From Alicyclobacillus contaminans DSM 17975 (GTDB lineage Bacteria > Bacillota > Bacilli > Alicyclobacillales > Alicyclobacillaceae), in the NCBI RefSeq assembly GCF_000429525.1, contig NZ_AUCA01000009.1, positions 1-64,000 of the forward strand: a stretch of DNA of 64,000 nucleotides, in the 5' to 3' direction. How positions within the stretch are numbered: the first letter of the stretch is position 1; every line of letters starts with the position of its first letter. The notes beneath the pieces are model-generated. The model did no database searches. It saw only the letters and a program-made list of their open reading frames with translations, and was not told where the DNA came from. The translations under genes were made by a program, and so were the position numbers. Shown piece after piece: positions 1-64,000 of the stretch.

Positions 1-214
1 CTCCGCCTGACTGCTTTAGCCAACGGTTCAGGCTTCGCTGAGTGAATACGAGACTGAATATAGCTCGGAACACATCCAGAACAGCAATACCAGCTTGCTT
101 GGTGACATTCGACTGCTTCAGGAGTCTTGCTATCCTGTACTCCTTGAAAAAGGCAAAAACCATGGATTGGAGTTGATCTTGGTGTTGAGGTTCACGTACC
201 ATAAGGGAAAACAT
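1..214 (-). mobile_element. IS4-type transposase, N-terminal fragment cut by the window edge
   Basis: Read on the minus strand, about 71 codons run from an ATG at 214 off the left end. The peptide contains FFKEYRIARLLKQSNVTKQ followed by an Ala/Val/Phe-rich stretch ending LVFTQRSLNRWL. This matches the amino-terminal region of IS4-superfamily DDE transposases common in Firmicutes, as I remember that family. The DDE catalytic core is outside the window, so intactness cannot be judged. It lies tail-to-tail close to the uvrA-like gene, whose stop is at 354. Family assignment is by motif memory only; the exact IS name is unknown. Confidence 0.6.
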
Positions 215-353
215 CCTCTTCTCTGTAGATTGTTGTCTCGTCAACTTCAGTCTACCAGAAAATGAGGGTGTTTTTGCCTTTTCAGCGCCTGAAATCCCAG
301 TCGCACCAAGGATTTATTGACTCAGACCGGGTGCGAAACTTGAGTACGTAAAT
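215..353. other. Non-coding end of the IS element
   Basis: These 139 bases separate the transposase start (214) from the stop codon of the UvrA-like gene (354). They should hold the transposase promoter and one inverted terminal repeat. The stretch GTGCGAAACTTGAG at about 330-343 is where I would place the terminal repeat, but the other end is outside the window and no target duplication can be checked. No ORF with a ribosome binding site was seen. Confidence 0.3.
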
Positions 354-2615
354 TTAACCTTTAATATGTTCTCTCAAGTATCTTCCCGTGATCGACTGCT
401 CCGCATGGATGAGCTGCGCAGGTGTGCCCTCGAATACCACCTGGCCGCCCTTGCTGCCTCCGTCCGGTCCCATATCGATGATCCAATCCGCTTGGCTGAT
501 CACATCGAGGTTGTGCTCGATGACGATCACCGTATTGCCGGCATCCACGAGGTGGTTCATGATCTCCAGAAGGTGACCGATATCTGACATATGTAGGCCG
601 GTCGTCGGCTCGTCCATCACGTAGATGCTGCCCTTCTTATGCAGCTCGCTTGCCAGCTTGATGCGCTGGCATTCCCCGCCCGAGAGCGTGCTGAGCGGCT
701 GGCCGAGGGTCAAATAATCGAGCCCCACATCGCTCATGGCCTGAAGTTTGCGGATCACGTCCTTGTTTTCGAAGAAGGCGAGCGCCTGCTCGACGGTCAT
801 CGCCAGCACGTCGGCGATCGATTTGCCGTTCAGCTTGTACGCGAGCACCTCTTCCTTGAATCGTCTACCTCCGCATACTTCGCATGGCAGCTTCACGCTG
901 TCGAGGAATGCAAGGTCTGTATACACAACACCCAGCCCTTGGCAGTTCTCGCAAGCCCCTTTGGAGTTGAAGCTGAACAAGCCCTGGTTGACCCTGTTCG
1001 CGGAAGCAAACGCCTTGCGCACATCATCCATAATGCCCGTGTAGGTCGCGGGAGTCGAGCGTGTTGACACTCCTACCGCCGATTGGTCGATGACGATCGC
1101 ATCCGGATGCTGACTGAGGAATACTTCGTTAATCAGCGTACTCTTACCCGAGCCGGAGACACCCGTAACTACTGTCAGCACTCCGGTTGGAATATCTACA
1201 CTCACGTTCCGCAGGTTGTGCAGTGTGGCATCCTTGATTGACAGCTTGCCGGACGGCTGCCTGCAATCGTGCTTCAGCTGAAGCGGCCGCTTCATATGGT
1301 TGCAAGTCAGCGTACCTGCCTCCAGCAGGCCTTGGAAGCTTCCTTCATACACGATGGTACCGCCGCGGCTGCCGGCGTGAGGTCCAACGTCGACGATGTG
1401 ATCTGCAACCTTGATCACATCCGGATCGTGCTCAACGACAATCACGGTATTGCCCTTGTCGCGCAGCTTCTGAAGCAACCCATTTAACCGGTGTACATCA
1501 CGGGGGTGCAAGCCAACGCTGGGCTCATCGAAGATGTAAGTGACATCCACCAGACTGCCGCTCAGGTGCTTCACCATCTTGACGCGCTGCGACTCGCCGC
1601 CGGACAGTGTATCCGTCTCTCGGTTCAGCGTCAAGTAGTCAAGTCCGATATCCACCAGATGCTGCAACCGCTCCGTCAGCGACTTGACGATCGGCGCGGC
1701 GACAGGATCGTCAATCTCCCGAATGACGCGGATGAGCTGTCCGACCTCCATGGAGGACATCTCCGCAATGTTGAGTCCATTGATCCTGCAGTTGAGCGCA
1801 GCCTGACTGAGTCTCGAGCCGCGGCAGCTGGGGCAGGGACCCTCGGAGATGTACGGCGTAACAGCTTGTTGTGTGCGCTCGGAATACGTCTTCACATCTC
1901 GCTTGATGTACTTGTTGGTGAACTTCTCGATGCAGCCTTCCACCGTAATGTTCACTGTCTTCCCGCCGAACTGCGTCGCCACTTTCCTCGCCTTGCCGTA
2001 CAGCAGTTGTTCCAGTTCCTCATCCGAATAATCGCTCAGCTTCTTGTCGGGATTGAAGGGACCCGACTGCACGAGCATCGTCCAATCCATGCTGTTCACC
2101 GTATAGCCCGGCAGCAGGATTGCCCCTTCATTCAACGACCTTGACATGTCCAGCGCCTTGCTCATGTCGACGCACAGCCTGCGACCAACCCCGTTGCACT
2201 CGGGACACATGCCTTGTGGATCGTTAAACGAGAACATGTGTGCTGGTCCAACATAGGGCTGACCCACTCGGGAGAAGAGAAGACGGAGAATGGGAGAGAT
2301 ATCGGTAATCGTGCCCACGGTTGAGTGAGCGCCGCCACCCAAGCGTTTTTGGTCGACGATAACCGCCATGCTGAGATTTTCGATTGCGTCTGCATCCGGT
2401 TGCGGAACACGCGGCAGAAAGGTGCGGACGAACATGCTGAAGTTTTCATTCAGCAGACGCTGGGATTCGGCGGCGATGGTATCGAAAACGATCGACGATT
2501 TGCCGGAACCGGATACACCGGTAAAAATGGTAATTTTGCGCTTGGGAATGCGCAAAGATACATCTTTAAGGTTATTTTCCCGGGCGCCGCGGATTTCTAT
2601 ATACTCTTGGGTCAT
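354..2615 (-). CDS. Short UvrA-family ABC ATPase (UvrA2-like)
   Basis: A 753-aa protein with two ABC ATPase modules. The first Walker A, GVSGSGKSS, is at residues 33-41 and its signature LSGGESQRVKM near 340. The second Walker A, GVSGSGKST, is near 490 with signature LSGGECQRIKLA near 670. Zinc-finger cysteine pairs (CPECNG, CPSCRG, CENCQG, CEVCGG) are present. Canonical UvrA is about 940-960 aa; this protein is about 200 shorter, as in UvrA2-type paralogues that lack the UvrB-interaction insertion. Such paralogues are linked to tolerance of DNA-binding drugs or to accessory repair; that role is inferred. AAAGGAAGA precedes the ATG at 2615. It is likely not the housekeeping uvrA, which normally sits next to uvrB. 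Confidence 0.85.
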   Translation of the reverse strand: MTQEYIEIRGARENNLKDVSLRIPKRKITIFTGVSGSGKSSIVFDTIAAESQRLLNENFSMFVRTFLPRVPQPDADAIENLSMAVIVDQKRLGGGAHSTVGTITDISPILRLLFSRVGQPYVGPAHMFSFNDPQGMCPECNGVGRRLCVDMSKALDMSRSLNEGAILLPGYTVNSMDWTMLVQSGPFNPDKKLSDYSDEELEQLLYGKARKVATQFGGKTVNITVEGCIEKFTNKYIKRDVKTYSERTQQAVTPYISEGPCPSCRGSRLSQAALNCRINGLNIAEMSSMEVGQLIRVIREIDDPVAAPIVKSLTERLQHLVDIGLDYLTLNRETDTLSGGESQRVKMVKHLSGSLVDVTYIFDEPSVGLHPRDVHRLNGLLQKLRDKGNTVIVVEHDPDVIKVADHIVDVGPHAGSRGGTIVYEGSFQGLLEAGTLTCNHMKRPLQLKHDCRQPSGKLSIKDATLHNLRNVSVDIPTGVLTVVTGVSGSGKSTLINEVFLSQHPDAIVIDQSAVGVSTRSTPATYTGIMDDVRKAFASANRVNQGLFSFNSKGACENCQGLGVVYTDLAFLDSVKLPCEVCGGRRFKEEVLAYKLNGKSIADVLAMTVEQALAFFENKDVIRKLQAMSDVGLDYLTLGQPLSTLSGGECQRIKLASELHKKGSIYVMDEPTTGLHMSDIGHLLEIMNHLVDAGNTVIVIEHNLDVISQADWIIDMGPDGGSKGGQVVFEGTPAQLIHAEQSITGRYLREHIKG

Positions 2616-2638
2616 AAGATATCTTCCTTTACGTGTAC

Positions 2639-2684
2639 AAACAGATCACTTGATGGGCAATAGATACCACTAAGTGATCTGTTT
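2639..2684. repeat. 13-bp perfect inverted repeat upstream of the uvrA-like gene
   Basis: AAACAGATCACTT (2639-2651) is repeated as its exact reverse complement at 2672-2684, separated by 20 nt. It lies between the end of the SRPBCC gene and the start of the UvrA-like gene, both on the minus strand. It could be an operator for a dimeric repressor or an AT-rich hairpin. No T-run follows on either strand that would make a classic terminator. Confidence 0.6.
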
Positions 2685-2760
2685 GATGATGTTGGGCTAT
2701 TTCAATAGCGTCCCCATTCATTTAGTTTTGGGGAAGGAGATGTTTTAGTACCGAATGCGG

Positions 2761-3159
2761 TTATTGTTCCAACACCTTTTCAAGCTGTCCGCACATTTTA
2801 GTCCAGCCCCACTTAGCGCCTTCGAGTCCTTGAGCATTTCCGATTCCGGTTTGTTCGAGATGAAGGTTTACCTTTCCGTCCCCTAAATCTTTCAGCGTCC
2901 AGGTGACCGTGTGCTTCTCCCCTGCGCTTTCCCAAGTATAGGACAACCGGTTTGGTGCTTCCACGATAAGCACTTCGCCGTCAATAATTCCATTCCACCC
3001 ATTGATCGGCTGAGTGCGAAACTGAAAACGGTGTCCTACGACGGGCTTGAAATCATTTTCCATGACCCACTTGGCAAGCTTGCTTGAATCGGTTAAGGCG
3101 GACCAAAGCTTCTCGATCGATGTCGTGAACTGAAAATCCAAGGATAATGTTAAACTCAT
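2761..3159 (-). CDS. SRPBCC (AHSA1/START-like) domain protein
   Basis: A 132-aa protein from ATG 3159, chosen because GAGGAGG lies just upstream (3166-3172). A longer in-frame reading to 3234 is really the tail of the upstream regulator frame. The sequence MSLTLSLDFQFTTSIEKLW, then KWVMENDFKPVVGHRFQFR and TVTWTLKDLGDGKVNLHLEQTG, fits the Activator-of-Hsp90-like SRPBCC fold, which binds hydrophobic ligands. Its start codon overlaps the stop of a decayed ArsR regulator (ATGA). Its closest relative in the window is the C-terminal half of the fused protein at 55521-56249. Ligand and role are unknown. Confidence 0.85.
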   Translation of the reverse strand: MSLTLSLDFQFTTSIEKLWSALTDSSKLAKWVMENDFKPVVGHRFQFRTQPINGWNGIIDGEVLIVEAPNRLSYTWESAGEKHTVTWTLKDLGDGKVNLHLEQTGIGNAQGLEGAKWGWTKMCGQLEKVLEQ

Positions 3160-3485
3160 TCTTTTTCCTCCTCTAATCGTTGGTTCAAGCGCAACATATT
3201 CGTACTCCAGAATTTGCTGTAGAAAGCCACCCAATCTTGGGCTTCTCTGTGTGAAGAGGCGTTTAGCCTAAATCGCGTTTCTCTGCCGACTTTTCAGCCA
3301 AGTACCAGTTCGGCCTCTTTAAGGAATGTCCAATGCTTGGATAACGCCATACGGCCTATTTGAAACTGTTCCGTCAACTCATGAAGTGATATCTTCTCCG
3401 CCGTTGCTTACAGACGAATCAGTCGGCGCCTACTTGGATCTGCAATCGCGTCAAACACATCCCGCAACGGGTTGTTCTCGCTCAC
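3156..3485 (-). pseudogene. Decayed ArsR-family transcriptional regulator
   Basis: The minus-strand frame from GTG 3485 (preceded by GGAGAGG) to the TGA at 3158-3156 is 110 codons long without a frameshift. It reads as an ArsR winged-helix regulator: DVFDAIADPSRRRLIRL, then ISLHELTEQFQIGRMALSKH, KVGRETRFRLN, and a tail LNQRLEEEKE. Two in-frame stops interrupt it, TAA at 3410-3408 and TGA at 3296-3294. The intact paralogue at 55521 has leucine and histidine at those places. The final stop overlaps the ATG of the SRPBCC gene, so the ancestral pair was translationally coupled. Two separate stops make sequencing error unlikely. It presumably no longer yields a DNA-binding protein. Confidence 0.8.
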
Positions 3486-3665
3486 AACACCCTCTCCACA
3501 TCAGTGTTTCAAGTGAAACTTATTCAGGTTCCAAACTTTCCAATGACTAACTCCTAATTGGGCACCGTTTAGTGACGTTTTGATTATAGGCCACCATTTG
3601 GTGTTGTGTCAAGCAGACCATGATTGGCAATTTACATGCAGATGTGTATGTAATTTACCGAGAAA

Positions 3666-4016
3666 TCATAGCGGTATCTTAAGTTCCGTAGATGATTTTC
3701 CACTTTCATCAATGTTTTCAACGACAATCTCATGTACCCTCGATTCGAATATCTCATTGAAGTGCTCGGTTTTTAGGAACAAATATTCCTCCTCAGACCC
3801 CGTGCCCCCCCGTAGAACGATATAGAACGGCTTCACACCCATCAAGGAATCTTGCACGTGTTGCGCGAGAACTGCAGTGGTGATTGTACTTTCAAACGGA
3901 AATACCAGGGTCACATGCGATTGAATGAGGCTAAACAACGGATCATATTTCGCCCGTAGGTTGTCAATAGCCTCTATGTTCGAAAAATAAGGAAATATGT
4001 GTATAGCCCTCAACAC
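3666..4016 (-). CDS. 2'-5' RNA ligase-like 2H phosphoesterase, probably C-terminally truncated
   Basis: About 116 aa from GTG 4016; an ATG at 4043 is in frame but has no ribosome binding site, and the family normally begins just before RAIHIFP. The reading RAIHIFPYFSNIEAIDNLRAKYD, with HVTLVFPF carrying the first HxT/S motif, matches LigT/2H phosphoesterases, which act on cyclic or 2'-5' phosphodiester bonds in RNA. Family members are about 170-180 aa and have a second HxT motif near the end. Here the protein stops after TELKIPL and no second motif follows, so the active site looks incomplete. Probably a degraded gene. Confidence 0.6.
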   Translation of the reverse strand: MLRAIHIFPYFSNIEAIDNLRAKYDPLFSLIQSHVTLVFPFESTITTAVLAQHVQDSLMGVKPFYIVLRGGTGSEEEYLFLKTEHFNEIFESRVHEIVVENIDESGKSSTELKIPL

Positions 4017-4098
4017 TGCAAAGCCACGTCCCTCACGAACCATTGTCTACCGTGTTATTTTTATTCGGATCTACAATGACTCCTCAAATACAACTGTT

Positions 4099-4491
4099 TC
4101 ATTCAACGTTCGCTCTGGTATAGATGTCCAAGTAGACGAGACTGCAGTCAATGTATTGTTCAATATGCGTGATTTGATAGGTGATGTCTTCTCGGCGGAT
4201 CTTGTGCATGATGGGAATGATGTGCAGCAAATTTTGTGGAGACACCGCAAGGCGTGGTGCACGCCACGGATTGCTCATAGCGGCGAAAACGGATGCAATC
4301 ACATGAACGTCAACCTGATATTCTTGGCACCAGCGGTCAACCTGTTCTTTCGAGGGATAACCGTTTGTTCCACGGCTTTTCCGTATTCGCTCTGCGATGA
4401 GTTTCACCAATTGTTCATCAATCGGCTTCAGTCGATGGTCGTACAGGACCCTCATCATTAAGGATCTGATCCTCTCGGCTTGCAGAATCAC
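4099..4491 (-). CDS. Uncharacterised small protein with a chorismate-mutase-like N-terminal helix
   Basis: About 130 aa from GTG 4491, or 119 aa if translation begins at the paired methionines MMRVLYDHR. The segment LKPIDEQLVKLIAERIRKS resembles the first helix of AroQ-type chorismate mutases (IDxQLxxLxxxR). The following KEQVDRWCQEYQVDVHVIASVF and the C-terminal half do not show the rest of that active site. It lies in an AT-richer accessory stretch between the 2H phosphoesterase and csaA. I do not recognise a named family and assign no function. Confidence 0.5.
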   Translation of the reverse strand: MILQAERIRSLMMRVLYDHRLKPIDEQLVKLIAERIRKSRGTNGYPSKEQVDRWCQEYQVDVHVIASVFAAMSNPWRAPRLAVSPQNLLHIIPIMHKIRREDITYQITHIEQYIDCSLVYLDIYTRANVE

Positions 4492-4591
4492 GGCTTCTAT
4501 TGATATTGTACCAAATAATAGGAACGTTTTGAGTGATCTAGGGCATCACCAGGGCTATCCTCGATAATTTCATAGAAAGAGGGCGTTTTTC

Positions 4592-4921
4592 GTGGCAACC
4601 ATCGATGATTTTGCGAAACTGGAGATTCGAGTTGGAACAGTCATAAAAGCTGAACCGTTTCCGGAGGCTCGGGTCCCGGCCATCAAAATGGAGATTGATT
4701 TCGGACAGGCAGGTGTGAAGCGTTCCAGTGCTCAAATTACCAGGCGGTATTCCCCGGAATCGCTCATCGGAAAACAGGTTGTAGCCGTGGTGAACTTTCC
4801 TCCTCGGCGGATTGCTGGATTTGAGTCCGAGGTGCTGGTGTTGGGCGGCATTCCCGAGAAGGGTGATGTTGTGCTGCTCAATCTGGATGACGCTGTTCCG
4901 AATGGGACACCCATTGGTTGA
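4592..4921 (+). CDS. csaA: CsaA-like tRNA-binding domain protein
   Basis: A 109-aa single OB-fold protein of the EMAP-II/tRNA-binding type. It starts at GTG 4592 after AGAAAGAGGG. Diagnostic pieces are [17 protein letters not shown] at residues 8-24, KMEIDFG, and [24 protein letters not shown], followed by [16 protein letters not shown]. CsaA is about 110 aa and forms dimers; in Bacillus it was reported as a secretion-linked chaperone, and the fold suggests RNA binding. The DUF523 gene follows on the same strand, so the two may be co-transcribed. Confidence 0.9.
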
Positions 4922-5041
4922 ATGGGATCCACCTGTGTGAAAGGGCTGCCGATGACGCGGGGAGAGGGCGAAGCGGGTGAATGTCTGTGGGAGCGCACGG
5001 ATAACAACGGACGAATTTGTCCGACATGGGGGGATTGGGAT

Positions 5042-5479
5042 ATGAAAGTGGTCAGCGCATGTTTGGCAGGATGCAGATGTCGATACGACCAAAGAGCGGC
5101 CACGGGAGCCGACATTGAGGCCATGGTTCAATCGGGAGAGGCAATTCCAGTTTGTCCTGAGCAAATGGGCGGTTTGCCCACGCCGAGGAATCCCGCAGAA
5201 ATGGTCGGTGGCGACGGATTTGACGTGCTCGACGGTCGAGCCAGGGTTCTGGACTCACAAGGCAACGACGTCACGGATGCGTTTATTCGCGGCGCGGAAC
5301 AGGCACTCCGAATTGCACAATTGGTTAACGCCAGTGCAGCAGTTCTTAAATCGAAAAGTCCGTCGTGTGGGAGCGCGCAAATCTATGACGGGTCATTTTC
5401 CGGGCGCATGAAGACCGGAGTTGGCGTGACCACGGCACTGTTCATGCGGAACGGGATATCTGTCTCCTCGGAGTCGTAG
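5042..5479 (+). CDS. DUF523 family protein
   Basis: A 145-aa protein. ATG 5042 is chosen because homologues begin with the VSACLAG motif and GGGGGATT lies upstream; the frame is open back to 4922, but that part does not look coding. Conserved features are KVVSACLAGCRCRYD, IPVCPEQMGGLPTPR and LKSKSPSCGSAQIYDG, with cysteines suggesting metal or cluster binding. The biochemical function of DUF523 is not settled. It follows csaA and precedes a LysE-type exporter on the same strand. Confidence 0.85.
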   Translation: MKVVSACLAGCRCRYDQRAATGADIEAMVQSGEAIPVCPEQMGGLPTPRNPAEMVGGDGFDVLDGRARVLDSQGNDVTDAFIRGAEQALRIAQLVNASAAVLKSKSPSCGSAQIYDGSFSGRMKTGVGVTTALFMRNGISVSSES

Positions 5480-5653
5480 GCTTTGACTTGACATTCGCGG
5501 CATGGAGATGGGAAGTGGCGAGACGGTCATACATGGTGTTCGGCTTCAGCAAGATTTCGCCTTTCAGGTCGAGTGGGAGATGGAGGTGGGGAATCGCAGT
5601 CAAATGTAAAATCCACCTCTGGGTATGTCTACATGGGCACCGAAGTGGGGGAA

Positions 5654-6286
5654 ATGGTCTTGCTCGCTGCGTTCATTCACGGGTTTGTGCTGTCTGTTGG
5701 ACTGATTCTGCCCATCGGCATGCAGAATGGATTCATTCTGACTCAAGGGGCGCTTCACCATCGCTGGTCCAGGTCACTACCAGCTGTGGTGACGGCGTCT
5801 GTCTGTGATACGTTGTTGATTGCACTGGCTGTCATCGGAGTTTCCACGGTCGCTTTGCAATTCACTTGGCTCAGGCTTACGTTCGGAACCATCGGGATTG
5901 GATTTCTGGCATTCATGGGATGGGCCACGTGGAGGGAGAAACCAGAAGGGAAGACGGACGATACCGTTTCGACGACTTGGACCACAAAGCGGCAAATTGG
6001 GTTTGCATCTTCGGTATCGCTGCTAAATCCTCATGCGCTCATCGACACATTCATGGTGATTGGCGGCAGTGCAGCGGCGTATGCCGATTGGCCGGAGAGA
6101 ATCACGTTTGGTGTTGCAAGCGTGGCTGTCTCATGGCTGTGGTTCACTGGCTTGTCCATCGTCGGGCACGTCGTGGGTAAGGTGGTGTTGAGAACGTCTT
6201 CACTTCGTACAATCAATCGGGTATCGGCAGCAATGATGTGGGCGTCAGCCATCTATTTAGCCCATATCATCTATGCCTTCCAGTGA
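5654..6286 (+). CDS. LysE-family amino-acid exporter
   Basis: A 210-aa integral membrane protein from ATG 5654, preceded by GTGGGGGA. The start of the family is visible as GLILPIGMQNGFILTQGAL (residues about 16-34), the conserved N-terminal motif of LysE/ArgO exporters. Six hydrophobic segments can be counted, with the loop SLLNPHALIDTFMVIGG about two-thirds along. LysE proteins export basic amino acids such as lysine and arginine; the substrate here is inferred only from the motif. A longer in-frame reading from 5573 lacks a ribosome binding site. Confidence 0.88.
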   Translation: MVLLAAFIHGFVLSVGLILPIGMQNGFILTQGALHHRWSRSLPAVVTASVCDTLLIALAVIGVSTVALQFTWLRLTFGTIGIGFLAFMGWATWREKPEGKTDDTVSTTWTTKRQIGFASSVSLLNPHALIDTFMVIGGSAAAYADWPERITFGVASVAVSWLWFTGLSIVGHVVGKVVLRTSSLRTINRVSAAMMWASAIYLAHIIYAFQ

Positions 6287-6443
6287 GCATACGACCGGGC
6301 GACGGTCAATCGATTTCGTTTCTCGGACTTTTTCTGACACATTCGATCCGAATGACCGAGAGGGCGATGCGACAATTCGCAATCTGGGCATGGATCACCG
6401 GACGATAACGATGGAGGGACAGTTGTAGAGGAGTGTCAGTGAC

Positions 6444-7304
6444 ATGCGAAGTGGGGACATCTCGGAACAGAACTGGAGATCTGTAGTTGAATCTGGATGG
6501 CAGCTCAAGCATGAACCGTCCCGATTGGTTCAGTATTTTCAGCACTTGGTCCATGCGTATCCAGCAGATGGGCGTGCGACGTTTGAACTGGCGAGTGCCC
6601 TGGACTTTCTTGGGGAAGAGGCGCAAGCGATTCCGTTGTACGAAGAAGCCATCGCACTGGGACTGTCGGAAGCCGATGAAGCCAGCGCCATGCTCCAGCT
6701 CGGCAGCTCTCTCCGCAATGTGGGGCGGTTCAAAGAGGCGGTATCGGTGCTTCAAAATGCACAACAACGTCATCCGGGTATGCCCGTCATCAGCATGTTC
6801 CTCGCTTTGGCGCTGTATAGCAATGGACAATCAGACTTGGCGTTACAGGTGGCGCTGCAGGTGATGATTGAACACCTCAAATCGGATGATGTTGAGCGAT
6901 ATCGCAAGCCATTGGAGAATTACATCTGGGAGTTGGAGTGTGAAGCATCATCGCGGATATCCCGCAAAGGCCGTCCGAATACTGTCAAACTACAAGATCC
7001 CATGCAGGTTCATATTCGGTCATTGCGAGCAGATGAACGTCCACCGATGGATCTGCTGCTGCTTGCCGATCCCAGTGCCTCGATAGTTGCCGGGTACGTG
7101 AAACGAGGATCCTGCTCGGTTGCAGAAGTTTATGGTGCCATCGTGGGCGTGTACGTCCTGCTCGAAACGCGTCCTGAAACGATAGAACTGGTCAACATCG
7201 CGGTGCGCGAGGATATGCGGGGCAACGGAGAGACATATAACCAATCCGAAACATGGGCAATCATCGTCTCAGAGGGTTTTGGTCATTGTCCAGACCACCA
7301 ATAA
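6444..7304 (+). CDS. TPR_5-type repeat protein fused to a truncated GNAT domain
   Basis: A 286-aa protein. Residues 1-165 carry helical repeats such as ATFELASALDFLGEEAQAI and SEADEASAMLQLGSSLRNVG, typical of the small TPR_5 family. From about residue 187 (MQVHIRSLRADE) it reads as a GNAT acetyltransferase: LLLLADPS, CSVAEVYGAIVGVYVLLETRP, IELVNIAVREDMRGNG. It then leaves the family exactly where the acetyl-CoA loop should continue (normally GIGxxL) and ends in an unrelated 22-residue tail. I did not find the missing C-terminal half in another frame. The TPR part could still work; the acetyltransferase part should not. Ribosome binding site GAGGAG lies 11 nt before ATG 6444. Confidence 0.65.
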   Translation: MRSGDISEQNWRSVVESGWQLKHEPSRLVQYFQHLVHAYPADGRATFELASALDFLGEEAQAIPLYEEAIALGLSEADEASAMLQLGSSLRNVGRFKEAVSVLQNAQQRHPGMPVISMFLALALYSNGQSDLALQVALQVMIEHLKSDDVERYRKPLENYIWELECEASSRISRKGRPNTVKLQDPMQVHIRSLRADERPPMDLLLLADPSASIVAGYVKRGSCSVAEVYGAIVGVYVLLETRPETIELVNIAVREDMRGNGETYNQSETWAIIVSEGFGHCPDHQ

Positions 7305-7375
7305 GAGTCTCAGATAAACACTGTATTTTCAATCGCAGCAACATCGTTTGTGGATGAAGCGAGGGAGGCGATCTC

Positions 7376-7903
7376 GTGATTCATGGATACCAGATTCGCA
7401 AAGTCAATCCAACGGATGCTGGCGCCATTGCGAAGGTGCATGTGGACAGTTGGCGGACGACGTACAGAGGCATCGTACCCGATGATTTTCTGGATGGGAT
7501 GTCGTACGCCGTCAGCGAAGCCCGATGGCGGCGAATCTCCGCGCAAAACGCTCCGGATTACGCCATGTTCGTGGCGGAGGATGAAGACGGCAGTATCATT
7601 GGCTTTGCCAATGGCGGGCGCGAGCGCTCTGGAGACGCGGACTACGACGGTGAGCTGTACGCCATATACCTCCTCCAAGCTCACCAGCGCAGAGGGATTG
7701 GTCGAGCGCTGTTCCAGAATATCGTGCAGCACCTGGTTGTGAACGGATTTCGTTCCATGCTCATATGGGTGTTGGAGGATAATCCCGCCTGTCGATTCTA
7801 TGAATCCATGGGGGGTGTACCCGTTCGAGAAGCCGATGTTGAAATCGGTGGTAAGATGTTGAGAGAGATTGGATATGGGTGGATGGAGCTCGAAAGCTTG
7901 TGA
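7376..7903 (+). CDS. GNAT family N-acetyltransferase
   Basis: A 175-aa protein starting at GTG 7376 after GAGGGAGGCG. It shows the complete GNAT fold: IRKVNPTDAGAIAKVHVDSWRTTYRG at the start, YAIYLLQAHQRRGIGRALF (motif A, acetyl-CoA loop R-R-G-I-G near residue 105), and VLEDNPACRFYESMGG near the end. This WRTTYRG type is common in Bacilli among small-molecule or ribosomal-protein acetyltransferases; the substrate cannot be deduced. It lies 71 nt downstream of the truncated GNAT fusion but is not its missing half. Confidence 0.88.
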   Translation: MIHGYQIRKVNPTDAGAIAKVHVDSWRTTYRGIVPDDFLDGMSYAVSEARWRRISAQNAPDYAMFVAEDEDGSIIGFANGGRERSGDADYDGELYAIYLLQAHQRRGIGRALFQNIVQHLVVNGFRSMLIWVLEDNPACRFYESMGGVPVREADVEIGGKMLREIGYGWMELESL

Positions 7904-8208
7904 ACACCTCCAGCGCCATGTGCTTCTGCGCGCAAAAAAGAGGGGGCAGATCCGAAGACCGCTCCCCATTTAATATTGCAGTTGGGCATTCACAACATGG
8001 ATGGACGTTCCGCCCCTTTCCCATAAATCGTGGGTTACCACACCGTATTCAGGAAGAGGAAGTGATGGACAGGTCACTTACCCTTATCCGTTCGCACAAT
8101 TGTCGTGTTTGGACGATTTTGAGTCCATGATAATGTAAGCGCATTCCGCGAAGAGATATGATATAAATGGGGAATGCAAAAAATACTGAAAACAAAAGGA
8201 GGATGCCA
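7904..8208. other. Intergenic region upstream of the acyl-CoA ligase
   Basis: About 305 nt without a convincing gene. It contains an imperfect GGGGCAG...GCTCCCC hairpin near 7945-7970 that may end the GNAT transcript. Inverted repeats are AGTGA...TCACT near 8061-8078 and TGGAC...GTCCA near 8108-8128. An AT-rich stretch with GATATAAAT near 8158-8167 could serve as a -10 region. The repeats may be operator sites for the fatty-acid gene, but none matches a regulator site I can name. Confidence 0.4.
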
Positions 8209-9801
8209 ATGATCACCCCGTTGACACCGCTGGATTTCTTTCGGCGAGCGCTCAAGTATTACCCGGACAAGCTCGCGGTGGTGGATGGCGAGCTGCGATT
8301 CACCTATCAAATGTTTGGACAACGCGTGTACCGTCTTGCCAATGGACTTCGACAACTCGGCGTGGGTCCTGGCGTGAAGGTGGCGGCGCTGATGCCAAAC
8401 ACGCATCAAATGCTGGAGTGCTTTCAGGCCATCCCATTGCTTGGCGCGGTACTGGTCCCGTTGAACATTCGCCTTCAGGCGGAAGAGTTGCGGTATATCA
8501 TCGATCACAGCGACAGCGAAATTGTACTGTTTGACGCGGAATGGTCCCCGGTGATGCGGGAGGTCTTGCCAAATCTCCCGAAGATTCGGCACGTGGTGCA
8601 AGTGGAATGGCCCGGTTTTCCGTCGCTCGATGGGGTGATGCAATATGAATCTCTGCTGGATTCGTCCAGCGACAGTCCCGTGCGTGCGGAGGTGGATGAG
8701 AACGATCCCATCACCATCAACTACACCAGTGGAACGACGTCTCGTCCAAAAGGCGTGGTGCTCACACACCGCAATACGTTCACCAATGCGGCGGATTTTC
8801 TGTTTCATCTCCGCTTTTCTCCCGAAGACGTTTACCTGCACACCCTCCCCATGTTTCATGTCAATGGCTGGGGCGGTGTATGGGCTGTATCCGCGCTCGG
8901 ATGCACGCATGTGTGTTTGCGCAAGGTGAATCCAGTCCAAGTTCTGCAGTTGTTCCAAGACGAAGGGGTCACGGTTGCATGTGGCGCACCGACGGTGTTG
9001 AGCATGCTGTTGCAGGCGCCCAACGTGAATCAGGTGAAGCTGGCGCAGCGCCCACGCATCGCCACAGCCGGTTCGCCGCCTCCGGCCGCTGTGCTTGAAC
9101 GGGTCCATGAGCTGCTGGGCATGGAGGTCATTCATGTGTACGGGCTGACGGAGGTGTCCCCGTTTATTTCCTACTGCGAGTGGCGCCAGGAGTTCAATCA
9201 ATTGCCCGCGTCGGAGCAGGCTGCACTTCGCGCATGCCAAGGTGTGGAACAACTTTTCAATGGCGAAACCAAGGTGGTTCGAGAGGACGGTACGGAGGTC
9301 GCATGGGATGGAAAGGAAATCGGAGAAATTGTTTGCCGTGGAAATGTGGTGATGAAAGAGTATTACAAGCAGCCGGAGGAAACGGCCAGGGCGTTTGCCG
9401 GAGGCTGGTTTCACACGGGAGATTTGGCTGTGGTGCATGCGAATGGATATATCGAAATTGTGGATCGACTCAAAGATGTCATCATTTCCGGGGGTGAAAA
9501 CGTTTCCTCGGTCGAGGTGGAGGGTGTGCTGTACCAGCATCCGGCTGTGGCCGACGCAGGTGTGGTCAGTCGGCCGGACGAGCGTTGGGGGGAAGTGCCA
9601 GTCGCGTTTGTGGTCGTCAAACCCGGGCATCACGTGACCCAGGACGAGTTGAACGCATTCTGTCGGGATCGCCTGGCTCATTACAAGGTGCCGAAGGACT
9701 ACGTCTTTGTTTCAGAGTTGCCTCGCACCGCCACCGGCAAGCTGCAGAAGTTTCGGCTGCGCGAGCGGTTCTGGCAGGGGCAGGAAAAGCGTGTCCAATA
9801 G
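8209..9801 (+). CDS. AMP-forming medium/long-chain acyl-CoA ligase
   Basis: A 530-aa adenylate-forming enzyme. ATG 8209 is chosen because AAAGGAGG lies 6 nt upstream; a longer frame to 8167 overlaps that site. It activates carboxylic acids to acyl-AMP and then acyl-CoA. Visible motifs are the P-loop YTSGTTSRPKGVVLTH (about residues 175-190), LPMFHVNGWGG, VYGLTEVSP, and HTGDLAVVHANGYIEIVDR with the hinge KDVIISGGENVSS. The catalytic lysine sits in PRTATGKLQKFRLR near the C-terminus. It resembles AlkK/FadD-type medium-chain ligases. It converges with the second ligase gene. Confidence 0.9.
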   Translation: MITPLTPLDFFRRALKYYPDKLAVVDGELRFTYQMFGQRVYRLANGLRQLGVGPGVKVAALMPNTHQMLECFQAIPLLGAVLVPLNIRLQAEELRYIIDHSDSEIVLFDAEWSPVMREVLPNLPKIRHVVQVEWPGFPSLDGVMQYESLLDSSSDSPVRAEVDENDPITINYTSGTTSRPKGVVLTHRNTFTNAADFLFHLRFSPEDVYLHTLPMFHVNGWGGVWAVSALGCTHVCLRKVNPVQVLQLFQDEGVTVACGAPTVLSMLLQAPNVNQVKLAQRPRIATAGSPPPAAVLERVHELLGMEVIHVYGLTEVSPFISYCEWRQEFNQLPASEQAALRACQGVEQLFNGETKVVREDGTEVAWDGKEIGEIVCRGNVVMKEYYKQPEETARAFAGGWFHTGDLAVVHANGYIEIVDRLKDVIISGGENVSSVEVEGVLYQHPAVADAGVVSRPDERWGEVPVAFVVVKPGHHVTQDELNAFCRDRLAHYKVPKDYVFVSELPRTATGKLQKFRLRERFWQGQEKRVQ

Positions 9802-9844
9802 GCCCTTTTCTCGCCGGTGGTGCCGGAAGTTTTGGTGATTCTGT

Positions 9845-11341
9845 TCACCCATCCCGACCTGACTCGGACCACGCTGCCAAGAGCGCGGCGCGCACCGCGC
9901 GTCGGTCCAGTTTCCCGGATGCGTTGCGGGGCAACTCTGGCCAGAGGTGCAGCTGCCTCGGTCGCTTGTACCCAGCCAGACGCGGCTGCAAGAACGCCTG
10001 CAGTTCGTTCCAACGCTCCGTCAAAGATGCGGAATGCGCAGGGTGGAGAACCACCACGCACACGGGAACCTCTCCCAGGCGCGCATCCGGCAGGCCGACC
10101 GCGCAGGCCTCGCGGACGGCCGGATGCGACTGGGCCACCTGTTCGATTTCCGCCGGGTGGATGTTGACGCCGCCGCAGATGATGAGATCGGTCATTCGCC
10201 CTGTCAAATGCAGGATGCCGTCAGCGTCCAGATAGCCGCAGTCCCCCGACGCGAGGTAGCCCTGCGGCCGTTGTACGGACGCGAGCAGTGCGGCGGATTC
10301 CCGTGTGTAGCCGGAGAATCCCATGCCGCTTTTGACCTGAATCTCTGTGCCAGCCACGCGCACGCGAGCCGGGAAGAACGGCCGCCCCACCGCATCCGGC
10401 GATGGCGACGCGGAGGACATCACCGAGATAAATCCGACTTCCGATGAGCCGAAGTATTCCACCCAGCGGGTCTTCGGGAAGGCGGCCAACCAGGCCTGTT
10501 GCAGCGATGGGGGAAGTTTGTCTCCGGCGCTCACGCAGGTGATGGGGTGAATCCCTGCAGGACGCTGCAACGGTATGGTCGCATCCAAGACGGAACGGTA
10601 CATGGCGGGAACCATAAACACAGCCTGAATGTCCCCGCTGGCCAAGTGGTTCGCGACAGTAGCCGCGTCGAATCTCCGTTGCAGCCAGACGGTGCCGCCG
10701 ATGAACAGCGCGTGCAGTGCGGCAATCAGGGACGCGGAGTAGCAGAACGGGCCGGGAACCAGCAGGGTGGTGTCCGAATTCATTCCAAACTCGAGGGTCA
10801 TGCCGAAAAAGCTTTCCGTCCACGACTTATGCGTTCGCAAAACGCCCTTGGGTTGGCCGGTGGTGCCCGATGAACAACCGAGGTAGAACAGATCGGTATC
10901 GGACAAGCCGTCGTCGAGTCCGTCCCAATCGCTGGATACGCCCTGGCACAGCGCGTCCAACAGGACGGCGTGGCTCGACGGCACCTGCCCTGGGAGATGG
11001 ATGTCCACCACTGGCCGTCCGTCGGTCTCATGGACAATGCGCCACGGCTGAATGTGCTGAACCATGGCTTCAGATTCCATCTCCGGCAGCCGTGGGTTGA
11101 GCGGCGCCACGACAAATCCGGCGTGCGCCAAACCGAGAAAGAGTGCGAGGTACAGGGGGCTGTTGTCCAAGTGAAGCGCCACAACGTCCCCGGGTTGTCC
11201 GCCGAGTTGCCGAAACGCCCGGCCGTATTGGGCCGCTGCTGCGGCGAGACGGCCGTATGACCAGTACTCTTCTTCCATTCGCATGGCCAGTTTATCAGGG
11301 TCCCAGGCGGCTTTCCAGAACACACCATCGGCAATTCTCAC
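9845..11341 (-). CDS. AMP-dependent acyl-CoA synthetase
   Basis: A 498-aa ANL-superfamily enzyme. The start is placed at GTG 11341 because it overlaps the thiolase stop as GTGA; an upstream GTG at 11365 is also in frame. Motifs are FYLGCSSGTTGQPKGVLRTH, EYFGSSEVGFIS, SGDCGYLDADGILHLTGR, and MTDLIICGGVNIHPAEIEQV, ending with LPRNASGKLDRRA, which holds the catalytic lysine. Its overlap with a thiolase and a nitronate monooxygenase-like gene suggests a small catabolic operon for an unusual carboxylic acid. The acid cannot be named from sequence. Confidence 0.88.
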   Translation of the reverse strand: MRIADGVFWKAAWDPDKLAMRMEEEYWSYGRLAAAAAQYGRAFRQLGGQPGDVVALHLDNSPLYLALFLGLAHAGFVVAPLNPRLPEMESEAMVQHIQPWRIVHETDGRPVVDIHLPGQVPSSHAVLLDALCQGVSSDWDGLDDGLSDTDLFYLGCSSGTTGQPKGVLRTHKSWTESFFGMTLEFGMNSDTTLLVPGPFCYSASLIAALHALFIGGTVWLQRRFDAATVANHLASGDIQAVFMVPAMYRSVLDATIPLQRPAGIHPITCVSAGDKLPPSLQQAWLAAFPKTRWVEYFGSSEVGFISVMSSASPSPDAVGRPFFPARVRVAGTEIQVKSGMGFSGYTRESAALLASVQRPQGYLASGDCGYLDADGILHLTGRMTDLIICGGVNIHPAEIEQVAQSHPAVREACAVGLPDARLGEVPVCVVVLHPAHSASLTERWNELQAFLQPRLAGYKRPRQLHLWPELPRNASGKLDRRAVRAALLAAWSESGRDG

Positions 11342-12519
11342 GATTTCACCTTCACTTTCTCCCACAGCACCGCAATCCCCAAACCGCCGCCCACGCCCAT
11401 CGTGGTCATGCCAAGCCGGGCATCCTGGCGTCGCATCATCTCATGGAACAGGTGCGTGACCAACACGGCTCCAGATGCGCCGTACGGATGCCCGAGGGCG
11501 ATGGCCCCACCGTTCACGTTCAAGCGCTCATGGGGCCAGGCCCATGCGTTGACGCAGGCGAGCACCTGTGCCGCGAAGGCTTCGTTGAATTCCACCAAAT
11601 CAATATCTTCCAGACGATATCCGGTGCGCTCCATCAGCGCCTGCACGGCGGGAATGGGGCCAATCCCGAGGTAATTGGGGTCCACTCCCACGACGACGGA
11701 ATCCACGTAGCGAAGCGCCATCCGACAGCCGAGTTCGCGCGCCTTGGCGGTGGAGGTGAGCAGGCAGACGCTGGCCCCGTCGTTGATGGGACAGGCATTG
11801 CCCGCAGTCACGGTGCCTTCGTCGACAAACGCGGGCGGCAATGCGGAAAGTCGCTCCAGGCTCGTGTCGGGGCGCGGGCATTCATCCTCGGCAATGGTAT
11901 CGCCTGCCGGCGTCTGCACGGGCGTTCGCAGCGACTCGAAAAACCCTGATGCTTCTGCGGCCAGCGCCTTTCGGTGACTGTCCAGAGCGAACGCGTCCTG
12001 CGCCGCGCGGGAGATCTCATAGCGGCGCGCGACGTGCTCGGCGGCCACGCCCATGTCCGGATCGCCAATGGATTCGGGATTGAAACGCGCCCGTGCGTAA
12101 ATGTGGGGCAAACCGCGGTACATGTCGTCCGGCTTTGCGATTTTCCAGGGGGCCCGGCTGGCGCTTTCCACGCCACCTGCGACGACCATCTCCGCTTGTC
12201 CTGCAAGAATGGACTGGGCGGCCAGCACCATTGACTGCAGGCCCGAACCGCACTGCATGTCCACGGTGTAGCCGGGCACGTGCAGGGGAAAGCCGGCTTC
12301 CAACAGAGCGAGTCGCGCGATGTTTCCTCCTGGACCCACCACATTGCCGAGGACTACGTGATGGATCTGGTCAGCGGTCGCACCGGCCGACTGCAGCACC
12401 GCCTGTATGACCGTGGCGGCCAAGGACTCGGGAGGGACTGCGCGCAGCCGCCCGCCGACTTTCCCGATGGGCGTGCGCAGTGCGGCGACCACCAACGCGT
12501 CCCTTTGCGGTCGATTCAC
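11338..12519 (-). CDS. Thiolase-family acetyl-CoA C-acyltransferase with a missing active-site cysteine
   Basis: A 393-aa thiolase. The acyl-accepting cysteine is C90 in VDMQCGSGLQSM, and the catalytic histidine is H344 in NGGAIALGHPYGASG. The second cysteine, normally in C-(I/V)-G-G-G near the C-terminus, is replaced: the text reads TTMGVGGGLGIA, with glycine at position 375. That cysteine acts as the acid/base in Claisen condensation and cleavage, so activity may be altered or lost. Start and stop overlap the neighbours by 4 bp (12516-12519 and 11338-11341), so the three genes should be translated together. Confidence 0.85.
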   Translation of the reverse strand: MNRPQRDALVVAALRTPIGKVGGRLRAVPPESLAATVIQAVLQSAGATADQIHHVVLGNVVGPGGNIARLALLEAGFPLHVPGYTVDMQCGSGLQSMVLAAQSILAGQAEMVVAGGVESASRAPWKIAKPDDMYRGLPHIYARARFNPESIGDPDMGVAAEHVARRYEISRAAQDAFALDSHRKALAAEASGFFESLRTPVQTPAGDTIAEDECPRPDTSLERLSALPPAFVDEGTVTAGNACPINDGASVCLLTSTAKARELGCRMALRYVDSVVVGVDPNYLGIGPIPAVQALMERTGYRLEDIDLVEFNEAFAAQVLACVNAWAWPHERLNVNGGAIALGHPYGASGAVLVTHLFHEMMRRQDARLGMTTMGVGGGLGIAVLWEKVKVKS

Positions 12520-13484
12520 GATGACATCATCCGATTCAATTGGTTCAGCATCCCTTCGGCGTCACGCACCATCTGGTCAAACAGTTCCGCCACGCTGGGC
12601 ACGCTTTGAATGAGACCCATGGATTGACCGGCCCAGGCAAATCCTTCGTCCATGTGACCCTCGAGAATGGCGCGTCGGTTTCGTTCGCCCGTGATATACG
12701 GCCACAGCTGCTCTGGCGTGGTGCCCTTTGCCTCTTCATCGAGAATTCGATCCACCCATGGCGACGGCAGGACCCGCCCCGGAGCGCCAATGCTGCGCTT
12801 AATCACGATGGTGTCGGTCTCCTGTCCCTGAACCAGTGCTTCCTTGTACGCGGGATGGGCGATGCACTCCTTGGTTGCCACAAAGCGCGTCCCCATCTCA
12901 ATGCCTTCCGCGCCGAGTGCCAGCGCGGCCATCAGACCGCGGCCGTCTGCAATGCCGCCGCTCGCGATGACGGGAATCCGAACCGACTCGACGACCCGCG
13001 GCACGAGGACGATGGTGCCGGTGTCGCCTCGCCCAATGTGACCCCCGCCTTCCTGACCCACGGCCATGACGGCGTCGGCGCCCAGGGACTCTGCCTTCTG
13101 CGCTTGGCGCACCGCGCTGACGAGAACCAGTTTCTTTATGGATACATCTTGGAGGCGGCGAAGAATGGGTTCCGGATTGCCGCCGGTCAAGGAAATGGCG
13201 GCCACGCCCTCTTCCACGGCCACCTCGACCAGTTCATCCACCGACCGATGTTGGCCAATGGCGATATTGACCCCAAACGGGTGCTCTGTGAGCGCTTTCG
13301 TCTTGCGAATTTCTTCGCGCAGGTGTGCCGTGGACGGCAACGAGGTGGCCGTGATCTGGCCGAGTCCGCCGGCGTTGGAGACGGCGGCTGCCAACTCCGC
13401 GTAGGCGAGGTTGGCGAGTCCACCTTGAATGATGGGGTATGAGATGTTGAACAGTTCTGTGATCCGCGTGCGCAACGTCTCCAC
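12516..13484 (-). CDS. Nitronate monooxygenase / FabK-like flavoprotein
   Basis: A 322-aa FMN-binding TIM-barrel protein of the 2-nitropropane dioxygenase family. It begins ELFNISYPIIQGGLANLAYA, contains GADAVMAVGQEGGGHIGR (conserved histidine) and VIASGGIADGRGLMAALALG, which forms the FMN phosphate site, then GAEGIEMGTRFVATKE. Members are either nitronate monooxygenases, which oxidise alkyl nitronates, or enoyl-ACP reductases of the FabK type. The absence of fab genes here and its position before a thiolase and an acyl-CoA ligase favour a catabolic role. Start GTG 13484 or TTG 13475 cannot be separated. Confidence 0.85.
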   Translation of the reverse strand: METLRTRITELFNISYPIIQGGLANLAYAELAAAVSNAGGLGQITATSLPSTAHLREEIRKTKALTEHPFGVNIAIGQHRSVDELVEVAVEEGVAAISLTGGNPEPILRRLQDVSIKKLVLVSAVRQAQKAESLGADAVMAVGQEGGGHIGRGDTGTIVLVPRVVESVRIPVIASGGIADGRGLMAALALGAEGIEMGTRFVATKECIAHPAYKEALVQGQETDTIVIKRSIGAPGRVLPSPWVDRILDEEAKGTTPEQLWPYITGERNRRAILEGHMDEGFAWAGQSMGLIQSVPSVAELFDQMVRDAEGMLNQLNRMMSS

Positions 13485-13618
13485 ATCCTTTCACGGGTTC
13501 CGCCGGCCGCCCGACGGATGAATGAACGGTTGCATCCACTTCATGCAGACTCTATTGTACCGCACGAGCGGAGAGGCGGGCGACTGAATTGGATGGGAGT
13601 TACGAGCGGGTATGGGAA

Positions 13619-13658
13619 CGGGCTGTGTCCGGCGAGTGGTTGCTGCAGACACAGCCCG
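13619..13658. terminator. GC-rich hairpin between cotD-like and the nitronate monooxygenase gene
   Basis: CGGGCTGTGTC (13619-13629) pairs perfectly with GACACAGCCCG (13648-13658). It lies 25 nt beyond the stop of the cotD-like gene on the minus strand and before the monooxygenase operon, so it probably ends the coat-protein transcript. No T-run follows, so intrinsic termination would be weak. Confidence 0.5.
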
Positions 13659-13682
13659 CGCGGCCGTGTGATGCAAAGCGCG

Positions 13683-13874
13683 TCAGCAGCGGCGACCGGG
13701 GCAGCCCGGATCGACGAGGACGTTTTGCACCATGGGTTGATAGAAGTGCTGCGGGACATTCACCACAATGTGGCGATTGACGGTGATAACGGGGTGAACG
13801 TACGGAATCATGCGCGGAATGTAGCAGTCGCGGACGATGTACTTCGGTTTGCAAACAATGGGTGGGCAGTTCAT
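13683..13874 (-). CDS. CotD-like spore coat protein
   Basis: A 63-aa protein from ATG 13874 with GGAGGTG 5 nt upstream. It is rich in Cys, Pro, His, Tyr and Val, with MNCPPIVCKPKYIVRD at the start, then PYVHPVITVNRHIVVNVPQH and a final DPGCPGRRC. The pattern of an invariant VHP followed by repeated histidines within hydrophobic residues resembles CotD, an inner-coat protein of Bacillus spores made late in the mother cell. B. subtilis CotD is about 75 aa. I could not identify a clear sigma-K promoter. Assignment to the CotD family is likely, but exact orthology is not proven. Confidence 0.7.
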   Translation of the reverse strand: MNCPPIVCKPKYIVRDCYIPRMIPYVHPVITVNRHIVVNVPQHFYQPMVQNVLVDPGCPGRRC

Positions 13875-14021
13875 GAAAGACACCTCCATGATGCAGGATG
13901 GGTTAGACGATTTATTGAATGACGGAACGTGGTCTTTTGGTTGGGGACAGTCGCCTGATTCCGGAGTGAATCTTGGTCTCGCCGTTACCGCGGCAGTTGC
14001 TCGCAGACGGGATGAAGATTT

Positions 14022-14051
14022 TTCTAAACGCAAATGGATTTTGCGTATAAT
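14022..14051 (+). promoter_or_regulatory. Sigma-A type promoter of manA
   Basis: A perfect TATAAT (14046-14051) lies 50 nt before the manA ATG. An 18-nt spacer separates it from TTCTAA at 14022-14027, a poor -35 match. Confidence 0.55.
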
Positions 14052-14101
14052 GAGGTTCGGTAACGCCGCAACGCGATGTCTACGTGGGAGGTCGATTCGG
14101 A

Positions 14102-15097
14102 ATGACGGAGACAAACAACGCGTTTCGTGCGTATCCGCTGCAGTTTCGGGCGATACCGCAAGAGCGCATTTGGGGTGGACACGCACTGAAGTCGTGGTTT
14201 GGCGTGGAGCAATTGGAAGCGCCCATCGGAGAGTACTGGGTGCTCTCGGGCCACCCGCACGCCACCAGCGTGGTGACGAATGGGCCATTGGCGGGCCGGA
14301 CATTGACCGATGTGGTCGACGCGTATCCCTCGGAGTACCTTGGGAATTCTCCGCAGCCGCGATTTCCTCTATTGATCAAATTCCTGGAGGCGGCGGACGA
14401 CCTGTCCGTGCAGGTGCATCCGGACGACGCGTACGCAAAGCAGCATGAGGGTGACTACGGCAAGACGGAAGCGTGGTACGTGCTGGGGTGCAAACCGGAC
14501 GGCAAGGTTGTCTACGGACACCGTTTTGCCGACAAGCAGAGTTATCAGCGGGCGGTGGCCGAGGGAACGGTGAAAGATTACCTCGACTATCAGTCCATTC
14601 AGCCGGGGCAGGTGGTGTTTGTTCCAGCGCAAACGCTGCATGCCCTGTTGGCGGGGACTTCGGTGATTGAAGTACAGCAGACATCCGATGTCACCTATCG
14701 GGTGTATGACTGGGATAGAGTGGACAAGCACGGCAGAGGACGCGAATTGCACGTGGACAAGGCGGGGGATGTGCTGGCTTACACAGCGACCGCCGAGCCC
14801 AGCGCACCCGCGCCGACACTGCTGTCGGATGCGGACGGCATACGGCGCGAACGGCTGGTCACCTGTGATTACTTCACGTTGGAGAAATGGGTGCTCCAAC
14901 CGGGCGCGCATCGCATCGAGCGGGGCCCTGCCGCAAGCCCCGACGTCCTGATTGGCGTTGGTGGCGCCGGACAGCTCACCTGGGACGGAGGCGAGCTGTC
15001 TCTGCAGCGCACCACCACGGTGCTCGTCCCCACGTCATTGGCGTCGTACACGCTGGACGTGACCGAAACCTTGGAGATTCTGCGGGTTACCTACTGA
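14102..15097 (+). CDS. manA: Mannose-6-phosphate isomerase, class I
   Basis: A 331-aa zinc enzyme interconverting mannose-6-phosphate and fructose-6-phosphate. ATG 14102 follows GGGAGGTCG. The zinc ligands are visible: Q104 and H106 in LSVQVHPDD, E123 in KTEAWYVLG, and H180 in PAQTLHALLAG. The short Bacillus-type length (about 315-330 aa) fits. It is a single-gene unit with its own TATAAT promoter and a strong terminator. It feeds mannose into glycolysis or supplies mannose-6-phosphate for glycan synthesis. Confidence 0.93.
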   Translation: MTETNNAFRAYPLQFRAIPQERIWGGHALKSWFGVEQLEAPIGEYWVLSGHPHATSVVTNGPLAGRTLTDVVDAYPSEYLGNSPQPRFPLLIKFLEAADDLSVQVHPDDAYAKQHEGDYGKTEAWYVLGCKPDGKVVYGHRFADKQSYQRAVAEGTVKDYLDYQSIQPGQVVFVPAQTLHALLAGTSVIEVQQTSDVTYRVYDWDRVDKHGRGRELHVDKAGDVLAYTATAEPSAPAPTLLSDADGIRRERLVTCDYFTLEKWVLQPGAHRIERGPAASPDVLIGVGGAGQLTWDGGELSLQRTTTVLVPTSLASYTLDVTETLEILRVTY

Positions 15098-15249
15098 GCA
15101 AGATGAATCCGCGTGCGGAAGAAACAGGCGGATGCGGTGGGGCAGGTATCGTGTCCACCCCTCGGCATAGCGTATATGGTATGGCATCGGTGCCACGCAC
15201 GAGCGGCGGCCCCTCCTCCTTGCTGCCGCTCCGTGCGTCTGGAAATCCG

Positions 15250-15283
15250 AAACCCTCTTCTCACCGTCGAGAAGAGGGTTTTT
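15250..15283 (+). terminator. Rho-independent terminator after manA
   Basis: AAACCCTCTTCTC (15250-15262) pairs with GAGAAGAGGGTTT, followed by further T residues to 15283. Stem of 13 bp with a 6-nt loop. It separates manA from the ger operon. Confidence 0.9.
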
Positions 15284-15367
15284 CGATGTACGTACGGATG
15301 CGCATAGATCCTTTGACCCTGGAAATGATAGCGGTAAATGGTTTGGGCAGGTCTGGAGTGACGGTGT

Positions 15368-16954
15368 GTGTTTCACAAACGTAAAGGCAAGAAGATGCGC
15401 CACATGTCCTTATCTCTGGAATCGAACAGCCAATACGGGTCACTCGGCGGTGCGGAACTCGGGCCTGACTCGCCGGTGCCGGACACGCTCTCCGCGATGG
15501 CTCAATCCATCCAGGAAGACTGGGACAGGTGCGCGGACTTGCAGACGCGCATTGTGGACGTCCGGGGGACCAAGGTGCTGTTGGTGTGGATTCGCGGATC
15601 GGTCAATCTCTCGCGGCTAGAACTAAGCGTGTTGACGCCGCTGACGGAAATTTACAGAGAACGGCCGCGCTTGGAGCACATCCAGTGGGCGCTGCGCAGC
15701 TGTCGGCTCAATCCATTGCGCACGCGGCGAGAGGTCAATCAAATGATTGCCGACGGCGGTGTGGTGCTGTACGTGGATGGCGCATCCGTGGCGCTGAGCG
15801 TGGACAGTGGCGATGCCCCCGGTCGCAGCGTGGACAAAGCAGAAAACGAGCCGACACTGTACGGACCGCAGGAGGGGTTCGTCGAGTCGCTGGACGTGAA
15901 TTTGGCGTTGCTTCGCAAACGCATCCGCAGTCCCCATCTGAAAGTGGAGAGTCGACGTGTTGGGGAGTATTCCCATTCCGAAGTCAGCATCGTGTATGTG
16001 GACAACATTGTCAAGCCGCAACTTGTGGAAGAAGCGCGTCGGCGGATCTCCGGACTGTCCGTGGACACCATGTCCGACATCTACAAACTGATGGAACTGG
16101 TGACGGATGTCCCCAAGACGGTTTTTCCCATGGTCGAAGAAACGGAACGTCCGGACAGGGTGGTTGGTGGACTGATGCAAGGGCGCATCGCCCTGATGGT
16201 GGACGGGGCTCCCTCGTGCTTCATGGTACCTGTTCAATTTGTAACCTTACTGGCGTCGGCGGATGATTACTACATGAACTTCATATTGACGCTGTTCATT
16301 CGTCTGTTGCGTCACATGGCCTTTTGGCTTTCCCTGTTGTTGCCCTCGCTCTATGTGGCTTTGTTGACGTACAACCAAGATTTGATGCCCACACCGCTGT
16401 TGATCAGTGTTGCGTCACAGCACCGAGGGATTCCGTTGCCCACGGTGCTGGAAGCCCTAGTGATGATGGTGTCTTTTGAGCTGCTTCGGGAGGCTGGACT
16501 CCGTCTGCCGCGTGCCGTGGGGCAATCGGTCAGTATTGTGGGGACACTGATCATTGGAGATGCAGCGGTGCGTGCTGGATTGGTCTCTGCAGGCATGGTG
16601 ATTGTTGTGGCGGCCACTGGAATGGCCTCGTTCGCTTTGCCTGTGTACGGTTTCGTGAATCCAAATCGACAACTGCAGTACCTGTTCGTGTTGGTGGCTG
16701 GATTATTCGGATTGGTGGGCATTGTCACATTGGGATATCTGCTGGTGGTACATCTCGTATCGCTCCGCTCCTTCGGAGTTCCATATATGGGGCCCATTGC
16801 CCCGCTCAATTTCCACGATTTGAAGGATACCTTCGTTCGTGCGCCCTGGTACGCTATGGACCGCCGCCCGGAACAGATGGAGACGGTCAATCCCCGTCGC
16901 GGGCGCACACGCCGCCCCGGTCCCACCAAACAGTCGACGGGGGAGAACCCGTGA
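15368..16954 (+). CDS. Spore germination receptor subunit A (GerA family)
   Basis: A 528-aa protein starting at GTG 15368. It has a hydrophilic N-terminal domain of about 300 residues with the family motif YGPQEGFVESLDVNLALLRKRI (about 163-184), then about five membrane segments from residue 310 to 490, and a basic C-terminal tail. A subunits form the germinant receptor in the inner membrane of the spore and take part in sensing nutrients. Its stop overlaps the gerC-type start by 4 bp (GTGA). The operon should be expressed late in the forespore, but I could not identify a good sigma-G promoter. The nutrient specificity is unknown. Confidence 0.93.
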   Translation: MFHKRKGKKMRHMSLSLESNSQYGSLGGAELGPDSPVPDTLSAMAQSIQEDWDRCADLQTRIVDVRGTKVLLVWIRGSVNLSRLELSVLTPLTEIYRERPRLEHIQWALRSCRLNPLRTRREVNQMIADGGVVLYVDGASVALSVDSGDAPGRSVDKAENEPTLYGPQEGFVESLDVNLALLRKRIRSPHLKVESRRVGEYSHSEVSIVYVDNIVKPQLVEEARRRISGLSVDTMSDIYKLMELVTDVPKTVFPMVEETERPDRVVGGLMQGRIALMVDGAPSCFMVPVQFVTLLASADDYYMNFILTLFIRLLRHMAFWLSLLLPSLYVALLTYNQDLMPTPLLISVASQHRGIPLPTVLEALVMMVSFELLREAGLRLPRAVGQSVSIVGTLIIGDAAVRAGLVSAGMVIVVAATGMASFALPVYGFVNPNRQLQYLFVLVAGLFGLVGIVTLGYLLVVHLVSLRSFGVPYMGPIAPLNFHDLKDTFVRAPWYAMDRRPEQMETVNPRRGRTRRPGPTKQSTGENP

Positions 16955-18156
16955 AGAGCGTCTGGAGGCCGTGCGCCACGCTGGTGGTTATCCTGATATG
17001 GACCACCCTGTTTTTGTCCGGTTGTTACGATTTGCGCGAGGTCAACGACATGAACATCGTGACCGGAATTGGCCTGGACGAAGCAGAGAATGGCATGGTG
17101 CGCGTCACGCTGCAATTGGTGAACCCAAACAACGTGCCCTCGGCCGCAGGAGGGCAAGGATCGGGCCGGGCGTTTCTCACTCGTACGGTGGAGGCCCGCT
17201 CCGTGGAGCAGGCCGTGAATAAATTTAGTGAAGTCGTGCCTCATTTTCTGTATTTATCGCATAACACACTCGTGGTGTTCGGCGACGCGTACGCGAAGCA
17301 TGGACTGAGCCGTGCGTTCGACTATTTTGAGCGCAGTCGGTTCTTTCGGCGCAATCAGTTGTTTGTCGTGGCGCAGGGGGAGGCTCGTGACGTATTGGCG
17401 GCGTCAACGACACCTGAGCCCTTGAATTCTTTCGGAGTACGCTTTCTCGTGGAACAGACGGCCAGGAGGGCTCGACTTTTAGATTCCGAGCAACTCAGTG
17501 TGTTGAAGGCGTATTTATCCGTATCCAAATCTCCCGTCATGGCGTTGATTGACGTGCGGGACGGGCGTCTCCGGGTAGCCGGGGCGGCGCTGTTTCGCGA
17601 AGGTACCATGGTGGGGACATTGACGCCGAATGAAATGGAAGCGTTGTCCTTGCTTCGCAGCGGTCGTGGAGAAATCTCGGTATCGATACCCTGCCCTACG
17701 TCGGCGGCAGATACCAACACGTCGCTTCAAATCGACTCATGGCGCAGGAATATGCGGTCGTCATTCGTAGGACAGCGGCTGCATCTGGAGATTCAGTTGA
17801 CGGTGAGTGGCGAGATAGAGCGACTCTGTCCGGGAGGACAGTTGAACAAACAAGTACTGAGATCTGTGCAAAGGGAAGGGGAAGCCATCATCCAGAGACG
17901 TCTGCGGACGGTGATTGAAAAACTGCAATCGGATGGTTCGGATGCGGGGGGATTTGGCCAATGGATGTTTCAGAATCATCCTGGCTGGTGGCGCGAGCAT
18001 GGGGCCGATTGGAGCGATATTTTCCAACATGCGGATGTATCGTGTGCAGTTCAGCTACAGATTCGTCGTGCTGGATTGTCCAGCAATGCGCCGGAGGTGA
18101 TGGTGAACGAGGTGGACAAGGCGCCAAAGGCCGGTAGAGGGGAGGATATCCCATGA
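16951..18156 (+). CDS. Spore germination receptor lipoprotein (GerC family)
   Basis: A 401-aa Ger(x)C-family lipoprotein. GTG 16951 overlaps the gerA-type stop. A hydrophobic signal runs to the lipobox LFLSGC at about residues 21-26, so it is lipid-anchored at the outer face of the spore inner membrane. Family signatures are YDLREVNDMNIVTGIGLDE and SVEQAVNKFSEVVPHFLYLSHN, and later AKHGLSRAFDYFERSRFFRRN. It is needed for receptor assembly and localisation together with the A and B subunits. Confidence 0.93.
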   Translation: MKSVWRPCATLVVILIWTTLFLSGCYDLREVNDMNIVTGIGLDEAENGMVRVTLQLVNPNNVPSAAGGQGSGRAFLTRTVEARSVEQAVNKFSEVVPHFLYLSHNTLVVFGDAYAKHGLSRAFDYFERSRFFRRNQLFVVAQGEARDVLAASTTPEPLNSFGVRFLVEQTARRARLLDSEQLSVLKAYLSVSKSPVMALIDVRDGRLRVAGAALFREGTMVGTLTPNEMEALSLLRSGRGEISVSIPCPTSAADTNTSLQIDSWRRNMRSSFVGQRLHLEIQLTVSGEIERLCPGGQLNKQVLRSVQREGEAIIQRRLRTVIEKLQSDGSDAGGFGQWMFQNHPGWWREHGADWSDIFQHADVSCAVQLQIRRAGLSSNAPEVMVNEVDKAPKAGRGEDIP

Positions 18157-18365
18157 TTGCCATGGCCATTGTAGCATGTGTTGTGTCGTATTTGATACAC
18201 CGTCCAACGAGTTGGCGTGAACGTGTCCTCACCTGGGCGATATTGCTGTGTGTGGTCGGCCTGTCCCTGCGCACGGCGCTGCATTTGTGGCCGAATCTGG
18301 ATGTTCTGGGTCCGCTGGACCTGGTATTCGGCAGTTTGACGCGCGTTATCTACAAAGTCCTGTAG
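18153..18365 (+). CDS. Small two-helix membrane protein, probable Ger receptor D subunit
   Basis: A 70-aa protein with ATG 18153 overlapping the GerC-type stop by 4 bp (ATGA). It has a first hydrophobic segment AMAIVACVVSYLI (residues 3-15) and a second, VLTWAILLCVVGLSL (about 25-39). A C-terminal half with LDLVFGSLTRVIYKVL follows. Several Bacillus ger operons encode such small D proteins (for example beside gerK and gerU) that modulate receptor response. Its coupled position between the C and B genes supports this role; the sequence alone does not prove it. Confidence 0.7.
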   Translation: MIAMAIVACVVSYLIHRPTSWRERVLTWAILLCVVGLSLRTALHLWPNLDVLGPLDLVFGSLTRVIYKVL

Positions 18366-18380
18366 GGAGAGAACAAATGC

Positions 18381-19496
18381 ATGGAAAAGGAACGTATTTC
18401 CAGTACGCAATTAGTGGTCTTGCTGATCTGGACGACACTCGGGACAGGCATTGTAACAATTCCCTATGTCTTAGGGCTGTTCACCGTTCGGGATGGATGG
18501 ATTTCCACCTTGTTGTCTTCGGCGGGAGGACTGCTCGTGACCGCGGTCGCCTGGCTTTACATCCGTATGCTGGAGATGCGGCGATTGACCGAGGCTTTGC
18601 TTCGAACGTTCGGTCCCGTCGTGGGAAGAGCGTTGGGCCTGTGGGTGGTGTTCTGGATTTGGATTTCGAATTGCACCGTTTTAAGGGAACTGGAGCTGTT
18701 TGTCGGCAATACCATCTTACCCAGGACTCCAGAATATGTTATCGGATTCCTGGCCAGTACGACGTTCGCCTACGCCGTGTACATGGGGGTGGAGGTGCTC
18801 GCGCGTACGGGGGAATTCATTCTCCCGCTGAGCGCCGTTGTGGGGCCGGTCCTCATCATGCTCTCCCTGCAGTACATGGATATCCATGAGATGATGCCGG
18901 TGCTGGCGGACGGATGGAGCCCTGTACTTCGAGGCGCCGTTGTGCCCGCTTTGGCCTACGGGATGGAGTTCGGCATCGTGCTGCAGTATTTGCACGCTGT
19001 GAACCATAGGCAGTCGGTTCTGGGCTCCCTCGTGATGTCCACAGGCCTGGTCTCGGTAGTCCTGACCATCGTGGTCGCGATTACGGTTGGTGTCACGGGG
19101 CATTCGGTCAGCTATTTGAACTATCCTGTGTTGGAGATGGTTCGTACGATTCGGGTGGGACGCTTTTTGGAGCGGATTGACACGCTGTATGTGATGGCGG
19201 TGATGAGCACCATATTTATCAAGCTCGGGGCCTTTCATTACGCCTGGTGTGAAGGAATGAAGGACATCTTTGGCCTCTCGTCCCACCGGACACTGGCTGT
19301 GCCGGGCGCACTCTCGGTCTGGGCGGGCAGCCTGGCGGTGTTTGCGAAGGCGGGGACTGTGGAGCATTTCATCATCACCGACGTCCCGTCCTATTTTGTC
19401 TTCACCGTTCTGGTGATTCCGGCTGTGACAGCGCTCGCGGCATGGTGGAAGCAACGCCGGACGCACCGGGGGGCGCCGCGCAGGAACGTTGCGTGA
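18381..19496 (+). CDS. Spore germination receptor subunit B (GerB, APC-like permease fold)
   Basis: A 371-aa integral membrane protein from ATG 18381 after GGGAGAG. It starts ISSTQLVVLLIWTTLGTGI and has about ten hydrophobic helices. Family signatures include IPYVLGLFTVRDGW and, near the end, WAGSLAVFAKAGTVEHF. GerB subunits adopt an amino-acid-permease fold and are thought to bind the germinant. This is the last gene of the A-C-D-B operon. The next gene, a HAD phosphatase, starts 112 nt later after a small hairpin. Confidence 0.92.
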   Translation: MEKERISSTQLVVLLIWTTLGTGIVTIPYVLGLFTVRDGWISTLLSSAGGLLVTAVAWLYIRMLEMRRLTEALLRTFGPVVGRALGLWVVFWIWISNCTVLRELELFVGNTILPRTPEYVIGFLASTTFAYAVYMGVEVLARTGEFILPLSAVVGPVLIMLSLQYMDIHEMMPVLADGWSPVLRGAVVPALAYGMEFGIVLQYLHAVNHRQSVLGSLVMSTGLVSVVLTIVVAITVGVTGHSVSYLNYPVLEMVRTIRVGRFLERIDTLYVMAVMSTIFIKLGAFHYAWCEGMKDIFGLSSHRTLAVPGALSVWAGSLAVFAKAGTVEHFIITDVPSYFVFTVLVIPAVTALAAWWKQRRTHRGAPRRNVA

Positions 19497-19608
19497 CAAT
19501 GCTTGGCGGGGAGGATTGACACCAGACCATGATGGGGAGAAACTGGTCTCGGGCGGCCATGCGGTGGCTGGCGTCAGCCATCATACAGGGGCGTAAGGGA
19601 GATGTCGA

Positions 19609-20382
19609 ATGTATAAAATTGTATTTTTTGACCTCGACGGCACGTTGTTGAACCGCGAGAAACAGGTGCCGCAGGAAGTGAAGCAAGCCATTCGCAGCCT
19701 TCGGCGGCAAGGTACCATTGTGATGATTGCCACCGGCCGCGCGCCCTACTTCTTCACGGAGGTTCGACGGGAATTGGAGATTGACTCCTACGTCAGCATC
19801 AACGGGGCGTACGTGGTGCACGAGGGACGAGTGATCTCGGAGACGCGCATTCCACAGACGCTGGTGGAGGAATTCACGACATTTGCCGCAGACATGCAGC
19901 ATCCGATGGTCTATCTGACCGAGCAAAAGCATGTCACCGCGCAACCGGATCATCCGCTGGTGGTGAAAGACTTCACTGAATTGCGCGTCGGACTGCCCAG
20001 CTATGCGTCCGAACCGCATCGGAGGTTTCCCGTGTATCAGATGATTGCCCACTTTCCGGAAGCGTACGATGACCTGTACCGACAGCGGTTTCCAGAGTTG
20101 ACCATTCTGCGCTGGTCGGACACCGCAGTCGATGCCATTCCCAGGGGACTGTCCAAGGCGCAGGGAATCGCCACCACGCTCCGGCTGCTCGGGATTCCGA
20201 GAGAACAGGCGGCGGCGTTTGGGGACGGTCCGAATGACCTGGAAATGCTCCAGTACGTCGGCATGGGCGTGGCGATGGGGAACGCGTCGAAAGAGCTGCA
20301 GCGGCATGCGGACTTCGTGACGCGCGATGTGGAAGAAGGCGGCGTGGTATACGGGTTGCGCCACCTGCAGTTGATTCCGTAA
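19609..20382 (+). CDS. Cof-type HAD superfamily phosphatase
   Basis: A 257-aa hydrolase from ATG 19609 with GGGAGA upstream. Motif I is FDLDGTLLN with nucleophile D8 and acid D10. Motif II threonine is in MIATGRAPYF, and motifs III/IV are GLSKAQGI and FGDGPNDLEML near residues 204-214. The long cap between motifs II and III makes it a Cof-type (IIB) enzyme. These dephosphorylate sugar phosphates, flavin mononucleotide or pyridoxal phosphate; the substrate cannot be told here. It converges with the DMT transporter gene. Confidence 0.9.
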   Translation: MYKIVFFDLDGTLLNREKQVPQEVKQAIRSLRRQGTIVMIATGRAPYFFTEVRRELEIDSYVSINGAYVVHEGRVISETRIPQTLVEEFTTFAADMQHPMVYLTEQKHVTAQPDHPLVVKDFTELRVGLPSYASEPHRRFPVYQMIAHFPEAYDDLYRQRFPELTILRWSDTAVDAIPRGLSKAQGIATTLRLLGIPREQAAAFGDGPNDLEMLQYVGMGVAMGNASKELQRHADFVTRDVEEGGVVYGLRHLQLIP

Positions 20383-20409
20383 CACACCCCACCACTCGCC
20401 ATCTTCGCA

Positions 20410-21264
20410 TCAGAAGTTCGCCATCGCAGCGCCGAGGAGGGTTACGCCGCCGCCAAGCCATGACCAGGCGGAGACCTGCTCATGCAGCAGAAGGATGCCG
20501 AACACCACGGCCCAGACGGGGAGCAGGTTGATGTACGGGGCGGCACGGCCAGCCCCCACGCGTTTGACGCCGACCGTCCATGCCAGATAGGCCAGGACGG
20601 AGGCGAAGGTGCTCACGTACGCAACGGATACCCAGGCCCATGCGGTCATGTGAATCTGGTTCGCATGAATCGTTCCGATACAGGCGAGGGCGCTGAACAA
20701 CGTACCGTACACTGCCGCTCCTGCCGTCATTAGCAATGAGTCCAGCGCCTTTCCGTACCGCTTGCCAAGGACGGTGTACAACCCCCACGCGATACAGGAC
20801 AGCAGAATTTCCAGGTCGCCCAGCAAAGAGCCGCGTGGGCTTCCCCCATGCTTGCCCTGCACCAGCAGGATGACGCCCGCGATGGACACCAATGCGCCCA
20901 TCCAGGCTCGTCCTTTGACAGGCTCCTTCAGCAGCAGCTGCGAGAATGCCAGAATCGCAATGGGAATCCCGGATGAAATCATACCGGCGCGGGAGGCGCT
21001 GATATTCTGCAGTCCGAGGTACGTCAACGTGGAGAAGGCGAAAACCCCCAGGAAACCGAGCAAGGCGAACGGCTTCCAGCACCGCATCAGTGGAATGCGC
21101 TGTTTGCGAAGCAAGAGAATGATGATGAACAGCACACTCGAGATGGCCCAGCGGACGGTGTTCAACAAGACAGGGGGCAGCGCGGTGCCGAGAAATCGGC
21201 CGCAGATGTAGTTGCCTCCCCACAGCATGGTGGCCAAAATCAGAAGTCCAATTCCCCGTCGCAC
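20410..21264 (-). CDS. EamA/DMT-family transporter
   Basis: A 284-aa membrane protein with ten predicted helices in two EamA repeats. GTG 21264 is the start, preceded by AAAGGA at 11 nt. Repeat 1 begins ATMLWGGNYICGRFLG; repeat 2 begins near CIAWGLYTVLGKRYG at about residue 165. Members export metabolites or amino acids, and the substrate is unknown. It lies downstream of the dienelactone hydrolase gene on the same strand, with an intervening GC hairpin. Confidence 0.9.
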   Translation of the reverse strand: MRRGIGLLILATMLWGGNYICGRFLGTALPPVLLNTVRWAISSVLFIIILLLRKQRIPLMRCWKPFALLGFLGVFAFSTLTYLGLQNISASRAGMISSGIPIAILAFSQLLLKEPVKGRAWMGALVSIAGVILLVQGKHGGSPRGSLLGDLEILLSCIAWGLYTVLGKRYGKALDSLLMTAGAAVYGTLFSALACIGTIHANQIHMTAWAWVSVAYVSTFASVLAYLAWTVGVKRVGAGRAAPYINLLPVWAVVFGILLLHEQVSAWSWLGGGVTLLGAAMANF

Positions 21265-21308
21265 AAGGCCATCATTCCTTTTTTTCAGATTGCGATCCGC
21301 GCGATGGC

Positions 21309-21323
21309 GGGGGCGAAGCCCCC
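21309..21323 (-). terminator. GC hairpin after the dienelactone hydrolase gene
   Basis: GGGGGC (21309-21314), GAA loop, GCCCCC (21318-21323). It lies 22 nt beyond the hydrolase stop on the minus strand. There is no T-run immediately after it, so it may be a weak terminator or an RNA-stabilising stem. Confidence 0.4.
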
Positions 21324-21344
21324 ACCACCTTCACGCCTTCCGAC

Positions 21345-22166
21345 TCATTCCGCGCCCAACTCGCGGTTGAAGAAGGCCAGTACTCGGGCGAACGCATCGC
21401 GCGCGGCGCGCGGATGATAAGAAGCGCGCGTATCGTTGAAAAACGCGTGGTGCGCGCCTTTGTACACGTGGTACTCGAACGATTTTCCGGCTCGTTTCAT
21501 GTTCTCCGCAAAGCCGGGGACCGCGTCGGTGATGCGCGGATCGAGCTCGCCGTAGAAGCCCATCACCGGGCATTGAATCCGCTCAATGGCCTCTGGCTGC
21601 GGTGCGTTGCCATAGAAAATGGCGGCTGCGGAAAGCGCCGGATCTTCGCAGGCCAACAGTCCCGACAGCGCACCTCCCATGCAGAATCCGACGGAGCCCA
21701 CGGGCTGTCCCTTGGAGCCTTCATAGGTATCGCGCAGATGGCCGGAGGTCGCTTTGACCTGGTCGATGTACAGGTCCATCTTCAGCCCGCCGAACAGGGC
21801 GCCGAACGTCTCACGGATCTCCGATTGACGGGGTTGCGGCAGCTTCGCCAGGGCGGCGTTTCGCTCCTCTTCACTGTGCCAGGCGGTGGGCGGAACACTG
21901 TCGAGGAACGTTTTCACAGCGGCAATCCTGTCTGCCCGGAGCGCTTCCGGCCGCTGCCCGTCCTTGGCATACAGATCTGGCGCCAGCGCGACATACCCCG
22001 CCTGCGCAAAGCGCCGCGTGATGTCCTGGATGTGTTCGTCCACGCCCCAGATCTCCTGAATCACCACCACCGCCGGCAGCGGTTCGCGCGTACCCTCCGG
22101 AGCGGCCAGATATCCGAGGTACTGGTTGTCCGAACCGTATCGAATCCAACCTGTCTTCAAGCCCAT
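21345..22166 (-). CDS. Dienelactone hydrolase family protein
   Basis: A 273-aa alpha/beta hydrolase. Two ATGs lie close together (22172, 22166); 22166 is preferred because GGAGGAGG lies 7 nt upstream of it. The family triad is visible: nucleophile cysteine near residue 162 in VGFCMGGALSG, aspartate in GFYGELDPRI near 212, and histidine in KGAHHAFFND near 243. Another family mark is VVIQEIWGVDEHIQD. Dienelactone hydrolases open lactone or ester bonds; many bacterial members have unknown physiological substrates. A 24-codon Cys-rich frame ends 2 nt before this start, suggesting coupled translation. Confidence 0.9.
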   Translation of the reverse strand: MGLKTGWIRYGSDNQYLGYLAAPEGTREPLPAVVVIQEIWGVDEHIQDITRRFAQAGYVALAPDLYAKDGQRPEALRADRIAAVKTFLDSVPPTAWHSEEERNAALAKLPQPRQSEIRETFGALFGGLKMDLYIDQVKATSGHLRDTYEGSKGQPVGSVGFCMGGALSGLLACEDPALSAAAIFYGNAPQPEAIERIQCPVMGFYGELDPRITDAVPGFAENMKRAGKSFEYHVYKGAHHAFFNDTRASYHPRAARDAFARVLAFFNRELGAE

Positions 22167-22168
22167 CT

Positions 22169-22243
22169 TCATTCCTCCTCCATGGCGTCGCAGCCGCAGA
22201 TGTCACTGCAGCAGCAGGTTTCCTTTCCGCACCGTGGACACAT
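22169..22243 (-). CDS. Cys-rich 24-residue peptide coupled to the dienelactone hydrolase gene
   Basis: ATG 22243 is preceded 8 nt upstream by a perfect AAGGAGG (22252-22258). The frame encodes 24 residues with seven cysteines: it begins MCPRCGKETCCCSDICGC and ends in three glutamates. Its stop at 22171-22169 is 2 nt before the hydrolase ATG, and the hydrolase ribosome binding site lies inside its last codons. The strong site and cysteine spacing (CxxC, CCC, CxC) suggest a real metal- or thiol-binding peptide or a regulatory leader peptide. I do not recognise a family. Confidence 0.6.
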   Translation of the reverse strand: MCPRCGKETCCCSDICGCDAMEEE

Positions 22244-22497
22244 GGTCAAAACCTCCTTCGCATTGCCGCATCCCCACAGGAAATCCATCCTTCGAGAGCC
22301 GAACCGGTTTCATTATAAACCACCGGGCGGCAGTGAATCTTTTTCGTGCATGCCGCGCCAAAGTTTGATATGGTATAAAAATATAAATATACACAAAGGA
22401 TTTTCGCGCATTCGCCGCTTCAGCGCGGTGCTGTGTAAACGTATAGAAACCTTGGTTCGGGTTGTCCTGCGACGACAGGCACAATGGAGGTGCAGCG

Positions 22498-23844
22498 GTG
22501 CAGAACGTAACGGAAGCACGGCGCGCGGGTCAGGCACAGGTGCCGCTGTGCGGGACCATGCGCGTAGCGGAGAATGGACATCTGTGGATTGGCGGCTGTG
22601 ACACTGTGGAATTGGCGAAATTGTACGGCACGCCGCTGTTTGTCTACGACGAGGCGTTGATCCGCAGTCAAATTCAAACCTTTCATCGGACGCTGCAAGA
22701 TCTCGGTGTGCGTTATGAAATTTCCTATGCCACCAAGGCGTTCTGCACCGTCGCGATGTGCCAACTGGCACACCAGGAGGGATTGACGCTCGACGTCGTC
22801 TCGGGCGGCGAACTGTACACCGCGCGGCGGGCCGGTGTCCCTGCCGGCGCCATCCGCTTCCACGGCAACAACAAAACCCCAGCGGAACTGGAATACGCCA
22901 TTACTGAGGGGGTTGGCGTGTTCATCGTGGACAACTTTCACGAAATCCGTCTCCTGAATGGGTTGGCCGAGCGCCATGGGCGAAGGGTGGACGTGCTGCT
23001 GCGGATTGCCCCCGGCGTCGAGGCGCACACCCACGACTACATTGCCACAGGACAGCAGGACAGCAAGTTCGGATTTGACTGGCAGAGCGGGCAGGCGGCG
23101 GAGGCCATGCGGGCTGTGCAGCAAGCCTCAGCCTTGACGTGCATCGGGCTGCACTGCCATATCGGATCGCAAATTTTCGATCCGGAGGGACACGCGGCAG
23201 CCGCTGACCGGATGATCACACTCTACGCCGAGGGGGTTCGGCTCGGCCTGCCATTCCGCGTACTGAACCTGGGCGGTGGTTTTGGCATCCGGTACACGGA
23301 GGAGGACACCCCGGCCCCCATCGCCAGCTATCTGGAGCTGATGGTGGCGGCGGTGCGCGCCGGTATGGAGCGGTTTGGCTTGCCGCTTCCGGAGCTTTGG
23401 ATTGAACCGGGACGCAGCATCGTGGGCGCTGCAGGGGTCACGCTGTACACGGTGGGCAGCCAAAAGGTGGTTCCGGACGTGCGGAGTTTCCTGGCGGTGG
23501 ACGGCGGAATGACGGACAATCCCCGATTGGCGCTGTATGGCGCCGAGTACCGGGCGGCGTACGCCAATCGCATGGTGGACGCGGCGGACGGCGCCTGGAC
23601 GGTCGCCGGCAAGTGTTGCGAAAGCGGGGACATCGTGATTCGCGATGCTGCGCTGCCGACGCCGCAGGCGGGGGATTTGCTCGCCGTATTCGCCACCGGT
23701 GCCTACAATTACTCGATGGTGAGCCACTACAACCGGATTCCTCATCCGGCGGTGGTGTTTGTCCGGGATGGGCGGGCGAAGCTGGTGGTGCAACGGGAAA
23801 CGTGGGCGGATGTGGCGCGGTTTGATCTGCCTTTGGAGGATTGA
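22498..23844 (+). CDS. lysA: Diaminopimelate decarboxylase
   Basis: A 448-aa PLP enzyme for the last step of lysine synthesis, decarboxylating meso-diaminopimelate. GTG 22498 follows GGAGGTG; an in-frame reading to 22462 has no site. The PLP lysine is K80 in YEISYATKAF. HIGSQIFD, LNLGGGFGIRYT and WIEPGRSIVGAAG mark the TIM barrel, and GKCCESGD plus TGAYNYSMVSHYN the C-terminal barrel with the conserved catalytic cysteine. An AT-rich stretch ATGGTATAAAAATATAAATA at 22372-22391 is a likely promoter region. I saw no lysine riboswitch in the 200-nt leader. Confidence 0.95.
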   Translation: MQNVTEARRAGQAQVPLCGTMRVAENGHLWIGGCDTVELAKLYGTPLFVYDEALIRSQIQTFHRTLQDLGVRYEISYATKAFCTVAMCQLAHQEGLTLDVVSGGELYTARRAGVPAGAIRFHGNNKTPAELEYAITEGVGVFIVDNFHEIRLLNGLAERHGRRVDVLLRIAPGVEAHTHDYIATGQQDSKFGFDWQSGQAAEAMRAVQQASALTCIGLHCHIGSQIFDPEGHAAAADRMITLYAEGVRLGLPFRVLNLGGGFGIRYTEEDTPAPIASYLELMVAAVRAGMERFGLPLPELWIEPGRSIVGAAGVTLYTVGSQKVVPDVRSFLAVDGGMTDNPRLALYGAEYRAAYANRMVDAADGAWTVAGKCCESGDIVIRDAALPTPQAGDLLAVFATGAYNYSMVSHYNRIPHPAVVFVRDGRAKLVVQRETWADVARFDLPLED

Positions 23845-23898
23845 TCGTCGAGGGGCTGCACCCAGGTTCGAGAATCTGGTGTTGGTGCGCGTAAATCG

Positions 23899-23928
23899 AG
23901 GCGGGCTGTCGTTGGGGACAGCCCGCCT
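23899..23928. terminator. Hairpin terminator between lysA and the HesB-like gene
   Basis: AGGCGGGCTGTC (23899-23910) pairs with GACAGCCCGCCT (23917-23928); stem of 12 bp with a 6-nt loop. It sits between convergent genes and may serve both, though T-runs are short. Confidence 0.7.
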
Positions 23929-23951
23929 TCGCGCAGGTGGGAGTTCGTCGC

Positions 23952-24236
23952 TCAGCAGGTGGGGGGGCCGTTCAGAATCAAAAAGCCCGCTTCGTCTTCG
24001 GCGTCCAGCCACTCAATGGTGATATCCTCCAGCAGATGCGCAATCTGCTTGGCGTATACCAGGGACACCCCGTGCACCTCCACCTGTACATCTGACCGAA
24101 AGCGGAGTGTCGTCCATTCGATGGACAGTCCAGCGCCACCACAGGCCGGCGTGAATACAATGCGCGCCACTTCATCCGGCGCTTCCACCTGATGTTGAAG
24201 GAACTGCTGGCGCGCGCGATCTGTGATGGCCATCAT
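23952..24236 (-). CDS. HesB/IscA-like iron-sulfur biogenesis domain protein
   Basis: A 94-aa protein from ATG 24236, 7 nt after GGAGGG. The fold is suggested by AITDRARQQFLQHQVE, then IVFTPACGGAGLSIEW, and the C-terminal tail LNGPPTC. Canonical IscA/SufA carry three cysteines (one internal and a C-terminal C-G-C). Here an internal ACGG and a single last cysteine are present, so it is closer to the HesB-like proteins of Firmicutes than to true A-type carriers. A role in iron-sulfur handling is inferred. It is divergent from the fumarase gene, whose product uses a 4Fe-4S cluster. Confidence 0.7.
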   Translation of the reverse strand: MMAITDRARQQFLQHQVEAPDEVARIVFTPACGGAGLSIEWTTLRFRSDVQVEVHGVSLVYAKQIAHLLEDITIEWLDAEDEAGFLILNGPPTC

Positions 24237-24337
24237 GGGCAATCCCTCCGGCGTCCAATGTTACGTTCATTGTATCATACGGGACATATCGGCTTCGGCC
24301 TGACCCGCGTGCCTGCCGCGATTTCGTCGGTGGTCGG

Positions 24338-24346
24338 TGCTATAAT
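24338..24346 (+). promoter_or_regulatory. Extended -10 promoter of the fumarase gene
   Basis: TGC followed by a perfect TATAAT (24341-24346) forms an extended -10 element. No good -35 hexamer lies 17 nt upstream. The start of transcription would be near 24353, about 115 nt before the fumarase ATG. Confidence 0.6.
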
Positions 24347-24467
24347 ACATAGTGGTTGTGGCAAACAAGTGTATCTATCGCAATCTATGCAAGCCATTCC
24401 ATGGTCCCCCGGAGGGCAGGGCAAGTCGTTGAAAGCGGCACCACAGTGGAGAGGAGATGGCCAGAAC

Positions 24468-25991
24468 ATGACCCCGATACAGGAGAGCCTGTTGCAGCTC
24501 ATCACGGAAACTTCGACCAATTTGCCGCCGGATGTTCGGCGGGCCATCAAACGCGCGCAGATTCAGGAAGAACTCGGATCGCGCGCGGCGTTGGCCCTCA
24601 ACACCATCGTTGACAACATCGTCTCCGCAGAGGAAGACGTGCAGCCCATCTGTCAGGACACGGGCATGCCGACGTTTTATGTCAAGTGTCCCGTGGGGTA
24701 CAACCAACTGCAGTTGGAGCGGGACATTCGCACCGCGGTGGAAGAAGCCACCCGGCGCGGTGTGCTTCGGCCGAACTCGGTCGATCCGCTCACCGGCAAA
24801 AACTCCGGCAACAACCTGGGCCCCGGCACGCCGGTGATTCACTTCCACCAATGGGAGCGAGATGACGTGGACATCCGCCTCATCCTCAAGGGAGGCGGAT
24901 GCGAGAACAAGAACATCCAGTACGCGCTGCCGACGGAACTGCCTGGACTGGGCCGGGCCGGACGCGATCTCGACGGCATCCGCAAGTGCATTCTGCACGC
25001 GGTGTACCAGGCGCAGGGCCAGGGATGCAGCGCGGGATTCATCGGCGTCGGGATTGGCGGAGATCGGACGACGGGCTACGAGTTGGCGAAACAACAGCTG
25101 TTCCGTCCGGTCGACGACACGAATCCGAACGAGACCCTGGCGGCGTTGGAGCAGTACATTCTGGAGAAAGCCAATCAGTTGGAGATTGGCACCATGGGCT
25201 TCGGCGGCAAGGTGACGCTGCTCGGCTGCAAGATTGGCGTCATGAACCGCATCCCCGCGAGCTTCTACGTATCCGTGGCCTACAATTGCTGGGCTTTCCG
25301 GCGCCTCGGCATTGTGGTGGACGCGAACACCGGCGAGATCAAGCAGTGGCTGTACCGCGACCATGAGGAGCGGTTGGAGCGGCCGACGGGCGGCTTCGAC
25401 ATGAGCCGGGCCGTGGTGCTTCAGGCGCCGATTTCGGAAGAGCAAATTCGCCAATTGAAAGTGGGCGACGTGGTGGTCATTCGCGGGGAGATTCACACGG
25501 GCCGCGACGAACTGCACAAGTATCTGATGAAGCACGATGCACCGGTCAATCTGCAGGGCGGCATCATTTATCACTGCGGACCGGTGATGCTCAAGGACGA
25601 CGAGGGCAACTGGCAGGTCAAAGCGGCGGGTCCAACCACCAGTTCTCGGGAAGAGCCTTATCAGGCGGACATCATCGAGAAGTTCGGAATCCGCGCGGTG
25701 ATTGGCAAAGGCGGCATGGGACCGAAAACGTTGGCCGGTCTGCAGAAGTCAGGCGCGGTGTATCTGAACGCCATCGGCGGCGCGGCACAGTACTATGCGC
25801 GCTGCGTGAAGAAGGTGAACGGCGTTGACCTGTTGGACGAGTTCGGCGTGCCGGAAGCGATGTGGCACCTCGAGGTGGACAACTTTGCGGCGATTGTGAC
25901 GATGGACGCCCACGGCAACAGCCTGCACAAGGATGTCGCGGACGAATCCATGGTCAAGCTGGAAGACCTGAAGGAACCGGTGTTCGCCTGA
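24468..25991 (+). CDS. Class I fumarate hydratase (iron-sulfur), fused alpha-beta form
   Basis: A 507-aa oxygen-sensitive fumarase converting fumarate to malate in the TCA cycle. The frame is open upstream to 24192, but ATG 24468 with GAGAGGAGATGG upstream fits the family start. A 4Fe-4S ligand is C62 in VQPICQDTGMPTF. Other marks are GKNSGNNLGPGTPVIHF, ILKGGGCENKN and GIGGDRTTGYELAKQQL, and in the beta part GEIHTGRDELHKYL, GPTTSSREEPYQADII and GKGGMGPKT. A single chain carrying both parts is typical of Fum A/B-type enzymes and some Firmicutes. A terminator-like hairpin follows. Confidence 0.93.
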   Translation: MTPIQESLLQLITETSTNLPPDVRRAIKRAQIQEELGSRAALALNTIVDNIVSAEEDVQPICQDTGMPTFYVKCPVGYNQLQLERDIRTAVEEATRRGVLRPNSVDPLTGKNSGNNLGPGTPVIHFHQWERDDVDIRLILKGGGCENKNIQYALPTELPGLGRAGRDLDGIRKCILHAVYQAQGQGCSAGFIGVGIGGDRTTGYELAKQQLFRPVDDTNPNETLAALEQYILEKANQLEIGTMGFGGKVTLLGCKIGVMNRIPASFYVSVAYNCWAFRRLGIVVDANTGEIKQWLYRDHEERLERPTGGFDMSRAVVLQAPISEEQIRQLKVGDVVVIRGEIHTGRDELHKYLMKHDAPVNLQGGIIYHCGPVMLKDDEGNWQVKAAGPTTSSREEPYQADIIEKFGIRAVIGKGGMGPKTLAGLQKSGAVYLNAIGGAAQYYARCVKKVNGVDLLDEFGVPEAMWHLEVDNFAAIVTMDAHGNSLHKDVADESMVKLEDLKEPVFA

Positions 25992-26033
25992 ACGGACGTA
26001 CACATCCGTCGGGGGTTCGACGGAAATGCAAAC

Positions 26034-26074
26034 AGCCGCCTGGCTTCAGCCGATGCTGGAGCGGGCGGCTATTT
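26034..26074 (+). terminator. Hairpin terminator after fumarase
   Basis: AGCCGCC (26034-26040) pairs with GGGCGGCT (26063-26070), followed by ATTTGTTGTCATTTT. Moderate stem with a structured 22-nt loop. Confidence 0.6.
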
Positions 26075-26101
26075 GTTGTCATTTTGGGCCTTCGCCGGAC
26101 T

Positions 26102-26212
26102 TCACCAGTGGACGTACTGCCCGAACAACGCCACGGCGACGACCACCACAATCAGGGCGATGAACACCATGGAATACGTTCCGTTGGGACGCGGATCCTG
26201 TTTTTCGGTCAC
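26102..26212 (-). CDS. Single-helix small membrane protein, possibly cytochrome oxidase subunit IIa-like
   Basis: A 36-aa peptide from GTG 26212, 8 nt after GGAGG; an ATG at 26227 is also in frame. A charged N-terminus with PRPNGTYS precedes one transmembrane helix, MVFIALIVVVVAVALFG, and a short tail QYVHW. The PxGT motif followed by one helix is what I remember of the cytochrome ba3 oxidase subunit IIa family, but that family normally sits beside coxB/coxA and none is here. It is oriented tail-to-tail with fumarase. Treat the function as a guess; that it is a real small ORF is more secure. Confidence 0.5.
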   Translation of the reverse strand: MTEKQDPRPNGTYSMVFIALIVVVVAVALFGQYVHW

Positions 26213-26284
26213 GCGGCAATCCTCCATCTCTGCGCAATTGGGGATAGTGTCTGCGAAGGCGCAAAAACCATGCGTCGCCGGGAT

Positions 26285-27628
26285 TCAGTCGTGCCGAGAC
26301 CGTGTGCCGCGAACCTTGGTCAGGAGACTGCGCACCACTTCCAGGTACGGTCGAAAGTCGGACCTGCGGACGAGCCACACGGTGTGCCCCGGCTGACCGG
26401 TGGAGTAGCGAAACCACCACACGTAGGTGATGAACGACACGAGCGAAGACAGGGTCGTTGCCACCGCAACCGTCACCAGTGGCGGACAGACGTGCCAGAG
26501 CGCCCAGATGAGCAGTCCGTTCACCCCAATGTAGAAAACATTCATCACGACCGCCCGGAAGGGTTGGCCAAGGGAGTTGGTGAAGTATTGCATGATGACG
26601 GATCCTCCCGCTCTCAGTACATAACCGGGCAGCAGGATGAGAAATGGGACAATGGCTCCGTAGTACTTCGGGCCGAAGGCGAGCACCAACAGCCAGGGGA
26701 ACGTCACCATCATGACGGCGGCCGCGAGCGAAGACGACAGCAGGGTCTGCCGGGTGGACGACTGCGTCACGGCGATGGCGTCCTCCCTGGATCCCCCCGT
26801 CATTCGCGCGAACACCAACTGGATGATGGACCCGGACAGGTTGTTCAGGACCTCCGCCATGACCAGGGCGATGCCGTACACGCTGAGGATGTCTTTGTTC
26901 GAGGCCAGGCACCAGTATCCCACGTTTCGGGCGATATTGCTGGTACCCTGGGCTGCGGCGGACCATCCGCCGTAGTTCAATGTCCCTGCCAATTCGCGCA
27001 GCGACACGCGCCAGCGCAGGATGCCCGCGTGGCGAAGATGCCGGTAGGTGATAATCATGGTGAGGCCGACGGCCACCGCAAAGCTGACAATCCAGAGATT
27101 GTACGTCCAACTCAGCTTTGCAGCTTCGGACAGATGTCTGTCCAGCCAAAGCGGGATGTAGAGCAAGAGGAACAAGAGCGGCTGGGCCAGGTTCATGCGG
27201 TTGAGCCAGGATTGTTCATCCATCGCGTTCAAAATCCGCGAACCGTATCCGTAGATGAACGTGAATCCCATCGCCAGCAGCGCAAAGAACCAGATGCGGG
27301 AGATGTGCGCGACCGGCAGTGGCACAACAAACAGCAGGGCGGCGGCCAGCCAGGTGAGCGCGCTGACGGTGTACACCAAAAAATTGCCTGCCTGTACCAC
27401 CGCCACGGTCTCCTGCGGCCGCTTCCGGAGCGCGAACGCGTAGTAATTCATGAATCCTCCGAAGATGGTGTTCCCCGTTTGTTGATAAGATCCGGCCAAT
27501 TGAAATTCGCCGCGGTCCGGCCGATTCAATCCGTGCGCCACAATGGCGCTGCTGACGAAGAGAATCAGGGAATTGACCGCTTTATAAAGAAACGTGAAAA
27601 ACAACAGTTTTCGACGAGACGCAGGCAT
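26285..27628 (-). CDS. Oligosaccharide flippase family membrane protein
   Basis: A 447-aa polytopic protein with about 12-14 hydrophobic segments, of the Wzx/polysaccharide-synthase type within the MOP exporter superfamily. It starts LLFFTFLYKAVNSLILFVSSAIVA with later marks LNYGGWSAAAQGTSNIARNVG and FGPKYYGAIVPFLILLPGYV. Such proteins move lipid-linked glycans across the membrane. No glycosyltransferase or polysaccharide cluster surrounds it, so the substrate cannot be suggested. ATG 27628 has only a weak GGAG at 11 nt. Confidence 0.85.
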   Translation of the reverse strand: MPASRRKLLFFTFLYKAVNSLILFVSSAIVAHGLNRPDRGEFQLAGSYQQTGNTIFGGFMNYYAFALRKRPQETVAVVQAGNFLVYTVSALTWLAAALLFVVPLPVAHISRIWFFALLAMGFTFIYGYGSRILNAMDEQSWLNRMNLAQPLLFLLLYIPLWLDRHLSEAAKLSWTYNLWIVSFAVAVGLTMIITYRHLRHAGILRWRVSLRELAGTLNYGGWSAAAQGTSNIARNVGYWCLASNKDILSVYGIALVMAEVLNNLSGSIIQLVFARMTGGSREDAIAVTQSSTRQTLLSSSLAAAVMMVTFPWLLVLAFGPKYYGAIVPFLILLPGYVLRAGGSVIMQYFTNSLGQPFRAVVMNVFYIGVNGLLIWALWHVCPPLVTVAVATTLSSLVSFITYVWWFRYSTGQPGHTVWLVRRSDFRPYLEVVRSLLTKVRGTRSRHD

Positions 27629-27927
27629 ACTTCATTCAACTCCAGTGTGAGCATCTGAGGGAAAGGCTGCCCGGATTGCGCGCGAACGCATTCCGAAAAG
27701 AACCGCGCCATCCTCGGATGGACGGCGCATCCTTTGTAACTATGTCGAATCCGAATTGGGTCCGTCAAGTGGAATTCATCGTTTCCGATTCGCCGGAAGA
27801 GACCCTCGGTCCGCACACACTTCATGGAATTGGGGCAGTGTGGTAAAATCCAGGCAATTACGGAGGCGGAAATGGGACAGATGCCGCTCGAAACGACGCC
27901 ACGGGCGGATGAAGGAGGCAATCGTGG
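27629..27927 (+). promoter_or_regulatory. Intergenic region with a promoter for the phosphorylase-deaminase gene
   Basis: The 299 nt between divergent genes hold no supported ORF. A candidate sigma-A promoter is TTCATG (27821-27826), 17-nt spacer, TAAAAT (27844-27849), with TGG just before the -10 making an extended element. It would start transcription about 70 nt before the GTG. AAGGAGG for the fusion gene lies at its right end. A promoter for the flippase gene should also be here but was not identified. Confidence 0.5.
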
Positions 27928-29694
27928 GTGCGTGTTGTCGAACTGATTGAGAAAAAGCGAGCTGGGAAGGCTCTGACCGCATCGGAGATTCACAATCTGA
28001 TTGCGGCCTATACAGAAGGGAACGTTCCGGACTATCAGATGAGTGCTTTCGCCATGGCTGTCTGTTGGCGGGGGATGACCGCCGCTGAAACGGCCGCGTT
28101 GACGGAGGCCATGGCGAAATCAGGCCAGCAGTTGGACCTGTCGGCGATTCCCGGCGTGAAGGTGGACAAGCACAGCACCGGCGGCGTGGGGGACAAGACG
28201 ACCTTGGTGCTCGGCCCGCTGGTGGCCGCAGTCGGCGTGCCGGTGGCCAAAATGTCGGGCCGCGGTCTCGGCCATACCGGAGGAACCATTGACAAGCTGG
28301 AGTCCATTCCCGGCTTTCGAGCCGACCTGTCGATGGAGGATTTTCTCGAACAGGTGCGGCGGATTGGCATCGCTGTGGCTGGCCAGACGCACGACCTCGC
28401 GCCGGCGGACAAAGCGTTGTACGCGCTGCGGGATGTCACCGGAACGGTATCGTCCATTCCGCTCATTGCCAGTTCCATCATGAGCAAGAAGCTGGCGAGC
28501 GGCGCGGACGCCATCGTGCTGGATGTCAAGGTGGGCGAAGGGGCTTTCATGAAAAGTCGGCTGGAAGCGCGACACCTGGCGGAAACCATGGTCCGCATCG
28601 GACAGGCGGCGGGCCGGCGCACGGTGGCGCTGCTGACCGCCATGGATCAACCGCTCGGCCAGGCGGTGGGAAACGCGCTGGAAGTGCGGGAGGCCATTGC
28701 CACGCTGAAAGGCGCAGGGCCTCGGGACCTTCGGGAACTGTGTCTGGCGCTCGGCAGTCACATGGTGGTGTCGGCCGGGCGGGCGGACGATGAACGGGCG
28801 GCGCGTTCCCTGCTGGAGCAGGCCTTGGCGAGCGGTGCCGCACTGGCGAAATTCAAAGAGTTCGTGGCCGCGCAGGGAGGTAATCCGGCGGTGGCGGAGG
28901 AACCCGACCTGCTGCCGACAGCGCCGGTAATCCACCGGGTGACGGCGCCAAGGGGCGGCGTGATTCGCCGGATCCACGCGGAGGCGGTGGGCCTCGTGGC
29001 GATGCGCCTGGGCGCGGGCCGCGCCAAACGGGACGACGTCATCGATCCGGCCGTTGGCATTGTGCTGACGCGAAAGGCGGGCGAACCCGTGAAACCGGGA
29101 GAGCCGATTGCGGAAATTCACGCGCAGACCGCCGCGGCGGCCGCGGCGGCGGAACAAGAACTGTTGGCGGCTGTGGAGATTTTCGATGGTGCGGCTTTTG
29201 AAGATGCGCTCATCTTGGATGTGGTCAAACCAGGGGGGGCAGGCCAGGACGAGCATGCGGCGCAAGCTTTGGTGACCGCCGCGCGCGAGGCGATGGCAGG
29301 GGCGTACGTGCCGTACTCGCAGTTCGCCGTCGGTGCGGCGCTTCGGCTGGATACCGGCGAGGTGGTCGTCGGCGCCAATGTGGAGAACGCGTCCTACGGC
29401 TTGACCAACTGCGCGGAACGCACCGCAATCTTCAAATATGTCACATCCGGTGCGCGGGCGCGCGGTGAGCGCGTGGTCGAGGTGGCCGTGGTCGCGGACA
29501 GCGAGGGTCCGGTGGCACCGTGCGGCGCCTGTCGGCAGGTGTTGGCGGAGTTCTGCGCCGCCGATACGCCGGTGCACCTCGCGAATCTGAATGGGCAGAT
29601 CCGCCGCACGACCGTGGGGGAACTCTTGCCCTGCGCGTTCGACGCGGGGCAAATGAACGTGGATAGAACGACGGGCATGGGGATTCGCGAATGA
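27928..29694 (+). CDS. Pyrimidine-nucleoside phosphorylase fused to cytidine deaminase
   Basis: A 588-aa two-domain enzyme starting at GTG 27928 after GAAGGAGG. Residues 1 to about 435 form a complete pyrimidine-nucleoside phosphorylase: VKVDKHSTGGVGDKTT (phosphate site), MSGRGLGHTGGTIDKLESIP, SSIMSKKLASGADAIVLDVK and VGLVAMRLGAGRAKRDD. From about 445 a cytidine deaminase follows with zinc ligands C495, C532 and C535 and the proton-shuttle E497, in NCAERTAIF and PCGACRQVL. Both halves retain all expected catalytic residues. The enzyme would deaminate (deoxy)cytidine to (deoxy)uridine and then phosphorolyse it to uracil and (deoxy)ribose-1-phosphate. In most Bacilli these are separate pdp and cdd genes. 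Confidence 0.93.
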   Translation: MRVVELIEKKRAGKALTASEIHNLIAAYTEGNVPDYQMSAFAMAVCWRGMTAAETAALTEAMAKSGQQLDLSAIPGVKVDKHSTGGVGDKTTLVLGPLVAAVGVPVAKMSGRGLGHTGGTIDKLESIPGFRADLSMEDFLEQVRRIGIAVAGQTHDLAPADKALYALRDVTGTVSSIPLIASSIMSKKLASGADAIVLDVKVGEGAFMKSRLEARHLAETMVRIGQAAGRRTVALLTAMDQPLGQAVGNALEVREAIATLKGAGPRDLRELCLALGSHMVVSAGRADDERAARSLLEQALASGAALAKFKEFVAAQGGNPAVAEEPDLLPTAPVIHRVTAPRGGVIRRIHAEAVGLVAMRLGAGRAKRDDVIDPAVGIVLTRKAGEPVKPGEPIAEIHAQTAAAAAAAEQELLAAVEIFDGAAFEDALILDVVKPGGAGQDEHAAQALVTAAREAMAGAYVPYSQFAVGAALRLDTGEVVVGANVENASYGLTNCAERTAIFKYVTSGARARGERVVEVAVVADSEGPVAPCGACRQVLAEFCAADTPVHLANLNGQIRRTTVGELLPCAFDAGQMNVDRTTGMGIRE

Positions 29695-29740
29695 GCGTAT
29701 CTTGTACACAGAAGGCAACAGCCAATAGGAGGATTCGAAG

Positions 29741-31588
29741 ATGAGACTAGGATATGGAATCCGTTCAGCGCAGAGTCAGCAGGTGTCGCAGGGCGGAGGG
29801 CTGCCGTCTCGTCAGGACATTGCGGCGGAGTTTCAGTGGCGGCTCGAAGATATGTACGCTTCCAACGAGGCGTGGCAACAGGATGTGGATGCGGTCGGGG
29901 GCTTGGCCGCATCCTTGCAGGAACTGCAGGGCAAAGTGGGAGAGTCCGCTGAAAATCTGCATCGGGCCCTGTCTCTGCAGGACCAATTGGAGGAGCGTTT
30001 ATCGAAGATTTACGCATACGCGCGAATGCGCCGCGACGAAGACAATACCAATGCGACTTATCAGGCCATGGCCGACCAGGCCATGTCACTCTGGGTGCAG
30101 ACGGAGAGCGCGAAAGCGTTCCTCGTCCCGGAGATCTTGCAGATTCCGAATGAACGCATCCACGCGTTTCTGGACGCACACGAGCCGCTTCAGTTGTTTC
30201 GGTTTGAACTGGAGGAACTGCTGCGCCAGAAGCCGCATGTGTTGTCTGCGGAGCAGGAGGCATTGCTGGCGGCGGCTGGCGAGATGGCGAGCGCGCCGCA
30301 ACAGATTTTTACGATGTTCAACAATGCGGACATGAAGTTTCCGACCATTCAGGACGAGTCGGGGCGAGACGTGGAACTGACCCACGGGCGCTACATTCAG
30401 TTTTTGGAGAGTAAAGTCCAGTCTGTGCGCAAAGCCGCCTTTGACGCCATGTACAGCACGTACGGGAAACACCGGAACACGCTGGCGGCCATTTACGCCG
30501 CGAGCGTCAAGAAGGATGTCTTTTACGCGCGCGTCAGAAACTACGAATCGGCGCTGCAGGCATCGCTGGATGACGACAATGTTCCGGTGTCGGTGTACGA
30601 CAACCTGCTGAAGGCGGTTCACGAATCCCTGCCGCAGCTGCACAAGTACCTCGAACTGCGCAAGCGCGCACTCGGATTGGATGCGCTGCACATGTACGAT
30701 TTGTACACCCCGATGGTTGGAGACGTGGACATGACGATGGATTATCCGCAGGCGGTGGAGGTGGTCCAGCGCGCCATCGCGCCGCTCGGTGCGGAATATC
30801 AGCGGATTGCCAGCGAAGGACTGCAGAGCGGCTGGGTGGATGTGTACGAGACCAAGGGCAAGACCAGCGGTGCATACTCGTGGGGGGCGTATGGCGTTCA
30901 TCCGTACATTCTGTTGAACTATCAGGGGCGGCTGGACGACGTGTTCACACTGGCTCACGAGCTTGGGCACGCCATGCACACGTATCTGTCCAATCAACAT
31001 CAACCGCACGTCTACGCGTCCTACACCATTTTCGTTGCGGAGGTGGCGTCCACCTGCAACGAGGCGCTGCTCACGCATCACCTGCTGCAGACAACGGACA
31101 ACCAGCGCATACGGGCCTATCTGCTGAACCACCACCTGGAAAGCATCCGCGCCACCCTGTTCCGGCAAACGATGTTTGCTGAGTTTGAAAAACTGACGCA
31201 CGAGCATGTCGAGGCGGGCGGATCGCTCACACCGGAGTGGCTGTGCGAGACGTATTATCATCTGAATCAGCAGTACTACGGGGCCGTCTGCACGGTGGAC
31301 GAGGATATCGCCATGGAGTGGGCGAGAATCCCTCACTTCTACACGCCGTTTTACGTTTACAAATACGCCACGGGAATTTCTGCGGCGACCGCGCTGTCGC
31401 AGCGGATTTTGACGGAAGGGCAGTCGGCGGTGGAACAGTACCTCGGATTCTTGAAGAGCGGGCGCAGCGACTACCCCATCGCACTGCTGAAGAGAGCCGG
31501 CGTCGACATGGAGTCTCCCGAGCCGGTTCGAACGACGCTCGAGTTGTTCGGAACCATGGTCGACGAACTGGCGGGCCTGCTGTCGTAA
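29741..31588 (+). CDS. pepF: Oligoendopeptidase F (M3 family)
   Basis: A 615-aa cytoplasmic zinc peptidase from ATG 29741 with AGGAGGA upstream. The M3 active site HELGHAMH is near residues 406-413; FVAEVASTCNEALL, about 25 residues later, supplies the third zinc ligand. The N-terminal part is helical and typical (FQWRLEDMYASNEAW, YTYGKHRNTLA-like region near 240). Length is the usual 600 aa. PepF cleaves short peptides, and could process those imported by the Opp system encoded at 45.8-53.8 kb. It lies 46 nt after the fusion gene. Confidence 0.94.
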   Translation: MRLGYGIRSAQSQQVSQGGGLPSRQDIAAEFQWRLEDMYASNEAWQQDVDAVGGLAASLQELQGKVGESAENLHRALSLQDQLEERLSKIYAYARMRRDEDNTNATYQAMADQAMSLWVQTESAKAFLVPEILQIPNERIHAFLDAHEPLQLFRFELEELLRQKPHVLSAEQEALLAAAGEMASAPQQIFTMFNNADMKFPTIQDESGRDVELTHGRYIQFLESKVQSVRKAAFDAMYSTYGKHRNTLAAIYAASVKKDVFYARVRNYESALQASLDDDNVPVSVYDNLLKAVHESLPQLHKYLELRKRALGLDALHMYDLYTPMVGDVDMTMDYPQAVEVVQRAIAPLGAEYQRIASEGLQSGWVDVYETKGKTSGAYSWGAYGVHPYILLNYQGRLDDVFTLAHELGHAMHTYLSNQHQPHVYASYTIFVAEVASTCNEALLTHHLLQTTDNQRIRAYLLNHHLESIRATLFRQTMFAEFEKLTHEHVEAGGSLTPEWLCETYYHLNQQYYGAVCTVDEDIAMEWARIPHFYTPFYVYKYATGISAATALSQRILTEGQSAVEQYLGFLKSGRSDYPIALLKRAGVDMESPEPVRTTLELFGTMVDELAGLLS

Positions 31589-31621
31589 CCACCCGTCCGG
31601 TCAACAGAGGGGAGGAAAACC

Positions 31622-32377
31622 GTGTCAGGTGTGGCCTGGGTCCGCAAGGCGGTGATGGGGGTGTCGGTGGGCGTTGGCGTGGTCGGCCTGGCACTGGCCA
31701 TCGCCTATCGCATGGCGCACCACTCCATCCCGTTGTGGGATGAAACCGTGACGGTCTACGGTTTGATATTCTCTATGTTTCTCGGCTTCGATGTCTTGGC
31801 CAGAGAACTGGGACGCGCTCGGATGTCCAACGGCAGGCGGCCTCTCGTCGTTCGTTCAGATGCAGCGCTCACGGCGCCGGGGCGTCCGGTTGTGCGCCTG
31901 GTTCGAGCCACCGATGCAACGAGGGCGTCGTCCCTGGCAACTCTGGTGGAGGCATGCCTGGCGGAAGTATCCGCATTGGAAGGGCGGCCCCCGTTGCCGG
32001 AGGCCATCGTGCACTGGCTCGGGCAACCACTGGACCAATGGGTGGCGCAGGATGGTGCGCACCCGTTCCTGGTGATGGCGGACGGGACAGCGGTCGGCTG
32101 TCTTTTGGTGAGCGCCGAGGAAGGGAGTTACCGCATTGCGCTCGTCTATGTCAAACCCGGATATCGCCGTCGTGGCATCGCCTCCGCGGCCATGGCGCAG
32201 ACCGAAACGTGGATTGCCCTGTTGGCGCCGGAAGTGCTGCTTTGCGCCGACACCACTTCCGCCAATGCCCGCGCCATTCGGTTCTGGCAATCCTGTGGAT
32301 TTCAGTGGGAAGCGGCTGCGACGCCTCGGCACCCGATGTTGGTGAAGCGGGTGGGTGGCGCGCCGATGGGCTCTTAA
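31622..32377 (+). CDS. Membrane-anchored GNAT acetyltransferase
   Basis: A 251-aa protein from GTG 31622 with GGGGAGG upstream, 33 nt after pepF. Residues 8-26 (RKAVMGVSVGVGVVGLALA) and 47-59 form two hydrophobic segments. From residue 90 a GNAT domain follows: VRLVRATDATRASSLATLVE, then IALVYVKPGYRRRGIASAAM (motif A), and ANARAIRFWQSCGFQWEA at the end. The N-terminal membrane hairpin on a GNAT domain is unusual. The substrate is unknown. Confidence 0.8.
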   Translation: MSGVAWVRKAVMGVSVGVGVVGLALAIAYRMAHHSIPLWDETVTVYGLIFSMFLGFDVLARELGRARMSNGRRPLVVRSDAALTAPGRPVVRLVRATDATRASSLATLVEACLAEVSALEGRPPLPEAIVHWLGQPLDQWVAQDGAHPFLVMADGTAVGCLLVSAEEGSYRIALVYVKPGYRRRGIASAAMAQTETWIALLAPEVLLCADTTSANARAIRFWQSCGFQWEAAATPRHPMLVKRVGGAPMGS

Positions 32378-32457
32378 TACAGGGCGACACCCGCTTTCCC
32401 CCGGCCCTCGGCCGACGCGTTTCTGCGGAACGGTGTGCCGTCCGGTGCCTCGTTGGA

Positions 32458-33261
32458 TTATTCGCGCAGCATGGGGGCCATCGGAGGCCGCTGTGCGTGA
32501 TGGGACGTGGCCTCGTGCAGGGTGTCGAACAGGGCGGGGCCCGCCTCGCGCAACGGCGTCATCCCGCATTCGGTCACGCCGCCGGGAACACACACCTTTG
32601 TGATGATATCCTGGATCGTCACGCCGCTTTGTAACAACTGTGCGAGGCCAACGACGGTGGACGTCAGCAGGTGTTCCGCCTGAACTCGGGTTAGACGGCC
32701 GGTGCGCTCTGCCGCTTCAGCCCAAAGCTGCAGCAGATATGCGATGAACGCCGGTCCGCAGCTGGTCAGATCACTCGCCACGCGCAGTTGATCTTCGGCA
32801 ACCACAAAAGGCGTTGCGATGCGCCGAAATACGTGGTCCAAGAATACTTGTTGATCCGGTGTCAGAGATGGGCCGTGGGAGACGAGCAGGATGCCGCTGC
32901 GCACCGATTGCACAATGCTGGGGATGACCTTGGCCACGCCCGCGTCGGTGCAGGATTCGAGTTGGCTGCACGGCAGGGTGCTGATGGTCGGTACGAGATA
33001 CTGACGGCAGGACAGGCGGGGGCCGATGTCCTCCAAAATGGAAATTCCCTCTCCGGACTTGGTACATAAAAACACCACATCCACCGCGTCGGCCACGGCG
33101 GCTTCGTTCGGCAAGACGTAGATGCGTTGCCATGCGTCCGCCAGGGCATGCGCCTTGCCAATGGTGCGGTTGTACACGTATACTTCCGTGTCCGGGCATT
33201 CTGCGAACGCTTTGGCCAACATTCCGCCAATGTTTCCAGTGCCAATGACACCAATGCGCAT
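32458..33261 (-). CDS. comER: ComER-like pyrroline-5-carboxylate reductase family protein
   Basis: A 267-aa NADP-binding protein. ATG 33261 is chosen from GGAGGGA upstream; the frame extends to 33297 without a site. The Rossmann motif is MRIGVIGTGNIGGMLAKAF, and the C-terminal helical domain retains TSCGPAFIAYLLQLWAEAA and CVPGGVTECGM. It matches the late competence operon protein ComER of Bacilli, a ProC paralogue with links to sporulation timing and biofilm formation in some species. The comEA/comEC genes are not adjacent here. True ProC is an alternative, but the ComER spacing of the P-G-G-V-T-E motif fits better. Confidence 0.75.
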   Translation of the reverse strand: MRIGVIGTGNIGGMLAKAFAECPDTEVYVYNRTIGKAHALADAWQRIYVLPNEAAVADAVDVVFLCTKSGEGISILEDIGPRLSCRQYLVPTISTLPCSQLESCTDAGVAKVIPSIVQSVRSGILLVSHGPSLTPDQQVFLDHVFRRIATPFVVAEDQLRVASDLTSCGPAFIAYLLQLWAEAAERTGRLTRVQAEHLLTSTVVGLAQLLQSGVTIQDIITKVCVPGGVTECGMTPLREAGPALFDTLHEATSHHAQRPPMAPMLRE

Positions 33262-33554
33262 AATTTTCCCTCCAAATCGGTCGAACATAGACCTCACCTA
33301 TCTCGCGCCAGTCGGCTCCTCCTTTTTGCTCTCACTCCCGCAGCGCCGGTCAATGCTTACTGTATGTGTATTCAAGGGCGCTAGATTTGCGCACCGAAAA
33401 CGAACTTCCACCCCGAGGCGAAAGTTTTCTCCGGACGCTGCATACTGTGGAAAGGAGGTATCGAGCAGGAAATATGCCAACGACATCGAAATTACGAAAT
33501 GTGTTAAGAAAATGATGTAATTTGATGACACTGATGTGAACCGAGGGGACACCG
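33262..33554. other. Divergent intergenic region between comER and rpoN
   Basis: About 293 nt that should contain promoters for both genes. An AT-rich segment near 33475-33535 precedes rpoN, with GAGGGGAC just before its ATG. No strong promoter pair, ComK box (AAAAN5TTTT) or hairpin was recognised. No supported ORF. Confidence 0.4.
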
Positions 33555-34913
33555 ATGTGGCTTGGGTTTTCACTGCAGCAGGAACAATCCCAGAAATTGT
33601 TGATGACGGCGCAGATGCAGCAGGCGATTGCCGTCCTGCAGTGCTCCGCGTTGGAGCTCATCCCCTTTGTGCAGGCTTGCGCGGCAGACAATCCGTGTTT
33701 AGAGGTGGAGTGGCCCGAGGAAGCGGACGGATGGCTGCAATTTGCCGAGCAATGGGACCGGTGGTCCAGGTTCGCGCCCGGCGGCTCAACGCTGGCTCGG
33801 TTGGGAGACGAATGGGATGGCTGGTTGGAGCAGGTCTGCGTGGCGGAAACCACGCTCTACGATGAACTGGCTTTGCAACTGAAGACCATGCGGCTGCCGG
33901 AGGCGGTGTTGCAACTGGCACTCCACCTCATCGGAAGTCTGGATGAAAGCGGTTACCTAAGGGAGTCGGACAGTGAACTGGCGCGGCTGTTTTGCGCGAC
34001 CGAGGATGTGGTGGCGGCGGCCGTGGCGGCGGTCCAATCGTGTTATCCGCGCGGGATTGGCGCAAGAACGCTGCAGGAATGCCTGCTGTTGCAGCTCGAT
34101 GATGTTCCGGTCGGGGACAGAGCTCTGGTGGAGGCCATTCTGCGGAACCACCTGGAGGATGTGGCGGCCGGACGGTTTTCGCAAATGGCGAAACGCCTGA
34201 AATGCGGACCGACAGACATTCAGCGCGCGCTGGACGCCATCCGAAAGCTGCAGCCCCGGCCCGGTATGCCGTACGGCGGGCGTCCCGCAGGACGAGTGGT
34301 CCCTGACGTCATGGTGGAGGCGGGAGCGGATGGCTACTTTGTGCACACCAACGACGGAGTGGAGCCCGTTCTGCGGATTCACACGTATCGGCTCAACACG
34401 CCGGACGCCGACGGGGAGGTCAAGCGGTATCTGCGGACCAAGGTTCGGCAAGCCGTTTGGATTGCGCGGTGTGTGGAACAGCGTCGGCGCACCATCCTGG
34501 CGATTGCCGAGGCCATTGTGCGACTGCAGCCGGAGTTTTTCCGCGAGGGCCGCGCGGGGATGCGCCCGTTGACCATGCGGCAGGTTGCGGGTGTCGTCGG
34601 GGTCCATGAATCCACCGTCAGTCGGGCCATCCGCGGTAAATATATGGCCACGCCGCAGGGCATGATGGAAATGAAACAGTTTTTCTCGGCCGAACTGGGG
34701 ACGGATTCGCATGAAGGCGGAACGTCCGCCACTGCGGCAAAAGTCGCCATTCGTCGGCTGATACAACAGGAGGATGGGCAAAAGCCGCTGTCGGATGAAG
34801 CCATCGCCCGGGCGCTCGCCGAACAGGGCATTCATATCTCTCGGCGGACCGTGGCCAAGTATCGGGATGAGTTGCGAATTCCGGCAGCGCTGCAGCGGCG
34901 CCGCTTTGGTTGA
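33555..34913 (+). CDS. rpoN: RNA polymerase sigma-54 factor (SigL)
   Basis: A 452-aa sigma-54. ATG 33555 follows GAGGGGACACCG. The N-terminal activator region is FSLQQEQSQKLLMTAQMQQAIAVLQ (residues 5-29). The core-binding domain has ESGYLRES and GIGARTLQECLLLQLD. The helix-turn-helix is RQVAGVVGVHESTVSRAIRGK (about 342-362), and the RpoN box ISRRTVAKYRDELRIP is near 428-443 and binds the -24 element. Sigma-54 in Bacilli drives amino-acid or sugar catabolic operons with enhancer-binding activators. No such activator gene is in the window. It is located immediately before cggR. Confidence 0.95.
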   Translation: MWLGFSLQQEQSQKLLMTAQMQQAIAVLQCSALELIPFVQACAADNPCLEVEWPEEADGWLQFAEQWDRWSRFAPGGSTLARLGDEWDGWLEQVCVAETTLYDELALQLKTMRLPEAVLQLALHLIGSLDESGYLRESDSELARLFCATEDVVAAAVAAVQSCYPRGIGARTLQECLLLQLDDVPVGDRALVEAILRNHLEDVAAGRFSQMAKRLKCGPTDIQRALDAIRKLQPRPGMPYGGRPAGRVVPDVMVEAGADGYFVHTNDGVEPVLRIHTYRLNTPDADGEVKRYLRTKVRQAVWIARCVEQRRRTILAIAEAIVRLQPEFFREGRAGMRPLTMRQVAGVVGVHESTVSRAIRGKYMATPQGMMEMKQFFSAELGTDSHEGGTSATAAKVAIRRLIQQEDGQKPLSDEAIARALAEQGIHISRRTVAKYRDELRIPAALQRRRFG

Positions 34914-34930
34914 CTCCGCGGCGGATGCTC

Positions 34931-34958
34931 CGCTGCGGCGCGGGTGCGCGCCGCAGCG
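34931..34958 (+). terminator. Very GC-rich hairpin after rpoN
   Basis: CGCTGCGGCGCG (34931-34942), GGTG loop, CGCGCCGCAGCG (34947-34958): a perfect 12-bp stem 18 nt after the rpoN stop. No T-run follows directly, so it may terminate weakly or stabilise the mRNA end. Confidence 0.6.
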
Positions 34959-35012
34959 CTCCAGCACGGCCCGAAGGTGTAAAAATTTTGGCAGCCGCGC
35001 GCCGTCCGCCGT

Positions 35013-35041
35013 TGCTTTGGATTTCCACTTGGCGTACAATG
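35013..35041 (+). promoter_or_regulatory. Sigma-A promoter of the cggR-glycolytic operon
   Basis: TTGCTT (35013-35018), 17-nt spacer, TACAAT (35036-35041). Transcription would start near 35048, about 30 nt before the CggR operator, the same order as in B. subtilis. Confidence 0.7.
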
Positions 35042-35076
35042 GGCAGTGATCGGTAATTCTTTTTTTGTGGTGCCAG

Positions 35077-35115
35077 CGGGACAGAATTGTATCCGTCGGG
35101 ACGAAATAAGTCCCG
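35077..35115 (+). promoter_or_regulatory. CggR operator, tandem CGGGAC sites
   Basis: CGGGAC at 35077-35082 and again at 35097-35102, 20 nt apart. Each is followed after 6 nt by a degenerate TGTC-like half (GTAT, AGTC). This reproduces the spacing of the B. subtilis CggR operator (CGGGAC-N6-TGTC-N4, twice). The 3' unit is also a palindrome, CGGGAC...GTCCCG (35097-35115). It lies between the promoter and cggR, so CggR binding would block elongation or initiation. Fructose-1,6-bisphosphate is the known inducer. Confidence 0.85.
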
Positions 35116-35171
35116 AACGCCATGCGTCGATTGCGTGCTGCCGTAGGGCATGACTGGAAAGGAGGTGCGCG

Positions 35172-37230
<2,059 letters not shown>

Positions 37231-37239
37231 CAATTTACA

Positions 37240-37257
37240 GGGACTGATTTCGTCCCG
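37240..37257. promoter_or_regulatory. Second CggR-like site between gapA and pgk
   Basis: GGGACTGATTTCGTCCCG is, on the reverse strand, CGGGACGAAATCAGTCCC. This equals the 3' unit of the cggR operator (35097-35114) with one mismatch in 18. Only a single unit is present; no second CGGGAC lies 20 nt away. It sits 5-8 nt upstream of an extended -10 element, where a bound repressor would block RNA polymerase. Confidence 0.6.
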
Positions 37258-37261
37258 GTTG

Positions 37262-37270
37262 TGTTACAAT
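37262..37270 (+). promoter_or_regulatory. Extended -10 element before pgk
   Basis: TGTTACAAT: TG-n followed by TACAAT (37265-37270). The -35 position is poor. It may be an internal promoter for pgk-tpiA-gpmI-eno. Confidence 0.5.
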
Positions 37271-37281
37271 GCATTTCGGCG

Positions 37282-37312
37282 GGGAGAATGAATGGGCTCA
37301 TTCTCCCTTTTT
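37282..37312 (+). terminator. Terminator-like hairpin between gapA and pgk
   Basis: GGGAGAATGA (37282-37291) pairs perfectly with TCATTCTCCC (37298-37307) and is followed by five T. It looks like an intrinsic terminator or attenuator inside the glycolytic operon. It could lower pgk and later genes relative to gapA or form a protective 5' stem for transcripts from the internal promoter. Confidence 0.8.
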
Positions 37313-37341
37313 CAGGGCCGGATTGTGGAAGGGGGATGGCG

Positions 37342-38523
37342 ATGGACAAGAAGACGATTCGCGACGTGGCGTGGCAGGGGCAACGGGCGTTGGTTCGTGT
37401 GGACTTCAACGTGCCAATGCAGGACGGTGCCATCACGGATGATACCCGCATGCGCGCAGCGCTGCCGACCATTACATATCTCTTGGACAACGGTGCGAAA
37501 GTGGTGTTGATGAGCCACCTTGGACGTCCGAAGGGGGAGCGAACCCTCAAGTATTCTCTGGCGCCGGTGGCGGAACACCTGCGGACGCTGCTGCCCGGAC
37601 GCGAGGTCCGGTTTGCCGAGGACTGCATCGGGGCACCCGCCCAAACGGTGGTGTCCGACCTTCCGTCGGGAGCCGTGGCAGTGCTGGAAAACCTGCGTTT
37701 TCACCCGGAAGAGGAACAGAACGATCCGCATTTCGCCGAGCAGCTCAGCGCGCTTGGCGATGTGTATGTGAACGACGCCTTCGGGGCGGCGCACCGCGCT
37801 CACGCCTCCACCGCAGGCGTGGCGAAGTATCTGCCAGCGGTGGCGGGTTTTCTGATGGAAAAGGAAATTGACGTGATGGGGCGCGCGCTGGAGTCGCCCG
37901 AACGGCCGTTTGTGGCCATCATCGGCGGCGCCAAGGTATCGGACAAGATTCAGGTCATGGAAAACCTGCTGCCGAAGGTGGATGCGCTCCTGATTGGGGG
38001 CGGTATGGCCAACACGTTCCTCGCCGTGCAGGGGTATGAACTGGGCACCTCGCTGGTCGAGGAATCGGCCAAGGAATTGGCGAAACGGCTGCTGTCCGGA
38101 TCGTACGCCAGCAAGCTGAAACTCCCGACCGACGTGGTGGCGGCCACGGCATTTGCGAAGGACGCGGAGCACGACGTGTACCCTGTGTCGGCCATTCCAG
38201 CGGACCGCATGGCGCTGGACATCGGGCCTGAGACGGTGAAACAGTACCAGTCCCTGATTCGCGGCGCGAACACGGTCATTTGGAACGGCCCCATGGGCGT
38301 GTTCGAGATGGCCCCCTTTGCGAAGGGGACGTTTGCCATTGCGGAAGCCATGGCGGAAGTGGCAGGCACGACCATCGTCGGGGGCGGCGACTCCGTTGCG
38401 GCGGTGGAGCAGTCGGGATTGGCGCAGAAAATGACGCATGTCTCCACCGGCGGCGGTGCATCGTTGGAGTTCCTCGAGGGCAAACCGCTGCCCGGTGTGA
38501 CCGCGTTGCAGGATCGCGCGTGA
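37342..38523 (+). CDS. pgk: Phosphoglycerate kinase
   Basis: A 393-aa kinase making ATP from 1,3-bisphosphoglycerate. ATG 37342, 8 nt after AAGGGGG, is preferred over upstream in-frame codons. Signature [15 protein letters not shown] lies at residues 14-28, SHLGRPKGE near 60, the substrate-site segment [12 protein letters not shown] near 155, and the nucleotide loop [13 protein letters not shown] near 310, followed by [13 protein letters not shown]. Length is normal (about 394). tpiA follows after 63 nt. Confidence 0.96.
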
Positions 38524-38586
38524 GAACGGCGGCCTCGGTGGGAGGCGCAGATTGGCAACCACCTTGGACGGACAGGGGGTAGAACA

Positions 38587-39356
38587 GTGGCACGGCGCAA
38601 GATGTTGGTTGGAAACTGGAAAATGTACAAGACGGTGGCGGAAGCCCGTGCGTTTGCGGAAGCCCTTGGCAGGCTCTCCGGGCGGCTCTCGGATGACCTG
38701 GAGTACGCCATTTGCCCGCCGGTCACCGCATTGCAGACGCTGCGCGTGGTGATGCCGACGAAAGTCGCGCTGGGCGCCCAGAACGTATATTTCGAACCGC
38801 AGGGCGCGTTCACCGGGGAAGTGTCCACGGATATGGTCAAAGAGCTCGGCGCGCGCTACGTGATTGTGGGGCACTCTGAGCGGAGGACGCTGTTCTGCGA
38901 AACCGACGACCTGGTGCAGAAGAAAGTGCAGGCCGTCGTGGCCGCCGGCATGGTTCCCATTCTCTGCGTGGGCGAGAACCTCGTGGAGCGGGACGCGGGA
39001 GAGACACTGCCGGTCGTTCGCCGACAGACCGAGCGCGGATTGGCTGGACTCAGCGGAGCCGCCGTGGCGCAAACGGTGGTGGCGTACGAGCCGGTGTGGG
39101 CCATCGGCAGCGGTCGAACCCCATCCGCAGAGGACGCGGAAGTGGTCATCGCGGCCATTCGCGGTGTGATTGCGGAACAGCACGGATTGGAAGCTGCGGA
39201 GGCGGTTCGCATTCTCTACGGCGGCAGCGTGAAGCCCAACAACATTGCGGGCTTTTGCGGTCAGCCGAATATTGATGGCGCACTGGTCGGCGGCGCCAGC
39301 CTCGAGGCAGAATCGTTCGTGGCGATGGCGGAAGCCATGGCTGGAGGTGACAACGC

Positions 39357-39360
<4 letters not shown>
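38587..39360 (+). CDS. tpiA: Triosephosphate isomerase
   Basis: A 257-aa TIM-barrel enzyme interconverting dihydroxyacetone phosphate and glyceraldehyde-3-phosphate. GTG 38587 follows AGGGGGT. Catalytic residues are K12 in VGNWKMYKT, the histidine in IVGHSERR near residue 97, and the glutamate in [12 protein letters not shown] near 169. The phosphate-binding end is [10 protein letters not shown]. Its stop overlaps the gpmI ATG (39357-39360). Confidence 0.96.
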
Positions 39361-42327
<2,967 letters not shown>

Positions 42328-42344
42328 TTCATTCGGCGGTTTGC

Positions 42345-42372
42345 TACGGGCTGTGCGTTTGCGCAGCCCGTA
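42345..42372 (+). terminator. Hairpin after eno
   Basis: TACGGGCTG (42345-42353) pairs perfectly with CAGCCCGTA (42364-42372), with a further inner GC pair. It lies 18 nt after the eno stop; only a weak T-tract (TTCC) follows. Confidence 0.7.
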
Positions 42373-42402
42373 TTCCATTGGTTAGAGATTGCAGGCCGAC
42401 GT

Positions 42403-42431
42403 TTGTCGGACGGGAAGATTCGTGCTAGACT
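42403..42431 (+). promoter_or_regulatory. Putative sigma-A promoter of secG
   Basis: TTGTCG (42403-42408), 17-nt spacer, TAGACT (42426-42431). Both hexamers match consensus at four of six positions. The start would be about 80 nt before secG. Confidence 0.4.
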
Positions 42432-42518
42432 TTGGACGTGATATGTCTGTGCGGCTTGCCTTTGCCGGCGCCGAAGACATACTGCGGCGTACGGCGTCGT
42501 ACGGATGGAGGTGACAAG

Positions 42519-42758
42519 GTGCTCACGGCTGCAAAAGTGGTGCTCGTGATTCTGTCCGTCCTTTTGGTGCTCGTGATTCTGTTGCAATCCGGGCGCAGCG
42601 CCGGATTGTCCGGCGTCATCACGGGCGGTTCGGACCAGGTGGTCAATCGCCGGGCGCGCGGGGTGGATTCGCTGCTCGCCAAGGTCACGGTGGTGCTGGC
42701 CATTCTGTTCTTCCTGGTTACACTGCTGATTGCGTATCTGCATGTGCACAGCGCTTAA
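42519..42758 (+). CDS. secG: Preprotein translocase subunit SecG
   Basis: A 79-aa membrane protein from GTG 42519 with GGAGGTGACAAG upstream. Two helices are visible: VVLVILSVLLVLVILLQ and VVLAILFFLVTLLIAYL. Between them is the typical loop SGRSAGLSGVITGGSDQ and a short basic region. It helps SecYEG export proteins. The order secG-rnr is conserved across Bacilli, where smpB and ssrA usually follow. Confidence 0.94.
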   Translation: MLTAAKVVLVILSVLLVLVILLQSGRSAGLSGVITGGSDQVVNRRARGVDSLLAKVTVVLAILFFLVTLLIAYLHVHSA

Positions 42759-42774
42759 CCTCGCTCTCTCACGG

Positions 42775-42807
42775 CTGTCCGACGGAAATTCCGTTGGGCA
42801 GTTTTTT
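42775..42807 (+). terminator. Rho-independent terminator after secG
   Basis: CTGTCC-GACGG (42775-42785) pairs with CCG-TTGGGCAG (42791-42801), followed by six T (42802-42807). Clear T-run; stem slightly imperfect. Confidence 0.8.
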
Positions 42808-42899
42808 ATTGCCGCCTGTCGTGCGCGCGTGGGTGTACACCTGGTGCGGTCGGTTATACTAAATGCATATGCCGCCATGCAGACGGAGAGGTGGAGACG

Positions 42900-45350
42900 A
42901 TGGTGGAAGCGCAAGAAGTGATTGAGTTCATGCGCCGCGAGGCGTACAAGCCGATGACCGTGCATGAACTGTTGGATACATTTCGATTGTCCACGGCGGA
43001 CGATTTTCGAGCGTTCCTGAAGCTGTTGAATCAGTTGGAGGAGCGCGGCGAGGTGGTGCGCACCCGAACGGATCGGTACGGGGTGCCGGAGCGCATGAAC
43101 CTGGTGGTGGGGCGGCTTCAGATGAAGGCCCGCGGGTACGGATTCGTCATTCCCGACGTCCCGGGCCACCCGGATCTGTACGTGCCAGCCGGTGATTTGA
43201 ACGGAGCCATGAGCGGAGATAAAGTGTTGGCGCGCCCAGAAAAATCAACCACCGGCCCGCGGCTCGAAGGGCGCATCCTGCGCATTCTCGAGCGGACCAC
43301 CCAGCGCATGGTGGGCAAATTGAGCCATCACCGCGATCACGCGTTTGTCACGCCATTGGACAAGCGGTTCCCGCAGGACGTGTTGGTTTCCCGCGAGGAT
43401 ACGGGCGGGGCGCATGACGGGTACGTGGTGGTGGTGGAGATCACTTCGTTTCCGACCGCCACACGCGGGCCGCAGGGCAGAGTGGTGGAGGTGCTCGGGC
43501 ATCCCGACGCGCCAGGCATCGACATCCTGTCGGTGGTGCGCAAATACGCGCTCCCCGAGGCGTTTCCGGAGGAAGTACTGGCCGAGGCGGAGGCGATTGA
43601 CGCCGAACTGACGCCTGCAGACCTGCAGGGCCGACGGGATCTGCGGCACGAAGTGATTGTTACCATTGACGGAGAGGACGCCAAAGACCTGGACGACGCT
43701 GTGCACGTGCGGCGCCTGGAGAACGGGAACTACCTGCTCGGCGTGCATATCGCGGACGTCGGCTACTACGTGCGCCAGGGCTCTGCCCTCGACCGCGAAG
43801 CGTACCGTCGAGGGACGAGCGTGTATCTGGTCGACCGCGTGATTCCCATGTTGCCGCAGCGTCTGTCCAACAACATCTGTTCTCTCAATCCAAAAGTGGA
43901 TCGACTCACCATGACCTGCGAGATGGAGTTCACGCCGGACGGCGAGCGGATTGCCCACGACATATACCCCAGCGTGATCCGGACGACGGAGCGAATGACG
44001 TACAGCAATGTCAACCGCATCCTCGTGCATCGCCAGCCGGATGTGGTGGAGCGTTACCGGGATTTGGTGCCCATGTTCCGACTGATGGAGGAACTGGCGC
44101 TGATTCTGCGGCGAAAACGGATGGACCGAGGTGCCATTGATTTCGACTTCGCCGAAGTCAAGGTGGTGGTGGACGACGTCGGCCACCCGGTGGACATTGT
44201 GCAGCGGGAGCGATCCATTGCCGAGCGGATCATCGAAGAGTTCATGTTGGCCGCCAACGAGACCGTTGCGGAACATTTCCACTGGCTGGAGGTCCCGTTC
44301 GTATACCGGATTCACGAAGATCCCGATATCACCCGAATGATGGAGTTCAACGCGTTCATCCATAACTTCGGGTATCATGTCAAAGGCGCCAACAACAAGG
44401 TGCACCCGCGCTCGCTGCAGCGCATCCTCGAGGAGATCCGCGGCACGCGCGAGGAGCGCGTGATCTCGACGATGATGCTGCGATCCATGCGGCAGGCGCG
44501 CTACTCGCCGGAATGCGTGGGTCACTTCGGACTCGCGGCCACCTATTACACGCATTTCACCTCGCCCATTCGCCGTTATCCGGACCTCATGATTCACCGC
44601 ATCATTCGCGAGGTGCTGACGCGCGGATTGGATGAGGAACGCGCTGATCAACTGCGGGAGTATGTGACGGAAGGTTCCGCGCACGCCAGCGAGCGGGAGC
44701 GCATCGCCCAGGATGCCGAACGCGAGTGCGACCAATTGAAGATGGTGGAGTACATGCTCGACCATATTGGCGAGACGTACGATGGCATCATCAGCGGGGT
44801 CACATCGTTCGGGTTGTTTGTGCAGCTGATGAACGGCGTGGAGGGACTCATCCATATCAGCTACCTGACGGACGACTACTACGTGCTCAACGACAAGCAG
44901 ATGGCGTTGGTGGGCGAACGCACGCGGCGCGTGTTTCGCTTGGGAGATCCGGTTCGAATTCAGGTGGTTGGGGCGAATAAGGAAGAATTGACCATCGATT
45001 TTCAACTGGTCGCGCACCAGCGGGAAGGCACCATGGTGTCCACGGCCGGGGGTGACCGCGTGGTGTACGACGAGGATTTGTCGCCAGCGGACCGACGGCG
45101 GCAGATTGCGGAGCGCGAGGCGTTGTCTCGCCATCGCAAGCCGAGGGTGGGGGGATTTCGTTCTGCGGAGGACGGTCCGGCTCGCGGCCATGGCAAGGGC
45201 GCGGGGAAAGAACGCCGGAAACGGGCCTCGGTCTCCGGTAAGCAGCGCGGTTCCGGCAAAGGAGGCGGCAACCGATTCGCCAAATCGGGCGTGCGCGCCG
45301 CCAAGCAAAAGCGCGGGAAGGGCCGCCGAGGCAGGGAAACGTGGACGTGA
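42900..45350 (+). CDS. rnr: Ribonuclease R
   Basis: An 816-aa 3'-5' exoribonuclease. ATG 42900 follows GAGGTGGAGACG. Domains in order: N-terminal helix-turn-helix (VIEFMRREAYKPMTVHELLDTF), cold-shock OB folds (KARGYGFVIPDVPGHPDLYV), RNB catalytic domain with TIDGEDAKDLDDAVHV (metal-binding aspartates near residues 258-266) and MTCEMEFTPDGE, then an S1 domain (YDGIISGVTSFGLFVQLMNGVEG, about 625-647). The last 60 residues are rich in Arg, Lys and Gly. RNase R degrades structured and damaged RNA, and works with SmpB-tmRNA in degrading non-stop mRNA. Confidence 0.96.
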   Translation: MVEAQEVIEFMRREAYKPMTVHELLDTFRLSTADDFRAFLKLLNQLEERGEVVRTRTDRYGVPERMNLVVGRLQMKARGYGFVIPDVPGHPDLYVPAGDLNGAMSGDKVLARPEKSTTGPRLEGRILRILERTTQRMVGKLSHHRDHAFVTPLDKRFPQDVLVSREDTGGAHDGYVVVVEITSFPTATRGPQGRVVEVLGHPDAPGIDILSVVRKYALPEAFPEEVLAEAEAIDAELTPADLQGRRDLRHEVIVTIDGEDAKDLDDAVHVRRLENGNYLLGVHIADVGYYVRQGSALDREAYRRGTSVYLVDRVIPMLPQRLSNNICSLNPKVDRLTMTCEMEFTPDGERIAHDIYPSVIRTTERMTYSNVNRILVHRQPDVVERYRDLVPMFRLMEELALILRRKRMDRGAIDFDFAEVKVVVDDVGHPVDIVQRERSIAERIIEEFMLAANETVAEHFHWLEVPFVYRIHEDPDITRMMEFNAFIHNFGYHVKGANNKVHPRSLQRILEEIRGTREERVISTMMLRSMRQARYSPECVGHFGLAATYYTHFTSPIRRYPDLMIHRIIREVLTRGLDEERADQLREYVTEGSAHASERERIAQDAERECDQLKMVEYMLDHIGETYDGIISGVTSFGLFVQLMNGVEGLIHISYLTDDYYVLNDKQMALVGERTRRVFRLGDPVRIQVVGANKEELTIDFQLVAHQREGTMVSTAGGDRVVYDEDLSPADRRRQIAEREALSRHRKPRVGGFRSAEDGPARGHGKGAGKERRKRASVSGKQRGSGKGGGNRFAKSGVRAAKQKRGKGRRGRETWT

Positions 45351-45365
45351 TCATATCCCGTGCGC

Positions 45366-45403
45366 GGGTGTGGTTTGATTGACTGCCAGCCGCACCCTCT
45401 TTG
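45366..45403 (+). terminator. Probable terminator after rnr
   Basis: GGGTGTGG (45366-45373) pairs with CCGCACCC (45390-45397) with one G-T pair, followed by TCTTTG. It separates rnr from the opp operon, so rnr and smpB are not one transcript here. Confidence 0.55.
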
Positions 45404-45433
45404 ACAAAATCCTGTAAAATGATGGGGATTTTC

Positions 45434-45462
45434 TTGACTTTCCTTTTTAAAATGTAGACAAT
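45434..45462 (+). promoter_or_regulatory. Sigma-A promoter of the opp operon
   Basis: TTGACT (45434-45439), 17-nt spacer, GACAAT (45457-45462), giving a 5' leader of about 365 nt before oppB. The same -10 hexamer and spacing occur before the second binding-protein gene at 51932. Confidence 0.65.
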
Positions 45463-45832
45463 CGCGGTATAGCATTTGTAGATTCAGGGGGGCCTGGCCA
45501 ACCGCTCTGCTGATGCAGTTTCCCATAGGCATACTCTCGATTGGGTCATGGATTCGGAAGAGACACCATTGTTCGCAGAGACCCCTGTGAATCGAAAAGC
45601 CAGCCCTGTGCTCGCGCAATTCCGAAGGAGGCCGCTGTTGTGGTGAGAACGTGGCCTTTTTGTTTGCGCGCACCTCGCCACACTCGGGGGCTTTCGTGAC
45701 AGGACGAGGATGGCGTGTGCCCTTTGCAGTGCTCGGGCGTGTGCCATGTTTTGTTGGCCGGGCGGCGCGACAGGTGCGGGAATCAACAAGGCAGCAGCGG
45801 CACTGGTATCCCTCATCAAGGGAGGTTGACTC
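45463..45832 (+). other. Long 5' leader of oppB with a candidate attenuator
   Basis: About 370 nt with no long gene. A GTG at 45640, 8 nt after a perfect AAGGAGG (45625-45631), opens a 19-codon frame ending TGA at 45697-45699, beginning VVRTWPFCLRAPRH. AGGCC (45629-45633) pairs with GGCCT (45653-45657), followed by TTTT, giving a weak terminator-like hairpin that covers the ribosome binding site and the first codons. I recognise no T-box, SAM or other known riboswitch signature. Regulation by this leader is a hypothesis. Confidence 0.4.
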
Positions 45833-46804
45833 ATGACAGAGTATCTCATTCGCCGGATTCTGCAATCGGTCCTGGTACTCTTTCTTGTCAGCGTGATCTC
45901 GTTTGCGTTGATGCACGCCGCGCCGGGCGGTCCGCTGATGGTGCTGCTGCCAAAGAGCGGGACCCAAGCGGCGATTCTTCAGCAGGAAAAAAACATGGGA
46001 CTCTTAGATCCGCTCCCCATACAGTACCTGCATTGGTTGGGGCAACTGTTGCACGGCAATCTCGGCTACACGTATAAAAATCACGTCCCCGTTGGACAGA
46101 TCCTGTGGCCCACAGTCGGCAACAGCCTGATTCTGATGGGCGTTTCCTGGATACTGTCGCTATTGATTGCGATTCCGTGGGGAATATATAACAGCACCCG
46201 CGCTTATGGTCTTTCGGACAACATCTCCGCGGCAATCGGTTACCTCGGATTTGCGATGCCGGCGTTCTGGTTCGGCATCCTGCTGCAGGAGATGTTTTCT
46301 CTCAATCTGAACTGGTTTCCACTCTCGGACATGCACAGCATGAACAAGCAGGGAGACATCGGGGACCTCATATGGCACCTCGTCCTTCCGGTTACCGTTC
46401 TCGTGCTCGGCTTCCTCGCTTCTTATTTGAAGTATTCCCGGGCGAGTATGCTGGAAGTTCTGCACATGGATTTTGTTCGCACCGCACGGGCCAAAGGCGC
46501 TTCGGAGAAGCGGGTCATCTATCGTCACGCGCTGCGGAATGCGCTCATCCCCATCATCACCGTCCTGGGGTTGGATTTACCGATTCTCGTGAGCGGTGCG
46601 GTGATCACGGAAAACGTCTTTAACTGGCCTGGTATGGGCCGGCTGTTTGTGGAAATGGCGTTCGCGCGCGAATACGCCGTGCTGATGGCCATCTCGCTCG
46701 TCAGCACTGTGTTCGTCGTCATCGGCAACCTGGTGGCCGACATCCTGTACGCGGTGGTCGATCCGCGCGTGCAACTGGGCAAGAAGGGAGGCGCAGCCGC
46801 GTGA
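45833..46804 (+). CDS. oppB: Oligopeptide ABC transporter permease OppB/DppB
   Basis: A 323-aa membrane permease from ATG 45833 with AAGGGAGG upstream. It begins MTEYLIRRILQSVLVLFLVSVISF, typical of the DppB/OppB family, and has six helices. The EAA coupling motif is seen as RTARAKGASEKRVIYRHALRNALIP (about 217-241). It forms the heterodimeric channel with OppC. The operon oppB-C-D-F-A1-A2 is inserted between rnr and smpB. Its stop overlaps the oppC start by 4 bp. Confidence 0.94.
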   Translation: MTEYLIRRILQSVLVLFLVSVISFALMHAAPGGPLMVLLPKSGTQAAILQQEKNMGLLDPLPIQYLHWLGQLLHGNLGYTYKNHVPVGQILWPTVGNSLILMGVSWILSLLIAIPWGIYNSTRAYGLSDNISAAIGYLGFAMPAFWFGILLQEMFSLNLNWFPLSDMHSMNKQGDIGDLIWHLVLPVTVLVLGFLASYLKYSRASMLEVLHMDFVRTARAKGASEKRVIYRHALRNALIPIITVLGLDLPILVSGAVITENVFNWPGMGRLFVEMAFAREYAVLMAISLVSTVFVVIGNLVADILYAVVDPRVQLGKKGGAAA

Positions 46805-47796
46805 GTCAACTGAACACGACGCCGGAGGAATCACAGATGGCACAGGTGGAATCGACGAAGCCGGACTTCTCCGCGGAAGGCGTGGCGGCTCCGCCGACGA
46901 GTCTGACGCGCGTGGCCATGCGCAAGTTTTTCCGCAATCCATTTGCCGTCGTCGGCTTGATTGTGTTGTTGTTCTTCATCGTCTTGTGCGGGTTTGCGCC
47001 CCTGTTCACGCATTACAACCCGGCCACCATCGACATGCTGCACGCGAGTCTGCCGCCCGGAACGGACGGACATCTGCTCGGCACCGACGAAATTGGACGC
47101 GACGTGTTCACGCGCCTGTTGTACGGGGGACGCGTGTCGCTGATTGTCGGTTTCTGCGTGGCCTTCTGCTCGGTGGTGGTGGGTACGCTGGTTGGTGCGA
47201 TTGCCGGATATTTCGGCGGTTGGGTGGACATGATTCTGATGCGTCTCGTTGACGTGATGAATTCCATCCCCTCTCTGCTCCTGAACATCATGGTCCTGGC
47301 GCTGTTTGGCTCTGGCTTCTGGTTGATGATTGCCGTGCTGTCGCTCACCAGTTGGCAGTACGTCGCTCGTCTGGTCCGCGGCACATTCCTACAGCTTCGG
47401 GAGATGCAGTACGTGCAGGCGGCCCGGGCCATCGGCGTGAGCAACTGGAGTATCATCACCCGTCACCTGATTCGGAACTCCACGGCGCCCATCATCGTGA
47501 ATGCGACGCTTCAGGTTGGCACCGCAATTCTCGTGGAGTCGGCGCTGTCCTACCTGGGACTCGGTGTTCAGCCGCCGCAAACGAGCTGGGGGCTGATGCT
47601 CAACAATGCGCAGGAGTTCATGTTGACCAATCCGATGGAAGCCATCTATCCGGGGCTGTGCATCCTGCTCGTTGTGTTGGCGGTCAATTTCATCGGCGAT
47701 GGGTTGCGCGACGCCATTGACCCGCGTACGAAATTGAAGATTTCCCGGAGGAGGCTGCAAAAATGGCGGAACCGCTTCTCGAAATCCGGAATCTGA
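46801..47796 (+). CDS. oppC: Oligopeptide ABC transporter permease OppC/DppC
   Basis: A 331-aa permease from GTG 46801, overlapping oppB (GTGA). A cytoplasmic N-terminus of about 40 residues precedes MRKFFRNPFAVVGLIVLLFF, then HLLGTDEIGRDVFTRLLYGGR, typical of OppC. The EAA motif is VQAARAIGVSNWSIITRHLIRNS. Six membrane segments are predicted. It overlaps oppD by 34 bp at its end. Confidence 0.94.
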   Translation: MSQLNTTPEESQMAQVESTKPDFSAEGVAAPPTSLTRVAMRKFFRNPFAVVGLIVLLFFIVLCGFAPLFTHYNPATIDMLHASLPPGTDGHLLGTDEIGRDVFTRLLYGGRVSLIVGFCVAFCSVVVGTLVGAIAGYFGGWVDMILMRLVDVMNSIPSLLLNIMVLALFGSGFWLMIAVLSLTSWQYVARLVRGTFLQLREMQYVQAARAIGVSNWSIITRHLIRNSTAPIIVNATLQVGTAILVESALSYLGLGVQPPQTSWGLMLNNAQEFMLTNPMEAIYPGLCILLVVLAVNFIGDGLRDAIDPRTKLKISRRRLQKWRNRFSKSGI

Positions 47797-48781
47797 ACAC
47801 TGGATTCGTCACGGAGAATGGCATCGTGAAGGCGTTGGACGGCGTGTCCATCCGCATTGACAAGGGCCAGGTGGTCTGCCTCGTTGGGGAGTCGGGGAGC
47901 GGCAAGAGCGTCACGTCCATGAACGTGATGCGGCTCTCCGATTATGACGGTGGCATTGTGCTCGAAGGCGAGATTCTGTTTGACGGTCGGGATCTGCTGA
48001 AACTGAGTCAGGAAGAGATGCGCAAGATTCGGGGCAACCGCATCGCGATGATCTTCCAGGAACCCATGAACGCGCTGAACCCGGTGTTCACCGTGGGCGA
48101 TCAGATTGCGGAGGCCCTGTATCTGCACAAAGGGATCTCGAAAGAAGAAGCGGGCAAAGAGGCCGTCAAGATGCTGCGCATGGTCGGGATTCCCGAGCCG
48201 GAAATTCGAGCGAAGCAATTTCCGCATGAGCTGTCGGGCGGTATGTGTCAGCGCGTGGTGATAGCCATGGCGCTCATCTGTCGGCCCGAGTTGGTCATTG
48301 CCGACGAACCCACCACCGCGCTGGACGTGACGGTGCAGGCGCAGATTCTCGATTTGCTTCGGAATTTGAAGGAAGAGTTCAATACATCCATCCTGTTGAT
48401 CACGCACGACATGGGTGTGGCCGCGGAGATGGCGGATCGAATCGCCGTCATGTACGCGGGGACGATTGTGGAAGAAGGTACGGTGGAACAGATGTTTACA
48501 CAGCCTCTCCATCCGTACACCGTGGGGCTGCTCAATTCCATTCCGGGGCTGGAAGGCGCGCGGGGAACGGAGTTGTACACCATCAAGGGCTCCATTCCGA
48601 GCCTGGCCAACCTGCCTAAAGGGTGCCGGTTCCATCCCCGTTGTCCGTTCGCGACGGATCGCTGCCGGTCTGAAGAGCCGCCGCTGCGCGACGTGGGGGA
48701 CGGCCGACGGTCGGCCTGCTGGTACGCGGAAGAAGTGGCGGAGAAAGCGAAGACCGTGATGACGACCGCGGGAGAGGGGGA

Positions 48782-48785
<4 letters not shown>
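47763..48785 (+). CDS. oppD: Oligopeptide ABC transporter ATP-binding protein OppD
   Basis: A 340-aa ATPase from ATG 47763 with GGAGGAGG upstream inside oppC. Walker A is [11 protein letters not shown] near residue 40; the signature reads [16 protein letters not shown], and Walker [16 protein letters not shown]. The C-terminal oligopeptide/dipeptide domain has the cysteine cluster in [15 protein letters not shown]. Signature glutamine is replaced by the less common GMCQ, as in many OppD proteins. It powers transport together with OppF. Confidence 0.95.
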
Positions 48786-49804
<1,019 letters not shown>

Positions 49805-49811
49805 GAAATAA

Positions 49812-49846
49812 ACAAACGCCGCTCGGATGTTTCGAGCGGCGTTTGT
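49812..49846 (+). terminator. Hairpin terminator after oppF
   Basis: ACAAACGCCGCTCG (49812-49825) pairs perfectly with CGAGCGGCGTTTGT (49833-49846); 14-bp stem, 7-nt loop. The T residues lie in the stem. It probably sets different levels for the transporter genes and the binding proteins. Confidence 0.85.
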
Positions 49847-49958
49847 GCACATTTTGACATGCTCAGGGTGTGCCGCGAACGGTCATGTGGGTGACATGGA
49901 CATGGGAGATCCGTGGAAACTATACTAACGGAGTTTTGGGAAACGTGGAAAAATTCGC

Positions 49959-49986
49959 TTGACACCATGTCGCCGAACGATAAAAA
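49959..49986 (+). promoter_or_regulatory. Promoter of the first binding-protein gene
   Basis: A perfect TTGACA (49959-49964), 16-nt spacer, TAAAAA (49981-49986). It lies about 95 nt before the TTG start of the binding protein. Confidence 0.6.
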
Positions 49987-50083
49987 TTGAAGATAACCAT
50001 GAGAGAGGCCATAGAGTGAAGGAGCTCGGACCACGCACCCTTCAGACACAAACAAATTCCATCGAAACAGGGGGGCATGCGGA

Positions 50084-51775
50084 TTGAAGAGAGTGCGCAA
50101 GTGGCTTTTCCCCATCGCCACGTTGTCCGTGGCGGGAATGCTGGTTGCCGGATGCGGAAGCAACACGTCGTCCACCAACAATTCACAGAACACTTCATCA
50201 TCTTCACAGCAACCGAAGGATGGCGGTACGTTGACCGTATCCACGTTTTCGGACATTGTCACGGTCAACCCGCTGTTTATTGAAGACGATTCCTCGGGGG
50301 ACGCTTCGCAGTTCATCTACGCCAACATCTATGACGTGGACCGCAACGGCAACGTGGTGGCCCAGCCCTGGTCGCTGGCCGACGGAGCTCCGCAAATCAG
50401 CAACAACGGTCTCACCTATACCATCAAGTTGAAGCCCAACGCCAAGTGGTCCGACGGACAACCGGTGACGGCGGAGGATGTGGTGTGGACGATTCAAACG
50501 GCCATGAATCCGGATACCGGTTCGGTGCTCATGTCCAATTTTGACCACGTCAAGGACATCAAGGCGTTGGATGATCATACAGTCCAAATCGACCTGAAGT
50601 CTGTGTACGCCCCATTCTTGGTGAACCTCAATATTCCCGCGCTGCCGTCGCACATTCTGAAAAATGTGCCGGTGAAACAGCTGCAGAAGAACGCGTACGG
50701 CACGGACCCCTCACAAACGGTCACGGACGGGCCGTGGAAGTGGACCAAGTGGGTGCAGAAGCAATATCTGCAATTTGATAAAGATCCGAACTACTGGGGG
50801 CCGGCGCCGCATATTCAGACCATCGTGTACAAGATTTACGCGGATCAGAACACCGAGGTTCAGGCGCTGCTCAAAGGCGACGTCGACCTCGACGAGGCGG
50901 TGCCGACCACGCAATTGGCGGCTGTGCAGGCGCGGAAGAACATCACCATCATCAATCAACCGGGACCGCAGTTTGAATACCTTGGCTTCAACTTCCAAGC
51001 GTCCAACTTCCCCGGCAATTTCGATCCCTTCACGAGCGAGAAGACGCGTCAGGCCATCGCCTACGCCCTTGACCGGGATTCCATGGTGAAGGATATCCTG
51101 AAGGGTGTCGGCAATCCCATCAACTCGCCGTTCCTGTTGCCGCCGGTGGGCTGGACGGGCGCGGACGACAAAGCCACACATTACGACTACGACGTGAACA
51201 AGGCGAAGCAGCTGCTGCAGGAAGACGGCTGGACACCGGGGCCGGACGGCATTCTGCAGAAAGACGGACACAAGTTCTCGTTCACCCTGCTCTATAATAC
51301 GGGTAACAGCCGCCGCGAGCAGGTGGCCGCGGTGATTCAGCAGGAACTCCAAGCGGTGGGGATACAGGCGACGCCGAAAGGCATGGACTTCTCTTCATTG
51401 GTTGCCAACAATCTGAACCCGGGCAAGTTCCAGGCCGTGCTCATGGGCCAGGTGCTCACACCAGATCCGGACGTGACGCAGTTGTTCAGCTCCAAGGACT
51501 TTCCACCGAACGGCGAGAACATGTTCTGGTACAAAGACTCGAAGGTGGACGACTTGCTGGAGAAAGCCGTGTCCACGCTCGACAAGACCCAGCGTGCGCA
51601 GTACTATCAACAGGTGGCGGAAGAGCTGTCGCAGAACCTGCCCGTGGTGTTCCTGTACCAATACGGATTGCCGATGGCCTACTCCAGCCGGGTGCATTGG
51701 GCGGATGCGGACAAACCGGAAGCCTCGCTGCAGTACGGCTACTTCTACCACATCCAGAACTGGTGGCTGGACTGA
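50084..51775 (+). CDS. Peptide ABC transporter substrate-binding lipoprotein 1
   Basis: A 563-aa OppA/DppA-family protein. TTG 50084 follows a G-rich site GGGGGG; GTG 50093 is an alternative. The signal peptide runs to the lipobox MLVAGC at about residues 18-23, followed by a Ser/Asn/Gln-rich linker of about 25 residues. Family signatures are VSTFSDIVTVNPLFIEDDSSGD, LKPNAKWSDGQPVTAEDVVWT and FDKDPNYWGPAPHIQTIVYKIY. It delivers peptides to OppBC from the outer face of the membrane. It is a close paralogue of the next gene along its whole length. Confidence 0.93.
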   Translation: MKRVRKWLFPIATLSVAGMLVAGCGSNTSSTNNSQNTSSSSQQPKDGGTLTVSTFSDIVTVNPLFIEDDSSGDASQFIYANIYDVDRNGNVVAQPWSLADGAPQISNNGLTYTIKLKPNAKWSDGQPVTAEDVVWTIQTAMNPDTGSVLMSNFDHVKDIKALDDHTVQIDLKSVYAPFLVNLNIPALPSHILKNVPVKQLQKNAYGTDPSQTVTDGPWKWTKWVQKQYLQFDKDPNYWGPAPHIQTIVYKIYADQNTEVQALLKGDVDLDEAVPTTQLAAVQARKNITIINQPGPQFEYLGFNFQASNFPGNFDPFTSEKTRQAIAYALDRDSMVKDILKGVGNPINSPFLLPPVGWTGADDKATHYDYDVNKAKQLLQEDGWTPGPDGILQKDGHKFSFTLLYNTGNSRREQVAAVIQQELQAVGIQATPKGMDFSSLVANNLNPGKFQAVLMGQVLTPDPDVTQLFSSKDFPPNGENMFWYKDSKVDDLLEKAVSTLDKTQRAQYYQQVAEELSQNLPVVFLYQYGLPMAYSSRVHWADADKPEASLQYGYFYHIQNWWLD

Positions 51776-51807
51776 CGCCATACCGTGTTATCCTGCGAGA
51801 ATCAACG

Positions 51808-51837
51808 AGGACAGTGCATCATGCGCTGTCCTTTTTC
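51808..51837 (+). terminator. Rho-independent terminator after the first binding protein
   Basis: AGGACAG (51808-51814) pairs with CTGTCCT (51826-51832), with an inner TGC/GCG arm, followed by TTTTTC. Clear intrinsic terminator. Confidence 0.85.
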
Positions 51838-51931
51838 TACTTTGCGACACAGCTCTGATACACGTCATATTCCAGAAATAGAATGCTTTTCATACTCGAT
51901 TCCTTTTAATCCGGTCTCGATTATCAATCGA

Positions 51932-51960
51932 TTGACAACTTGTTAAAAGAGGGGGACAAT
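51932..51960 (+). promoter_or_regulatory. Promoter of the second binding-protein gene
   Basis: Perfect TTGACA (51932-51937), 17-nt spacer, GACAAT (51955-51960). It gives the second binding-protein gene its own transcript, about 115 nt before the GTG start. The rest of the 304-nt gap (51776-52079) holds the preceding terminator and no ORF. Confidence 0.75.
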
Positions 51961-52079
51961 CACAGAGCATGCATCATGATCTGATGAATGAGTAATGGCG
52001 CATTCTGTGGGTACATTACGGGTTAGCGCCAAAAAAGGAACGACTCATTCGCAGATCTGGGTTTTAGGGGGTTCAGAGA

Positions 52080-53789
52080 GTGACAAAGAAACAGAAGTGG
52101 CTGCTACCAATCGCGACGCTGTCTGTAACCGGCCTGTTGCTCGCAGGATGCGGTACCGGCGGGAACAACGCGGTCGGTAATACGGACAACGGATCGTTAA
52201 ATGCCTCGACCGCCACGCCGAAGGATGGCGGCACGCTCGTGGTTTCCTCATTCAGCGACATCGTGACCGTTAACCCGCTGTTTATCGAAGACACGGCGTC
52301 CGGCGACATCCAGCAACTGCTGTATGCCAACGTCTACGATGTGGATCGGAAGGGCAACCTCGTCGCGGAACCGTGGTCGCTTGCGGATGGCCCGCTGAAA
52401 ATCAGTCCGGACGGGCTTACCTACACAGTGAAACTGAAGCCGAACGCCAAGTGGAGCGACGGCCAACCGGTCACCGCAGACGACCTGGTTTGGACCATCA
52501 ACACGATTCTCAACCCGGCCACCGGCTCGGTGCTTCTGTCCAACTTTGACCACGTCAAGAGCGTGAAGAAGATTGATGAACACACGGTGCAAATCCAACT
52601 GAAATCCGTGTTTGCGCCGTTCCAGTATTCGTTGAACTTCCCGGTGCTGCCGTATCACGTGTTGAAGAACATCGCACCGAAAGACCTGGAGAAAAATCCG
52701 TACGGAACCGATCCCACCAAGACTGTCACCGACGGTCCTTGGAAGTGGACGGAGTGGAATCAGAAGGAATATCTGAGACTCGACCGCGATCCGAATTACT
52801 GGGGTCCGAAGCCGCATATTCAGACCATCATGTATAAGATTTACGCGGATCAGAATACGGAAGTTCAGGCTCTGATCAAAGGCGACACGGACGTCAACGA
52901 GTCGGTGCCGATTCCGCAGCTGAACGCGGTGGAAGCGAGGAAGAACATCGACGTCATCCTGAAGCCGGGGCCGCAGTATGAGTATCTCGCATTCAATTTC
53001 CAGGCATCTAACTTCCCGGGCAATTTCGATCCGTTCACGGGCCAGAAGACTCGTCAGGCGATTGCGTATGCGCTCAACTGCCAGGGCATGCTGGACAGCG
53101 TCCTGCACGGCACCGGTACGCTGCTCAACAGCCCGTTCCTTCCGGCACCCGTGGGTTGGACTGGCGCGGCGACGGCAGGGACTACATACAACTACGATCC
53201 GGCCAAGGCGAAGCAACTTCTCAAGGAAGACGGATGGACACCGGGGCCGGACGGCATTCTCCAGAAGGATGGCCACCGGTTCTCCTTCACGCTGCTGTAT
53301 AATACCGGAAACAGCCGCCGTGAACAGATTGCCACGGTCATCCAGCAGGAACTCAAGGATGTCGGCATCGATTGTCAGCCCAAGGCCGAAGACTTCTCGT
53401 CGCTCGTGGCAAACAGCCTGAACCCGGGCAAATTCCAGGCGGTACTGATGGGCCAGAACATGACGGTCGATCCGGACGTTTCCGTCCTCTTCAGTTCGAA
53501 GTATTTCCCGCCCAACGGCGAGAACATGGGCTGGTACAAGAACGCGCAGGTGGACAAACTGTTGGCAGAGGGCGACGCCACGCTGGACAAGACCCAGCGG
53601 TCGAAGATTTACCAACAGGTCGCGAAGATTATGTCTCAGGATCTGCCGGAGGTCTTCCTGTATCAGTACGGTTTGCCGTTCGCGTACTCCAGCAACGTGC
53701 ACTGGAACCCGCAGTGGGCGCCGGAACCGTCGCTGCCGTACGGATATTTCTACGGAATCCAAACGTGGTGGGTGGATCGTCAGTCCTAA
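52080..53789 (+). CDS. Peptide ABC transporter substrate-binding lipoprotein 2
   Basis: A 569-aa paralogue of the preceding gene. GTG 52080 follows AGGGGGTTC. Lipobox LLLAGC lies near residues 18-23. The mature part repeats almost every signature of the first protein, e.g. VSSFSDIVTVNPLFIEDTASGD, LKPNAKWSDGQPVTADDLVWT and QKEYLRLDRDPNYWGPKPHI. The two are strikingly similar, so this is a tandem duplication. Differences cluster in the linker and in scattered pocket-region residues such as PIPQLNAVEARKNIDVI, which may widen the range of peptides bound. It has its own promoter and terminator. Confidence 0.93.
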   Translation: MTKKQKWLLPIATLSVTGLLLAGCGTGGNNAVGNTDNGSLNASTATPKDGGTLVVSSFSDIVTVNPLFIEDTASGDIQQLLYANVYDVDRKGNLVAEPWSLADGPLKISPDGLTYTVKLKPNAKWSDGQPVTADDLVWTINTILNPATGSVLLSNFDHVKSVKKIDEHTVQIQLKSVFAPFQYSLNFPVLPYHVLKNIAPKDLEKNPYGTDPTKTVTDGPWKWTEWNQKEYLRLDRDPNYWGPKPHIQTIMYKIYADQNTEVQALIKGDTDVNESVPIPQLNAVEARKNIDVILKPGPQYEYLAFNFQASNFPGNFDPFTGQKTRQAIAYALNCQGMLDSVLHGTGTLLNSPFLPAPVGWTGAATAGTTYNYDPAKAKQLLKEDGWTPGPDGILQKDGHRFSFTLLYNTGNSRREQIATVIQQELKDVGIDCQPKAEDFSSLVANSLNPGKFQAVLMGQNMTVDPDVSVLFSSKYFPPNGENMGWYKNAQVDKLLAEGDATLDKTQRSKIYQQVAKIMSQDLPEVFLYQYGLPFAYSSNVHWNPQWAPEPSLPYGYFYGIQTWWVDRQS

Positions 53790-53819
53790 GCGCGGGGCAA
53801 ACTTGCATCCAACCTTCGT

Positions 53820-53853
53820 GTGGGTCGGTCGGCCGCTACGGCCGCTGGCCCAC
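53820..53853 (+). terminator. Hairpin terminator after the second binding protein
   Basis: GTGGG...CGGCC (from 53820) pairs with GGCCG...GGCCCAC (to 53853); imperfect but long GC-rich stem followed by CGTTTGCTTTCG. Confidence 0.6.
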
Positions 53854-53967
53854 CGTTTGCTTTCGCGGGTAAATCCGCATGGCGCATGCTTCTTGTCGTC
53901 ATCCGCCGCGGCATGGTACCATATCATATCAGGCGCACTCACTTGACTACACCTGAGGTGGAACGAA

Positions 53968-54432
53968 ATGGCCAAGCACGACGGAAAGGTCCTTGCCCAA
54001 AATCGAAAAGCGTACCACGACTACTTCATCGAAGACACCATCGAAGCAGGCATTGTCCTCGTGGGCACGGAGATCAAGTCCATCCGACGCGGATCGGCCA
54101 ATTTGCGCGACGCCTACGCCCAGGTGGAGGATGGGGAAGTTTGGCTGCACAACATGCACGTCAGCCCGTACGAACAGGGCAACCGCTTCAACCATCAGCC
54201 GCTGCGCAGCCGCAAGCTGCTGCTGCACAAGGCGGAAATTGCGCGGTTGGTCGGCGCTTCGCGAGAAAAAGGGTATACCCTTGTACCCACCAAGCTGTAC
54301 CTGAAAAACGGGTTCTGCAAGGTGGAACTCGGCCTCGCCAAAGGTAAGAAGCTGCACGACAAGCGGGAGGCCATGCGTAAGCGCGACGCGCAGCGCGAAA
54401 TCGAACGCGCTCTGCGCGATAGAAACCGTTGA
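53968..54432 (+). CDS. smpB: SsrA-binding protein SmpB
   Basis: A 154-aa protein from ATG 53968, after GGTGGAACGAA. It binds the tRNA-like end of tmRNA and brings it to stalled ribosomes. Signatures are [50 protein letters not shown] and the basic C-terminal tail [20 protein letters not shown], which mimics an mRNA in the decoding site. The tmRNA gene lies 270 nt downstream, the usual arrangement. Normally rnr is immediately upstream, but here a 9-kb transporter region intervenes. Confidence 0.97.
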
Positions 54433-54486
54433 CGGTGGCTTCACCGCCGGAGGCGGATTGAGCCAATGATGCCAACCGTCCACCAT

Positions 54487-54515
54487 TGCACCTATCTGAC
54501 GGATGCACTATGATA
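54487..54515 (+). promoter_or_regulatory. ssrA: Sigma-A promoter of ssrA
   Basis: TTGCAC (54487-54492), 17-nt spacer, TATGAT (54510-54515). Transcription would start near 54522, so about 180 nt of 5' leader would have to be removed. A closer promoter may exist but was not seen. Confidence 0.5.
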
Positions 54516-54702
54516 AAGGTTGTGAATGCACACCCTAGCGGTCCATGCGTCTGACGCAGTGCCTTGGGGCGCGGAACCAGCGCATTGTCCTGGCGCGGAT
54601 GGATTGAGGGGGTGGCACTGCATGAGCTCCTTTGCCAGCGTGTCCTTGGTTGTGGGACACATCACCCGGAATGTTCGGCATTCCGCATCCAAACACCCAC
54701 AT

Positions 54703-55072
54703 GGGGGCGTTTTGGATTCGACGGGGATTGTTCGAGCATGAACGGCGGGTCGTGGGGCTGCGAGGCCACGTAAAAAACGCGGATCGAAATTAACTGGCAA
54801 AGCTAAGAAGAGCTTCAACAACAACCTCGCCCTGGCTGCCTAATTGGCTCCAGGCCGTTACCTTGTGATGGGTCCGTGATCACCTGGTGACGTCAACGAA
54901 ACGGACTGGTTAATCGCTGTGCTCGACGGCGGTTAACGAGAAAAACGAGCTCACCTGCAGGCAAGCGTGTGCATCCGCGTGCCGCAGGGACAGGACAATA
55001 GATGTACTACACCCGTAGAAGTTCATGTAGCGAGGTCTTCGGACGCGGGTTCGACTCCCGTCGCCTCCACCA
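54703..55072 (+). ncRNA. ssrA: Transfer-messenger RNA
   Basis: About 370 nt. The 5' end GGGGGCG pairs with the 3' CGCCTCC to form the acceptor stem, followed by ACCA at 55069-55072. TTTTGGATTCGACGG and GGGTTCGACTCCCG are the conserved tmRNA 5' and T-arm sequences. The reading frame for the tag resumes at GGC 54796 and ends TAA 54841-54843: tag (A)GKAKKSFNNNLALAA. The C-terminal LALAA is the degradation signal recognised by ClpXP-type proteases. B. subtilis has (A)GKTNSFNQNVALAA, so this tag is one residue longer and more basic. It works with SmpB and RNase R. Confidence 0.97.
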
Positions 55073-55118
55073 AAAAGTAGGGCTCCCGATGAGGGAGCCC
55101 GTTACTTTTTGGTGGAGG
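55064..55118. terminator. Long inverted repeat and terminator at the 3' end of ssrA
   Basis: GGGCTCCC (55080-55087) pairs with GGGAGCCC (55093-55100). The outer arm CCTCCACCAAAAAGTA (55064-55079) pairs exactly with TACTTTTTGGTGGAGG (55103-55118), with a 2-nt bulge. The outer arm includes the tmRNA acceptor strand and CCA. The inner part with its T-run is an intrinsic terminator, and A- and T-rich sides make it bidirectional. Confidence 0.85.
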
Positions 55119-55160
55119 TAGTCGGAGCGAGACCGTCACGGGTTCGCCCCGCGCGCACGA

Positions 55161-55176
55161 GCGGCGCATGCGCCGC
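55161..55176. repeat. Perfect 16-bp GC palindrome
   Basis: GCGGCGCATGCGCCGC at 55161-55176 is self-complementary. It is in the 390-nt region between the tmRNA terminator and the next gene, which is otherwise without a complete gene. It could be a restriction or regulatory site, or chance in GC-rich DNA. Confidence 0.4.
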
Positions 55177-55367
55177 GAGGAGCACGGCATCTGGTTTAAC
55201 CGATAAGGTTTAGGCATCTTTAAGACGCGTCTATGCAGTGCAATGGTAAAATTGGGTCGAACTTGACTGGACACCAGTTTGTGTCCTATGATTGCTGAGG
55301 CAGGTTTTGTGTTGGGTGATTTGAACGCCGTATCTTCCTCCACATCTCTGTGGAAAGGACGTATTCG

Positions 55368-55445
55368 ATGCTTGGTCGTAAAAGCTACACTCAGGAAGAG
55401 CTTGACCACTGTAAGTCTGCGATTGAGCAACAACTTGCGGCGTAG
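55368..55445 (+). pseudogene. Short 25-codon ORF, perhaps a fragment of a longer conserved protein
   Basis: ATG 55368, 8 nt after GGAAAGGA, opens a frame of 25 codons starting MLGRKSYTQEELDHCKSAI and ending at TAG 55443-55445. I recall longer bacterial proteins of unknown function beginning in this way, so this may be the 5' remnant of such a gene, cut off by later rearrangement. No continuation was found in the other frames before 55500. Low certainty. Confidence 0.35.
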
Positions 55446-55520
55446 CAAGGTTTATGGGATAAGAGTTCTTAGTGTATCGCACACAAGCGGAATGGATCCC
55501 TTCCATAGGAGGAGGCTGCT

Positions 55521-56249
55521 TTGTCCGAGTTAAGTCAAATGCACGATGTCTATCACGCTGTTGCAGACCCAAACCGCCGAAAACTCATTCGTCTCTTGGC
55601 AGATGCGGAAGAATTACCTCTTCACGAGTTGACATCTCAGCTGCCAATAGGTCGCACGGCGGTTTCCAAACACCTGGCCGTTCTTAGAGACGCTGATCTT
55701 GTTGTACACAGGAAAGTCGGAAGGGAAACCCGGTATAGGCTGAATCCCGTTCCATTGAGGCAAATTCAAGATTGGGTATCTTATTACGAGAAATTCTGGA
55801 CCAACAAAATGGTCGCCTTAAATCGATTGTTGGAGGAGGAACAACACACGGGGAAAGACGTGTCACTTCACTTTGAATTCAAGTGTTCAATCGGGAAAGT
55901 TTGGGCTGCCTTTACGAATTCAAGCACTCTTGCGAAATGGCTTTATCCAAATGATTTTAAACCGGTTGTTGGTCATAAATTTCAGTTTCGGGCCGAACCG
56001 ACCCAATGGTGGGATGGAATTATAGATTGTGAAGTAATCGCAGTGGACGAGCCTCATCGGTTATCCTACACGTGGGTGAGTGGAGGGGAAAACACGACGG
56101 TTACCTGGACTTTCAAACAGGCCGACGATGGGACGACGCATGTGCACCTCGAGCAAACCGGGTTCCAAGCAGAGCAAGCATTTCATGGAGCATTGTATGG
56201 CTGGCAAAGGATGGCCAATCAGCTCGAAAAAGTGCTGGCAGAACGATGA
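55521..56249 (+). CDS. ArsR regulator fused to SRPBCC domain
   Basis: A 242-aa protein starting at TTG 55521 after GGAGGAGG. Residues 1-105 are an ArsR winged helix: DVYHAVADPNRRKLIRLLADAEELPLHEL, TSQLPIGRTAVSKHLAVLRDADLV and RKVGRETRYRLN. Residues 113-242 are an AHSA1-type SRPBCC domain: DVSLHFEFKCSIGKVWAAF, NDFKPVVGHKFQFRAEPTQWWDG and LSYTWVSGGENTTVTWTF. The junction LLEEEQHTGKDVSL corresponds to the overlapping ATGA between the decayed regulator and the SRPBCC gene at 3156-3159. The fusion suggests that the ligand-binding domain controls DNA binding; this is inferred. Confidence 0.9.
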   Translation: MSELSQMHDVYHAVADPNRRKLIRLLADAEELPLHELTSQLPIGRTAVSKHLAVLRDADLVVHRKVGRETRYRLNPVPLRQIQDWVSYYEKFWTNKMVALNRLLEEEQHTGKDVSLHFEFKCSIGKVWAAFTNSSTLAKWLYPNDFKPVVGHKFQFRAEPTQWWDGIIDCEVIAVDEPHRLSYTWVSGGENTTVTWTFKQADDGTTHVHLEQTGFQAEQAFHGALYGWQRMANQLEKVLAER

Positions 56250-56442
56250 GTGGAATCGCATGAACACCGTGATTTCGTTTGGCATTCGACGGTGCGAATG
56301 GGGACAAGAACGATACAAGAGAATGAAAAATTCAATGCAGCGCGTTCGGTGCTGCATTTTTCTGTATTCCATTGTAGAAAACAGATAAGAAGTCAAAAGC
56401 GTTTGAGTGCCATAATGAAATTTGTTAGAAAGGGTGAGGCCG

Positions 56443-57219
56443 ATGGAAAAAACAGCGTTAATCACGGGGGCATCGCATGGAATTGGACTTGAGTTAGCAA
56501 GAGTGTTCGCTGAGCACGGTTATCGACTCGTTCTCGTCGCTCGAAATGCTCACAGACTGTCGGAAATCAAGGATGAGTTCCAGCAATCGTTCTCTACGTC
56601 AGCGGATATCATCGTCAAAGACTTAAGTGAACCCGACGCGCCGAGGGAAGTTTTTGATGAATTAAGGGACAGGAACCTCACCATTCATGCGCTGGTGAAT
56701 AATGCGGGATACGGTTGGAAGGGACAGTTTGCCGACGGAAATCCGGATACTCAGCTGAACATGATCGATTTAAACGTGCGCGCTCTTACATATTTAACCC
56801 GTTTAGCACTTCCCTCCATGGTTGCTGCAAAGAGCGGATATATTTTAAACGTGGCTTCCACGGCGGCTTTCCAGCCGGGACCGCTTATGGCAGTTTATTA
56901 TGCAACAAAAGCGTACGTACTGTCGTTTAGTGAGGCGATAGCCAATGAAGTAAGAGAATACGGTATTACGGTCACGGCGCTGTGTCCAGGTCCTACGTTC
57001 ACCGAATTTGCAAGTCGCGCAAATATGTCCACAAGTCGGTTGTTCCAGGGCAGCGGGGTGATGGACGTAAAAACCGTGGCCAGACTGGGATATGAGGGCT
57101 TGATGAAGGGGCGAAACATCGTAATTCCAGGGATGCGGAATCGGGTGCTGGCCACAAGTACTCGGTTCGCCCCACGGCGACTCATCACTCGTATTGCGCG
57201 GTTCCTGAACGAGGGATAA
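56443..57219 (+). CDS. Short-chain dehydrogenase/reductase
   Basis: A 258-aa SDR from ATG 56443 (AAAGGGTGAGG upstream; seven further in-frame codons to 56422 are not needed). The cofactor motif is TGASHGIG (residues 8-15), structural NNAGYG near 88, catalytic serine in ILNVASTAAF near 143, and YYATKAYV holding the catalytic Tyr and Lys near 156-160. It belongs to the YqjQ/DltE-like SDR branch. It lies 190 nt after the ArsR-SRPBCC gene and may be under its control; this is only proximity. Confidence 0.92.
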   Translation: MEKTALITGASHGIGLELARVFAEHGYRLVLVARNAHRLSEIKDEFQQSFSTSADIIVKDLSEPDAPREVFDELRDRNLTIHALVNNAGYGWKGQFADGNPDTQLNMIDLNVRALTYLTRLALPSMVAAKSGYILNVASTAAFQPGPLMAVYYATKAYVLSFSEAIANEVREYGITVTALCPGPTFTEFASRANMSTSRLFQGSGVMDVKTVARLGYEGLMKGRNIVIPGMRNRVLATSTRFAPRRLITRIARFLNEG

Positions 57220-57360
57220 ACGTTTGTCAACGCAGGACTTCATTTGGTACTTCCGTGCACTGGTGCCGCTCTGGGCAGTGACTGTACTTGAATGTCTCTG
57301 TCCGGTGCGGTCTCACCCTTTAAGCACTTGGACCGAGGACTCCTGCCTTTCGCCAAAACA

Positions 57361-57386
57361 GCGGGGATTCCGATGAGGGGCCCCGC
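57361..57386 (-). terminator. Hairpin after the ExoIII gene
   Basis: GCGGGG (57361-57366) pairs with CCCCGC (57381-57386). On the minus strand it is followed by TGTTTTGG, fitting a modest terminator for the ExoIII gene, which stops at 57395. Confidence 0.55.
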
Positions 57387-57394
57387 ATTGATCA

Positions 57395-58153
57395 TTAAAA
57401 TTCAGCCATCTCCAGCACAACCGGACAGTGATCGCTTCCCAATACGTGCGAATCAATGCGAGCGTCGACGATGAAGGGTCGGAGTCTCGATGAAACGAGA
57501 AAGTAGTCGATTCGCCATCCGATGTTCCGTTCTCGCACTCTGGGCATGTTGGACCACCAGGTGTAGGCGTCCGTGCGGTCGGGATGAAGATATCGGAAGG
57601 AGTCCGTGAAACCGGAGTGCAGGAGCAGCGTCATCTTTTCGCGTTCTTCATCCGTAAATCCGGAGTTGCCGCGGTTTGATTTCCAATTCTTGATGTCAAT
57701 CTCCTGATGGGCAACATTCAAATCGCCGCAGATGATGACGGGCTTCTGTGCGTCAAGCTCCAGCACGAAGTTTCGAAATACATCTTCCCATTCCAGTCTG
57801 TATGCGAGCCTCGACAGATCGCGTTTCGCATTGGGCGTGTAAACGGTCACGAGATGGAAGGATTCAAACTCGAGCGTGATGATCCGTCCCTCAGGCTCCG
57901 TCTCTTCCTGCAGACCGTAACGTACGTTGATTGGCGTCATCTTGGAAAATACAGCAGTTCCGGAGTAGCCCTTCTTGAGCGCATAATTCCAGTACTGCCT
58001 GTATTCCGCTCCAAGGTCCAGATCAATCTGCCCTTCCTGCAGCTTCGTCTCCTGAACGCAGAATATGTCCGCACCGATATGGTTGAAATAGTCGAGGAAA
58101 CCTTTATTTACGCACGATCTCAGACCGTTCACATTCCAGGATACCAGTTTCAG
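57395..58153 (-). CDS. exoA: Exodeoxyribonuclease III / AP endonuclease, apparent CTG start
   Basis: A 252-aa enzyme if translation begins at CTG 58153. The conserved start of the family, KLVSWNVNGLRS, is encoded immediately from this codon, and AAGGGG lies 9 nt upstream. No ATG, GTG or TTG exists in frame between the upstream stop and this codon; the next GTG (58132) would delete the metal-binding asparagine of SWNVNG. Other catalytic marks are FCVQETKLQ, ICGDLNVAHQEIDIKN and the end GSDHCPVVLEM. It repairs abasic sites and trims 3' blocks. Length equals that of B. subtilis ExoA (252). Confidence 0.9.
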   Translation of the reverse strand: MKLVSWNVNGLRSCVNKGFLDYFNHIGADIFCVQETKLQEGQIDLDLGAEYRQYWNYALKKGYSGTAVFSKMTPINVRYGLQEETEPEGRIITLEFESFHLVTVYTPNAKRDLSRLAYRLEWEDVFRNFVLELDAQKPVIICGDLNVAHQEIDIKNWKSNRGNSGFTDEEREKMTLLLHSGFTDSFRYLHPDRTDAYTWWSNMPRVRERNIGWRIDYFLVSSRLRPFIVDARIDSHVLGSDHCPVVLEMAEF

Positions 58154-58320
58154 CGTGAATATCCCCTTATCCTTTTCATATTCGGTCCCAGTTTAGCATA
58201 AACCGCGTCAGTCGGGGCGCATTGAACATGGGCGACTGTGAGATGTGTTCACCATGCATCTACCGGATCGTCTATAATTATCTGTATTGGATGAAAACTG
58301 TGAAATAGTGGAGGTGGGGA

Positions 58321-59262
58321 ATGGAGAATATCCTGCAACAAGCCGGACTCGAGCCGCTGCATTCCGCAGACAGCCGGAGATCGCATATCGTGACCTGGTG
58401 CCAAAAGGCCTGGAAATCGCAATGGACGGCGGACATTTCTCTGCTGCTGGTCGCACTCATTTGGGGCACCACGTATGTCGCCTCCAAGGATGTTGTATCC
58501 AGCGTGCCCGTGTTGGAGTTTCTCGGCATTCGATTTGCGTTGACCACCATTCTCATGCTGCCGCTGACGATGGGCGCAATTCGGAGTGCGGATACAACCA
58601 CGTGGATCACCGGCATCGTCCTCGGACTATCTCTCTTTTCCATCTTCACCCTGGAGACGTTTGGGGTGGCGAACACCTCGGCTGCCAACGCGGGGTTCAT
58701 CATCAGTCTGTTTGCTGTCATGGTGCCCATTGTGGACAGTATGGTGTATCGTAGGCGGCCGAAAATAGGCATATTTGGCGCGGTGGGTCTGTCCGTGCTG
58801 GGGACGGCCATGCTGACGCTGCATGGATACCACATCAACACGGGAGATTTTCTCATGTTGGGCGCAGCGCTCTGCCGCGCGATTCAGATGACCATAACGA
58901 AGAAGATGACGGACGGGAGAAAGATGGACTCTGGAGCGCTCACCACGATGCAACTGGGCATGGTCGCAGTTGGATCTGGGATTGTGAGTTTGTTTCAACA
59001 TCCATCCGTTGCGCATCTCACACCGTCCTTTTGGCTCATCACGGGATATCTCGCCGTCTTTGCCACCATGTTCGCCTTTTTTGTCCAGCTCACCATGATT
59101 CGCCGCACGTCACCGGCTCGCGTGGCGGTCCTCATGAGTAGTGAACCCGTGTTTGCCGCCGCCTGTTCGGTCCTTCTCCTTGGGGAACGCCTATCGGTGG
59201 TCTCCATGGTGGGTGGACTCTGTATCGTCGTCGCGATGTTGTGGGGGAGAAGACTTTCTTAA
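58321..59262 (+). CDS. EamA/DMT-family transporter
   Basis: A 313-aa ten-helix membrane protein from ATG 58321 with GGAGGTGGGGA upstream. A hydrophilic N-terminus of about 35 residues precedes LLLVALIWGTTYVASKDVVS. The second EamA repeat starts near LMLGAALCRAIQMTITKKM and ends with SSEPVFAAACSVLLLGERLS, the typical family ending. The substrate is unknown. It is a single gene, with the interrupted MFS gene 155 nt downstream. Confidence 0.9.
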   Translation: MENILQQAGLEPLHSADSRRSHIVTWCQKAWKSQWTADISLLLVALIWGTTYVASKDVVSSVPVLEFLGIRFALTTILMLPLTMGAIRSADTTTWITGIVLGLSLFSIFTLETFGVANTSAANAGFIISLFAVMVPIVDSMVYRRRPKIGIFGAVGLSVLGTAMLTLHGYHINTGDFLMLGAALCRAIQMTITKKMTDGRKMDSGALTTMQLGMVAVGSGIVSLFQHPSVAHLTPSFWLITGYLAVFATMFAFFVQLTMIRRTSPARVAVLMSSEPVFAAACSVLLLGERLSVVSMVGGLCIVVAMLWGRRLS

Positions 59263-59417
59263 CGAGGCCGAAATAGTTCAACGGACATCGTCCGGAGGAC
59301 GCCATCGAAGCAGGGACATTTGCGAAAGGTCTTACGAGACCATGGACGTATGGTGGCGCCTCTTCTCGCATGATATCCTACAAAGTGCACGAGTGACATG
59401 CGAAAAGAGGCGTACCT

Positions 59418-60641
59418 GTGAACGCAAAGCAGTTGTTGGCATCCAACCGAAACTACCGCAATCTTTGGCTGGCTTCCACAGGCAGTCAGTTCGGGAACTG
59501 GTTCAATGAAGTGGCTCTGGCGCAGGTGACCCTGACGCTGACACATTCGGCGGCAGCCATGGGATTTGTTCTTCTCTGTCGGTCTTTGCCATCCGTGATT
59601 CTTGGGCCGCTTGCTGGACCATTCGTGGACCGGCTCCCCAAGAGACGCGTTCTGATGTTCACCGACATGGTGCGCGCGTGCTTTGCCATCTCTCTCATTT
59701 TATCGGTCGTGTTGCACGCGAGTTGGATCCTGTACGCGAACTCCGCTCTGCTCGGTGTATCCGGTGTGCTTTTTTCGCCCTCGTGGAATGCGGCCATGCC
59801 ACTCATCGTCTCCCAGGATGAGTTGGCGATTGCCAACGGTCTTGAATCTCAAGCGAGCGGGTTGATTCAAATTGTCGGTGCGGCCATAGGTGGCATCGTA
59901 TCCGCCACCATCGGCCCTGGCCTTTGCTTCAGCATGAACGCTGCGTCTTATCTGTGGTCCGCATGGCATATTTTTCGATGCCATTGGCAGGAAGAAGGTC
60001 GGACAGGGGCGCGCGGTGACGGATATGTTCAATCTCTCAGGGCCGGTTTCCAAGCTGCGTTGCACAACTGAGCGGCTCGCGCCATCCTTCTCATCGGCAT
60101 CAGCTGGGGATTGGCCGGCGGTGGGTACAACATTCTCATCCCGGTGCTCGGCCAGCAGGTCTACCATATGGGCGGGCTTGGCATCGGGCTTCTGTACGTC
60201 ATGGATGGCGTGGGGGTCCTCACCGGATCGTACGCGGTCAATCGATTCGTGGGCCGGCGACGTGGTCGGGCTATCTTTTGGTATGGCGTGGCCTATCTGA
60301 CTCAGGCATTGTTTTTCGGTGCGATGACACAGTTCACCGTCTTCGCCTGGGGAGCGCTGATGCTCTTGTTGATGCGCGTTAGCTCTGGGATTATCATTCC
60401 ACTCGATACATACCTGCTGCAAACGAGCACCGATGCGGATGTCCGCGGTCGGGTGTTTGCGCTGCACGGGGCCACGTACGGTGGCGTGATGCAGCTTTCC
60501 TACGTCATGATGGGCATGGCGCTTTCGAGATTCGGGATTCCGACCATCGGTCTCGGCATCGGGGCGATGTCGCTGCTCTGCGGCATAACGTGGTTAGCAC
60601 AGTTTGGACACAGGACCGGAACAGTGATCAACAGAGAATGA
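59418..60641 (+). pseudogene. MFS transporter interrupted by one in-frame TGA
   Basis: A 408-codon frame from GTG 59418 (GAGGCG upstream) that reads as a complete 12-helix MFS protein except for a TGA at 60069-60071. Before the stop come NRNYRNLWLASTGSQFGNWF, LAGPFVDRLPKRRVLMFTDM and the first six helices. After it the same frame continues AARAILLIGISWGLAGGGYN to the end, with RGRVFALHGATYGG in the last third. There is no frameshift. A TGG-to-TGA or similar change would explain it. It probably is a recent loss of function; stop-codon read-through is a less likely alternative. Confidence 0.8.
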
Positions 60642-60835
60642 GCCTCATCCCACGTTTGAAGCCTTTCGTCCCAAATCCGGATCAAGTCCGTGAGAATTGG
60701 GGTTGACACAGTCCGCAAACCTCGAGCGCGTCGTCAGTTCTCGCCCGATGGCGCGCGCGTATCGTTTGCGGTTCGGTGACACGGGTGTGATGGAAGAGGA
60801 GATTGTTCCCGAGTACCTTGGGTGATTCGACGGCG

Positions 60836-62272
60836 CTACCCGTCCTTCCATGCTCTGTGCAGCCGACGAATTCCCTCCTCAATGTCAGCTTCCGGCGAAC
60901 TCGCGTATGTCAGACGCACGTACCCAGGCCCGGCTCCGTACACAGATCCGGGGGCAATGACCACACCGCTGCGAATCGCCCTCTCCGCTAAATCCCTGTC
61001 ACGAACGGGATGTTTCATCTTGCCCCAAATGTGATAACTGCCCTGAGGGATGGTGAACGTCAAGTCATCTCCGAAATAGCGGTGAAGGCAATCCACCATG
61101 ATGTTTCTGCGCTTCGTCAACTCCGACCGAAGTCTCCGCACATTCTCCGCCCAGATGCCCGTTGCGAGCACCTGCTCAGCAATGGCCTGCGTGATGCCGC
61201 TGATACCAAAGTCCATCTGCTCCCGCACGCCCGCGATGCGGTCAATCACGGTGGTTGGCCCAGTCATCCAGCCCACCCGAAGCCCGGGGGCAAACGTCTT
61301 CGACAAAGTCCCCAGATAGATCACCTGTTGATCCGCACCCGCCATGGCGGCCAGTGGTGGTGGCGGGGGAGGGTTGCCATCCAAGGTCAGGGCGCCATGG
61401 GCATCATCCTCCACAATCGGGATGCGCAGGTCCGCGCAGATGTCGATGAGCCTCCGTCTTCGCTCGGGGGTCAACAGGGTTCCTGTGGGATTTTGATGCG
61501 TCGGGGTCACGAAGACCATGCGGATTCTGTGCCTGCGATGCAGGGCCATCACTTCATCGGGCACCAACCCATCCTCGTCGACGGGAAGCGGAAACATGCG
61601 CACGCCGGCCGATGCGAAGAGCGGAAGAGAGTAGGCATACGAGGGTTTCTCCAAAGCCACTGCGTCGCCGGGACGAAGCAGACTTTGCGTGACGAGATGC
61701 AGTCCCTGCTGCGATCCCGCCGTGATCAGGATGCGATGAGCAGGCATGCGGATGCCGTAGTGGTCGGCGAGGTGTCGGGAGACGGTGGATCGTAAACTTT
61801 TTTCGCCGCGCGGATCGCCGTATCCCAGTTGCACTTGCGGAGGGAGTTCTGCGGCCAACGCTTGCAGTTGTTTGACGGGCCACAGTTCCGGCGCCATTTC
61901 GCCTCGAGCCAGATTGATGTTTTCGGCTCTTCGGTTCTCCTCCCAGAGCAGACGAACCAAGGGCAGTGTGGGTTGAAAGATGCCCTGTGACACGTAGCCC
62001 GCCCAGTCCGGCGCACGAAACTCCAGTCCCCACGCATCTTCGCTGACGCGGGTGCCGCTGCCTTGTTTGGAGCGGATGAAGCCCCGGGCACGGAGTTCAT
62101 CGTAGGCAACGCTGACCGTACTTCGATTGACCTGGAGCTGCTCCGCCAATTTGCGCTCCGCCGGCAACAGCGTTCCGGGGGCCAATTCGCCGCTGCGCAC
62201 CCGTTCCTCGATGTATCTGACAATCTGACGGTACACCGGTTCGCCGTCGGTGATTTTCAGACGCACATCCAT
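60836..62272 (-). CDS. MocR-family GntR/aminotransferase-fold transcriptional regulator
   Basis: A 478-aa protein from ATG 62272. Residues 1-75 are a GntR winged helix: EPVYRQIVRYIEERVRSGEL, LAEQLQVNRSTVSVAYDELRARGFI. From about 110 it has a type-I aminotransferase fold with the PLP lysine in YLGTLSKTFAPGLRVGWM (near 315) and the cofactor Asp region IPIVEDDAHG. MocR proteins such as GabR and PdxR sense amino compounds via PLP and activate a divergent gene. Here a DMT transporter gene is divergent, with direct repeats between. Confidence 0.93.
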   Translation of the reverse strand: MDVRLKITDGEPVYRQIVRYIEERVRSGELAPGTLLPAERKLAEQLQVNRSTVSVAYDELRARGFIRSKQGSGTRVSEDAWGLEFRAPDWAGYVSQGIFQPTLPLVRLLWEENRRAENINLARGEMAPELWPVKQLQALAAELPPQVQLGYGDPRGEKSLRSTVSRHLADHYGIRMPAHRILITAGSQQGLHLVTQSLLRPGDAVALEKPSYAYSLPLFASAGVRMFPLPVDEDGLVPDEVMALHRRHRIRMVFVTPTHQNPTGTLLTPERRRRLIDICADLRIPIVEDDAHGALTLDGNPPPPPPLAAMAGADQQVIYLGTLSKTFAPGLRVGWMTGPTTVIDRIAGVREQMDFGISGITQAIAEQVLATGIWAENVRRLRSELTKRRNIMVDCLHRYFGDDLTFTIPQGSYHIWGKMKHPVRDRDLAERAIRSGVVIAPGSVYGAGPGYVRLTYASSPEADIEEGIRRLHRAWKDG

Positions 62273-62306
62273 CGGTCATGCCCCTCTCTTGATGGATTCC
62301 ATGGTA

Positions 62307-62345
62307 TCCGAATTGGATGGGAAAAGTCATCTCCAATTGGCTGGG
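62307..62345. promoter_or_regulatory. Direct repeats in the mocR-transporter intergenic region
   Basis: AATTGGATGGG at 62311-62321 and AATTGGCTGGG at 62335-62345, start-to-start distance 24 bp. The first is preceded by CCG and the second by TCC, so AATTGGA/TCCAATT is also an inverted pair. MocR regulators commonly bind two direct repeats in such divergent regions, so this is a probable operator for the neighbouring regulator. Confidence 0.6.
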
Positions 62346-62406
62346 TACAACGGAGATTCACACCGTTACGCTGAGACTGACATCCCAGCAGAAGTGAGGC
62401 GGTTGT

Positions 62407-63375
62407 ATGAATAGGACGGGGAATCCAGCTCAAATGCCAACCCGGCAGTTGGAAACCCGGGGATTATTGTATGGGCTCGTCGGAGTGGTGGTGTTCAGTT
62501 TGACGCTGCCGGCTTCTCGGGTGGCGGTTGGATGGTTCGGAACCATCGTTGTCGGCCCGGGTCGGGCACTTGTTGCCGCTGTATTTGCTGCCAGCATGCT
62601 CTGGCTCAAGCATGAGAAATTGCCGGATAAGCGGTATCTTCCCGGACTCATCATCATTGTGATTGGCGCCATATTTGGCTTTCCTCTGCTGACGGCGTGG
62701 GCGATGGATCGGGTGCCCGCATCCCACGGCGCTGTGGAACTGGCGCTGCTTCCGCTGGCCACCGCGGCCGTATCCGCACTGCGGCACGGCGAGCGGCCTT
62801 CATGGAAGTTTTGGGGATGCAGTGGCGGCGGAGCGCTGACTGTGGCCGTATACAGTGGCCTTTCGGGGTTCGGTGGTTTCCGTTTCGTGGACCTAGCGCT
62901 GCTCGGCGCTGTGGTCATAGTTGCCTTTGCGTACGCGGAAGGCGGGCGAATGTCCAGTGATCTTGGAGGATGGCAGGTGATTGCCTGGTCGGTGGTGCTG
63001 GCTGCACCGGCGGTGGTCATTGTGCTGGCATTAGACCTTGTATTCGGTGGCATGGCACACATTCACGCCTCCTGGATGGCGTGGGCCGGGCTTGTGTATC
63101 TCGGGGCGGGCAGCCAGTTCTTTGGCTTTGTGGCATGGTACACGGGGATGGCGCTCGGCGGTGTGGCACGGGTCAGTCAGTTGCAGTACCTGCAGCCGTT
63201 TTTCACCATCCTGTTCTCTTGGTTGTTGCTTGGAGAGCCACTCACCATTCCGACGGTGCTGGCGGCGATGGTTGTGGTGCTGTGGGTGGCGTTGGGGCGG
63301 TGGACGTCCATTCGCGCCAAGTCGGGGAATGAGCAGACCGATGCAGTGGTGCATCCATACACGGACGAGGCGTAA
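62407..63375 (+). CDS. EamA/DMT-family transporter, probable MocR target
   Basis: A 322-aa ten-helix transporter from ATG 62407 with GTGAGGCGG upstream. Repeat 1 begins LLYGLVGVVVFSLTLPASRVA and repeat 2 near LALLGAVVIVAFAYAEGGRM. The end shows LQYLQPFFTILFSWLLLGEPL, the typical DMT signature. Divergent from a MocR regulator across 134 nt with direct repeats, which suggests export of an amino compound sensed by that regulator; this is inferred. Confidence 0.9.
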   Translation: MNRTGNPAQMPTRQLETRGLLYGLVGVVVFSLTLPASRVAVGWFGTIVVGPGRALVAAVFAASMLWLKHEKLPDKRYLPGLIIIVIGAIFGFPLLTAWAMDRVPASHGAVELALLPLATAAVSALRHGERPSWKFWGCSGGGALTVAVYSGLSGFGGFRFVDLALLGAVVIVAFAYAEGGRMSSDLGGWQVIAWSVVLAAPAVVIVLALDLVFGGMAHIHASWMAWAGLVYLGAGSQFFGFVAWYTGMALGGVARVSQLQYLQPFFTILFSWLLLGEPLTIPTVLAAMVVVLWVALGRWTSIRAKSGNEQTDAVVHPYTDEA

Positions 63376-63463
63376 GACGATGGACGTATGGTGAGCCTGG
63401 ATGGTACGTGTTATTATGGGAGAAATATGAAGGATAACGTCTTCATCCAGGGGGGAGTGGCAC

Positions 63464-63997
63464 ATGCACAGCCTCGTGGTCGGTGGAACCGGGATGTTGG
63501 CGGGGGTTACAACGTGGCTCGCCCAACAGGGGTACACCGTCTCGGTGGTCAGCAGACGAGCAGGCCGATTCTCTGATGAAATACCGGCTGGCAGGATCCA
63601 CGCGATCACCGTGGATTATCGGGAGTCAGAGACGCTTCGACAACGTATTGACGAAGCCGTTTCGCTGCATGGCCCCATCCAATTGGCGGTGTTTTGGATT
63701 CATACGGATGCTCGCGACGCGTTCCGCGTGATCTCCGAAGAGGTCTCGCGCCATGCCTCGGCTCCATGGAGACTCTTTCACGTACGTGGAAGCGCGGCGC
63801 ATCTGAACCCAGAGCCGCCGCAGGTACCGCCGAATTGCCGGTATCGAGAGGTTGTGCTGGGCTTCGTCATCGAGGGAAACCGGTCTCGATGGCTCACTCA
63901 TGAGGAAATATCGGGCGGCGTGATGGATGCCATACGAAAGGATGGCGAGCGAACTGTGGTGGGCACGCTGGAGCCCTGGGATAAGCGGCCGCTGTAG
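63464..63997 (+). CDS. Short SDR-like NAD(P)-binding protein
   Basis: A 177-aa protein from ATG 63464 after GGGGGGAG. A Rossmann motif starts it: HSLVVGGTGMLAGVTTWLAQQGYTVSVVSRR (residues 2-32), followed by ITVDYRESETLRQRIDEA. It lacks the SDR catalytic Tyr-x-x-x-Lys. The rest includes LFHVRGSAAHLNPE and RYREVVLGFVIEGN, which match small SDR-like proteins of Bacilli annotated only as short-chain dehydrogenase. Function unknown; nucleotide binding is likely. It is complete, ending 3 nt before the window edge. Confidence 0.75.
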   Translation: MHSLVVGGTGMLAGVTTWLAQQGYTVSVVSRRAGRFSDEIPAGRIHAITVDYRESETLRQRIDEAVSLHGPIQLAVFWIHTDARDAFRVISEEVSRHASAPWRLFHVRGSAAHLNPEPPQVPPNCRYREVVLGFVIEGNRSRWLTHEEISGGVMDAIRKDGERTVVGTLEPWDKRPL

Positions 63998-64000
63998 AAG

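Follow-up and report, generated by a model that had tools for sequence, protein, structure and literature searches.

Upstream of a dienelactone hydrolase (DLH) gene of Alicyclobacillus contaminans DSM 17975 lies a micro-ORF of 24 codons, seven of them for cysteine, and the question is whether it encodes a protein in its own right, one that works together with the hydrolase, or a leader peptide that controls it. The window, i.e., the whole stretch of DNA that was analysed, has a length of 64,000 nucleotides. The features of the locus are the following.

22312..22317, minus strand: possible -10 element TATAAT, seen by eye, with no good -35
22258..22252, minus strand: ribosome-binding site AAGGAGG of the micro-ORF, spacer to the ATG 8 nt
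22243..22169, minus strand: Cys-rich micro-ORF, 24 codons and TGA (ATG at 22243, TGA at 22171..22169)
22179..22174, minus strand: ribosome-binding site AGGAGG of the hydrolase, within the final Glu codons of the micro-ORF, spacer of 7 nt to the ATG at 22166
21345..22166, minus strand: DLH family protein, 273 aa (Pfam DLH, 2.1e-52)
20410..21264, minus strand: EamA-family transporter (Pfam EamA, 7.2e-49), 80 nt downstream of DLH

The layout that a sequence-only reading had described was present in every detail: 24 codons with seven Cys (arranged as CPRC, CCC, and CGC, the CCC being encoded by TGC TGC TGC), AAGGAGG 8 nt before the ATG (spacer TTTTGACC), a stop 2 nt before the DLH ATG and, as that reading had also proposed, a ribosome-binding site for the hydrolase within the final codons. 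The frame of the micro-ORF is open further upstream to an ATG at 22288 (39 aa), which has no comparable ribosome-binding site. An alternative DLH ATG at 22172 overlaps the stop of the micro-ORF (ATGA) and lies only 1 nt past AGGAGG; the predicted start at 22166 fits the length and the N-terminus of the relatives. The TATAAT was absent from the output of the promoter scan. To estimate chance, 2297 small-ORF start positions (15-60 aa) were counted in the 64 kb window. At least six bases of AAGGAGG were suitably placed at five of them, and only the micro-ORF among these five is Cys-rich. When the window was shuffled 100 times with an order-2 Markov model, no ORF of up to 39 aa combined at least six Cys with such a site. 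The ribosome-binding site and the Cys content together are not the product of chance, in agreement with what had been supposed for the strong site. An Rfam search of the window matched only the tmRNA gene (54703-55072, plus strand), an ordinary one with a tag peptide ending in NLALAA.

The hydrolase belongs to the DLH family (178.3 bits in Pfam against a cut-off of 21), its nearest solved chain is 3f67_A (6.2e-31), and its nucleophile motif is GFCMGG, the pattern G[FY]C[ML]GG occurring in all 37 DLH proteins examined. The linkage of peptide and hydrolase was followed in 41 genomes of the family, which we take to be the Alicyclobacillaceae, a set that includes the source genome and Alicyclobacillus kakegawensis NBRC 103104 (G021). 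A DLH match at E ≤1e-3 was obtained in 38 of the 41 genomes. The gene is full-length in 36 relatives (E up to 1.6e-99), and the match of G006 is a short weak piece. When the DNA upstream of these 36 full-length genes was read, the micro-ORF was absent from every one, and most of them have their own ribosome-binding site right before DLH. Cys-containing upstream frames in seven relatives (L014, L015, L025, L028, L029, L031, and L033) were rejected as versions of the micro-ORF, being without a comparable ribosome-binding site, Cys pattern, or end near the DLH start. A search for the same micro-ORF before related hydrolases was the check that the sequence-only reading had named. Its outcome, 0 of 36, leads us to reject a conserved linkage. 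A. kakegawensis and G040 carry both peptide and DLH, at a distance of 13 kb on one contig and of 2.9 Mb, respectively, and G016, the one further genome from the genus, has no DLH and no convincing match to the peptide. From these comparisons, the place of the peptide before DLH seems particular to the source genome. The 20 nt before the micro-ORF best resemble the DLH leader of G040 (14/20, a likeness for much of which the shared ribosome-binding site accounts), as if, speculatively and with nothing made to depend on it, the micro-ORF had been inserted behind an old DLH start.

Homologues of the peptide were sought in six frames of the 41 family genomes at E ≤10, which returned 21 rows in 18 of the genomes. 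Four rows fell below 1e-3: the source copy itself and, at unrelated loci, copies in G040 (2.9e-7), A. kakegawensis (2.8e-6), and G020 (8.2e-4). The sequence-only reading had not anticipated such conservation away from DLH. The remaining 17 rows (E 0.115 to 3.56) were dismissed as chance, since they have no such pattern or lie inside other frames. The G040 copy is an intact, stand-alone ORF of 24 residues with a ribosome-binding site (GAAAGGAG). The A. kakegawensis copy is an intact ORF of 58 residues, of which residues 1-22 are the module and the rest is zinc-ribbon-like, with CPVCG and CRNCG. The G020 copy is a broken version of this fused form: its frame is disrupted close to the beginning, and other residues have replaced one Cys of the ribbon and two of those in CCC. 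The conserved module reads C-x-R-C-G-K-E-x-CCC-x-D-x-CGC-D, and all seven Cys together with R, G, K, E, D, G, and D are invariant in the three intact copies, the only ones known. Between the window and G040, six of 18 aligned codons are identical, ten differ synonymously and two non-synonymously; since the changes are mostly synonymous, with 11 base changes at third codon positions against two each at first and second positions, the protein appears to be under selection. The 18 codons aligned with A. kakegawensis gave six identical, eight synonymous, and four non-synonymous (base changes 4/3/11).

Of 59 genomes from the order, four have the module. The same four were its only carriers among 398 genomes of a class sample, and the source genome was the only one in a phylum sample (1/398). 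Searches of viral contigs, plasmids, and phages did not find it, a second search of phages giving five weak matches only (E 0.2-0.4). A scan of genome contigs for the Cys pattern recovered A. kakegawensis alone among 100 pattern stretches; a match in G763 was rejected, its spacing agreeing and its sequence differing. The broken frame in G020 and the small number of intact copies suggest that the bacteria can do without this gene and that it may be subject to decay. To judge from these sequences, the micro-ORF very probably encodes a real peptide that is conserved, but rare.

The homologues were also examined for what surrounds them. The sizeable genes behind the G040 copy, one for an aldo-keto reductase and one frame that resembles Spo0E by eye, are on the opposite strand, and a tRNA-SeC was called just in front of it, in divergent orientation (L059:3424-3520). 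Selenocysteine readthrough of the G040 stop was considered on account of this tRNA and rejected, as the residues past the stop are not conserved. In A. kakegawensis the next gene behind the copy is convergent and a PhzF-like gene lies in front (by eye), and the G020 copy lies near integrase-like or recombinase-like frames (by eye). With no same-strand gene close behind either intact homologue, the peptide would need no downstream gene, which argues against its being, in general, a leader.

A search with the ribbon part only found 13 places in 7 of the 41 genomes at E <1e-3, and 17 rows in 10 genomes, four of them weak, at E ≤0.1. Several copies are broken, including the one copy of the source genome (G000:C12:41150). 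Directly before the ribbon in G020 and G024 is an ORF for a Cro/C1-type HTH regulator with LWPLEE at its end (Pfam HTH_3 2.1e-13 for that of G024). The same ending is visible before the ribbon in G007, and traces of it were seen by eye before the fused copies of A. kakegawensis and G020. A dispersed pair is thus recognisable, namely, the LWPLEE regulator followed by a protein of 41-43 residues with two C(P)XCG pairs.

L104:2388-2730, L105:2131-2503, and others: loci of the HTH regulator/ribbon pair, many copies broken

The ribbon protein had no convincing family in Pfam, NCBIfam, or PHROGs, and its best sequence match among solved structures was ribosomal protein L37Ae, a weak one (0.0086). 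In a structure model of the 58-residue fused form, the ribbon was predicted with moderate confidence and the Cys module with low confidence (block means 61 and 54), so the model is neither for nor against a fold of the Cys module. A fold search with it gave no match at E ≤0.001, and the best rows were, in our reading, mostly zinc-ribbon chains.

Sequence likeness places the peptide near two groups of small Cys proteins, with membership that would be borderline or fail. The first group comprises the CPxCG-related small zinc-finger proteins, which include the Haloferax C(P)XCG micro-proteins and are described as tiny, mostly unannotated, and endowed with CPxCG and a second Cys pair (PMC2253796, PMC11241148). 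The peptide has CPRCG at residues 2-6 and a second Cys pair, CSDIC, at residues 12-16; unlike those proteins, it has 24 residues against a size maximum of 50-70, and seven Cys with CCC and CGC. Its two patterns have 6 residues between them and lie 7 positions apart against the 7-40 residues given for that family (PMC2253796), so that the counting convention matters. The fused form of A. kakegawensis shows the pattern of the CPxCG family. The second group, the Family 8 copper metallothioneins of fungi (Neurospora, Agaricus), is close in size and Cys number, with 26 residues and seven Cys, and differs in spacing: CXXC-X4-CCC-X3-CXC in the peptide against X2-CXC-X5-CXC-X3-CXC-X2-C-X3 (PMC4755600). 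A CCC motif is recorded for a Yarrowia metallothionein (PMC13107397). Homology to Family 8 was not detected. The peptide has the general make-up of a metallothionein (small and Cys-rich, seven Cys in 24 residues, with CxC and CxxC), and no metallothionein or other family matched it in Pfam or NCBIfam at E up to 1. The earlier remark that no described family was known for it is borne out by Pfam, NCBIfam, and PHROGs, none of which supplies a family in support of metal binding either. Literature searches returned nothing joining dienelactone hydrolase with a cysteine-rich small protein or with a leader peptide. For Alicyclobacillus, the query with cysteine-rich small proteins yielded only spores as a vaccine vehicle and the one with dienelactone hydrolase only steviol glycosides; the one with metallothionein gave no such term in title or abstract among the matches listed. 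The peptide would be a rare, undescribed variant within the small metal-binding proteins, with a putative function.

What the peptide does next to the hydrolase could be explained in several ways. In a cysteine-responsive leader, the ribosome would stall at CCC when cysteine is short and thereby alter DLH translation. Contiguous Cys codons, a stop 2 nt before DLH, and a DLH ribosome-binding site inside the ORF all suit such a device; the contiguous codons alone do not make the micro-ORF an attenuator. To our knowledge, DLH is not an enzyme of cysteine metabolism, which we count against it. Conservation extends to non-Cys residues, the 173-nt leader RNA folds no better than its shuffles (z 0.57), the intact homologues lack a close same-strand gene behind them, and the ORF is missing at all 36 related DLH genes, where a leader of this type has a conserved downstream gene. 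The published regulators of this type, the polycysteine short ORFs of mycobacteria, resemble the micro-ORF in being short, just before a gene, and rich in contiguous Cys codons, but they are reported to be leaderless and to precede the operon that they regulate (PMC9031893, PMC9094748), whereas the micro-ORF would not be leaderless, with AAGGAGG 8 nt ahead of the ATG, and has homologues that stand alone. The proposal of tuning by cysteine supply is therefore not supported, and we regard it as quite unlikely. The same 36 genes weigh against a dedicated partner that would protect the hydrolase or load it with metal, for example, by shielding its nucleophile Cys from oxidation or metals. This had also been proposed, and the tight coupling in the source genome and the Cys nucleophile in GFCMGG speak for it, but the family relatives have the same nucleophile motif and no peptide at DLH, and in A. 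kakegawensis and G040 peptide and hydrolase are far apart. We consider this role, which did not hold up, very unlikely.

A decaying fragment is another reading: a mobile zinc-ribbon gene such as that of A. kakegawensis would have landed before DLH, where only its N-terminal end is left and is being lost. It would agree with the dispersed and often broken ribbon family and with the frame-broken G020 copy near a recombinase-like frame, but the window copy retains its seven Cys, start, stop, and excellent ribosome-binding site, and the same stand-alone form of 24 residues occurs in G040, with changes of the purifying type, so that we judge decay unlikely. The CPRCG pattern and the position directly upstream in the same orientation recall Brz, the haloarchaeal protein encoded directly upstream of bop (PMC2253796), and thus a small zinc-finger regulator of the neighbouring gene. 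With only 24 residues, two Cys patterns spaced at or below the published limit, and no conserved neighbour to regulate, such a regulator is highly improbable.

On balance, we lean slightly towards the micro-ORF encoding a free-standing protein of about 24 residues that acts in trans as a metal-thiolate chelator, its co-expression with DLH being local and not a conserved partnership. A trans-acting metal- or thiol-binding protein is favoured over a leader or a DLH partner because the peptide is conserved elsewhere, with mostly synonymous changes and no gene behind it. A stretch of 24 residues that contains CxxC, CCC, and CxC and in which Arg, Gly, Lys, Glu, and Asp are conserved fits a metal-thiolate knuckle, and among the roles suggested earlier metal or thiol binding appears the best fit to the conserved Cys pattern. 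One or two ions of a soft metal, zinc or copper, would be held by the seven thiols, the peptide serving as a zinc-knuckle or metallothionein-like chelator. The module would be used alone in the source genome and G040 and, in A. kakegawensis, at the N-terminus of a small zinc-ribbon protein. The relatives of the ribbon being dispersed and standing behind HTH regulators, the gene to which the module has become joined in at least one lineage is a dispersed, phage-like one. A broader proposal, which we hold as doubtful, is that of an ultra-small metal-thiolate module moving between loci of the Alicyclobacillaceae, alone or N-terminal to the zinc-ribbon protein. Such a module would be undescribed; having 24 residues with seven Cys, it would equal the smallest metallothioneins in size, and the relatives of its zinc-ribbon protein lie directly behind phage-type HTH regulators. 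If it binds metal, the peptide would rank with the smallest metal-thiolate proteins that bacteria encode, of a kind missed by gene finders, and it would be easy to synthesise and test. The locus also suggests that a strikingly placed micro-ORF can be a real conserved gene without a functional tie to the gene that follows.

For the source genome only, the free-standing chelator would have come to sit between a promoter and the DLH gene. One transcript would then carry peptide and hydrolase, and the terminating ribosome would pass straight to DLH, this translational coupling giving co-expression. Peptide, DLH, and EamA transporter (20410-22243, minus strand) could form a single three-gene transcript. 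Upstream of the micro-ORF and divergent from it is a PLP-dependent decarboxylase (by its Pfam families), which we take to be of the lysA type. In G016 a different gene, presumably mannose-6-phosphate isomerase, precedes the lysA-type gene, and the EamA relative sits on a different contig from lysA. Positions 23955-24242 (minus strand) of the window encode a protein of 96 residues in which a likeness to HesB/IscA is seen by eye (FTPACGGAG ... NGPPTC); it had no Pfam match at 1e-3, and a relative is present in G016.

Follow-up and report, generated by a model that had tools for sequence, protein, structure and literature searches.

The window, a stretch of 64,000 nucleotides from Alicyclobacillus contaminans DSM 17975, carries on its forward strand the genes cggR (35172–36230), gapA (36208–37230) and pgk (37342–38523), the last of which is the first gene of pgk-tpiA-gpmI-eno. 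The cggR product is a SorC/CggR-type repressor (PDB 8r3g, E 2.5e-81; DNA-binding domain 7oyk, E 1.5e-17), and gapA encodes a type I GAPDH. In genera g5 and g13, no pgk was detected in the stretch examined downstream of cggR-gapA, and the operon is therefore split there. In the window, gapA starts within the 3′ end of cggR (36208–36230, an overlap of 23 nt). In B. subtilis, an RNase Y processing region lies close to the end of cggR; the corresponding region of the window would need to be different.

Upstream of cggR, the forward strand contains a tandem operator at 35077–35114, CGGGACAGAATTGTATCC-GT-CGGGACGAAATAAGTCCC, in which the O_L unit (35077–35094) begins 20 bp before the O_R unit (35097–35114; 26.8 bits), the register observed in the B. 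subtilis operator and in family members. The operator occupies about +30 to +67 with respect to its own -10-derived start. The B. subtilis operator is likewise a tandem downstream of a start, at +32 to +77, and is bound by a CggR tetramer, with an affinity for O_R that is 100-fold above that for O_L; residues R37, R38, R49 and R52 of the repressor read the guanines of GGGAC (PMC11229326). Alignment to PDB 8r3g and 7oyk shows that these guanine-contacting residues correspond to R38, R39, R50 and R53 of the encoded CggR, all four of which are invariant in seven aligned CggR sequences of the family. The genome yielded no second protein with a DNA-binding domain of the CggR type; the other SorC-like match covers residues 99–342 only, that is, the effector domain. 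The spacing of the cggR operator in the window is exactly the GGGAC-(27)-GTCCC layout given for the cggR-gap operon of Caldicellulosiruptor in the available part of PMC8579813, a text that describes CggR sites for that operon only and mentions no internal or pfkA site. In one relative, G015, two CggR-type tandems apparently flank the -10 upstream of cggR, one on either side.

A second, single unit of this type, CGGGACGAAATCAGTCCC, is present on the reverse strand between gapA and pgk, at 37240–37257. It agrees with O_R at 17 of 18 positions, and this match, claimed earlier in a sequence-only reading of the DNA, is exact in both sequence and coordinates. The placement "on its reverse strand" in that reading is also exact but is not a strong statement because the motif is a near-palindrome that can equally be read on the forward strand, as AGGGACTGATTTCGTCCC, with a score of 21.7 bits. 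CGGGACGAAATCAGTCCC contains the CGGGAC-N7-GTCCC core with an AT-rich centre that is used to recognize O_R-type units. No partner unit was seen 20 bp away, the canonical register, to either side of 37240–37257, and the site is thus single rather than tandem.

The site is rare in the genome. Within the 3.27 Mb, only the O_R of cggR and 37240–37257 are found at one mismatch or fewer from O_R, and only three sites are found at three mismatches or fewer: the O_R of cggR, 37240–37257 (one mismatch) and a site that precedes pfkA (three mismatches). A weight matrix of 18 columns was built from 44 distinct O_R units upstream of cggR in the family and order, with the sites of the gapA-pgk spacers excluded. 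On this matrix, 37240–37257 scores 24.2 bits, compared to a median of 22.7 and a minimum of 13.1 bits for the training set. A simulated 3.27-Mb genome (Markov, with the dinucleotide content of the window) contains one position of at least 18 bits and none of at least 20, and none of 500 shuffles of the spacer equals the score of the site. The match to the operator is thus unlikely to be due to chance. Other candidates were set aside: a 12.9-bit match at 36007 is in a coding stretch inside cggR and has a score that is reached tens of times in a random genome, and the other GGGAC-N7-GTCCC sites of the genome (on contigs C5, C8 and C16) are inside or downstream of genes and are regarded as background.

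The gapA-pgk spacer of the sister species G001, the only other congener compared, contains GGGACGCGTTGTGTCCC (18.6 bits). As seen in an alignment, the two spacers share AGGGAC, GTCCCG, TGTGTTACAAT, GGGGAGAATGA and CATTCTCCC, with divergence in the N7 core and in the flanks; the N7 spacing is kept, and the distance from the operator to TGTGTTACAAT is identical in both species. Fourfold-degenerate sites of the flanking genes are about 45% (gapA) and about 44% (pgk) identical between the two. Fixed arms and spacing with a free core is the pattern that an operator would be expected to give, with conservation at the genus level resting on two species. The sequence-only reading had named loss of the palindrome in close relatives as the outcome that would speak against it. 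The comparison gave the opposite, because the palindrome is kept in G001, at the same distance from the extended -10, while its core and flanks have diverged.

Among gapA-pgk spacers longer than 40 bp, high scores are found in the window (24.2 bits), G015 (20.8 bits), G001 (18.6 bits) and G021 (18.1 bits), each unmatched in 500 shuffles, and the remaining spacers of the family and order score at most 7.5 bits, resulting in a bimodal distribution. No clear CggR unit was observed in the gapA-pgk spacers examined outside the family, the best of which, at 12.6 bits, is under the training minimum. In G015, two CggR-like units are located upstream of TACAAT; in G021, CGGGATGGAATTCGTCCCG is located just downstream of TACAAT. 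A tree of cggR, gapA and pgk places the window's genus, G015 and G021 on separate branches, and G008, the sister of G021, is without a CggR site between gapA and pgk. The carriers do not form one clade and separate gains of the site are likely, the deep branches of this tree being poorly supported. This patchy distribution bears on the idea that the site is a chance match or a decaying, functionless copy of an operator. Most family members are without the site, and the genomes of the near sister group, g11, contain in the same position a degraded look-alike, CGAGATGAAAATCATCCC (7.5 bits), possibly the remnant of an operator, ahead of TGTGTTACGAT. The shuffles and the simulated genome speak against a functionless site, as do the arms, which are intact in both congeners despite near-saturated neutral divergence, and this explanation is considered very unlikely.

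Directly downstream of the site, at 37262–37270 of the forward strand, is TGTTACAAT, an extended -10 element (TG-T-TACAAT) of a putative internal pgk promoter, as the sequence-only reading had stated. This sequence occurs twice in the window compared to 0.14 occurrences expected, is the same in the sister species, and has its counterpart in a -10-like hexamer before the hairpin described below in most family members. No recognisable -35 is seen for the putative promoter; the operator unit sits in that place. The transcription start is predicted, from the -10, at 37277. Although the earlier reading was correct about both the operator and the -10, it missed an 11-bp perfect hairpin followed by T5 at 37281–37312 of the same strand (-16.8 kcal/mol, z -3.65). 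This hairpin, the GGGGAGAATG..CATTCTCCCCTTTT stem of which is conserved in the family, begins about 4 nt past the predicted start, spanning about +5 to +36, and with its GC-rich stem and subsequent T run it is a predicted intrinsic terminator. It could serve as the terminator of gapA, as a 5′ hairpin in the mRNA of pgk, or in both roles.

In many spacers of the family, and in most of those with the hairpin, a TG-extended -10 (TACAAT, TAAAAT or TAAACT) ends 7–12 nt before the hairpin, and in Geobacillus, Anoxybacillus and Sutcliffiella, TATAAT is followed by a similar stem. The -10 and the hairpin thus appear to be an old pair, to which the CggR unit was apparently added later in a few lineages. 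Over all Bacilli, the value for a -10 before the gapA-pgk hairpin is 47%, compared to a mean of 45% for the null given by composition shuffles of each spacer, a difference that is not significant; it is therefore the conserved position of the -10 in the family, not composition, that supports the promoter. A promoter just before a terminator-like hairpin is an odd arrangement, and in many Bacilli the hairpin is found about 10 nt past the -10. Since the hairpin directly follows the -10, the output of the putative promoter into pgk is uncertain; the hairpin and T5 could terminate most transcripts.

Another reading is that the palindrome at 37240–37257 is itself an RNA hairpin of the gapA 3′ region, with a role in stability or termination, rather than a DNA operator. 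The site can fold as a 5-bp stem of -8.0 kcal/mol, and a terminator scan flags the palindrome with a loose T tail. A much better hairpin with T5 is available 24 nt downstream, however, and what is kept between the species is the letters GGGAC/GTCCC and their spacing, not merely the pairing, with no compensatory changes seen. The sequence is, moreover, that of a cggR operator unit, and an Rfam search gave no match. An RNA role for the palindrome is judged highly improbable.

The best explanation of the locus, and one that is fairly probable, is that 37240–37257 is a lone CggR half-site of the high-affinity O_R type that overlaps the -35/spacer region of a promoter internal to the operon, ahead of pgk, and represses this promoter at low fructose-1,6-bisphosphate. 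A CggR dimer occupying about -37 to -20 would mask the -35/spacer of an extended -10 promoter that has no recognisable -35, excluding RNA polymerase. This would be simple occlusion, unlike the situation at the cggR operator, which is downstream of its start. At low fructose-1,6-bisphosphate, the cggR-gapA promoter and the internal pgk promoter would both close, and at high fructose-1,6-bisphosphate both would open, such that transcription of pgk-tpiA-gpmI-eno from the internal promoter would fall together with that from the cggR-gapA promoter. Whereas an unregulated pgk promoter leaves pgk-eno available for gluconeogenesis elsewhere, here pgk-eno would drop with gapA, at least partly. The drop may be only partial, a lone unit presumably being a weaker binding site than a tandem. 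We infer binding by CggR, promoter activity, repression as the direction of the effect and the response to sugar phosphate from the sequence.

An alternative that uses the same protein at the same site is a roadblock, in which the bound CggR dimer would stop polymerases coming from gapA and, together with the hairpin and T5, uncouple gapA from pgk, the -10-like element being weak or inactive. The cggR operators of both B. subtilis (PMC11229326) and the window are downstream of a start, the G021 site is downstream of TACAAT, and the terminator-like hairpin directly follows the -10. The distance between the site and the -10 is fixed in the genus, however, and the G015 units are upstream of the -10, both of which point to a promoter. 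In addition, a second block on read-through adds little because the upstream promoter is already off under repression. A roadblock is judged unlikely.

Occlusion of the pgk promoter by a lone half-site has in its favour the match, its rarity in the genome, the conservation in the sister species, the bimodal spacer scores, the arginines and the presence of CggR-type operators at other glycolytic genes. Against it count that the site has one unit, in contrast to the tetramer-bound tandem known for CggR (PMC11229326), that most family members lack a site at this position, and that the -10 is supported by conservation only. The idea that the internal promoter is separately repressed by CggR, put forward in the sequence-only reading, has gained from the palindrome kept in the sister, the similar sites in two other lineages and the four retained arginines, but it assumes that a lone half-site suffices, and the hairpin leaves the pgk output uncertain. 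The 100-fold difference in affinity between O_R and O_L in B. subtilis (PMC11229326) helps the notion of a lone half-site, although it is not proof. A CggR-repressed internal pgk promoter is a plausible interpretation that is now better supported, but it is incomplete.

In B. subtilis, an internal promoter in the same position between gapA and pgk reportedly drives pgk-eno and is said to be constitutive, whereas that of the window carries a putative CggR unit. The site in the window and the operator of the B. subtilis gapA operon have in common the recognition unit, CGGGAC-N6/7-GTCC(C), the cognate repressor family and the operon, and the upstream cggR operator of the window also shares the tandem layout and register of the B. 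subtilis O_L/O_R. The main differences are that 37240–37257 has only one unit, of the O_R type, that it lies within the operon, about 2.1 kb further downstream, and that it overlaps the -35/spacer of a putative internal promoter instead of following a start.

CggR is the textbook example of a one-operator glycolytic repressor in Bacillus subtilis. A single DNA target was reported for the B. subtilis protein (Doan and Aymerich 2003, cited in PMC2311275). The view of a single upstream operator, which the sequence-only reading had carried over, is too narrow for the present lineage, in which pfkA-pyk also has a CggR-type tandem. A genome search for GGGAC-N7-GTCCC located GGGACTTTTTTTGTCCC-TGA-GGGACAGGATT between accA and pfkA-pyk, both in the window's genome (contig C20, 15091–15115, reverse strand, 20-bp register) and in G001, and the tandem before pfkA(-pyk) recurs in pattern searches across the family. 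With the weight matrix, a unit of at least 13 bits was detected within 350 bp upstream of pfkA for 29 of the 40 family genomes examined; the corresponding figures are 11 of 13 for the order's second family and 5 of 12 for other Bacilli families. The distance to a second unit on the same strand, where one is detectable, is almost always 20 bp, the same as at cggR. A second pfkA-like gene in the window's genome, 69% identical (contig C1, 128867–129823), is without an upstream CggR unit. Judging mainly from titles and abstracts and from PMC6079084, no CggR control of pfkA is apparent in the papers surveyed that name both.

Further CggR-type tandems precede a second copy of gapA in G035 (contig C270, 3619–3654) and, in G001, an aldehyde dehydrogenase gene, which lies 35 bp downstream of a tandem in a 19-bp register (contig C24, 196237–196271). 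The encoded enzyme resembles lactaldehyde dehydrogenase or archaeal gapN; it meets no NCBIfam cut-off, and its identification as gapN was not adopted. No operator is present upstream of the relative of this gene in G007, and a search of the window's genome for a gene of the G001 type gave none at the threshold applied. Tandem matches inside tpiA of two g13 genomes were rejected as a coding coincidence, their codons spelling the conserved G-T-K-F-V-L-A-G-H.

Since tandems precede pfkA(-pyk) here and in most relatives, it seems normal for CggR to have several targets in this lineage, and this single regulator probably governs a larger share of sugar breakdown than it does in B. subtilis. In a broader reading, for which the balance is about even, CggR of the Alicyclobacillaceae and some Bacilli is a multi-operon regulator of glycolysis, acting on cggR-gapA, pfkA-pyk and, in places, gapA-pgk, a second gapA and an aldehyde dehydrogenase gene, and in the window's genus it would also use a lone half-site to close the internal promoter of pgk. 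This broader set of targets is probably a more useful outcome than the pgk site. The lone O_R unit at a promoter provides a natural system in which to ask whether CggR can, as a dimer and without the tetramer, repress and still respond to fructose-1,6-bisphosphate. If the proposals are true, the reversible enzymes pgk-eno, needed by gluconeogenesis, would be under the same sugar-phosphate switch as gapA, CggR would in some lineages link pfkA and pyk, the committing steps, with the triose section of glycolysis, and the CggR regulon would have expanded or shrunk during evolution.
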